Below are positions 1-37,080 of a DNA stretch of 37,080 nucleotides, piece after piece (position 1 is the first letter of the stretch; every line of letters begins with the position of its first letter). Origin of the DNA: Gammaproteobacteria bacterium (GTDB lineage: Bacteria > Pseudomonadota > Gammaproteobacteria > GCA-001735895); contig JACNJF010000185.1 of the NCBI GenBank assembly GCA_014382695.1, positions 1 through 37,080 of the forward strand. Reading direction: 5' to 3'. The notes under the pieces were generated by a model. The model had not been told where the DNA came from. It did not search any database and saw only the letters and a program-made list of their open reading frames with translations. Both the position numbers and the translations under genes were made by a program.

Positions 1-5
1 GCCAT
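1..5 (-). CDS. Start of a divergent gene running off the left edge
   Basis: On the minus strand an ATG occupies positions 5-3. It is preceded at a 7-nt distance by a perfect Shine-Dalgarno AGGAG (plus-strand CTCCT at 13-17). This looks like the first codon of a gene transcribed away from the nap operon. Only one full codon is inside the window, so nothing can be said of the product. It shares the intergenic region with the nap promoter. Confidence 0.5.
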
Positions 6-163
6 TGATTTTCTCCTGTTAAATAAAACTATTCATTTTTGACAGGTAGCCCTTCGTTTCTAGACTTAGCTTTAACCCCTATGCAACTTTACATAATATA
101 CATTATGCGCATATAAAACCTATATCAATAAAACCACCAGAAGCTTTTAGCCAGCTTCTAGAT

Positions 164-177
164 TTGACATTTATCAA
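164..177 (+). promoter_or_regulatory. FNR-type operator upstream of the nap operon
   Basis: TTGAC-ATTT-ATCAA matches the FNR consensus TTGAT-N4-ATCAA in nine of ten defined bases. FNR is the oxygen-sensing Fe-S activator that commonly turns on periplasmic nitrate reductase operons. The centre is at 170.5. A weak -10-like TATCAA at 201-206 sits about where a class II FNR promoter would need it, which puts the likely start near 212 and the leader at roughly 115 nt before napD. The site could also serve the divergent gene at the left edge. Confidence 0.65.
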
Positions 178-206
178 GTACAGCTGAAAATACTATATGT
201 TATCAA

Positions 207-240
207 TAGCCCTAAATTTATAACTGTTATTTTAGGGCTA
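207..240 (+). promoter_or_regulatory. Perfect hairpin in the nap leader
   Basis: TAGCCCTAAA at 207-216 is exactly complementary to TTTAGGGCTA at 231-240, giving a 10-bp stem with a 14-nt loop. If transcription starts near 208-212, as the FNR box suggests, this stem is at the very 5' end of the nap mRNA, where such stems can protect transcripts. There is no T tract, so it is not an intrinsic terminator. It might instead be an operator palindrome. Confidence 0.55.
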
Positions 241-327
241 GATTCCGATATCTATTTCAAATCATTGATTCCCTAAAATCTACTTAGCCTTAATCAGTTT
301 CAATTATTGAGCAGACGCGAAGAGACA

Positions 328-660
328 ATGAACATATCCGCTATATTGGTCACCACAGTTCCACACAATACCCTGAATATGATTAGTACCCTGAATAACC
401 TACAAGGTGTTGAGGTGTATCACAACGATCCCTCCAGCGGGAAAATTATCATCATCCAGGAAGCTGAAGCCATTCATGACGAAGTTGAAGGCTTAAAAAA
501 AATCAAAAAAATTCCCGGTATTATCGTTGCGGAAATGGTCGAGCATTATTTTGGCGAAGACCGCAACCTGTATCCCAGTTCAGAGCTGGAAGATATCGAT
601 GCCACCTGTGGAACGCTGATGGCTGACAGCTGCAGCATTCCAGAATATCTAAATAATTAA
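328..660 (+). CDS. napD: NapD, chaperone for nitrate reductase maturation
   Basis: NapD is a small cytoplasmic protein that binds the twin-arginine signal peptide of NapA and holds back export until the molybdenum cofactor is in place. The product is 110 residues, in the family range, and begins MNISAILVTT, the typical first beta-strand of the ferredoxin-like NapD fold. An in-frame TTG lies at 307, but the ATG at 328 is preferred because it has a GAAGAGA-like ribosome site just upstream and a family-typical N-terminus. The gene is first in a six-gene nap cluster and lies 47 nt before napA. The C-terminus (about residues 90-110) is slightly long and contains two cysteines of no known role. Confidence 0.85.
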   Translation: MNISAILVTTVPHNTLNMISTLNNLQGVEVYHNDPSSGKIIIIQEAEAIHDEVEGLKKIKKIPGIIVAEMVEHYFGEDRNLYPSSELEDIDATCGTLMADSCSIPEYLNN

Positions 661-707
661 TCAAAACTAAAACTGGCTGAAGCCTGAAAAAACACCCTGG
701 AGGTCAA

Positions 708-3458
708 ATGTTAGATATCAACCGCCGTGAATTTCTTAAAACAAGCGTCGCAGCTTCGGCAGCTGCAACCGTCGGTATTCCCGTCAGCTCCGTTCAGGCA
801 AGCGCTGCAAAGGAAGCTGAGAAAGACTGGCAATGGGACAAATCTGTATGCCGTTTTTGTGGAACGGGCTGCGGCATTATGGTCGCCACGAAAGAAGGTC
901 GAATTGTTGCGACTAAAGGTGATCCGGATGCTCCTGTAAACCGGGGATTGAACTGCATCAAGGGCTATTTTAATGGCAAAATCATGTACGGCAAGGATCG
1001 CCTGACCAAACCTCTACTCAGAATGACCGATGGAAAGTTTGATAAGCAGGGAAAATTTGTAGCGGTCAGCTGGGATCGAGCTTTTGATGAAATGGAAAAG
1101 CAATTCAAAAAAACGTATAACGAAAAAGGCCCAGCAGGCATTTCAATTATGGGTTCCGGGCAATACACGATTCCAGAAGGCTATACCGCCGCCAAACTCA
1201 TGAAAGCAGGCTTTCGCAGTAACAATATAGATCCAAATGCGCGCCATTGCATGGCATCGGCAGTGGTTGGTTTTATCCAGACCTTTGGTATCGATGAACC
1301 GTCCGGTAACTACGATGATATTGAATATACGGACACCGTGGTAACCTGGGGCGCCAATATGGCGGAATGCCACCCTATCTTATGGGCGCGCGTTTCGGAT
1401 CGTAAACTGGCAGATGAAGACCACGTCAAGTTAATCAATTTGACGACCTGCTCGAATCAAACTTCAGATATCGCGGATCTCGAAATCGTTTTCAAACCGG
1501 GTACCGATCTGGCTATCTGGAACTACATCGCACGTGAAATTGTTAAACGTGATGCCGTCAACCACGATTTTGTTAATAAACACTGTGTGTTTGCAACCGG
1601 ACCTTATGACATTGGCTACGGTATGCGTCCAACCAGTAAATATGCCTACGATGCTGAAAAAGATATTCAGGCAAAAGAACTCGAAATCGTATTGGATGCA
1701 GATGAAGCCATTGCCCAGCGTAAAAAGGCCGGAATGATAGTTAAACAGGAAAATACTAAAGTTCCTGTCAAGCACTGGCTCATACAGTTTGAAGAGTTTA
1801 AACGTGGAGTAGAACCCTACACTCTCGATTTTGTTGCCAATTTATCGAAAGCTGATGCGGACGAATCGCTTGAATCTTACAAAAATAAGTTAGTTCAACT
1901 GGCCGATGCTTATATAGAACAAAGCCGTAAGGTGGTGAGTTTCTGGACGATGGGCATGAACCAGCATTACCGAGGTAGCTGGGTCAACGAGCAGGCTTAT
2001 ATGGTGCATCTGTTATTAGGCAAGCAGGCGATGCCGGGTAACGGCGCTTTTTCACTCACCGGCCAGCCTTCAGCCTGCGGAACCGCACGCGAAGTAGGTA
2101 CCTTTGCTCATCGGTTACCGGCTGACCTGGTGGTTAATAATCCGAAACACCGTGCATTTTCGGAAGGTCTCTGGAAATTACCTGCTAAAACACTGAACCC
2201 TAAAGTCGGCACGCATATTATGAAAATATTGCGTGGGTTGGAAGACGGCGAGATTGGCTTTACCTGGGTACAGGTAAACAATCCTTTCCAGGCTTCTGCT
2301 AATGCAAATCACTGGATTAAAGCTGCACGGGAAATGGATAACTTTGTAGTTTGTTCAGACCCCTACCCTACGGTATCAGCCAAGGTTGCTGATCTAATTC
2401 TACCGACCTCCATGATTTACGAAAAATGGGGGTTGTACGGCAATGCTGAGCGTCGTACCCAGGGCTGGCGTCAACAGGTGAATGCACCTGGCGATGCGCG
2501 TACCGATGTCTGGCAAATGCTGGAATTCTCCAAACGCTTCCAACTCAAGGACGTCTGGGGTGAAAAAAGCATTCCGGGTCTTAAATCGGATGGCTTTGAG
2601 GATGGAAAATTACCCGATGTCCTGACTGAAGCCAAAGCGATGGGTTATTCACCCGAAGATACACTCTACGATGTCCTGTTCGCGCATGAAGAAAACAAAA
2701 AGGTCGTCTGGCCGGACCCTGCTGTTGCAAAAGGCCATGCAAACAGTACATCCGACTGGCTCGGTGACGGCTGGTTCCCTGAAAAGGCGTTATTCAACGA
2801 ATACAGACAGTTTGGTGTGGGTCACGCACATGATCTTGCCGATTTTGATACCTATATGCGAGATGACGTTCGGGGTCTGAAATGGCCCGTTATCGACGGT
2901 AAGGAAACAGAATGGCGATTTAATGAAGAATATGATTCGTATGTTGCAAAAGGCAGCGGCTTCGACTTCTATGGACCGGCCCTGAAGTCACTTAAAAGTG
3001 GTGACCTGGATGGAATTACGAATAAGGAAAGCACCAGCCTGGCACACAAAGCGAAGATATTTTTCCGCCCTTATGCGGCACCTCCAGAACAACCGGATGC
3101 CAACTATGACCTGTGGTTTTCAACCGGACGTGTACTTGAACACTGGCACACAGGTACCATGACACGGCGGGTTCCAGAACTGCACCGTGCGGTTCCGACA
3201 GCCCTGCTATGGATGCATCCGGATGATGCGGCGAATCGCAAGCTGGCCCGTAATGATATCGTCTGGATAGAGTCGCGTCGGGGTAAGATCAAAGCGGTAC
3301 TGGAAACCCAGGGTCGTAATCGTCCACCCAAGGGATACACGTTTGCTCCGTTTTTTGATGAAGGCGTTTTCGTAAACAAAATCTGTATCGACATGACCTG
3401 CCCGATGTCTAAAGAAACAGACTTTAAAAAAGCCGCTGTCAAAGTGTATAAGGCCTAG
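708..3458 (+). CDS. napA: NapA, periplasmic nitrate reductase catalytic subunit
   Basis: NapA reduces nitrate to nitrite in the periplasm using a bis-MGD molybdenum centre and one [4Fe-4S] cluster. The N-terminus carries a Tat signal (NRREFLK, residues 5-11, then a hydrophobic Ala-rich stretch). The cluster ligands are C48, C51, C55 (CRFCGTGC) and C83 (NRGLNC). The molybdenum-ligating cysteine is C181 in NARHCMAS, as in NapA rather than the Asp/Ser of other DMSO-reductase family members. At 916 residues it is longer than the roughly 830 of enterobacterial NapA. The extra length appears as insertions around residues 300-370 and 620-720, and resembles the long epsilonproteobacterial form. GGAGG lies seven nt before the ATG. 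The order D-A-G-H-B matches the napC-less arrangement known in Shewanella (nap-beta). Confidence 0.95.
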
Positions 3459-3470
3459 AAAACAGGAATG

Positions 3471-3504
3471 AGTACCCTGCCTCGTTTCAATGTTGCAGGG
3501 TACT
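3471..3504 (+). terminator. Intercistronic hairpin between napA and napG
   Basis: AGTACCCTGC (3471-3480) pairs perfectly with GCAGGGTACT (3495-3504), a 10-bp GC-containing stem with a 14-nt loop followed by TTGCTTTTTG. It lies 13 nt after the napA stop and 22 nt before the napG start. It could partially terminate transcription or protect the upstream napDA message from 3' decay. Either would make NapD and NapA more abundant than NapGHB. The broken T tract argues against full termination. Confidence 0.6.
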
Positions 3505-3526
3505 TGCTTTTTGAATCCAATAATAA

Positions 3527-4297
3527 ATGAATTCTATTTCACTTAAAGCACGCCGTAAGTTTTTGAAAGGCATCACCCAAAATGTTGCTATTGCATCAAC
3601 GGGAGGTTTAATCTGGGCATCGCTGCTGCAAAAAGAAGCCCGTGCCATGCCTTCCGCTATGCGACCTCCGGGTGCTTTAGATGAAAAAGATTTTAATGCG
3701 AAATGTATTAAATGCGGGCAGTGTGTAACAGCCTGTCCTTATGACACGTTAAAACTGGCGAATACCAGCGATCAAACTCCGATTGGTACCCCCTATTTTA
3801 TTGCACGCGATATCCCCTGTTACATGTGTCCGGATATTCCCTGCATGAAGGCCTGCCCTACCGGCGCGTTAACACCAAAACTGGAAAATATTGAAGATGC
3901 GCGTATGGGACTGGCCGTCATTGATATTGAAAATTGTTTATCCTGGCTCGGTTTACGCTGTGAAATTTGCCATCGCGAATGCCCGGTCAAAGACTCCGCA
4001 ATAACCGTCGAACACCACCCGCGTAAGCTCAGCAAACACGCTATGTTCGTTCCACTGGTGCATAGTGATGCCTGCACCGGTTGTGGTATTTGTGAGAAAG
4101 CCTGCCCGACCGATGAAGCCGCAATTAAAATAGTCCATCCTGAGCTGGTGCAAGGTTCTGTGGGTGAACATTATCGTCTCGGCTGGGAGAATGAGGGTGC
4201 CATCACGCAGGAATTCACCCCCGAAAAGATGCGCTCGGATACTTCAGTAGATGTTGAACCGGGCGGCCTGGATTACCTGAATACGGGTGACCTATAG
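3527..4297 (+). CDS. napG: NapG, periplasmic ferredoxin of the quinol oxidase module
   Basis: NapG is a Tat-exported four-cluster ferredoxin that works with membrane NapH to move electrons from quinol toward NapA/B. The 256-residue product starts with a Tat-type signal (ARRKFLKG, residues 8-15). It has four cysteine groups: CIKCGQCVTACP, CYMCPDIPCMKACP, CLSWLGLRCEICHRECP and CTGCGICEKACP, all followed by the usual proline. Length and motif order fit MauM/NapG. The stop codon shares one base with the GTG start of napH, indicating translational coupling. Because napC is absent from this cluster, NapG and NapH are probably the main electron entry here. Confidence 0.92.
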   Translation: MNSISLKARRKFLKGITQNVAIASTGGLIWASLLQKEARAMPSAMRPPGALDEKDFNAKCIKCGQCVTACPYDTLKLANTSDQTPIGTPYFIARDIPCYMCPDIPCMKACPTGALTPKLENIEDARMGLAVIDIENCLSWLGLRCEICHRECPVKDSAITVEHHPRKLSKHAMFVPLVHSDACTGCGICEKACPTDEAAIKIVHPELVQGSVGEHYRLGWENEGAITQEFTPEKMRSDTSVDVEPGGLDYLNTGDL

Positions 4298-5298
4298 TGA
4301 GCCCGACAGTGAGCAATATCAAAAACGCCAACAGGCAGGCAAAGATAGGACCTAACGGAAAACCGGTCAGGCCTTTCGTCATGCCGGATACTCTTAGCGG
4401 AAAACTGGGCGTCTGGAAATACCTGATTCTAAGACGTATCACCCAGCTTTCTACCCTGCTTTTATTTTTCGGCTCTGCGCACTGGGCCTGGAATTATAAT
4501 GAACTGCCTGTTATCAGTGGTAATTTATCCAGTTCTCTACTGCTGGGTTTTATCCCATTAGCGGATCCCTTTGCCGTTTTACAAATACTTGCAACACAGA
4601 ACACACTCTTATCGGAGGTGCTAACCGGCACCCTCATCGTTCTGGCGTTTTATTTTATTGCAGGCGGTCGTGTCTGGTGCTCATGGGTTTGTCCGATCAA
4701 TATGGTTAGTGACCTTGCCAGCAGGGTACGTCGAAAACTGAATATACAAAATGCAGTCCAGATTAGTCGAAGGTTTCGCTACACCATACTGGTTTTAGCA
4801 CTGGTACTCTCCGCGATAACCGGTGTCGCGGCATTCGAATGGATCAGTCCGATCAGTATATTCCATCGAGAAGTCATTTTTGGCCTTGGCTCTGGCTGGG
4901 CTATTCTTCTCGGTATTTTTATATTTGACGCTTTCATCCTGAAAGATGGATGGTGTGGACATCTCTGCCCTTTAGGTGCCTTTTATTCAATTGTTGGCAG
5001 ATTCTCATTATTACGCATCAAGTTTGATGCACCCACCTGTACTCATTGTGTGGAATGCGTGACGGTTTGTCCGGAACCTCAGGTTCTGGATTTTAAGCAG
5101 GCTACAAGCAAGGGATATATTTCTGCCGGCGAATGTACGAACTGTGCTCGCTGCATCGGCGTGTGCCCGGAAAATACTCTGAAGTTTGACTTAAAACCGT
5201 GGATAAAAAAACAGGAATTAACCATCAACAATCAACAAAATCTAACCACTAAAACTGACAATCTGAATGAAACAGACCATGGGAGAAAAATAGCATGA
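4297..5298 (+). CDS. napH: NapH, membrane Fe-S quinol dehydrogenase subunit
   Basis: NapH is an integral inner-membrane protein that is thought to oxidise quinol and pass electrons to NapG. The 333-residue sequence has several hydrophobic helices, the cytoplasmic CSWVCP and CGHLCP pairs (NosR/NapH family), and two [4Fe-4S] ferredoxin motifs, CTHCVECVTVCP and CTNCARCIGVCP, near residues 246-290. The GTG start overlaps the napG stop by one base, and the ATG of napB overlaps its stop (ATGA at 5295-5298). The Asn/Thr/Lys-rich last 30 residues extend beyond the usual end. Confidence 0.92.
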   Translation: MSPTVSNIKNANRQAKIGPNGKPVRPFVMPDTLSGKLGVWKYLILRRITQLSTLLLFFGSAHWAWNYNELPVISGNLSSSLLLGFIPLADPFAVLQILATQNTLLSEVLTGTLIVLAFYFIAGGRVWCSWVCPINMVSDLASRVRRKLNIQNAVQISRRFRYTILVLALVLSAITGVAAFEWISPISIFHREVIFGLGSGWAILLGIFIFDAFILKDGWCGHLCPLGAFYSIVGRFSLLRIKFDAPTCTHCVECVTVCPEPQVLDFKQATSKGYISAGECTNCARCIGVCPENTLKFDLKPWIKKQELTINNQQNLTTKTDNLNETDHGRKIA

Positions 5299-5780
5299 AA
5301 ACTGAAAGATTATTTTTACTGACGGGTGTGGTCGTAGCCATCTTTGGCTGTAGCCAGGTACCTTTAAACAATGCTGCAGAGTCAGCGATTGTAGATGATA
5401 TTAATATGGGTTTAAGTAAGGAGAGTGTATTTGATACGCCTACACCTATGGTATCACACTACAGTGGGCAGGAAACTGGTGAAAACGAACGTTTACCCGT
5501 AGCCTATTCAACCTTACCATCTCAGGTGGCACACACTCTGACGGAATACCTGCCTATCACCAGAGAAGAAAATGAATGTATCGATTGTCATGACCGCAGA
5601 AAATATATTGGTTATGAGTGGAAAATGGGTGTCAGGGTGCCTATGCCGGACTCTCACTATGGTTCTTTTAAGGTCCAGGGTGAATCAGAAGATGTCGCTG
5701 GTGCGCGCTATAACTGTACTTTGTGTCATGTACAGATGTCAGATGCTCAACCCTTAGTTGGAAATACCTTCTCCAACTAA
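5295..5780 (+). CDS. napB: NapB, di-haem cytochrome c subunit, possibly lipid-anchored
   Basis: NapB delivers electrons to NapA. The 161-residue protein has two CxxCH haem sites (C95-H99, CIDCH; C141-H145, CTLCH). H55 in VSHYSG and H121 in DSHYG sit where the distal haem ligands occur in the family. The N-terminus is a hydrophobic segment ending in IFGC-S at C19, which resembles a lipobox, whereas NapB is normally a soluble periplasmic protein. The phenylalanine at -2 is unusual for a lipobox, so ordinary signal peptidase I cleavage remains possible. The start overlaps the napH stop. Confidence 0.9.
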   Translation: MKTERLFLLTGVVVAIFGCSQVPLNNAAESAIVDDINMGLSKESVFDTPTPMVSHYSGQETGENERLPVAYSTLPSQVAHTLTEYLPITREENECIDCHDRRKYIGYEWKMGVRVPMPDSHYGSFKVQGESEDVAGARYNCTLCHVQMSDAQPLVGNTFSN

Positions 5781-5799
5781 TTGACCATGGATTAAAAAA

Positions 5800-5832
5800 C
5801 ATCAGTTCAGTCGCTAAAACGCTGAATTGATG
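5800..5832 (+). promoter_or_regulatory. Hairpin before napF
   Basis: CATCAGTTCAG (5800-5810) pairs with CTGAATTGATG (5822-5832) through 11 bp including one G-T, with an 11-nt loop. No T tract follows. It ends 16 nt before the napF start, whose own ribosome site is poor (no clear AGGAG), so the stem may influence napF translation or stabilise the napB 3' end. Confidence 0.5.
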
Positions 5833-5848
5833 TCTCCATCCTTTAGAT

Positions 5849-6400
5849 ATGAGCAATACACCTGTAAATCCTTCCCGCCGTGGCTTTTTTACCGCAACTA
5901 TTCTGACCCACGAAGGAAGAGAGCAGGTAAAAAAACAGTTAACCCGCCGGGGCCTTTATCCGCCAGGTTTACTATCTATTGCTTCGGCTGAGAATTGCCT
6001 TGAATGCACAGGAATCTGCGCCGATAGTTGCCCGCAAAACATCATCAGCTTACACTCAAAAGAACATCAATATTACGGCCAGCCTTATCTCGATTTTAGC
6101 AATAATGGTTGTACCTTTTGTAACGAATGTAACCATGCCTGTCCTGCAATAAGCCATAAACTCCCAGGCCCGGATAAGGCAATTATTGGCAAAGCGCATC
6201 TCGACAAAGATGTCTGTCATGCCTGGAATGGCATTATCTGTATGTCCTGTTATAGCGTCTGTCCCGATAAGTTATACAAATTTGATAAACGCCGTAAAGT
6301 GTCTATTGATCAGAGCCCCTGTAATGGCTGTGGTTTTTGTATTAGGGTCTGTCCGGCCAGCGCCATCAGCATCATTTCCTTAAACGCCAACCAGACTTAG
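5849..6400 (+). CDS. napF: NapF, cytoplasmic ferredoxin for NapA maturation
   Basis: NapF is a cytoplasmic multi-cluster ferredoxin reported to interact with NapA and support its maturation. The 183-residue product has no export signal; an SRRGFF segment near the start superficially resembles a Tat motif but is common in NapF. Cysteine groups are CLECTGICADSCP, CTFCNECNHACP, C-x7-CMSCYSVCP and CNGCGFCIRVCP, enough for up to four clusters. It is the last gene of the nap cluster, an unusual place since napF is often first. After the stop a run of nine T residues begins at 6409, but I see no convincing stem in front of it. Confidence 0.85.
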   Translation: MSNTPVNPSRRGFFTATILTHEGREQVKKQLTRRGLYPPGLLSIASAENCLECTGICADSCPQNIISLHSKEHQYYGQPYLDFSNNGCTFCNECNHACPAISHKLPGPDKAIIGKAHLDKDVCHAWNGIICMSCYSVCPDKLYKFDKRRKVSIDQSPCNGCGFCIRVCPASAISIISLNANQT

Positions 6401-6571
6401 CCCCCGCTTTTTTTTTAAACATTCCTATATTGGATGATCATGGGTTTATTCCAGATCAGCTCAAGACATCAAAGTTTCATTTTAAAACTTATAGAAATTA
6501 TTTCTGATTCAGTTAGTCTATATCTCTAATAACAAAAAAAAATCACCCTAAACTAACCATCAGGAACTCAC

Positions 6572-7879
6572 ATGGCTCTTAAAAAAATTGATTACGCCAG
6601 ACCGGTCTATATTATCGACGGATGTCGAACACCATTTCTAAAAGCCAGAGGTAAACCAGGGCCGTTCAAACATACCGACCTCGCGATTAATGCATCCAGA
6701 GCGCTGTTACAAAAAATGCCTTTTGAAGCGGATGCTTTTGACGAAGTCATTTTTGGTGCGGCCATGCCAGGCTCTGATGAAGCGAATATCAGTCGTATTG
6801 TCGCTCTCAGACTTGGTTGCGGCGATAAAGTCCCTGCCTATACGGTTCATAGAAACTGTGCATCCGGTATGCAGTCATTGGATAATGCCGCCTTATCGAT
6901 TGCCGATGGGCGATCCGATCTGATCCTCGCTGGTGGTATAGAAGCCATGAGCCGTGCGCCGCTGTTATTACATGACAACATGGTGAACTGGCTGGCGAAC
7001 TGGTGGGGAGCGCGTTCTTTGTCAGCCAAAATTAAAGTGCTCTGGCAACTTCGTCCGGCCTATTTTGCTCCAGTAATTGCCCTGCTGAATGGCCTTAAAG
7101 ATCCGGTTGTGGGTCTGTCGATGGGTCAGACCGCTGAAAAAATAGCGTATCGTTTTGGCATTACGCGCGAGATGATGGATCGTTATGCGGTACAAAGCCA
7201 TCAGCGACTTTTACTGGCTCAGAAAAACCATGAACTGCCAGAAATCGTGCCAATTTTTGATCAAAAGGGAAACTTATATGATCTGGATGAGGGCGTACGC
7301 GCTGACTCATCCATCGAGAAGTTGGGTAAGCTAAAACCGGCTTTTGATAAGCCTTTTGGTACAGTCACTCCCGGTAACAGCTCTCAGATTACCGACGGTG
7401 CCGCCAGTCTGGTGCTGGCGAGCGCCGAAGCGGTTGAAAAACATAACCTGCCGGTTCTTGCACGTCTGGTCACCACACACTGGGCTGGGCTGGCTCCTGA
7501 TGAAATGGGTCTGGGGCCTGCACATGCCATAGCACCTCTCCTGCGATCACGCAGATTGAAAGCGGAGTCGATCGATTACTGGGAAATCAACGAAGCTTTC
7601 GCTGCTCAGGTTCTGGCCGTGGTTGAAGCGCTAAAGGATAAAAAATATTGTATTGAGCACCTCGGCATTCGTAGCGCGATAGGAGAAATCCCGATGGATA
7701 GACTTAATATCCATGGTGGTGGTATCAGCCTTGGACATCCTGTCGGGGCCAGTGGAGCACGCATCGTATTGCATCTGGCTAAAATACTGCAGGCAAAATC
7801 AGCTAAACGCGGCATTGCGTCCCTGTGTATTGGTGGTGGTCAGGGTGGCGCGATGTTAATTGAACGGGAGGGCGTGTAA
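6572..7879 (+). CDS. fadI: FadI-like 3-ketoacyl-CoA thiolase
   Basis: This enzyme performs the last step of beta-oxidation, cleaving 3-ketoacyl-CoA to acetyl-CoA and a shortened acyl-CoA. The 435-residue length fits FadI (436 in E. coli) better than FadA (about 390). The nucleophilic C96 lies in HRNCASGMQS. The NEAFAAQ motif, the GGGISLGHPVGASGAR histidine motif and the C-terminal CIGGGQGG with the second catalytic cysteine are all present. The gene is preceded by an AGGAA ribosome site. It lies two bases before the multifunctional partner, as expected for an alpha2-beta2 fatty-acid oxidation complex. Anaerobic use would fit the adjacent nitrate respiration genes, but that is only inference. 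Confidence 0.85.
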   Translation: MALKKIDYARPVYIIDGCRTPFLKARGKPGPFKHTDLAINASRALLQKMPFEADAFDEVIFGAAMPGSDEANISRIVALRLGCGDKVPAYTVHRNCASGMQSLDNAALSIADGRSDLILAGGIEAMSRAPLLLHDNMVNWLANWWGARSLSAKIKVLWQLRPAYFAPVIALLNGLKDPVVGLSMGQTAEKIAYRFGITREMMDRYAVQSHQRLLLAQKNHELPEIVPIFDQKGNLYDLDEGVRADSSIEKLGKLKPAFDKPFGTVTPGNSSQITDGAASLVLASAEAVEKHNLPVLARLVTTHWAGLAPDEMGLGPAHAIAPLLRSRRLKAESIDYWEINEAFAAQVLAVVEALKDKKYCIEHLGIRSAIGEIPMDRLNIHGGGISLGHPVGASGARIVLHLAKILQAKSAKRGIASLCIGGGQGGAMLIEREGV

Positions 7880-7881
7880 AA

Positions 7882-9918
7882 ATGGCTAATTCACTATTGA
7901 CTAAAAATACTTCGCACTGGCGTTCAGACATTGATCAGCAGGGCATTTTATGGCTGATTCTAGATCAGAAGGATGCCTCTACCAATGTACTTTCAGCCGA
8001 GGTTTTGCAACAACTGGATTCTATACTGGATAAAATTCACAGGGAGTTACCGCTAGCCGTGGTATTTAAATCCGCAAAATCGAGTGGATTTATCGCTGGT
8101 GCCGATATCAATGAGTTTCTGCAGGTGACTAATCAGCAGGAAGCTCTGATACTGATCCGGCGTGGGCAAGGTGTGTTTAATAAAATTGAAGCTCTCAGTT
8201 GTCCGACAATTGCGCTGATCGATGGGTTCTGCATGGGTGGCGGCACTGAACTGGTTCTTGCCTGTGATTACCGAATCGCCTCTGACAACCCATCCACACG
8301 TATTGGACTACCCGAGGTTAAGCTCGGCATCCACCCCGGATTTGGTGGTGTTGTACGCCTGACTCGTCTGGTCAATCCTTTTCAGGCTCTTGAAATGATG
8401 CTGAGCGGCAGGGCCTTAAGTGCCAGAGATGCGAAGAAAATTGGTCTGGTCGACTATGTCCAGCCTGAACGCCAGTTAACCCGTGCCGTCACCCACATAG
8501 CGCTAACGACGCCTCCGAAAAGAAAACTGCCCTGGACAGGCACCCTGCTTTCACTCCCGCTGATAAGATCGCTGGTGACTTTCATAATGAAAAAGCAGGT
8601 CGCAAAAAAAGCATCCATAGAGCACTACCCTGCTCCCTATGCATTGCTTGATGTCTGGAATAAATACTATGGCAGCCCATCGATGATGGAACAGGAGGCA
8701 AAATCGGTCGCCAGCCTGGTTCAGGGCGAAACGGTACGCAATTTGATTCGGGTATTTTTTCTTCAATCGCGTCTTAAAGGGCTTGCTGACAAGCATACAT
8801 TCCAACCCCGGCATGTGCATGTCATCGGTGCGGGGATCATGGGTGGAGATATTGCAGCATGGTGCGCCTTAAAAGGATTTCGAGTGACCCTGCAGGAACG
8901 TGAAGCCAAATACCTTAGCAATGCTTTTGCCAGAGCGCACCAGTTGTTTGCACGTAAATTAAAAACTCAGCATGAGCGCAATCAGGCCATCGATCGACTG
9001 ATACCGGACTGTGATGGAAATGGTGTCGCTCACGCCGATGTGATCATTGAGGCTATTTTCGAAAACATAGAGGCCAAGCATGCGATCTATAAAGACATAG
9101 AGCCACGCATGAGAAAAGATGCGGTGCTCGCCACCAATACGTCCAGTATTCCGCTGGAAACGCTGGCCGCAGCCCTGCAACAACCAGAACGTTTAGTGGG
9201 ATTACATTTTTTCAATCCGGTCGCAATGATGCCACTGGTTGAGATTGTGAAAAAAGACGACACCCCTGCCAGTGTGGTAAATCAGGCATCGGCATTCAGT
9301 CTGCATATCGGTAAATTACCGCTTCCGGTCAAGAGTTCGCCCGGATTTCTGGTCAACCGTATTCTGGTGCCCTATCTGATTGAAGCGGTAACCTTGCATG
9401 AGGAAGGAATCGCCATCGAGGCGATCGATAAAGCAGCCATTGATTTTGGAATGCCGATGGGCCCAGTCGAATTAGCAGATGCCGTTGGCCTGGATATCTG
9501 CCTTTCAGTAGCGACCAACCTGTCCAGCTTTAGTGGTTTTCAGGTGCCTGAAATCCTCAAAAAAATGGTCGCCGCAAAAACTCTGGGCAAGAAAACTGGC
9601 TCGGGCTTTTATCAATACAAAAAAGGCCACCCGATTAAAGATCATGATGCCAATATGGGGTTGCAGCAGGAGATTCAAAACCGCCTGATATATCGATTAT
9701 TAAACGAATCTGCAGCCTGTCTCCGTGAAGGCATCGTGGATGATCTGGATTTACTCGACGCTGGTGTCATCTTTGGTACCGGTTTTGCCCCTTTCCGAGG
9801 TGGCCCGTTAAACTATGGTAAAGATTCCGGGGTAAATTCAATCCAGCAAAATATGAAAATTTATCAGCAACGCTTCGGTGATCGATTCGAACCGGATGAA
9901 GGCTGGACAAGCGTTTAA
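7882..9918 (+). CDS. fadJ: FadJ-like multifunctional fatty-acid oxidation protein
   Basis: It combines enoyl-CoA hydratase and L-3-hydroxyacyl-CoA dehydrogenase activities. Residues 1 to about 290 form the crotonase domain, with AGADINEF at the oxyanion hole, GGGTELVLACDYR, and the second catalytic glutamate in LPEVKLGIHPGFGG. The NAD-binding VIGAGIMGGDIA starts near residue 313. The dehydrogenase catalytic histidine is in GLHFFNPVAMMPLVE, followed by the C-terminal helical domain duplicated as usual. The 678 residues are slightly shorter than E. coli FadJ (714). GGGAGGG at the end of the thiolase gene can act as its ribosome site, so the two genes are translationally close and form one operon. 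Confidence 0.87.
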   Translation: MANSLLTKNTSHWRSDIDQQGILWLILDQKDASTNVLSAEVLQQLDSILDKIHRELPLAVVFKSAKSSGFIAGADINEFLQVTNQQEALILIRRGQGVFNKIEALSCPTIALIDGFCMGGGTELVLACDYRIASDNPSTRIGLPEVKLGIHPGFGGVVRLTRLVNPFQALEMMLSGRALSARDAKKIGLVDYVQPERQLTRAVTHIALTTPPKRKLPWTGTLLSLPLIRSLVTFIMKKQVAKKASIEHYPAPYALLDVWNKYYGSPSMMEQEAKSVASLVQGETVRNLIRVFFLQSRLKGLADKHTFQPRHVHVIGAGIMGGDIAAWCALKGFRVTLQEREAKYLSNAFARAHQLFARKLKTQHERNQAIDRLIPDCDGNGVAHADVIIEAIFENIEAKHAIYKDIEPRMRKDAVLATNTSSIPLETLAAALQQPERLVGLHFFNPVAMMPLVEIVKKDDTPASVVNQASAFSLHIGKLPLPVKSSPGFLVNRILVPYLIEAVTLHEEGIAIEAIDKAAIDFGMPMGPVELADAVGLDICLSVATNLSSFSGFQVPEILKKMVAAKTLGKKTGSGFYQYKKGHPIKDHDANMGLQQEIQNRLIYRLLNESAACLREGIVDDLDLLDAGVIFGTGFAPFRGGPLNYGKDSGVNSIQQNMKIYQQRFGDRFEPDEGWTSV

Positions 9919-9929
9919 TGCAATAGCAA

Positions 9930-9961
9930 AAGGCCACCGGAATCAGCTTTCTGGTGGCCTT
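9930..9961 (+). terminator. Hairpin ending the fadIJ operon
   Basis: A 13-bp stem (9930-9942 with 9949-9961, one G-T pair, core AAGGCCACC/GGTGGCCTT) starts 12 nt after the fadJ stop. The downstream side lacks a clean T tract, so it may be a transcript-end stabiliser or a Rho-assisted terminator. The 220 nt that follow are AT-rich and carry the promoter region of the next, broken gene. Confidence 0.65.
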
Positions 9962-10183
9962 CGGACGGTTCGACTAGATTCCATTGAAGTTACTCTAGCG
10001 AGGCATTTGACCGTGTAATTTCCATCCTTGATCAGCCTTAACTATCACCATAATCCGCCTGTACTTAAATCTATAAAAAACTTTAAATAAGTTAAATAAC
10101 TAATTGATTAATAGCATTTAAATAGAAATATAATATTGCTGAATATAGTATAATAACTCTTCATATTTAGGAGCTAAACTCTA

Positions 10184-10800
10184 ATGAATCGACGCCAGTT
10201 TCTATTGAGTTCTTTTGCATCAGGAACCGGTTTAGTGATACCTCAACTTGTTAGTGCAGCAGTAAACAAACCTTCCCGTCTCCCGTTAATCATCCATACC
10301 GTGTAAGCTTAAATGGACAGGATTATCTAGCGCATAAAGGGTCAGTGTTTGGTGTTGGTGAACGATTGAATCTGGAACTTATATCTGTAGATATGGGGCA
10401 TCATCTGATCGGCCTATCGGTGAATGGAAACGAAGTTCGTCAGTTCCGCTCCTGGATCGTTGGAGGCATGATTGAAAGAGGAGAACCACTGACAGCGATG
10501 ATTACTGATTCAAGTCAGGACCATGCTTTTCGTATCGACATCCTACTGGACAGAGCTCTAAAACTAGGTGAAAGACTCCCATTAATCGATTCTGTCTCTG
10601 AAAACTTTGGCAAATCTGCGCAAATGGTTAGATTAGAAAGTAACGATTACGAGTCACAAAACGGGGAGTGGTATCCGGTGCGTGCTCTACCGTGGCACCT
10701 GTATCGTCCAGCACAATACACCAGGAAACCCCAACAACTTATGGAGAGCGGTTTACGTTTGTATGTCGATGACAGGACGATTACAAGTGGCCTGATGCCG
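10184..10800 (+). pseudogene. Broken Tat-signal protein gene (frameshift, 3' truncated)
   Basis: A good start exists: TAGGAG ribosome site, ATG at 10184 and a Tat signal NRRQFLLSSFASGTG ending in VSAA. This frame stops at 10304-10306. The frame offset from it is open from 10255 and continues without interruption into a sequence reading HPYRVSLNGQ, then VFGVGERLNLELISV and on to about 10800. A single indel between 10255 and 10304 would join signal and body. After about 10800 the reading is antisense to a GC-richer lipoprotein gene, so the native C-terminus is missing. The body has alternating beta-like segments but no family I recognise. The frameshift could be a sequencing error, but the loss of the 3' end could not. 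Confidence 0.6.
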
Positions 10801-10801
10801 A

Positions 10802-11080
10802 TTAATCCACGCCGCAGAAATGTCTGGCACCCTGCTCCGTGGCAAGATCTATGGCCTGATCCAGCTGCGGTTCCTCGGCAAAACGTGCCGCAAGTTCTGC
10901 GTCCTCGATTGCGCTTGGCGCACGATTTGCCAGCAGCGAGTCAGACTGCAGTTGCGTCAACTTGTTGCAAGTGTCGACTGCACCCTGCGGCTGAACTGCT
11001 GTCGTCATGCATCCCGCAAGAATCACGGATGACACCGCGACGGCAATAAGAGTTCTAACCATTCGGACTGGCTGTTTCAT
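10802..11080 (-). CDS. Small lipoprotein, probably the remnant of a longer envelope protein
   Basis: The 92-residue product has a signal peptide with lipobox ILAGC (C23), then a low-complexity helical segment rich in Ala and Glu. The start is set by GGAG nine nt upstream, and the ATG overlaps the stop of the DUF4398-like gene (ATGA), so the two are coupled. In many proteobacteria a DUF4398 lipoprotein gene is followed by one for an OmpA-domain lipoprotein. Here the peptidoglycan-binding OmpA part is absent, and the frame ends where the neighbouring pseudogene's coding signal ends, so it may be truncated by the rearrangement. It may instead be a complete small protein. Confidence 0.5.
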   Translation of the reverse strand: MKQPVRMVRTLIAVAVSSVILAGCMTTAVQPQGAVDTCNKLTQLQSDSLLANRAPSAIEDAELAARFAEEPQLDQAIDLATEQGARHFCGVD

Positions 11081-11514
11081 ATTTTTTCTCCTGTATTGCG
11101 CTGCATTTCCGGCTTCAGCACATCGATACTTTTTTGCATTTTCTCGTTGACCATTCTGTCCCTGGCCACTTCTGCCAGGGCGGAAGCGAGTTCAGCGTCA
11201 ACACGCGCCTCCTGGGCGAGGCGCTGGGCATGGCCCATTTCCTTCAGTTGCATCGCGTTGAGTGCCGCCGTAAGTTTATCGCGTGCCTTGTTCAGTTCGA
11301 CGGAGGAATAGTCCGCAACACCTGCGCGATCGGCATCCGCAATTGCCATCTCTGCAGCCAGCAAGTCTGCGCTCGGTGCTGAAGAGGCACAGGTGGTAAG
11401 CATCAGTAACCCCACAACTGCGGTTCCCATGAGCCTGGCGGTGGTTACGGTTACAGGGCGCAATATCAAACTACGGCTTCCCTTTAACATTGATAACTGC
11501 ATTCTCTGAATCAT
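11077..11514 (-). CDS. DUF4398-like envelope lipoprotein
   Basis: The predicted product (145 residues from the ATG at 11514) has a signal segment ending LMLTTC-ASS, a probable lipobox, then a long amphipathic alpha-helical domain. The pattern SADLLAAEMAIADADRAG...YSSVELNKARDKL is characteristic of DUF4398 proteins, which are periplasmic, helical and often linked to OmpA-like proteins. The start is uncertain: the frame is open back to 11556, and ATGs at 11502 and 11490 are possible. I chose 11514 because GAGA lies upstream and the signal peptide looks best. It is divergent from the Crp/Fnr gene, which may control it. Composition is GC-richer than in the nap or fad genes. Confidence 0.65.
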   Translation of the reverse strand: MIQRMQLSMLKGSRSLILRPVTVTTARLMGTAVVGLLMLTTCASSAPSADLLAAEMAIADADRAGVADYSSVELNKARDKLTAALNAMQLKEMGHAQRLAQEARVDAELASALAEVARDRMVNEKMQKSIDVLKPEMQRNTGEKI

Positions 11515-11800
11515 TTTATTTTTTCTCGTTTGCATGTGAATCGCGGCATCCTGCACATCGAAATTGCAATCAGTATCGGCGCCAGCAACGAGCAGTTCTT
11601 TACGTTATCGAACATAACAGGGCTAACATCCTGAACTCTTATGTGCGCTAGCGTCCAGACAGTCGTCAGGTTTCAATCCATACTGCGGAGCCTGTACCCA
11701 TGGGCCATCAAACGTCTCTGGCTCTTATCCACTATCAGGATTGCATTGCCAGAGCGCCATATGTGGTTTTGCGGGGTTTCCCAACACCAGGACAGTTCAT

Positions 11801-12523
11801 ATGCCAATCAGCAAATCTGCCCCAGTCGTCAACCGCTTGCTCGCGACTCTGCAGCACAAAGACTATCAACGCTTTGTAGAGGGTTGCACACCGGTTAAGC
11901 TAGCGTTTGCCGAGATCCTGGCCGAACCCGGCGAGCACATGCGCTATGTTTACTTCCCTACGGCGAGTTTCATTTCTCTGGTCAAACCAATCGATAGTCA
12001 TGCGGGCCTGGAGGTGGGTCTGATCGGAGATGAAGGCATGCTGGGAATTTCTCTTATACTCGGGGTCGAGGTGTCGCCACATCGCGCTCTGGTACAGGGA
12101 GCGGGGTCGGCACTGCGCATGGATGCTGCGGTGTTTTTGCGCGAACTTGAACAGACCCCTGCGCTACAACGGGAACTGAAGCGTTACCTCTATGTGGTGA
12201 TGTGCCAACTTGGCCAAACAGCGGCCTGCACTCACTTCCATGTGGTTGAGGCGCGTCTCGCCCGTTGGCTTTTGATGACACGGGACCGCGCACACTCGGA
12301 CACGTTTCATGTCACCCACGAATTTCTGGCCTACATGCTGGGCGTCCGCCGTGTCGGTGTTACCAGAGCTGCCACTACATTGCGAAATCAAAAACTCATT
12401 CACTATCGGCGCGGGGATATCACGGTTCTCGACCGTCACGGTCTGGAGGCCGCTTCCTGCGACTGTTACGCAATTGACTTAGCCACCTATGAGCGGATGC
12501 TGGGTAAAGGTCAAGCAAACTAG
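11801..12523 (+). CDS. Crp/Fnr family transcriptional regulator
   Basis: The 240-residue protein has an N-terminal cyclic-nucleotide-like beta-roll (about 25-130; [24 protein letters not shown]) and a C-terminal Crp-type helix-turn-helix (about 165-225; [21 protein letters not shown]). The FNR-type N-terminal cysteine cluster is absent, and the beta-roll lacks an obvious RxS cAMP-binding motif, so it is neither canonical FNR nor CRP. The ATG at 11801 is preferred over the in-frame TTG at 11741 because AGGAC lies upstream and the protein then starts at the family-typical point. The 286-nt divergent region to the DUF4398-like gene presumably holds both promoters. This type often sits beside envelope-stress genes. 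Confidence 0.8.
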
Positions 12524-12753
12524 CGAGACTATTGCAATAATTAGGTTTAGCAGGATTTTGGCCCGCCAAACCGGGGTCAATCGCGACCGCCATTACCTGC
12601 GGAATCAGGCGACGACCGGGCTAGTTGCTGATGTCCCACATCACATTGCTCTTAGTCCTGACTGCGGCCCTTAGCAACTGGATTACAGGCAGGGCGCGGT
12701 GTGGAGGACTTTTGGCCGATTCGTCGACATCTCCCTACGCGGACTCTTGTGAC
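12524..12753. other. Non-coding stretch of the GC-rich block
   Basis: No open frame here has a plausible start, ribosome site or recognisable protein sequence. Several short frames in both directions read as low-information peptides. It probably represents decayed sequence between the Crp/Fnr gene and the DUF1840-like remnant. Confidence 0.5.
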
Positions 12754-12946
12754 CTAGGCGGCAAACTGCTGCTCAACTTCGATCGCGGCCTCCAGACGCT
12801 TCAACGCAGCCTGGACATCTGGCCCAAGCAGGGAACCAAGGTACGGCACCGCTGTGTCCCATCAGTTTAGGTAGTCTGACTGCTACGTCACCGAACATAG
12901 TTATGTCGGCATTGGCCGGACAGGTAAATGTAACCAACGTATTCAC
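12754..12946 (-). pseudogene. Frameshifted DUF1840-like small protein gene
   Basis: From a GTG at 12946, preceded closely by AGAGGAA, the minus strand reads NTLVTFTCPANADITMFGD, then VAVRLPKLMGHSGAVP. This is the pattern of DUF1840 (LVTF...ADVTMFGDVA.RLLKLMGHSG.VP). At about 12840 the similarity jumps by one base into another frame, which reads YLGSLLGPDVQAALKRLEAA, then IEVEQQFAA and stops at 12754. That is the normal DUF1840 C-terminus (P.D...AL.RLEAA). The two halves together give a full-length protein of about 63 residues, so one indel has broken it. Function of the family is unknown. A sequencing error is the alternative. Confidence 0.6.
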
Positions 12947-13230
12947 TTCCTCTTTGATATTTTGGTTATGGGCAAACACATCGCGTTTGCATGGACTGTC
13001 TGAATTGACCGTGCCGGGATAAAACCGCGACGTCCTAAATTCCCGCGTTAGGTTCACACGATCCAGGCTATCTTATGTTCGACACCGCACAGACCGGCCA
13101 GGGACAGGGTGCCAACATGTCAGCTCCCTTTCCGTCACAAGTACAGGAAAAGAGCAGTTCGTTGTCCTGCAAAGGACTCAATAAAAGGGGACGACGACAA
13201 ATTGTAATCATGATCAAGAGATATAACATT

Positions 13231-13563
13231 ATGTTAATACTAAAGAAGGCAACTACCTGGTTGAGTATCCTGGCTATATTGTTAATGCACATGGCAACCG
13301 CGCAGGCTGCCATAGTCACCAACGCTGAAGTTTTGTCCGATTCTAAGCGCACGCAACTGGTGAATTTACTGGAACGTCAAGAAGTTCAGCAGCAACTGAT
13401 AGAACACGGCGTTGACCCCAAAACATCTCTTGCTCGTGTTGATCAAATGACGGATGAAGAGATAACGCAGCTCAACGGAAATATCGATAAGTTAACGGCC
13501 GGAGCTGGTGTTAGCACAGTCGAATTACTTCTGATTATTATTTTGGTTATTCTTATTCTGTAG
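13231..13563 (+). CDS. PA2779-like small membrane-anchored protein
   Basis: The product (110 residues from the ATG at 13231; an ATG at 13210 is a possible earlier start) has a signal segment ending in TAQA-AIV. A helical middle, with LLERQEVQQQLIEHGVDP and ARVDQMTDEEITQLNGNIDKL, is typical of PA2779 family proteins (helix, GVDP, 'ARV..LTDEE...L...ID.L'). A final hydrophobic helix (VELLLIIILVILIL) follows. The C-terminus stops right after the helix, somewhat shorter than usual. PA2779 is normally followed by a PA2778-type cysteine peptidase gene, which is absent here. Upstream frame back to 13075 is open but lacks a ribosome site. Confidence 0.65.
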   Translation: MLILKKATTWLSILAILLMHMATAQAAIVTNAEVLSDSKRTQLVNLLERQEVQQQLIEHGVDPKTSLARVDQMTDEEITQLNGNIDKLTAGAGVSTVELLLIIILVILIL

Positions 13564-13586
13564 TATTAATACAGACAGGATTTTTT

Positions 13587-13618
13587 ATTGCACTGAATCC
13601 GCTGACAGTCGGTGCAAT
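13587..13618 (+). terminator. Probable terminator after the PA2779-like gene
   Basis: ATTGCAC (13587-13593) pairs with GTGCAAT (13612-13618), extended inward by T-G, G-C and A-T. TTTT then follows on the plus strand, and TTTTTT precedes the stem, which would also serve minus-strand transcripts. It starts 24 nt after the stop codon. Confidence 0.55.
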
Positions 13619-13968
<350 letters not shown>

Positions 13969-13979
13969 TTTGTTTTAAA

Positions 13980-13985
13980 ATTGTA
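13980..13985 (-). promoter_or_regulatory. -10 element for tRNA-Pro
   Basis: TACAAT on the minus strand lies 11 nt before the tRNA 5' end and matches TATAAT in five of six bases. The -35 hexamer is not clear. The rest of the stretch up to 14269 shows no gene. Confidence 0.5.
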
Positions 13986-14269
13986 TCACGACCAATGATC
14001 CAGTTTAGATAGGTGCTAATCGCACAATCTCTCCCATTGCTGGAATCTATTCCTGTTCCTGATTTTAAACGGGCGTAGTATAGGTGAGCAAATAAATTTC
14101 GCCACTCATTTTTCCCAACCTTTACTAAGTGGACGGTAAAGTCTGCGCTTCACTTTGTGGCTTACATTTTATCTTACTACATTAGCGCTAAACGCTCGAA
14201 CATTAACCGACTAAATTTTATCTCTTAGTTGGTGGTTGAGTCGACCAGATCGGACAAATATATAGCAAT

Positions 14270-14293
14270 GGCGACACTTAATCATACGTCGCC
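14270..14293 (-). terminator. Weak hairpin after the giant lipoprotein gene
   Basis: GGCGAC and GTCGCC (14270-14275 and 14288-14293) form a 6-bp stem with a 12-nt loop, 34 nt beyond the stop codon of the minus-strand operon. There is no T tract. It may mark the 3' end of the long transcript. Confidence 0.35.
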
Positions 14294-14326
14294 CTGCCCC
14301 TCAATTCTGTCTTCCTTGCTGCTCAG

Positions 14327-17300
14327 CTATAGCGTCCAGGTGACCGTAACCGTGGTATTCATGGTCACTCTATTCACCGTAAATGAGATAGTCTCTGACC
14401 CTGCACTGCCAGCATCAGGGGTAAAGGTGATTCGATAACTACCATCCCCCCGATCACCCATTCTACCCATGACTGAATCGGTACCGGTCGTCGTTAGTCT
14501 GCCGGTACTCGGGTTGGCAACATTGGAAGCAAGCACTGCCTGTACATCAAGCCCTGCTCCGATGATATTGGAGCCGCTGTCGCGCGGGGTGATGATAATC
14601 ACCACCGGTGTACCCGCAATCGTACTCACCGGCGAGACTGGAGTCGACACTACCGACGTAGTGGTGGCATTTGCCGCAATGAAAGCTCCGCTATGGTGGT
14701 AGCCCAGGTTGACAATCAGTGCATCGGCTGTGCCATCAAGTCCACCATCGGTACGTGTAGTGGTCGTATTGAGCGCTACCGGCAGGATCGCGCTGGCGTT
14801 CGCCGAACCGGCATCGATAGCAGGTGAATCCGTGCCCTGAGGCACGAGTGCGCTGAGATACCAGCCCTCTACAAACAAAGGGTCAACCCCGATTAGAGCC
14901 GCAGTGCCACCGGTGAACAGGTTGCTACCTGGATTGGCAAGCAGACTTCCGATCAGGTTGTTGCTGGCTACAGTAATACGGCCCAGATCATCGTAAATAT
15001 CGTTAGTACCGTTAACCAGATCGGTATTGCCAAAGAAAATATTATCGCGCAGAGTGACCGTGCCGCTACTGCTTTCTACGTTTAACCCTGCCCCTTCAAA
15101 GTTTGCAGTATCCGATGACAGGTTGTGGGCGATGGTATTGTTAATGAGGGTTGGCGAAGTTGCACCGTTGATATAGATACCGCTACCGCTACCGAATGTA
15201 TTATTGGCAGTCGTACGGTTCTCAATAATCAGGTTGTTCTCAACGGTAATGCTGGAGCCCGAGAGATGAATCCCTCCTCCATCGAAATCGCTGTTCTGGC
15301 GAATCAGGTTGCCGATGATGTTGCCGTTGCCAGAGGACGCAATACCGCCACCAGCGTTATTCACGATGATATTATTGCGGATAATCGGACTTCCATTGGC
15401 AGAGTGGCTGATTCCCGCTCCGGTACCATCGCGGATGATGTTGTTCTCGAAGATGCCGGCGCCGGAAGACTGGATAACAACCGGGGTCGGTACACCCGTT
15501 ATAGTGAAACCCTGCACCACGTTCGCAGGAGAAGTGCTCGAAATCTGAATGCCCTGGTTGGAGGAAACACCACTGGCGGTATCATGGAAGATCGTCAGGC
15601 CTTGCGGCGTGGACTCGGTGAAGGTGGTCGACAGGTTGCTGCCCGCCAGCGCCAGATGGCGCGAAGTGTTTTCGCTCAACGCCAGGTTGTTGAAGGTCAC
15701 GGTCGCACCTGTTGACGGAGTCAGTACCACTCCGTCCTGACAGTAGTTAACGGCCAGATTGTTGAAGATTGTGGGCGTAGTAAGATTGATGATATCGATG
15801 CCATCGCGTGCATACCAGACATCGAGAAAGTTGAGCGTGCCGCCGACACTGCCTGAACTGAAATTAACCCCCTCCCAACTGATCAAATGCGCAACATTAC
15901 CGACCCCAACATTCGTGTCTACCGATGAGGTCAATACAACATGGTTGCCAGCTCCTGCTGTACCATTCACATTCAATGTGCCGCCACTGGCGATCGTCAG
16001 GCTTTGGCCGGATTGAAACTTGATCAGCACGCCTGAGTTGAGGGTTAGCGTGACCAGATTGGGTACAATGAGGGTAGAAGGTACCTGCCAGTAGCTGCCA
16101 ACTCCCAATGGCTCAGGCGCCAGGGTTAAATTACCCAGCAGGGTACCGGAAATTCGCGCATAGTCTTCAACCAGTCCGGCACCTGCAGTCCAGTTGACCA
16201 GTGCAGGTAGATTCATGCCGATTACGGTATAGGGCGAAGGAGCGTTAAGCAAAGTAATGTTGAGGCCGAAGGCAGGTGTGGCGTTATTACTGAAATATAA
16301 CGATGAAAGCACAGCACCACTAAGCGTTAAATCACTATATGATCCGCCGGCACCTTCCAGAACCAGATTATAATTGCCACCATTGATCGTATTGACACCT
16401 GCTGTACCATTGAACAGAGGGGCCAGCGTTGCATCACCCAGCAGATGTACCCCATTCACACCAACCGTGCCGGTATCACCAATGGTCAAACCTGTTATGG
16501 TCGGGTTGATCAGTCCACTGCTGGCATCATCTATAAATATACCGCTGCCCGCTACGTTGTTGATATGTACTCCACTCCAGATACCCGTCAGGGTTGAGTC
16601 GTTATTCGCATCAATAAAAATTGCGTGATATCGGGAGTCTCTACCAATATCGTTGTAGCTGACATTTTGCAGATTAACGGTCATGCTTTGACCTGTAGCC
16701 AATCCAATATTCAGACCATAAAAATCGGTGCTACGGAATTCCGTATTCTTCACACTGAGCGCTGAACCCGGCTGGGTAAAGCTCTGGAAAAGACCATAAT
16801 CCGCATAGCTAATCAGCGCATTATCGATCGTTACCGACGCTCCAGCATTCATTTGAATCCTTCCCCAGATACCACGAACTACCGCTGTACCATCACTAAT
16901 ATTCGCTCCCACACTGTTATCCCGAAACGACGTCAGTACCGATTGCGGGCCAACACCATCTCCATCACCAATAGTCAGGCTACCGGTGACAGAAAGTAGC
17001 TGGTTAAGGTCAAATTTCAATATTGCCCCATCGTTGATCGTGAGTGTGGTGCCTGCCGGAATCGTCAAGGTCGAAATAACACGGTAAATACTACTCCCCG
17101 TATTCAACGGGTCCTGCTGCAGAATGCTATTGGCAAGTGTTCCACCGGTAGCAATGTAATTCCGCACAGCCGTACTACTCGTGGTATTAAATCCAAGATC
17201 AATACTGCCTGCACCCAATACACCGACAACAGGAGACATGGTTGTTAGCAGATGGTAAGGAGACGGTGCACTATTCAATATCACCGTGGCATCGGTCCAG

Positions 17301-20300
17301 ACGGTTGGACTGAATGCACCAGCCAGCTGGATCGATGACGTTCTAGCACTACTTAAGGTTAGATCGCTATAGGAACCGGCAACGCCATCCAGAACCAGAT
17401 TATAATTGCCACCATTGATCGTATTGACACCTGCTGTACCATTGAACAGAGGGGCCAGCGTTGCATCACCCAGCAGATGTACCCCATTCACACCAACCGT
17501 GCCGGTATCACCAATGGTCAAACCTGTTATGGTCGGGTTGATCAGTCCACTGCTGGCATCATCTATAAATATACCGCTGCCCGCTACGTTGTTGATATGT
17601 ACTCCACTCCAGATACCCGTCAGGGTTGAGTCGTTATTCGCATCAATAAAAATTGCGTGATATCGGGAGTCTCTACCAATATCGTTGTAGCTGACATTTT
17701 GCAGATTAACGGTCATGCTTTGACCTGTAGCCAATCCAATATTCAGACCATAAAAATCGGTGCTACGGAATTCCGTATTCTTCACACTGAGCGCTGAACC
17801 CGGCTGGGTAAAGCTCTGGAAAAGACCATAATCCGCATAGCTAATCAGCGCATTATCGATCGTTACCGACGCTCCAGCATTCATTTGAATCCTTCCCCAG
17901 ATACCACGAACTACCGCTGTACCATCACTAATATTCGCTCCCACACTGTTATCCCGAAACGACGTCAGTACCGATTGCGGGCCAACACCATCTCCATCAC
18001 CAATAGTCAGGCTACCGGTGACAGAAAGTAGCTGGTTAAGGTCAAATTTAACGATGGCTCCGTCGTTTATTGACAGGGTAACCCCGGCAGGGATGGTAAT
18101 CGTCGAAGTTACTCTCCAGACACTGTCTAACCCTGTTCCTGACGGGTTGATATTGAGAGGGTCAGGTGTCAGCGTCATATTGGCTGGAAATGTACCCAGT
18201 ATTCGAATGTAATTCTTGCTAACGGAAGGACTGGTAAAGTCATAACCACCGATGATAATTGGGGTTAAATCCTGCCCTGCCAGTTCATACGGTGTGGGTG
18301 CGTTAGTAAGCGTGACGTTAGAGAATACCGCTGGCACACTGGCATTTTCGAGACGAAGGCCTGCGATCAGGGTATTGGTCATACTGATGCCACGAAACCT
18401 GCCATCACTGTTATTCAGTTGCATGCCATAACCTGCGGTATCGATATTGACGGTCGCAGTCGCCAGGAATTCCGGATTGTTATTCTCAAAATAAACCGCA
18501 GAGGATGTGGTTGAGCTATTGGTAAAATTGTTGACGCCATCGAAGATCGTAGACAGCGGCCCTGATACCAGGTTGGTATCGCGGATATCCAGCGCGTTGG
18601 TTGCGGAACCATTCACCGTCAGGTTGGACAGGGTGATCGACACGGTACCCGCCGAGTTACTATTAATATTGATACCGTCGCCAGCCGGATTGATTACCGT
18701 TACATTGTTGACCAAACCATTGATATTGCTGCTACTAAAGGCCGCAATCTCCAACCCATGATCATTGGTTGCAGTGCCGGTTTCATTGATAACGAGGCCG
18801 TTGATGTTGAGCACCGCGGTTGCCGTGTTGGTCGCATTGATACGTACACCGGGGTTGATGGTACTGAAGCCATTAATATCATAGTCGTTGAAAGTGATAT
18901 TCGACAGATTGACCGAATGCGTGCTGGTATTCACATCAAACAGGATACCGTAGGAGCCGCAATCACCAATCTCGACGTTACTGAACACCGGCGAGCTGTT
19001 GCTGACGTTGATACAGGTGTTGGCGTACTTGACGGCAGCATTGCGGATTACGCTACTGCTGCTTGAGCCGCTTTGCAGCGTGATACCAACCCAGTCGTTG
19101 TCCGACGCCTGAGCTGAGTTACCATTGCCGCTGGTATCGCCGTTGATACTGTCATCTAAAATCGAGGTAATCACGACGTGTTGTGGCAGCGGAGCGTTGC
19201 CCTGCGCATTCAGTGCTCCGCCGGACTGTACGATGATATCGACGTTGACCTGAGCCTTAATCACAACACCTGGCTCTATGGTCAGGGTCGCTCCACTTCG
19301 AACCGTCACATCGCTCTGCAGCCAGTAAGGAGATTGCGCCAGCGACCAGGTGGTATTCGTCGTGATATCGTTATTCGCTACTGGTAACGCCAGCGTACTG
19401 ATAATCGTTGTAGGTGGGAAATCCGAGGCCAGGAGCGGTAAGGTGCCACGCAATTTTTCATTTCCATCGAAGAAACCATCGCCATCACTATCCGCAAGAT
19501 TAGGATTGGTGCCATCCAGGCCTTCCTGGATATCCGTTATACCATCACCATCACTATCCGCTATCACCGTGACCGTCACTACACCGCTGGCAGAACGCGC
19601 GGGAACGCCGTTATCGACAATGTTATAGGTGAAGCTGTCAGTGCCATTAAAATTTAACGCAGACGTATAGGTCACCGTACCGTTGCCATTATTCACCACA
19701 ACGCCATTGGCAGCCTGGGTCACCCCGGAGATCGACAGCGTATTGCCTTCAAGATCGGTATCATTGGCGATTAAATTGGCGATGGTGACGGGGAATCCCT
19801 GCACCACTGAGGCCGTATCGGGATTCGCAACCGGCGCATCGTTGACCGGATTAACCGTGATGCTGACGCTGGCGGAGGTGGTGCTAACCGCTCCAAACTG
19901 GTCGATAGCGGTGTAGGTAAAGCTGTCAGCACCATTAAAATTTAACGCCGGAGAGTAAGTGACGGATGTGTTGCCTGCATCAATCGTCACCACTCCATTA
20001 GTCGGCTGAGTTACGCTATCGATCAGGAAGGTATGACTCTCGGGGTCACTATCATTGGCAAGCAATCCGGTTACAGCCAGCGATGTGTCTTCATCCGTGA
20101 CATAGCCCGAATCATTCACGACTATCGGGCCGGAATTTAGCGAAACCAGATTGATATTCACGCTATCTACGGCCGTACCACCTTCGTTATCGGTGACCGT
20201 CAACTGGAACGTAAACGTCGTGTCGTTAGCGATATCCGGTCCGGTGAAGGTGGGGTTAGCGATATTCGCATCGGATAGAACCACTGTCGGGGCGCCCGCT

Positions 20301-22507
20301 GTCTGCAGCCAGCTGTAGCCGGTGATACTGCCATCGTCGGTACCGGTTCCGTTCAGCGTTACCAGCAGTTGTTCGTTTAAGGTCTGATCCAGGCCCGCGT
20401 TAGCAATCGGTGGAACCAGCACTGGCCTGACAATCACGGTCACAAAATCAATGCCAATTGCGCCTGAGTTGTCGGTAACGGTTAACTGAAAAACCAGTAC
20501 ATCAATCGTATTGATCAGCACCACCGGTGAGGTCAGGCTGGCGCTGGCGCTATTCGCATTGGTCAGAGCGACCGCTGTCCCGCTAATCTGGCTCCACTGA
20601 TAGGAAGCAATCGTACCATCGGTATCGCTAGCGGAGCCTGTCAACGAAACCAGCGTCTGTTCATCGACGGTTTGATCGATACCGGCATCAACGGTGGGTA
20701 AAATATTCACTGAATTGACGATGATATTGACACTGTCGATGCTGACAGCCCCTTCGTTATCGGTAACCGTAAACGCGAATACCATCGCTTCGGTCACACC
20801 AATATCAGGCGCATTAAAACTCGCTGAATTGCTAGCTCCACCTGTCAGGGTTACCGGCGTACCACTCAGTTGACTCCATTGAACGCTCGCAATCGTACCG
20901 TCTGTATCCGTGCTAATGCCGCTTAAGGCGACCGCGGTTTGTTCATTAACCGATTGATCTGCACCGGCATTACTGGTGGGGCTGTTGTTTACGGGTATCA
21001 CTACGATGCTGACCGTCTTGGTGTCTGTTAACCCTGAGTTATCGGTCACTCTAAAACTGAAAGTCAGCACTGTTACCTGGGTAACCGTGGGCGCAGTGAA
21101 GCTCGCAGCCGTCGTGGTCGCTCCATTTAAGTTAACAGATGCGCCACTGATCTGGGTCCACAGCACACTGGCGATGGTGCCATCAGCATCGCTGCCACTG
21201 CCGTTTAAAGTAACCGCCGTCTGCTCATTCACGGTCTGATTACTTCCTGCGTCCGCGACGGGAGGCGTTCCTGTTGACACCGGTGGCGTCACGACTGGTG
21301 CGTTGGTCACGGTAATGGCGATCTGGGCGGTATCCTGCCCGCCTCTACTATCCGAGATGCTATAGCTGAATACGGTATTACCGGTAAACCCGGCTGCCGG
21401 TACGAAGCTAAACGCACCGCTACTGGTGCGACTGACCGCTCCATTGGTGGGCTGGGTAAACCCGGTAATGGTCAGGCTATCGCCATCGGGGTCGGTATCA
21501 TTCGCCAGTGCATTGCTAATATTGATTGAAACGCCACTGATCGTTGAAGCCACATCGTCAACCGCATTGGGACTACTATTGGTACCGGCAACTGCCAGTA
21601 TGGTTTCATTGACGGCTACTACATTCTGTACCGGCGTTAGCGCATAGGCCGCAAAGTTATTATTTCTGAAACGCTGGATGGCCAGGTTCAGATTGATCGT
21701 CTGGGGGAAATCTTTCGCCACTCCATCGACCACCACCTGTACATTGGCCCCCTGCTTCTTGCCATTTAGATTGCCATCAGACAGATCATCGACCATGGCT
21801 CGTAATATGGCGTAATCAGGAACAGGTTTGTTAAGGATGATCGCAGCACTATTCAGTGCTGTGGCTAATCCGCCCAGATACATGGCGTATCCTATCGAGT
21901 CCACATTGGCACTCGCGGCGGGGGTCAGCGGATTCGCTGCGATGATTGAAAATGGATCAAAGCCCAGTGCCAGCCTGGCCGTATTTCGATTATTGTTCAG
22001 TACCGCCTGAAAATTATTGCTGGCTGTTTCTGCACGGCTTTTCTGCAGCAGTGCGTGGGTCAGAATGGTAACCGACGCCGTTGATTCTCCGGCAAGCAAA
22101 ACACCTTCCAGCGTATCGGTACTGGCAAAACTGATGGTTCTTTTATTGCTCGGCGCAGGATCGGCCTCATCCAGATAGCTGCCACCAGAGACAACGATCA
22201 GCATCGCGCTTGTCGGGCTACTAGTGAGATTGACCTGCCACTGTCCGTTGGCATCCGTTGTGGTGCTTGCCAGAGCAGCACCGGTTTGCTGTCCAGTATT
22301 ATCGAGGGCAAATATTTCTACCGTCGCAGCACTGATTGGGCCTTTACTGGCTACCCCGGATATAGTGATCGTAGTATCCGTGACACTGTCACTATTTTGA
22401 GCCAGTTCGTTTCCGGCCATCGGAGTCGAATCCTGTTGCTCCTGATTACAGGCCACCAGTAGAACAAGAAGAGAGAACGAGAGGATCAGAAGTTGAATGA
22501 GTTTCAT
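14327..22507 (-). CDS. Giant multidomain surface lipoprotein with beta-helix
   Basis: The product of 2726 residues starts with a lipoprotein signal (LVAC, C20; Asn at +2, so outer-membrane sorting is expected). Next come a carboxypeptidase-regulatory-like beta fold (45-135) and a helical region (140-300). A cadherin-like 'ANDTDPDGD' domain (310-400) precedes four PKD/REJ-like repeats with ADAG..QTVNEQT..L.G (about 415-790). Two further tandem cadherin-like domains end near 990, before a calcium-binding thrombospondin-3 segment (DSDGDGITD, DSDGDGFFDGNE; to about 1035). A very long right-handed parallel beta-helix (about 1050-2590) and a C-terminal Ig-like domain (2610-2726) follow. This architecture suits an adhesin, or possibly a polysaccharide-binding or -cleaving protein; no catalytic residues can be assigned. 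Residues 1487-1707 and 1831-2051 are encoded by a perfect DNA repeat. The ribosome site AAGGAG overlaps the end of the FecR gene, 11 nt upstream. Confidence 0.85.
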   Translation of the reverse strand: MKLIQLLILSFSLLVLLVACNQEQQDSTPMAGNELAQNSDSVTDTTITISGVASKGPISAATVEIFALDNTGQQTGAALASTTTDANGQWQVNLTSSPTSAMLIVVSGGSYLDEADPAPSNKRTISFASTDTLEGVLLAGESTASVTILTHALLQKSRAETASNNFQAVLNNNRNTARLALGFDPFSIIAANPLTPAASANVDSIGYAMYLGGLATALNSAAIILNKPVPDYAILRAMVDDLSDGNLNGKKQGANVQVVVDGVAKDFPQTINLNLAIQRFRNNNFAAYALTPVQNVVAVNETILAVAGTNSSPNAVDDVASTISGVSINISNALANDTDPDGDSLTITGFTQPTNGAVSRTSSGAFSFVPAAGFTGNTVFSYSISDSRGGQDTAQIAITVTNAPVVTPPVSTGTPPVADAGSNQTVNEQTAVTLNGSGSDADGTIASVLWTQISGASVNLNGATTTAASFTAPTVTQVTVLTFSFRVTDNSGLTDTKTVSIVVIPVNNSPTSNAGADQSVNEQTAVALSGISTDTDGTIASVQWSQLSGTPVTLTGGASNSASFNAPDIGVTEAMVFAFTVTDNEGAVSIDSVNIIVNSVNILPTVDAGIDQTVDEQTLVSLTGSASDTDGTIASYQWSQISGTAVALTNANSASASLTSPVVLINTIDVLVFQLTVTDNSGAIGIDFVTVIVRPVLVPPIANAGLDQTLNEQLLVTLNGTGTDDGSITGYSWLQTAGAPTVVLSDANIANPTFTGPDIANDTTFTFQLTVTDNEGGTAVDSVNINLVSLNSGPIVVNDSGYVTDEDTSLAVTGLLANDSDPESHTFLIDSVTQPTNGVVTIDAGNTSVTYSPALNFNGADSFTYTAIDQFGAVSTTSASVSITVNPVNDAPVANPDTASVVQGFPVTIANLIANDTDLEGNTLSISGVTQAANGVVVNNGNGTVTYTSALNFNGTDSFTYNIVDNGVPARSASGVVTVTVIADSDGDGITDIQEGLDGTNPNLADSDGDGFFDGNEKLRGTLPLLASDFPPTTIISTLALPVANNDITTNTTWSLAQSPYWLQSDVTVRSGATLTIEPGVVIKAQVNVDIIVQSGGALNAQGNAPLPQHVVITSILDDSINGDTSGNGNSAQASDNDWVGITLQSGSSSSSVIRNAAVKYANTCINVSNSSPVFSNVEIGDCGSYGILFDVNTSTHSVNLSNITFNDYDINGFSTINPGVRINATNTATAVLNINGLVINETGTATNDHGLEIAAFSSSNINGLVNNVTVINPAGDGININSNSAGTVSITLSNLTVNGSATNALDIRDTNLVSGPLSTIFDGVNNFTNSSTTSSAVYFENNNPEFLATATVNIDTAGYGMQLNNSDGRFRGISMTNTLIAGLRLENASVPAVFSNVTLTNAPTPYELAGQDLTPIIIGGYDFTSPSVSKNYIRILGTFPANMTLTPDPLNINPSGTGLDSVWRVTSTITIPAGVTLSINDGAIVKFDLNQLLSVTGSLTIGDGDGVGPQSVLTSFRDNSVGANISDGTAVVRGIWGRIQMNAGASVTIDNALISYADYGLFQSFTQPGSALSVKNTEFRSTDFYGLNIGLATGQSMTVNLQNVSYNDIGRDSRYHAIFIDANNDSTLTGIWSGVHINNVAGSGIFIDDASSGLINPTITGLTIGDTGTVGVNGVHLLGDATLAPLFNGTAGVNTINGGNYNLVLDGVAGSYSDLTLSSARTSSIQLAGAFSPTVWTDATVILNSAPSPYHLLTTMSPVVGVLGAGSIDLGFNTTSSTAVRNYIATGGTLANSILQQDPLNTGSSIYRVISTLTIPAGTTLTINDGAILKFDLNQLLSVTGSLTIGDGDGVGPQSVLTSFRDNSVGANISDGTAVVRGIWGRIQMNAGASVTIDNALISYADYGLFQSFTQPGSALSVKNTEFRSTDFYGLNIGLATGQSMTVNLQNVSYNDIGRDSRYHAIFIDANNDSTLTGIWSGVHINNVAGSGIFIDDASSGLINPTITGLTIGDTGTVGVNGVHLLGDATLAPLFNGTAGVNTINGGNYNLVLEGAGGSYSDLTLSGAVLSSLYFSNNATPAFGLNITLLNAPSPYTVIGMNLPALVNWTAGAGLVEDYARISGTLLGNLTLAPEPLGVGSYWQVPSTLIVPNLVTLTLNSGVLIKFQSGQSLTIASGGTLNVNGTAGAGNHVVLTSSVDTNVGVGNVAHLISWEGVNFSSGSVGGTLNFLDVWYARDGIDIINLTTPTIFNNLAVNYCQDGVVLTPSTGATVTFNNLALSENTSRHLALAGSNLSTTFTESTPQGLTIFHDTASGVSSNQGIQISSTSPANVVQGFTITGVPTPVVIQSSGAGIFENNIIRDGTGAGISHSANGSPIIRNNIIVNNAGGGIASSGNGNIIGNLIRQNSDFDGGGIHLSGSSITVENNLIIENRTTANNTFGSGSGIYINGATSPTLINNTIAHNLSSDTANFEGAGLNVESSSGTVTLRDNIFFGNTDLVNGTNDIYDDLGRITVASNNLIGSLLANPGSNLFTGGTAALIGVDPLFVEGWYLSALVPQGTDSPAIDAGSANASAILPVALNTTTTRTDGGLDGTADALIVNLGYHHSGAFIAANATTTSVVSTPVSPVSTIAGTPVVIIITPRDSGSNIIGAGLDVQAVLASNVANPSTGRLTTTGTDSVMGRMGDRGDGSYRITFTPDAGSAGSETISFTVNRVTMNTTVTVTWTL
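16356..17017 (-). repeat. Direct repeat copy A (662 bp, exact)
   Basis: This block is identical, base for base in my comparison, to 17388-18049. The spacing is 1032 bp, or 344 codons, so the reading frame is kept. It encodes residues 1831-2051 of the giant lipoprotein, a beta-helix section from LKFDLNQLLSV-like to GNYNLVL. Sequence immediately outside diverges on both sides, while the protein remains recognisably homologous. Confidence 0.95.
17388..18049 (-). repeat. Direct repeat copy B (662 bp, exact)
   Basis: The second copy encodes residues 1487-1707. Exact identity over 662 bp, synonymous sites included, inside modules whose flanks have diverged points to recent gene conversion or duplication. 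It also marks a place where the array can expand or contract by homologous recombination in steps of 344 residues. Confidence 0.95.
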
Positions 22508-22518
22508 GGTCTATCTCC

Positions 22519-24135
22519 TTATTTCTTCTGAAAAATGGCACTGCCCGAAACGCTGGCCGGTGTACCACCGACGTTGGCATCGAGAGTAAAGCCCATTCCT
22601 GCGCCACTGGCATTATTGGTAAGAAAGCCGGCGGTATTTCCGCTTCCTGAAATATTCGCTGTACCGGTATTGACGTTGACACTGTTCATATTGCCACTGA
22701 ATCCACCATTCGAAGAAATGGGTAACCCACTGGCAGACGCGTTCCAGACCTGATTATTGATCCCGATGGCGACTGAGGTATCGACACTTCTGCTGGTAAA
22801 ATTAGCATCCAGCGTGGCCGTTCCTAAAACGCCGATTTGCCCGAGATTATTAGTGGGTGAAGTATTTCCCACCAGTTGATAGCTGGCCGTACCGGTGCTG
22901 GGCAATGCAATCGACTGCGACTGATCCGGACTCGCTACCCAGTGCAGACTGGAACTGGTTAAATCGCTGCTCAAGACACTGCCATTGGTTTTTTGAATTT
23001 GCGCAACCCCTCCCCCCCAACGCCCCCAGGCTATACCGGTAGCAGGGTCAAAGCCCAGATCCAGTGTGGCTGCGGTGCCTGGTGTATAAATGCCAACACC
23101 TTCACTGACTGTCTGGTTTTCATATCGGGTTAACTGATTATTCGTGACCGTGGCCGAGGTTGACGGGTTTGAGCGCACAAACGAAGCCGGCCCCGAAGAC
23201 ACGACCATCCGACTACTTTCAATCGTGCCTGGATTAAATATTAATGGGGGGCCACTCAGGGTTTTCCCGGTTTTAACGATTTCGATATTTTTTTCAATCT
23301 GTTCCTGCGCCAGCTCAACCGGATCCACTTTCAGATTCTGTTTGATCGAGTCATCGCTATTTAGATCGGAACTGACAGGTTCAACTACCGCGCGAGAAGC
23401 GACCGTAGTTTCGGTCGCACTATCCGTATTACTATTACCAGCCTGATCATCATCCGGATTGGGTGGACGACTGTTAAAATAGAGAAACTCAGGAGCCGAG
23501 GTCAACGCTACCGGGGCACTGGTGGCATCCCTGACATAGCCGAACTGTAATTCTGCCAGATCCAGGGTGCCGAGCTGATTGGTCAGATTGACGCCACCAT
23601 CATTCACACCCACATACAGGCCATCCGCGATCGAAGACGCCGACGTTAAGTTACCAAAAGCCTGATTACAATCCTGATTACATAGCCTGGCGGTATAATC
23701 GGTTCCCCGAATGCCAATGGTTGCGGTCAGCGTTCTCATTTGATAGGCGCTTCTCAGACGTTTGCCGATGATGCCGGTCACCGCTCTGAAACCGCCCCGG
23801 ATCAGCGAAAAAATACCGCTGTCTTCTTCCTTGGTCGCTCCAAGCTGATAGGACTCAATTTTGATTTCGCTGTTAGACCTTAAGGCAATGAAGGCCTTAT
23901 CGATCATACGCAGTTGAACCAGAGAGTTATTTGAGGTTCGGATGATTTCTCCTGAATCCACATGATCACGCCTGGACAGGATTCGAACTTTGCCATTTAC
24001 ACTTTCAGCAGAAACTTCACCGTAGGCAAATATGACCCTGCCCGCCTCTGCGTGAGCTACATTAGCGAACAGTAAAGAGTAGAGTGCCGTGACCGACAAA
24101 CAGATAAAAATGGCTCGATTAACTATTTTAATCAT
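22519..24135 (-). CDS. FecR-domain protein with C-terminal barrel-like domain
   Basis: The 538-residue product has a cleavable signal (to AHA, residue 29). A FecR domain (about 31-150: GRVIFAYGEVSAESVNGKVR..., DHVDSGEIIRTSNNSLVQLR, FIALRSNSEIKIESY) precedes an RTLTATIGIRGTDYTARLC segment common in exported, stand-alone FecR proteins. A variable linker (190-365) follows. The Gly/Ser/Asn-rich C-terminal domain (370-538) has repeated beta-strands such as TASYQLVGNTSPT, GTATLDANF and a final GSAIF. That domain resembles the eight-stranded barrel of TbpB-like proteins exported by Slam/type XI systems, so I consider it a possible cargo. There is no TonB or sigma-factor gene nearby, so a classical FecR signalling role is unlikely. 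The start overlaps the preceding gene's stop (ATGA). Confidence 0.75.
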   Translation of the reverse strand: MIKIVNRAIFICLSVTALYSLLFANVAHAEAGRVIFAYGEVSAESVNGKVRILSRRDHVDSGEIIRTSNNSLVQLRMIDKAFIALRSNSEIKIESYQLGATKEEDSGIFSLIRGGFRAVTGIIGKRLRSAYQMRTLTATIGIRGTDYTARLCNQDCNQAFGNLTSASSIADGLYVGVNDGGVNLTNQLGTLDLAELQFGYVRDATSAPVALTSAPEFLYFNSRPPNPDDDQAGNSNTDSATETTVASRAVVEPVSSDLNSDDSIKQNLKVDPVELAQEQIEKNIEIVKTGKTLSGPPLIFNPGTIESSRMVVSSGPASFVRSNPSTSATVTNNQLTRYENQTVSEGVGIYTPGTAATLDLGFDPATGIAWGRWGGGVAQIQKTNGSVLSSDLTSSSLHWVASPDQSQSIALPSTGTASYQLVGNTSPTNNLGQIGVLGTATLDANFTSRSVDTSVAIGINNQVWNASASGLPISSNGGFSGNMNSVNVNTGTANISGSGNTAGFLTNNASGAGMGFTLDANVGGTPASVSGSAIFQKK

Positions 24136-25454
24136 GGTGTAAACTCACTCCTTGCGGTAAACATGACAATGCTTTTTTCATAATCAAAGATTTCAATATT
24201 CGAGGTGTTATCGGTTTTTCCGATCAGCGCATTCAGCATCCAGGTTTTATTGATACGCCAGCTACCTCCAAGCGATACATCTGCCTGACTGTCGACTCTG
24301 GCTTGGTTGTTGTTAAAAAAGTTGCCGCTATAATCAGAGTCGGTAGCACCAACCGAGAAGTAAACATTGAAGCGGTGAGTAAATGGATAGGATGCCGACA
24401 GCCGCAGGCCGGCAAAGTCGCGTCCATAGGGAGAGTTTTCGTCCACCGGAGTATCTTTACCGCCGATTGCAGCGAGTACCATCGACACTCTGGATTCGCC
24501 AGAAAACACGTGTGCCCAGCTCATGCCATACAGCGTTTGATCGATATCCTTACTGTCAAATTGCTGGTCATAATCGACATTTCCACCGCGTAGAAATAAC
24601 CCCATCTGATTGGCCGGGGAAAAATTCAGGGTGTATTGACCGGTTAAGTTAATCCCTTTGTTATTAAACTCACCATCCACATCGGCAGTATAAAACTGCA
24701 ATGCCAGCGACAGGTCACTGCTGCTACCGAAGGATTTGGAGTAGCCAATCAGGCCGTCGTAATTGACCGTGCTGGTGTAGGAAGCATCGTTATTGGCACG
24801 ATGATTAATACTGGCTTTAAAGAAAAATTTGCTGTCGAAGTTGAATGGCAGGTCATAACTGGCTCCGCCCATGGTAGAGATAACCGATGATGAGGTTTCA
24901 CGGCTTTCATCCGACAGGTCAAAGCCAAGAAAGCTGTCTGCCGAAGTTGCATTATTAACATTACTGTCATCCCCCACCCCGAGTTGCAGAAAGCCCCTCC
25001 AGCCGCGTCGGTTTTGTAGATTACGGCTCTCTATAGCCGCCATGTATTTATCGATCACATCACTGACATTTTGTGGAGGTGACTGATTTTGTAATACCAG
25101 AAATTCACGCTGCGCCCGCTCCATCTGGCCCATGTCAAAGTAGGAACGCGCCAGCTCGAGTCTGGCTCCTGCAAAATTTGGTTCAATCGCGAGAACCCGT
25201 TGAAACGCAAACACAGCAGCCGCAGGATCACCGGTATCGAGTAATGCAAGGCCGTAAAGGTAGTCATACTCTTTATCGCCGGCATACTCTTCTTCATGCG
25301 GGTTAAGTAAATCCAGAGCCTCTACGGACTGTCCCTGATTAAGCATATTCTGCGCAGCCAGCAATACACTTTTATCGGCCGCATGCAAAACACTACTTTG
25401 AACCAGCCAGAAACACACCAAAACCTTAAACGAGCAGAAATAAAATCCCTTCAT
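24132..25454 (-). CDS. TPR + beta-barrel outer-membrane protein, Slam/DUF560-like
   Basis: The 440-residue protein has a Sec signal peptide (to about LHA, residue 25), TPR-type helices (about 28-145, including YLYGLALLDTGDPAAAVFAFQRVL and FAGARLELARSYFDMGQMERA) and a C-terminal porin-like barrel from about 150. The barrel opens with GFLQLGVGDDSNVNNATS, the pattern seen at the barrel start of Slam/DUF560 proteins. It continues as alternating polar/hydrophobic strands to a terminal strand IVMFTARSEF. Slam proteins (type XI secretion) move lipoproteins or soluble cargo across the outer membrane, and both genes downstream are exported candidates. It is first in the operon and starts about 100 nt from the CRP site. 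It could instead be a different TPR-porin, such as a polysaccharide-export type. Confidence 0.72.
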   Translation of the reverse strand: MKGFYFCSFKVLVCFWLVQSSVLHAADKSVLLAAQNMLNQGQSVEALDLLNPHEEEYAGDKEYDYLYGLALLDTGDPAAAVFAFQRVLAIEPNFAGARLELARSYFDMGQMERAQREFLVLQNQSPPQNVSDVIDKYMAAIESRNLQNRRGWRGFLQLGVGDDSNVNNATSADSFLGFDLSDESRETSSSVISTMGGASYDLPFNFDSKFFFKASINHRANNDASYTSTVNYDGLIGYSKSFGSSSDLSLALQFYTADVDGEFNNKGINLTGQYTLNFSPANQMGLFLRGGNVDYDQQFDSKDIDQTLYGMSWAHVFSGESRVSMVLAAIGGKDTPVDENSPYGRDFAGLRLSASYPFTHRFNVYFSVGATDSDYSGNFFNNNQARVDSQADVSLGGSWRINKTWMLNALIGKTDNTSNIEIFDYEKSIVMFTARSEFTP

Positions 25455-25520
25455 GCTGAGTTAATTTTCCTTTGCTAGAGTTTTTTAGGATTGAGCAACA
25501 TTTGTTGTTACCTGGAACAA

Positions 25521-25526
25521 ATAATA
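25521..25526 (-). promoter_or_regulatory. -10 element of the surface-display operon
   Basis: On the minus strand TATTAT (five of six bases of TATAAT) begins 30 bases after the CRP palindrome centre and ends at base 35. That is exactly -12 to -7 if the site is centred at -41.5. The predicted start of transcription is near 25514, giving a leader of about 60 nt with a GGA ribosome site before the ATG at 25454. No good -35 is visible, as expected of a class II activator-dependent promoter. Confidence 0.65.
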
Positions 25527-25547
25527 TCCCTGGAGCTGGTTATTACT

Positions 25548-25563
25548 TGTGACCTGCGTCACA
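25548..25563 (-). promoter_or_regulatory. Perfect CRP (cAMP receptor protein) site
   Basis: TGTGA-N6-TCACA is a complete match to the CRP consensus palindrome, read on either strand. It lies between the yoaA stop and the TPR-barrel gene. The centre is 101 nt upstream of the start codon. With the TATTAT element at 25526-25521, the centre falls at -41.5, the class II activation position. Confidence 0.8.
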
Positions 25564-25610
25564 TAAAAAAATCAATTAAGGCTAAGAAGAAGGCGGAAAG
25601 ATGCTAGCGC

Positions 25611-27539
25611 TTAGAGTTTTACTGCAAATTCAAGTACCTGCTCAAGGCTAAGGGCACGCTCCATGGGAGGCAGGCTATCCAGTATTTCGCGTGCATAGGG
25701 CTTACTCTGCAGACGTTTGTCCGCAATCATCACGATACCTCTATCGTTGATATCACGTATCAGTCGCCCCACTCCCTGTCTGAGACTGATGGTTGCCTCC
25801 GGAATCTGAATCTCTTTGAAGGCATTCCCACCGTTTTCTGCGACCCGTTGCAGGCGCCGTTTATACACCGGGTCTCCCGGAGATTTAAATGGCAGCTTAT
25901 CGATGATCACGAGTTTCAGCTTATCCCCCTTGACATCGACCCCTTCCCAGAAGCTGCTGGTGCCCAGTAATACTGGATTGGGAGTTTTCAGATACTTTTC
26001 AATCAGTTCGCTGCGCTGATGTTCACCCTGGATAAACAGTTTGTTTTTAAGCCGCCGCGACAGTGCCGTTGCGGTCAGTTTCAGCATTCGATAGCTGGTA
26101 AACAGGATGAAACAGTAGCCCTGCGTAGCGTTTATCAACGTACAGCATTCATCCGCAAAGGCATCGGCATAGGCCATATCAGTGGGCTCTGGGATATTTT
26201 GCGGCAGATAAAGCAGCGCCTGTTTTTTATAATCGAACGGACTGATGAAGGTTGCACAGCTTAAATCCTGGATACCGAGTCGGCGAGTAAAGTAATCGAA
26301 TGAACCATTCGAACTGAGCGTTGCGGAAGTGAAAAAGATAGATTTATACAGACTTCTGTCTATCTGCTGGCGGAACTGTTGGGAGACTTCAACGGGTGAA
26401 ATCATCAACCGAAAACTGCGCTCATTCCATTCATACCAGGTTACGACTTCGCTACTCGATTGCAGAAAACCGGCCAGAACCTTTATTAGATTATCCAGTC
26501 TTTGAGCACAGGCCGCGAGCTCTTTGCCGCGTGCCTTTAAAATATCGAGATGCTCAGCAAGTTGCCCCATCACCCGTTGTAACTCCGTCACTGCGGCACG
26601 TATTTCGGGTGCATGCTGGATATTGCGCCACTCGCCCTTGGGGTTGAATTTCCCCAGCACCAGGCGGAAGTCGGCGATGGTTTTCTGGTTTAGATGACAA
26701 AGCTCCTGTATATCCTTACTGTCACGTGCTTCTACGGTCTGTGCGTCGATAATATCTTTCATCAGCAGGTCGTACTGACGCATGGTCAGGCTTTGCCCGA
26801 AGAAATGACTGGCCACATCGGGTAGCTGGTGCGCTTCATCGAAGATCAGTACATCGACCTCGGGTAACAGTTCGCCAAAACCTTCCTCCCGGATCGCCTG
26901 ATCCGAGAAAAACAGGTGATGATTAATCACGATCACATCTGCATCCTGAGCTTTGCGGCGTGCCTTTGTGACGAAGCAATCGTTATATTCGGGGCAGTCA
27001 CTACCCAGGCAATTATCGGCGTTCGAGGTCGCATAGAACCAGAGCGGATCGTTTTCCGGGATATTTGAAAACTCTGCTATATCACCCGTTTTTGTCTTTT
27101 CCGACCAGTGCTTTAGCGCTTCGAAAATTGACAGGTACTGACGTGACTGAAAGCGCCGTTGCAGTCGGTATTTATCGATACGATGGATACAGCCGTAATT
27201 ACTGCGCCCTTTCAGCAAAGCCAGTTGCTTGCCCGACACGATGGTTTTATTGATCAGTGGAATATCCTTCTTGAACAACTGATCCTGCAGGTTTTTGGTA
27301 CCCGTCGAAATGAGTATTTTTCCGCTCGATAAAAATGCCGGCACCAGATACGCAAACGACTTACCGATACCGGTGCTGGCCTCGATCACATGGCTTTGCC
27401 TGTGTTCGATAGCATTCTGGATTAATTCTGCCATCGCCAGCTGACTGGAGCGCGCCTGAAAGCCGGGAATATACTGGCTGATAATGCCGTCGGTTCCGAG
27501 TACTTCTGCGACATTTAATTCTACTGCCAGTTTAGCCAT
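25611..27539 (-). CDS. yoaA: YoaA/DinG-family Fe-S DNA helicase
   Basis: This is an XPD-like 5'-3' superfamily 2 helicase of DNA repair. The 642-residue length and sequence match YoaA (636 in E. coli) better than DinG. Walker A is EASTGIGKSFAY and Walker B is DEAH in LIFDEAHQLPD. The Fe-S cluster cysteines are GCIHRI, NCLGSDCPEYNDCF and the stretch between. Motif VI is VGRLIRD near the C-terminus. TSFWEGVD, here as SSFWEGVDV, is also present. It lies 15 nt after the lpoP-like gene and is probably co-transcribed with mrcB. In E. coli, YoaA acts with HolC in tolerance of replication blocks. Confidence 0.88.
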   Translation of the reverse strand: MAKLAVELNVAEVLGTDGIISQYIPGFQARSSQLAMAELIQNAIEHRQSHVIEASTGIGKSFAYLVPAFLSSGKILISTGTKNLQDQLFKKDIPLINKTIVSGKQLALLKGRSNYGCIHRIDKYRLQRRFQSRQYLSIFEALKHWSEKTKTGDIAEFSNIPENDPLWFYATSNADNCLGSDCPEYNDCFVTKARRKAQDADVIVINHHLFFSDQAIREEGFGELLPEVDVLIFDEAHQLPDVASHFFGQSLTMRQYDLLMKDIIDAQTVEARDSKDIQELCHLNQKTIADFRLVLGKFNPKGEWRNIQHAPEIRAAVTELQRVMGQLAEHLDILKARGKELAACAQRLDNLIKVLAGFLQSSSEVVTWYEWNERSFRLMISPVEVSQQFRQQIDRSLYKSIFFTSATLSSNGSFDYFTRRLGIQDLSCATFISPFDYKKQALLYLPQNIPEPTDMAYADAFADECCTLINATQGYCFILFTSYRMLKLTATALSRRLKNKLFIQGEHQRSELIEKYLKTPNPVLLGTSSFWEGVDVKGDKLKLVIIDKLPFKSPGDPVYKRRLQRVAENGGNAFKEIQIPEATISLRQGVGRLIRDINDRGIVMIADKRLQSKPYAREILDSLPPMERALSLEQVLEFAVKL

Positions 27540-27554
27540 CGTGATGTTGTTGCC

Positions 27555-27938
27555 TCAGCGTGTGCATTGTTTGAATAGCGCATCATTAGCGCGGGCGAGA
27601 TCCTGATCAAACGGACTATACGATTTCGAGCGCTGGATCATCGAGCGGCAGTTTGTAAAATCCATCAAATGCCAGTAGTTTTGTGCCAGATAATGCCAGT
27701 TAAGCGCCTCTCTGGGGTCGACCTTGATGGCGCGCTGCAGATAGTTTATCGATTGTTCAAACTCAGACTCATTCATCAGTTGCAATGCTTTCAGCTGCAA
27801 TCCATTGAGTGTTTTGGCGCCACTTTTGGGTTTGACCTGATCATGATACTGTTCGGTTTGAACAACCGGTTTAGGTGTTGTACAGGCGACTAGAAAGTAG
27901 CCCATCAGCAGGATGATTAAAATAATTCTTGTAACCAA
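27555..27938 (-). CDS. lpoP: LpoP-like TPR lipoprotein, probable PBP1b activator
   Basis: The 127-residue product has a signal with lipobox FLVAC (C19) followed by a proline-containing linker. A TPR-like helical domain (about 48-125, including LMNESEFEQSINYLQRAIKVDPREALNWHYLAQNYWHL) completes it. The TTG start at 27938 is supported by AAAGG six nt upstream and lies 22 nt inside mrcB. In Pseudomonas the TPR lipoprotein LpoP is encoded in the same operon as PBP1b and activates it from the outer membrane. Gene position, lipobox and TPR fold all agree here, so I infer the same role, although sequence similarity to LpoP was not tested. Confidence 0.68.
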   Translation of the reverse strand: MVTRIILIILLMGYFLVACTTPKPVVQTEQYHDQVKPKSGAKTLNGLQLKALQLMNESEFEQSINYLQRAIKVDPREALNWHYLAQNYWHLMDFTNCRSMIQRSKSYSPFDQDLARANDALFKQCTR

Positions 27939-30241
27939 TGTATACCTTTCTCCAGAACGTTATTGTTGCAGTCGCTGTTAAACTGGGGTTCGCTGCCGAC
28001 AGGAAAAGGGAGCAGTACGCTATTCGCACAGTTTTTGCCGCTGATGCCCCCCTGCTGTCGATCGACATAGTGCCACACCAGCTCGGGATCGGCTGCTAAT
28101 TTCAGCGAACGATCATCAAATTGCTGGATAATATCGGCCCATAGCCTGAGCGCACCGGTTGAACCACTTAGTTTGATCGAGTTATTCTGATCATCGCCGA
28201 GCCAGACTACCGTCAGGTAGCGACTGGAAAAACCGGCAAACCAGGAATCACGCAGATCATTAGTCGTGCCGGTTTTTCCGCCAAAAATTTTATCTGTATA
28301 GCGTTGGTGCAGATAACTCGCCGTCCCTTCTTCCACCACCCCAATCAGGGCTCGCTGCACCTGCAGCATGGTTTTGCGATCGAATAGTTCGACCGAATGC
28401 AACGGGATTCGACTGAGCAGTTTATGCTGTTTATCGGTAACCTCACGGATCGTGGTTAACGGGGTGAAATAACCCGAATTCGCAATCACCTGGTACATCT
28501 GAGCGACTTCCAGCGGCGTCATCTGGGTTGCACCCAGCAATAGCGAAGGATAAATTACCTGCTGGCGCAGTAAATCGATTTTCTGCAGGTTTGCGGTTAA
28601 GGTTTTTAAACCATTTTTTTCCAGCCCCAGATGCACGAATGGCAGGTTGTAGGATTTGATGAAGGCCTGGTACAGGGTCGTTTCACCATGCAGCTTTTTA
28701 TCATAGTTTTGCGGGGACCAGATCTCCCCATCCGATTGTTTAACCCGTATCGGTCGGTCGTCAACGATGCTGGCGAGCGATTTACCATTTTGCAGAAATC
28801 CGTACAGTAACAGCGGTTTAATCAGCGAACCAATCGGACGCTGGGCCAGAATTGCGCGATTAAACCCGGCAAAATCGGTATCTCGGCCACCGGTCAGTGC
28901 AATCAGGTCACCGTTCAGGTAATCCGCCACCACAACGGCGGCCTGCAACTGTTGATTATTAAAACGTTGCAGACCGGTTTGCAGGCCCTGCTCCAGCTGG
29001 CGCTGTTTTATCGGATCGAAGGCGGTGAAAATACTCAGTCCGATAGCCGCCAGATCAGAACTCGAGTAACTGCTTGCAAGCTGTTTTTTGACCAGATCAA
29101 GGTAGGCTGGAAACTGATTGACGGACGCCAGCTGCTGACTGACACCGAGTCCGGCGGATGCTAAAGCCTGAAGCTCGGCAGCGGATATCAGCCCTTCATT
29201 GTGCATGATTTCAAGCACCTGATTGCGCCGCTTCAGCGCACGTTCCGGATGCAACAGTGGATTGTAAATAGAGGGACCCTTAACCATTCCCACCAGTAAC
29301 GCCAGGCGATCCCTGCTCAGGTTATCCAGCGATTGTTTGAATAGCAACTTACTGGCCAGCGCGAAGCCGTTAATCGAGATATTCTTTTGCTGCAGCAGAA
29401 ACACTTCATTGATGTAGGCGGCGAGGATGTTGTCCTTGGAGAAACGCAGCTCCAGCATCAGCGCCATCAGCGCTTCGTTGAATTTGCGTAGTAATGAGCG
29501 TTCCGAGGTCAGAAACATATTCTTCGCCAGCTGCTGGGTAAGAGTACTTCCACCCTGCACGGTTTTCCCGGCCTGAATGTTGGCCCATAGCGCCCGCAAA
29601 ATTGAAAGCGGGCTGACGCCCCAGTGGCTGAAAAAATGCTTATCTTCTACCGCCAGCAAAATACGACTCAGCTGCGGTGGAATATCCTGCGCATCGATCA
29701 CCAGTCGGTCTTCACCATTGGCCGAAATGAAACTGCCGAATAGCACCGGTGTCAGCTGGAAAAAATCGAGCGTGGTGTGCAGCGTTTGATTACTGATCTG
29801 CATCACTTCGTTGTTGCTCAGGCGCAGGCTGATCAGAGTTTCATCCTGATGATGATCGGCAAAATAGAATTCGCGGCTATAAATGGTTAGCAGCTTTTCG
29901 GTGTAAGAGAAATGCCCCGGCCGGGTGACCTGATCGACCGCCTGATAATCAGCCAGCTTAAGTTCTTCGATCAGTTGCTGAGGTACGATTTTCATCCCCG
30001 TGTAGAGCTCTAACGGACGTGCGTACACACGCGACGGACGAGCCCAGGTTTCCCCATCAAAGCGCTGTCCGATGAGGTGATTCAAATACAGCAGATGGAC
30101 GGCAAGCGCCAGCACAGCACTAGCGGACAGGATATAAAGCGTTTTTTTCCAGCGTCCTGGAGAGGCATTTTTTCTGGCTTTGGCGGATGAGTTTTGTGCA
30201 GGTTTTCTGTTTACTGATTTTTGTTTTCGGGCTGTACTCAT
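27917..30241 (-). CDS. mrcB: Penicillin-binding protein 1B
   Basis: This bifunctional peptidoglycan synthase has 774 residues. It begins with a short basic cytoplasmic tail and a membrane helix (about 34-56). A UB2H-type region (about 62-150, RVYARPLELYTGM) is the docking site for Lpo activators. The GT51 glycosyltransferase (about 160-345) has catalytic E199 in VEDKHFFSHWG and GGSTLTQQLAKN. The transpeptidase has S472-x-x-K475 (GSLIKP), SYN in IKSYNLPF and KTGTTNDLRDSWF. The start has no strong ribosome site. Only 43 nt separate it from the divergent gene at 30285, so its promoter must be compact. It heads an operon with the overlapping lipoprotein gene and yoaA. Confidence 0.93.
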   Translation of the reverse strand: MSTARKQKSVNRKPAQNSSAKARKNASPGRWKKTLYILSASAVLALAVHLLYLNHLIGQRFDGETWARPSRVYARPLELYTGMKIVPQQLIEELKLADYQAVDQVTRPGHFSYTEKLLTIYSREFYFADHHQDETLISLRLSNNEVMQISNQTLHTTLDFFQLTPVLFGSFISANGEDRLVIDAQDIPPQLSRILLAVEDKHFFSHWGVSPLSILRALWANIQAGKTVQGGSTLTQQLAKNMFLTSERSLLRKFNEALMALMLELRFSKDNILAAYINEVFLLQQKNISINGFALASKLLFKQSLDNLSRDRLALLVGMVKGPSIYNPLLHPERALKRRNQVLEIMHNEGLISAAELQALASAGLGVSQQLASVNQFPAYLDLVKKQLASSYSSSDLAAIGLSIFTAFDPIKQRQLEQGLQTGLQRFNNQQLQAAVVVADYLNGDLIALTGGRDTDFAGFNRAILAQRPIGSLIKPLLLYGFLQNGKSLASIVDDRPIRVKQSDGEIWSPQNYDKKLHGETTLYQAFIKSYNLPFVHLGLEKNGLKTLTANLQKIDLLRQQVIYPSLLLGATQMTPLEVAQMYQVIANSGYFTPLTTIREVTDKQHKLLSRIPLHSVELFDRKTMLQVQRALIGVVEEGTASYLHQRYTDKIFGGKTGTTNDLRDSWFAGFSSRYLTVVWLGDDQNNSIKLSGSTGALRLWADIIQQFDDRSLKLAADPELVWHYVDRQQGGISGKNCANSVLLPFPVGSEPQFNSDCNNNVLEKGIHWLQELF

Positions 30242-30284
30242 CTAGTGCTAGACTCTGAATCTCTTAACAGGATAGGAAACTTTT

Positions 30285-31082
30285 ATGCGGGTCGTGCTGA
30301 TTATATCTTTTTTGCTGACACTATACACAGCCCAGGTCGGTGCTGATATCACAATTCGCTATGACTTAATCAACAACAATCAGAAAACTCCATCCCATCT
30401 GGTAATGATCAAACAGGAGCTGGTTCGCATCGATAACCGACTCGGGCAGCAACCGGACGTAATGATGAATCTGGCAACCGGCGACATCGTGCAATTGCAT
30501 GAAAAAAATAAGGAATACTTCAGGATCAATGCCCAGACCCTTCATCAGTACGTTGATTTATACCGTCAGAATAGTGGCTTTATGCAGAGCCTGATCAGTC
30601 AGGGCATACAGCATCTGGAGCCGGAAAAGCGCGCACAGATCGAACAGATCATGCAGAAATTTGACCAGCAATCCGCTGAGCCAAATACATTCAGTTTGCA
30701 GAATACCGGAAAGTCTGATCGCGTACTCGGTGTGCAGTGTCAGATTTATGCGGTGATTGATCAGGGGCTACGGGTGCGGGATGTATGCCTTGGCGATTAC
30801 CAGCAACTGGGTCTTGAGCCCGATGAAATCCGGAGCTTTGAGCAGCTCAAAAAAATGCTGCGCCAGTTCAAACAGAATTCCCCACAACAACAGGATTTAC
30901 TCAGCATCCTGGTGGATGGGATTGAAAACCTGAATGGGGTTCCGCTAAAAGTGGTGGAATATTATGCCGACGGCAAGGTCAGAAACATCATCCAGGCCGG
31001 CTCCATCTCGTTACGTAAAGTGCCTGCTGTCGCGTATCAGATTCCGCAGAATTTTGCGCAACGACTAACCCCGATTCTTTAA
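30285..31082 (+). CDS. Periplasmic protein of unknown function (DUF4412-like)
   Basis: The 265-residue product has a signal peptide ending near VGA-D (residue 20). Alternating beta-strands (ITIRYDLINN, HLVMIKQELVRIDNR, VMMNLATGDIVQL) precede a long helical middle (about 95-140) and a second beta part with two cysteines (VQCQIYAVIDQGLRVRDVCLGDY) that may form a disulfide. This layout recalls DUF4412-type periplasmic proteins related to the LolA/outer-membrane lipoprotein fold, but I cannot assign a function. It is monocistronic, divergent from mrcB, and has an AGGA ribosome site. Confidence 0.6.
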   Translation: MRVVLIISFLLTLYTAQVGADITIRYDLINNNQKTPSHLVMIKQELVRIDNRLGQQPDVMMNLATGDIVQLHEKNKEYFRINAQTLHQYVDLYRQNSGFMQSLISQGIQHLEPEKRAQIEQIMQKFDQQSAEPNTFSLQNTGKSDRVLGVQCQIYAVIDQGLRVRDVCLGDYQQLGLEPDEIRSFEQLKKMLRQFKQNSPQQQDLLSILVDGIENLNGVPLKVVEYYADGKVRNIIQAGSISLRKVPAVAYQIPQNFAQRLTPIL

Positions 31083-31105
31083 ACCTGCGTTATTTTTCCG
31101 CTTCC

Positions 31106-31122
31106 CTCTGGCACTGCCAGAG
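31106..31122. terminator. Bidirectional terminator hairpin
   Basis: CTCTGGC and GCCAGAG (31106-31112 and 31116-31122) form a 7-bp GC-rich stem with a 3-nt loop; flanking CCGC/GCGG may extend it. It lies between two convergent genes, 14 nt before the aroG stop, and can serve both. The T tract is upstream on the plus strand (TTTTT at 31092-31097), favouring use by the minus-strand gene less than by RNA folding alone. Confidence 0.55.
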
Positions 31123-31135
31123 AGGCGGATTAAAC

Positions 31136-32203
31136 CTAACAGGCTTTACTGTTCGCTCTGGCAACCTTTACCGCATCCGCCAGCATTCTCAACATCTTTA
31201 CGCTATCGTCCATACCCACACAGGCGTCGGTGATACTTTGCCCATAGACCAGTGGTTTACCGGCCTGGATATCCTGCCGACCTTCGACCAGATGTGACTC
31301 AATCATCACCCCAAAGATCGACTGCTGAGCAGTTTTTAACTGATGCGCGATATCTTCACAAACTTCCACCTGCTTTTTGAATTTTTTGGAGCTGTTGGCA
31401 TGACTGCAATCAACCATGACTAAATCATTCAGACCGCTATCGCGCAACAGTGTTGCCGCTTCATTCACGCTTTCGCGGTCATAATTAGGGCGGCTACCGC
31501 CTCTTAGAATGACGTGGGTATATTCGTTACCCGAGGTACTGAAAATCGCCGAATGGCCCTGTTTGGTAACGGACAGAAAACTGTGCGGATGGGAGGCCGA
31601 ACGCATCGCATCGATAGCGATTTGCAGACGACCATCCGTACCGTTCTTGAACCCGACCGGACAGGATAATCCAGAGGTTAATTCACGATGCCCCTGACTT
31701 TCCGTAGTACGCGCACCGATCGCCCCCCAGGCGACCAGATCAGAGATATACTGAGGACTGATCAGGTCGAGGTATTCGGTTCCGGCTGGGACACCCATTT
31801 CGGCCAGCTTGAGTAACAGTTTACGAGCCAGGTGAACCCCTTTGTTGATATGAAAACTGTCATCCAGATCAGGATCATTAATCAGCCCTTTCCAGCCCAC
31901 CGTGGTGCGTGGTTTTTCAAAATACACACGCATGATGATGAGTAACTCACCCGACAGTTCATCGGACAGTTTCTTAAGCTGAGTCGCGTAGTCGATAGCC
32001 GCTTCGGGATCATGAATCGAACAGGGTCCGATGATGACCAGTAAACGATCATCTTTTTTATCCAGAATCCGGTAGATCGCCTGCCTCGTTTCATACACCG
32101 TATTCGCCGCTGTACTGGAAAGCGGCAAATCCTGCTGAACCTGTAGCGGTGATGCCAGTTCCTTGATGGCGGTTATGCGTAGATCGTCTGTTTTATGGGT
32201 CAT
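31136..32203 (-). CDS. aroG: Class I DAHP synthase (AroG type)
   Basis: This enzyme condenses phosphoenolpyruvate and erythrose-4-phosphate, the first step of aromatic amino-acid synthesis. It has VIIGPCSIHDPEAA with the metal-binding cysteine, the MRVYFEKPRTTVGWKG motif, GARTTESQGHRE, PVGFKNGTDG and SHANSSKKFKKQ, all as in the AroFGH family. Sequence around DDLRITAIKEL and FLSVTKQGHSAI is closer to AroG than to AroF. I start at the ATG at 32203 (355 residues), since the in-frame TTG at 32233 adds ten residues with no ribosome site. Feedback specificity cannot be read safely. It follows the PfkB kinase gene by 54 nt and may be co-transcribed. Confidence 0.9.
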   Translation of the reverse strand: MTHKTDDLRITAIKELASPLQVQQDLPLSSTAANTVYETRQAIYRILDKKDDRLLVIIGPCSIHDPEAAIDYATQLKKLSDELSGELLIIMRVYFEKPRTTVGWKGLINDPDLDDSFHINKGVHLARKLLLKLAEMGVPAGTEYLDLISPQYISDLVAWGAIGARTTESQGHRELTSGLSCPVGFKNGTDGRLQIAIDAMRSASHPHSFLSVTKQGHSAIFSTSGNEYTHVILRGGSRPNYDRESVNEAATLLRDSGLNDLVMVDCSHANSSKKFKKQVEVCEDIAHQLKTAQQSIFGVMIESHLVEGRQDIQAGKPLVYGQSITDACVGMDDSVKMLRMLADAVKVARANSKAC

Positions 32204-32257
32204 AGCTGAAATGTTTCGTGTTGTGGGCTGCAAAGCCGGCTATTCTTGAATATTGCT

Positions 32258-33262
32258 TCAATAATTTCCAGCTTTAAATTCCTTCAGTAGTTTCAGTGTT
32301 TGCTGTGTACGCAGACGCGGACCATATTTTGTGACAACCTCTGCGGAGGCCATGGAAGCGAAATCTCCCGCCTGTTGAAAATCCATGGCATGGGTTAATC
32401 CATACAGGAAGGCGCCGGCAAACATATCACCGGCCCCGAGTGTATCGATCGCTGTTACCGGATTGGGCTGAACAGTGATGACTGAAGTACCGTCATACAG
32501 CACTGCGCCGTGTTTACCGCGGGTAATCGCGAAGGTCTTCGCATAACTCTTCATTTTCTCCACGACAGCATCCAGTTGCTGGCTTTCACAAAGCGCAAAG
32601 GCTTCTTCTTCATTCGCAAACAGCAGATCAACGCCATCACCAATCATTTCTAGCATGCCTTCACGAAAATACATCATCATCGAGGGATCAGACAGGGTTA
32701 ATGCGATCTTGACCGAATGTTGACGCGCATACTCTCTGGCCAGCAACACGGCCTGTCGCGAGTTATCAGCGGTCACCAGATAACCTTCCAGATAGATATA
32801 TTCAGACTGTTTGATTGCCTGCTCCGAAACAAAGCTGGCATCCAGTTCAGCTGACACGCCCAGAAAGGTATTCATGGTTCGATCGGCATCCGGGGTTACA
32901 AACACCAGACATTTACCAGAAACACCGGATGCATCCATCTTATGATCCGAGTCTGTATCTATGCCTGCCTTTTTAAGATCCTGCATAAAAAACTGCCCCG
33001 TCATATCTTGTGCAACCCGGCAGGAGAAATGGCATTGCCCGCCCATTTGAGCGATGGCAATCAGGGTATTGGCCGCCGAACCACCACAGGCCATTTTTTC
33101 ATGACTATCTCCCAGATAATTGATCAGATGGTTTTCCTGATGCTCATCAATCAGCGTCATAATGCCTTTCTGAATGCCCATTGAAACGAGCTGAGAAGGT
33201 TCTACATGGTATTCAATATCAACCAGTGCATTGCCAAGTGCGTATACATCAAATTTCTTCAT
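32258..33262 (-). CDS. PfkB-family kinase, probably adenosine kinase
   Basis: PfkB/ribokinase-type enzymes phosphorylate sugars or nucleosides. The 334-residue protein has the N-terminal GNALVDIEYHV strand, the substrate-site ACGGSAANTLIAIAQMGG and the C-terminal anion hole with catalytic Asp in DTLGAGDMFAGAFLYG. Proteins of this layout in proteobacteria are usually annotated as adenosine kinase, which salvages adenosine to AMP. Substrate specificity is an inference from overall form. An AGGAAA ribosome site supports the start. It is the first gene of a probable two-gene unit with aroG. Confidence 0.75.
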   Translation of the reverse strand: MKKFDVYALGNALVDIEYHVEPSQLVSMGIQKGIMTLIDEHQENHLINYLGDSHEKMACGGSAANTLIAIAQMGGQCHFSCRVAQDMTGQFFMQDLKKAGIDTDSDHKMDASGVSGKCLVFVTPDADRTMNTFLGVSAELDASFVSEQAIKQSEYIYLEGYLVTADNSRQAVLLAREYARQHSVKIALTLSDPSMMMYFREGMLEMIGDGVDLLFANEEEAFALCESQQLDAVVEKMKSYAKTFAITRGKHGAVLYDGTSVITVQPNPVTAIDTLGAGDMFAGAFLYGLTHAMDFQQAGDFASMASAEVVTKYGPRLRTQQTLKLLKEFKAGNY

Positions 33263-33456
33263 CTTATTTCCTGTTATTTAATTATCAATGAGTTACAGTA
33301 ACTTTATAAAATATTTATTACTCATTTTGGTTAATCTCTTGATTTAAGCTATAAAACTAAAATAACTTGATCCGAATGCGTTTTTCTCTATACAAGTACA
33401 TGATTTAGAGTTTTAATAGATCGGCTTAGTAGAACTAACGATATGGAGGCTCTAAT

Positions 33457-33669
33457 ATGACCTATCACATTGAGACGACAGATCCAGTAAGCGGAACATC
33501 TTTAAAACAGTTAATGAGTATGCCATATGTCATTGAAAGTAGTGAAGATGAAAGCCTGGTAATCTATTTTGAATCTGAAGTAACACGCGCAATCTATTTG
33601 GAAAACCCAGAAATACATAAATTAGAACATTATAATAAACACCCTGGTTCACCGCACATCGTTTCCTAA
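33457..33669 (+). CDS. Small acidic protein of unknown function
   Basis: The 70-residue product has no signal peptide, cysteine or membrane helix. It contains alternating hydrophobic stretches (YVIESSEDESLVIYFESEV) that suggest a small beta-containing cytoplasmic fold. A strong GGAGG ribosome site and an excellent terminator directly after the stop make it a real, independently transcribed gene. I do not recognise a family. It sits between the divergent kinase operon and the rubrerythrin cassette. Confidence 0.7.
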   Translation: MTYHIETTDPVSGTSLKQLMSMPYVIESSEDESLVIYFESEVTRAIYLENPEIHKLEHYNKHPGSPHIVS

Positions 33670-33677
33670 AAAAAACG

Positions 33678-33703
33678 GCCACTTTAAAAGTGGCTTTTTT
33701 TTT
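33678..33703 (+). terminator. Intrinsic terminator of the small gene
   Basis: GCCACTT (33678-33684) pairs with AAGTGGC (33688-33694) around a 3-nt loop, followed by nine T residues and preceded by seven A residues. It is a textbook Rho-independent terminator, nine nt after the stop codon at 33669. Confidence 0.93.
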
Positions 33704-33807
33704 GCCTAAATAAAAATTAATATTTATTAAGAAATTTCTTTTGATTGTCTAAATTTATCGACCGTATTGCAAAATACAAATTCACTTTACCCGGTTAGTT
33801 GTTAGAA

Positions 33808-33836
33808 TTGACAGGGTAATTCAGGGAGAGTGGAAT
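33808..33836 (+). promoter_or_regulatory. Sigma-70 promoter for the rubrerythrin gene
   Basis: A perfect -35 TTGACA (33808-33813) is followed after 17 nt by TGGAAT (33831-33836, four of six bases of TATAAT). Start of transcription would be near 33843, leaving a leader of about 85 nt. A palindrome GTATT-N4-AATAC lies upstream at 33763-33776 and may be an operator. Confidence 0.5.
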
Positions 33837-33891
33837 TTTCGCAGACTGGATGGATAAATATTTATTACCCTTTCTTTAACCCTCCCTGAAT
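33819..33891 (+). promoter_or_regulatory. Long-range inverted repeat upstream of rubrerythrin
   Basis: ATTCAGGGAG (33819-33828) is exactly complementary to CTCCCTGAAT (33882-33891). GGGTAA just before the left arm (33814-33819) is complementary to TTACCC at 33865-33870. The two pairings cross, so they would exclude each other or form a pseudoknot. The left arms fall in the -35/-10 spacer of the proposed promoter, so this may be a DNA operator pair unless transcription starts further upstream. Confidence 0.45.
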
Positions 33892-33926
33892 CTATTTTCC
33901 AAACTCATAAATTAACTGGAGGCATT

Positions 33927-34343
33927 ATGTCCCTGAAAGGATCAAAAACTGAACAAAACCTGAAAGACGCTTTCGCTGGTGAATCTCAGGCCAATCGTCG
34001 CTATCTATACTTCGCCGCAAAAGCTGACGTAGAAGGATATAATGATGTATCTGCCGTGTTCCGTTCCACCGCCGAAGGTGAAACAGGTCATGCACATGGT
34101 CATCTTGAGTATCTGGAAGAAGTCGGTGATCCGGCAACTGGTCTGCCCATTGGTAGCACTTCTAATAATCTGAAAGCCTCAATTGCAGGCGAAACCCACG
34201 AGTACACCGATATGTACCCGGGCATGGCGAAATCTGCCAGAGAAGAAGGCTTTGATGAAATAGCAGACTGGTTTGAAACCCTGGCAAAAGCAGAACGGTC
34301 GCATGCTAATCGTTTTCAGAAAGCACTCGATAATCTGGAATAA
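33927..34343 (+). CDS. Rubrerythrin-type diiron protein without rubredoxin domain
   Basis: Rubrerythrins reduce hydrogen peroxide at a non-haem diiron site in a four-helix bundle. The 138-residue product contains the helix motifs [11 protein letters not shown] (iron-ligand Glu), [10 protein letters not shown] (ExxH), [12 protein letters not shown] and [10 protein letters not shown] (second ExxH), so the full diiron ligand set is visible. The C-terminal rubredoxin domain of classical rubrerythrin is missing, so electrons must come from another protein. The Fe-S protein encoded 97 nt downstream is the obvious candidate. GGAGG lies just before the ATG. Confidence 0.88.
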
Positions 34344-34363
34344 GCAGTATTATCTGTTGAACT

Positions 34364-34398
34364 GACGCCACAGGCCGCAAACCGTCTGTGGCGTCTTT
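34364..34398 (+). terminator. Hairpin between rubrerythrin and Fe-S protein genes
   Basis: GACGCCACAG (34364-34373) pairs exactly with CTGTGGCGTC (34386-34395), a strong 10-bp stem with a 12-nt loop followed by TTT. It begins 20 nt after the rubrerythrin stop. It probably ends most transcripts there and lets only part read through to the next two genes. Confidence 0.65.
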
Positions 34399-34440
34399 CA
34401 AACACACTGGAATTTAGTCGATCTTTGCACAGGAAATATC

Positions 34441-35781
34441 ATGGCAACAACTACTCGTGAAGGCAGTTTGCAGGCCCCTACCCGCCATCCTCTAGGGCAA
34501 AACGATGCCGTTTTTTATGATGAATCGAAACTTCTGGAAGAGCTGGAAAGGGTGTTCGATATCTGTCATGGCTGTAGACGTTGTGTCAGTCTGTGTAACT
34601 CATTTCCCACCCTGTTTGATCTGGTCGACGAATCTGAAACCATGGAAGTGGATGGCGTAACCAAACAGGATTACTGGAAAGTCGTTGACCACTGCTATTT
34701 ATGCGATCTGTGCTATTTGACTAAATGCCCGTATGTTCCCCCTCATGAATGGAACGTTGATTTTCCACACCTGATGTTAAGAGCCAAAGCCATTGCGTTT
34801 AAAAAGGGCCAGGTTAAAAAACGTGACAAACTAATTACCTCGACCGACCGACTGGGACAGTTGGCCAGCATTCCACTGGTTGTTAATGTGGTTAATGCGG
34901 TGAATAAAAATGAACATACCCGTGCTCTGATGGAAGACACTCTGGGTATCCATAGTAAGTCACGCCTGCCTGAATACCACAGTAATACGCTGTCAAAAAG
35001 AACCCGTGGATTAACCCCCGATTTGAGCGTACAAAAAGCCGGCAAAACCACCACCGGTAAAGTTGCCATTTTCGGCACCTGCTATGGCGAGTATAACGAG
35101 CCACATCTCGGCGAAGACCTGTTGAAGGTTTTTACCCATAACGCGATACCCACGATGGTCATACCCGCAACCCGATGCTGTGGCATGCCAAAACTGGAAC
35201 TGGGTGACCTGGATAGCGTAGAACAGCTCAAGAATCATAATATTCCCCTGATGGCAAAATTAGTGGACGAAGGCTGGGATATTATCGCCCCGATTCCATC
35301 CTGCACTTTACAGTTTAAGCAGGAACTTCCACTGATGTACCCGCAGGATGCATTAGTTGTTAAGGTCCAGAGCGCGATGTTTGATCCTTTCGAATACCTC
35401 ATGCTGCGCCATAAAGATGGCCTGCTCAATACAGATTTTAAAAAGCCTCTGGGAAAGGTCAGTTACCACGTGGCCTGCCATCAACGGGTACAACGTATTG
35501 GACTGAAAACAAAAGAGTTTTTACAGCTCATCGATGGCACCGAAATTGACGTGATTGAACGTTGTTCGGGTCATGACGGAACCTATACCTTTAAAAAAGA
35601 GTTCCACGATACGGCGATGAAGATATGCCGCCCCGTGGTTAATCGAGTCAAGAAAGAGGCTCCCGATGTATACACCAGTGACTGCCCGATGGCAGGTCAT
35701 CATATCTCAGCAGGTCTGGATGATGGCACTGACTCGGTTCACCCGATTACATTGGTTAAACAGGCCTACGGCCTCGCCTAA
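34441..35781 (+). CDS. CCG-domain Fe-S oxidoreductase (GlpC/HdrD-like)
   Basis: The 446-residue cytoplasmic protein has two N-terminal ferredoxin-type groups (CHGCRRCVSLC and CYLCDLCYLTKCP, residues about 41-97) and two C-terminal cysteine-rich domains of the heterodisulfide-reductase/GlpC class. The first has CYGEY...RCCGMP...SC. The second has ACHQR...ERCSGHDG...DCPMAGHH, in which the usual CCG is CSG. It has no flavin or membrane domain. Between rubrerythrin and DUF3501, it is best explained as their electron carrier or thiol/disulfide partner. Annotation as glycerol-3-phosphate dehydrogenase subunit C would be misleading, since glpA and glpB are absent. Confidence 0.82.
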   Translation: MATTTREGSLQAPTRHPLGQNDAVFYDESKLLEELERVFDICHGCRRCVSLCNSFPTLFDLVDESETMEVDGVTKQDYWKVVDHCYLCDLCYLTKCPYVPPHEWNVDFPHLMLRAKAIAFKKGQVKKRDKLITSTDRLGQLASIPLVVNVVNAVNKNEHTRALMEDTLGIHSKSRLPEYHSNTLSKRTRGLTPDLSVQKAGKTTTGKVAIFGTCYGEYNEPHLGEDLLKVFTHNAIPTMVIPATRCCGMPKLELGDLDSVEQLKNHNIPLMAKLVDEGWDIIAPIPSCTLQFKQELPLMYPQDALVVKVQSAMFDPFEYLMLRHKDGLLNTDFKKPLGKVSYHVACHQRVQRIGLKTKEFLQLIDGTEIDVIERCSGHDGTYTFKKEFHDTAMKICRPVVNRVKKEAPDVYTSDCPMAGHHISAGLDDGTDSVHPITLVKQAYGLA

Positions 35782-35802
35782 TTTATTGAGATTTAAATAC
35801 CT

Positions 35803-36393
35803 ATGACTAAAACACATCAACTTTCTCGCCATGACTTATGGTCACTCGAAGAGTATGCCATCAAACGCGCTACGTTTCGTAGTCAGGTCATGCAGCATAA
35901 GAAAAACCGACAGGTCGCTTTAGGCCCGAATACCACACTCTATTTTGAGGATCGGCTTACCGTTCAGTACCAGATTCAGGAAATGTTACGCATTGAAAAA
36001 GTCTTTGAATCCGCTGGGATCGAGGAAGAGCTGAGTGCCTATAACCCAATGGTTCCCGATGGCTGTAACTGGAAAGCGACCTTCATGATCGAGTACACCG
36101 ATCCAATCGTGCGCGCCGCACAGCTTGAAAAAATGATTGGGATTGAGGATCTGGTATGGGCCCAGATTGAGGGTTTTGAAAAGGTCTGGGCAATCTCTGA
36201 TGAAGATCTGGAACGGTCAAACGACACCAAAACGTCATCCGTTCACTTTATGAGATTTGAATTAACCGCAGACATGATTGCCGCATTAAAAAATGCCAGC
36301 GGCCTGACTATCGGTGTCGAACACGCTGTATATACCTACAACCTAGAGCTGACGGGTGAAACCAAAGCATCGCTAATCAATGATCTTGATTAG
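35803..36393 (+). CDS. DUF3501 family protein
   Basis: The 196-residue protein matches DUF3501 in length and in the pattern L.LEEY...R..FR..VM.HKK.R.V.LG...TL.FEDRLTV.YQIQEMLR.E, near its N-terminus. It has no signal, membrane segment or obvious catalytic motif. The function of the family is unknown. It follows the CCG Fe-S protein gene by 21 nt and is co-transcribed. The trio rubrerythrin - CCG protein - DUF3501 recurs in proteobacteria, so a shared role in peroxide or oxygen defence is a fair inference. Confidence 0.85.
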   Translation: MTKTHQLSRHDLWSLEEYAIKRATFRSQVMQHKKNRQVALGPNTTLYFEDRLTVQYQIQEMLRIEKVFESAGIEEELSAYNPMVPDGCNWKATFMIEYTDPIVRAAQLEKMIGIEDLVWAQIEGFEKVWAISDEDLERSNDTKTSSVHFMRFELTADMIAALKNASGLTIGVEHAVYTYNLELTGETKASLINDLD

Positions 36394-36467
36394 AGTTAAG
36401 CTTAACCACCTTCTTTAACGAAGCAACAGAGATTCAAAACAGGAATAACCCATGTCACAATAGCGAC

Positions 36468-37080
36468 TTACTCAGCCAGTGATACCTTGTTCCTTCCTGA
36501 TGACTTTGCTTTATACAGGGCATTATCACAGCGCTCAATAATTTCGAGTGCGCCATCATCAGCCAGGTAGCGAGCTAGACCGATAGAAATCGTTATCTGC
36601 CCGATCTGCTGCCCTGTTTTTATATGCTTAATACGCAACTTTTCAATCGATTTACGTATGTTTTCAGCCTGAACAAAGGCTTCGTCTAATGGAGTATCAG
36701 GCAAGATAATTGCAAACTCTTCCCCTCCAAACCTGGCCAGATAATCTGATTTCCGAATCTGCTTGAACAATACTTTAGCTAACCCTACTAATACTTTGTC
36801 TCCTACCAGATGACCATAGGTATCATTAATTAATTTGAAGTGATCAATATCGATCAACAACAGACAAAACTTTGATGACGATGCACGGTAAGAATCTAAA
36901 TAACTCTGCAAGGTAGTATCAAAACCACGACGGTTATTTAATCCAGTCAAGGCGTCGATAGTGGCCTGTTTTCTGGCATCATCAAGCTCATGCTTCAGAT
37001 ATTTGATTTCCATCGTCGAGTCCTGCAGGGACTCTTCAAACTTCGATGTCTGCAGAATAAAAGTTTGCGTTTCTTCGACT
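36468..37080 (-). CDS. GGDEF diguanylate cyclase (C-terminal part)
   Basis: The frame is open to the right edge, so the N-terminal sensor part is outside the window. The visible part starts with a heptad-like coiled coil (EETQTFILQTSKFEES...) leading into DALTGLNNRRGFD and the GGEEF active-site loop (ARFGGEEFAIILPD). RKSD five residues before it is the allosteric c-di-GMP-binding I-site (RxxD), so the enzyme should be active and product-inhibited. It synthesises c-di-GMP from GTP, which typically promotes surface attachment. An ATG at 37013 is internal, not the true start. Confidence 0.88.
   Translation of the reverse strand, partial: VEETQTFILQTSKFEESLQDSTMEIKYLKHELDDARKQATIDALTGLNNRRGFDTTLQSYLDSYRASSSKFCLLLIDIDHFKLINDTYGHLVGDKVLVGLAKVLFKQIRKSDYLARFGGEEFAIILPDTPLDEAFVQAENIRKSIEKLRIKHIKTGQQIGQITISIGLARYLADDGALEIIERCDNALYKAKSSGRNKVSLAE

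Follow-up and report, generated by a model that had tools for sequence, protein, structure and literature searches.

The window, the whole 37,080-nucleotide stretch of gammaproteobacterial DNA analysed here (contig JACNJF010000185.1, positions 1 to 37,080), carries a 156-bp gap between two minus-strand genes, a yoaA-like helicase gene that ends at 25611 and the first gene of a surface-protein operon that starts at 25454. This gap holds TGTGACCTGCGTCACA (25548–25563), a TGTGA-N6-TCACA palindrome with no mismatch and the single perfect copy in the window, which its sequence and its conservation upstream of orthologues mark as a predicted site for CRP (cAMP receptor protein). Reading leftwards, 21 nt separate it from a minus-strand TATTAT at 25526–25521 (ATAATA at 25521–25526 on the plus strand), which we assign as the −10 element from its sequence and from the family-wide pile-up of such hexamers 20–21 nt past the site. 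A minus-strand transcription start predicted from this element lies 7 nt past the hexamer, at 25514; taking 25521 as −7, the palindrome is centred at 25555.5, or −41.5. The −35 stretch, CAAGTA, agrees with TTGACA at 1 of 6 positions, as expected where CRP must substitute for a −35 element. Class II CRP promoters carry inverted TGTGA repeats 6 bp apart over the −35 region, together with a −10 element and no good −35 (PMC12360894); the window shows both the overlap of palindrome and −35 and a centre near −41.5, and it is from this geometry that class II is predicted. The sequence-only reading of this DNA, which had placed a perfect palindrome at −41.5 from a −10 element and the helicase stop 48 bp beyond the site, was accurate on both counts.

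Downstream lie three minus-strand genes. The first (24132–25454) encodes a protein with a signal peptide, a TPR domain and a Slam/T11SS-like 14-stranded outer-membrane β-barrel, assigned by Pfam and AlphaFold2; the model (14 strands, pLDDT 89.8) matches the 14-strand barrels CymA and OmpG with Z of 21–23. The second gene (22519–24135) overlaps the first by 4 nt and, by Pfam, AlphaFold2 and fold match, joins a FecR domain to a C-terminal β-barrel of T11SS-cargo fold. Residues 60–221 of its product are FecR-like (PupR, Z 15.5), while the last 240 residues (299–538) match established or probable T11SS cargo proteins, namely NHBA (Z 13.4), HphA (Z 12.1), fHbp (Z 12) and TbpB (Z 11.7), with a model confidence of about 90 in the final barrel and below 50 in the linker spanning residues 220–307. 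The third gene (14327–22507), recognized by Pfam and its lipoprotein signal, encodes a 2726-aa lipoprotein (LLVAC-N) with PKD/Ig/cadherin-like repeats and a right-handed β-helix.

The perfection of the motif does not in itself argue for function. The sequence-only reading had leaned on its rarity, an argument that fails against equal counts of reversed-motif controls: pattern counts in the source genome give 3 perfect sites and 3 controls, and 54 sites with one mismatch against 64 controls, with about 4 perfect sites expected per 4 Mb. The bare motif is therefore at chance level in this genome, although pooling 8 genomes of the genus reveals an enrichment of perfect sites over controls (31 versus 8; binomial p = 3e-4). 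Elsewhere, perfect CRP sites lie near the pyruvate kinase start in the source genome and three others of the genus (G000, G001, G003 and G005; L003, L082, L075 and L072).

The comparison of orthologous promoters that the sequence-only reading had proposed was more telling. Orthologues of the barrel gene were found in three genomes of the genus (G004, G006 and G002), where 67–72% protein identity goes with a retained site, and in one of the family (G028). The orthologous sites carry 0, 0, 1 and 2 mismatches in G004, G006, G002 and G028, respectively, and are followed after 20, 20, 20 and about 21 nt by the −10-like hexamers TATAGT, TATGAT, TATGAT and TAATCT, with surrounding sequence that aligns poorly. 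A further genome, G001, carries a perfect site, 20 nt and TATAGT in the same place after yoaA (L070, G001:C8:229-244); the remaining ~230 nt of that contig contain no barrel gene, which may reflect an orphan promoter, an insertion or an assembly break. The −41.5 register is thus not invariant, since the G001, G002, G004 and G006 promoters are one base shorter than that of the window (20 versus 21 nt).

These orthologues also settle to which gene the site belongs. In G006 the operon adjoins a solute-binding-protein gene rather than yoaA, and in G028 its neighbour is what we take, from our own reading of the sequence, to be an mgtE-like gene; because the site accompanies the operon into these other neighbourhoods, we assign it to the surface operon rather than to yoaA. 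The proposed separation of the site from the mrcB-lpoP-yoaA operon is borne out by the move in G006, and a role in regulating yoaA was rejected, as the site lies downstream of the yoaA stop and travels with the surface operon. We looked for a terminator between yoaA and the site and found none, which leaves read-through as a possible additional source of operon transcripts. The palindrome itself was considered as a terminator or RNA hairpin, its coding-strand stem being followed by AAGTAATAA, and this was set aside given that no terminator was called there and that the region folds no better than shuffled sequences (z = −0.88).

Conservation extends well beyond the close relatives. A contig scan with the single barrel protein as query gave no matches; an alignment of the FecR proteins used as query retrieved 79 loci in named genomes, almost all of which are MAGs, and in most of these loci a TPR-barrel gene immediately precedes the FecR gene. 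With the whole-genome loci added there are 71 distinct upstream regions, which we divided into the 22 best homologues of the TPR/β-barrel gene (at least 200 bits) and 49 more distant ones. A site with no more than one mismatch occurs within 300 bp upstream in 17 of the 22, and is perfect in 7, against a mean of 0.24 and a maximum of 3 for 29 permuted TGTGA palindromes; among the 49 distant regions the corresponding figures are 5 and a permuted mean of 0.31. Across all 71 regions, 22 genes bear a site, and a −10-like hexamer follows it at an offset of 20 (6 genes) or 21 (8 genes) in 14 of them, compared with 0–5 hexamers at each other offset. These counts overstate the independence of related sequences, but despite this kinship the conservation signal, as read from the sequences, is far from chance. 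Hence, while the control counts within the source genome would allow a functionless coincidence, the persistence of both site and −10 spacing in differing neighbourhoods leaves that explanation with almost no credibility.

The source genome also encodes a suitable regulator. The sequence-only reading had staked its proposal on a CRP/Vfr orthologue being present, and one of about 212 aa was found (L008, G000:C234), with 63% identity to E. coli CRP, a score of 344 bits against the 266-bit cut-off of the NCBIfam CRP equivalog NF008732, and PDB matches to E. coli CRP (1e-86) and P. aeruginosa Vfr (1.2e-79). Its recognition helix reads CSREMAGR. In E. coli CRP numbering, with the letters read from the alignment, it keeps R82, S83, T127 and S128, the helix residues R180, E181 and R185, and the AR1 residues T158, H159 and G162, and differs at the AR2 positions H21 (K) and K101 (Q). 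This orthologue is not the only candidate, given 17 cNMP-domain matches in the genome, a paralogue (L006) with a similar recognition helix (ATREMVHR) and a Crp-type HTH regulator encoded in the window itself (11741–12523), any of which might lead a CRP/FNR-family protein other than cAMP-dependent CRP to occupy the site. We consider this improbable, since the motif conforms to the classical consensus for CRP, since L008 lies above the equivalog cut-off and the Crp-type protein of the window does not, and since, of the 45 genomes that encode a CRP orthologue, 19 have the site, compared with 2 of the 24 that lack one (Fisher p = 0.005).

Whether bound CRP would activate can likewise be judged from the layout. 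In E. coli the AR2 residue K101 contributes to class II activation. With K101 and H21 both replaced in L008, activation may lean on AR1, and this partial change of AR2 could also be taken to mean that CRP represses, or that it acts mainly with a second regulator, with cAMP lowering or merely tuning expression; four loci of the family (L104, L089, L151 and L121) moreover have no clear −10 at 20–21 nt. Against this, a site over the −35 region with a poor −35 and a good −10 is an activation layout, and the offsets of 20–21 nt stand out family-wide, making repression or mere tuning a little less probable even than binding by another family member.

We therefore favour, with high confidence for a prediction from sequence, a conserved class II cAMP–CRP promoter that serves a T11SS-like surface operon. 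According to this model, cAMP made by class III cyclases would load the CRP/Vfr orthologue; loaded CRP would bind 25548–25563, overlapping the poor −35 region, and recruit RNA polymerase to the TATTAT element, so that a leftward transcript would begin near 25514. A single transcript would then encode the TPR/14-strand barrel, the FecR protein with its cargo-like barrel and the giant surface-type lipoprotein.

The enzymes that the genome encodes bear on the signal that would raise cAMP. Neither a class I CyaA nor a PTS EIIA-Glc was found in the source genome, which is an estimated 95.9% complete, and an E. coli-style carbon link is thus unsupported. The earlier proposal that surface-protein production is tied to cAMP, and thus to carbon status or surface sensing, accordingly survives in part: the predicted CRP-type class II promoter and the CRP orthologue speak for the tie to cAMP, whereas a carbon-status signal of the E. 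coli kind is not supported. Three class III cyclase-domain proteins are encoded instead, a CHASE2-cyclase, a cyclase with no other Pfam domain and a cyclase-FHA protein. Surface sensing as the signal is compatible with these class III cyclases and with a site before the pilY1 operon, which permit it without singling it out. The latter site, a perfect palindrome in the source genome, precedes a fimT-pilV-pilW-...-pilY1 minor-pilin operon by ~100 bp (L164:2248-2263 = G000:C46:11247-11262); G002 likewise carries a perfect site upstream of fimT (L074), overlapping the end of a thiO-like gene.

In its repeat layout the site matches E. coli class II promoters such as galP1, of the CC(−41.5) type, and mchA (PMC12360894). 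It differs from them in that the gap to the −10 is 20 rather than 21 nt in four close orthologous promoters, and in that the host is an uncultured gammaproteobacterium whose cAMP would be supplied by class III cyclases. Its target operon has, to our knowledge, no counterpart in E. coli. The Vfr regulon of P. aeruginosa offers a second likeness, through a Vfr/CRP orthologue, class III cyclases and the perfect site before a pilY1-containing minor-pilin operon. In P. aeruginosa, Vfr controls the minor pilins via FimS/AlgR, and we know of no T11SS-like operon among Vfr targets.

The promoter is an ordinary one of a well-known kind; the operon that it would control is of greater interest. T11SS/DUF560 proteins combine an N-terminal TPR domain with a 14-stranded barrel (PMC8406197), a topology that the predicted structure of the first product shares, and the predicted fold of the FecR protein includes an 8-stranded barrel of the TbpB/fHbp cargo kind, for which we found no sequence-level match to cargo. 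The operon thus resembles T11SS loci in its TPR/14-stranded barrel, in the cargo barrel fold of the neighbouring product and in its lipoprotein gene, and departs from them in the N-terminal FecR domain of the cargo-like protein, in the giant Ig/PKD/β-helix lipoprotein encoded by its third gene, and in the reach of the PF04575 (SlipAM) profile, which extends to some relatives and not to the barrel protein of the window (no match at E 0.1). PF04575 matches 8 of 19 family members, and two of those scored lie above the 22-bit cut-off (L099, 29.3 bits; L090, 22.7 bits), and the TPR_Slam profile PF24575 stays below cut-off in all proteins examined. When the barrel protein was searched against the PDB by sequence profile, only TPR proteins came back, and the fold matches listed for it include no solved Slam structure. 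The grounds for calling it a T11SS protein are thus its topology, the weak matches to Pfam and the cargo-like partner. As a working hypothesis we hold that the barrel may work like a T11SS transporter, as suggested by the modelled topology and the cargo fold, and would export the FecR protein or the lipoprotein.

The three genes are, in our view, best read as a T11SS-like surface operon in a FecR variant that is as yet undescribed. Outside the animal-associated cluster, T11SS transporters have no experimentally verified cargo, and the same paper makes no mention of FecR (PMC12282271); nor did the literature searched contain a paper that connects FecR with either DUF560 or type XI secretion. 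A FecR domain joined to a barrel of fHbp/TbpB/NHBA/HphA fold, encoded beside a TPR/14-strand barrel, is possibly a new T11SS cargo architecture as judged from the models, and since no cargo has been verified outside the animal-associated cluster, the operon provides a testable cargo–transporter pair together with a candidate inducing signal. The link between cAMP–CRP and this operon appears to be a conserved one, in which the regulator would switch on a T11SS-variant-like operon across diverse uncultured Gammaproteobacteria.

The surroundings of the wider family suggest that this link may run in both directions. At ten loci (L099, L087, L096, L100, L103, L110, L116, L123, L130 and L161), cyclases 37–50% identical to the CHASE2 cyclase of the source genome (L033) are encoded within the 5-kb flanks of the TPR-barrel/FecR modules, which suggests a link between module and cAMP; where the contigs of the closest relatives reach far enough, most encode a lipobox protein next in the module, and in L099 a CHASE2-adenylate cyclase (6750–8990) occupies the third place of the module. 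A CHASE2 adenylate cyclase beside the modules of some ten relatives would, if the link holds, close a feedback loop from surface to cAMP. More broadly, and as a speculation that we hold to be less probable than its opposite, these operons might represent an undescribed T11SS branch of free-living Gammaproteobacteria, in which the barrel exports a FecR–cargo fusion and perhaps the giant lipoprotein, under ancestral cAMP–CRP control and with feedback through the CHASE2 cyclase.

Two features of the operon products are recorded as side observations. Residues 28–124 of the FecR protein also resemble, at Z 11, the module that anchors an antifreeze protein to the surface (5ix9), and the N-terminus of the FecR protein gives a match below cut-off to the NCBIfam family retention_LapA. 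The giant lipoprotein gene contains 300-nt direct repeats at 16313–16612 and 17345–17644, 96% identical and 1032 bp apart, which represent either a recent internal duplication of β-helix units or an assembly effect.
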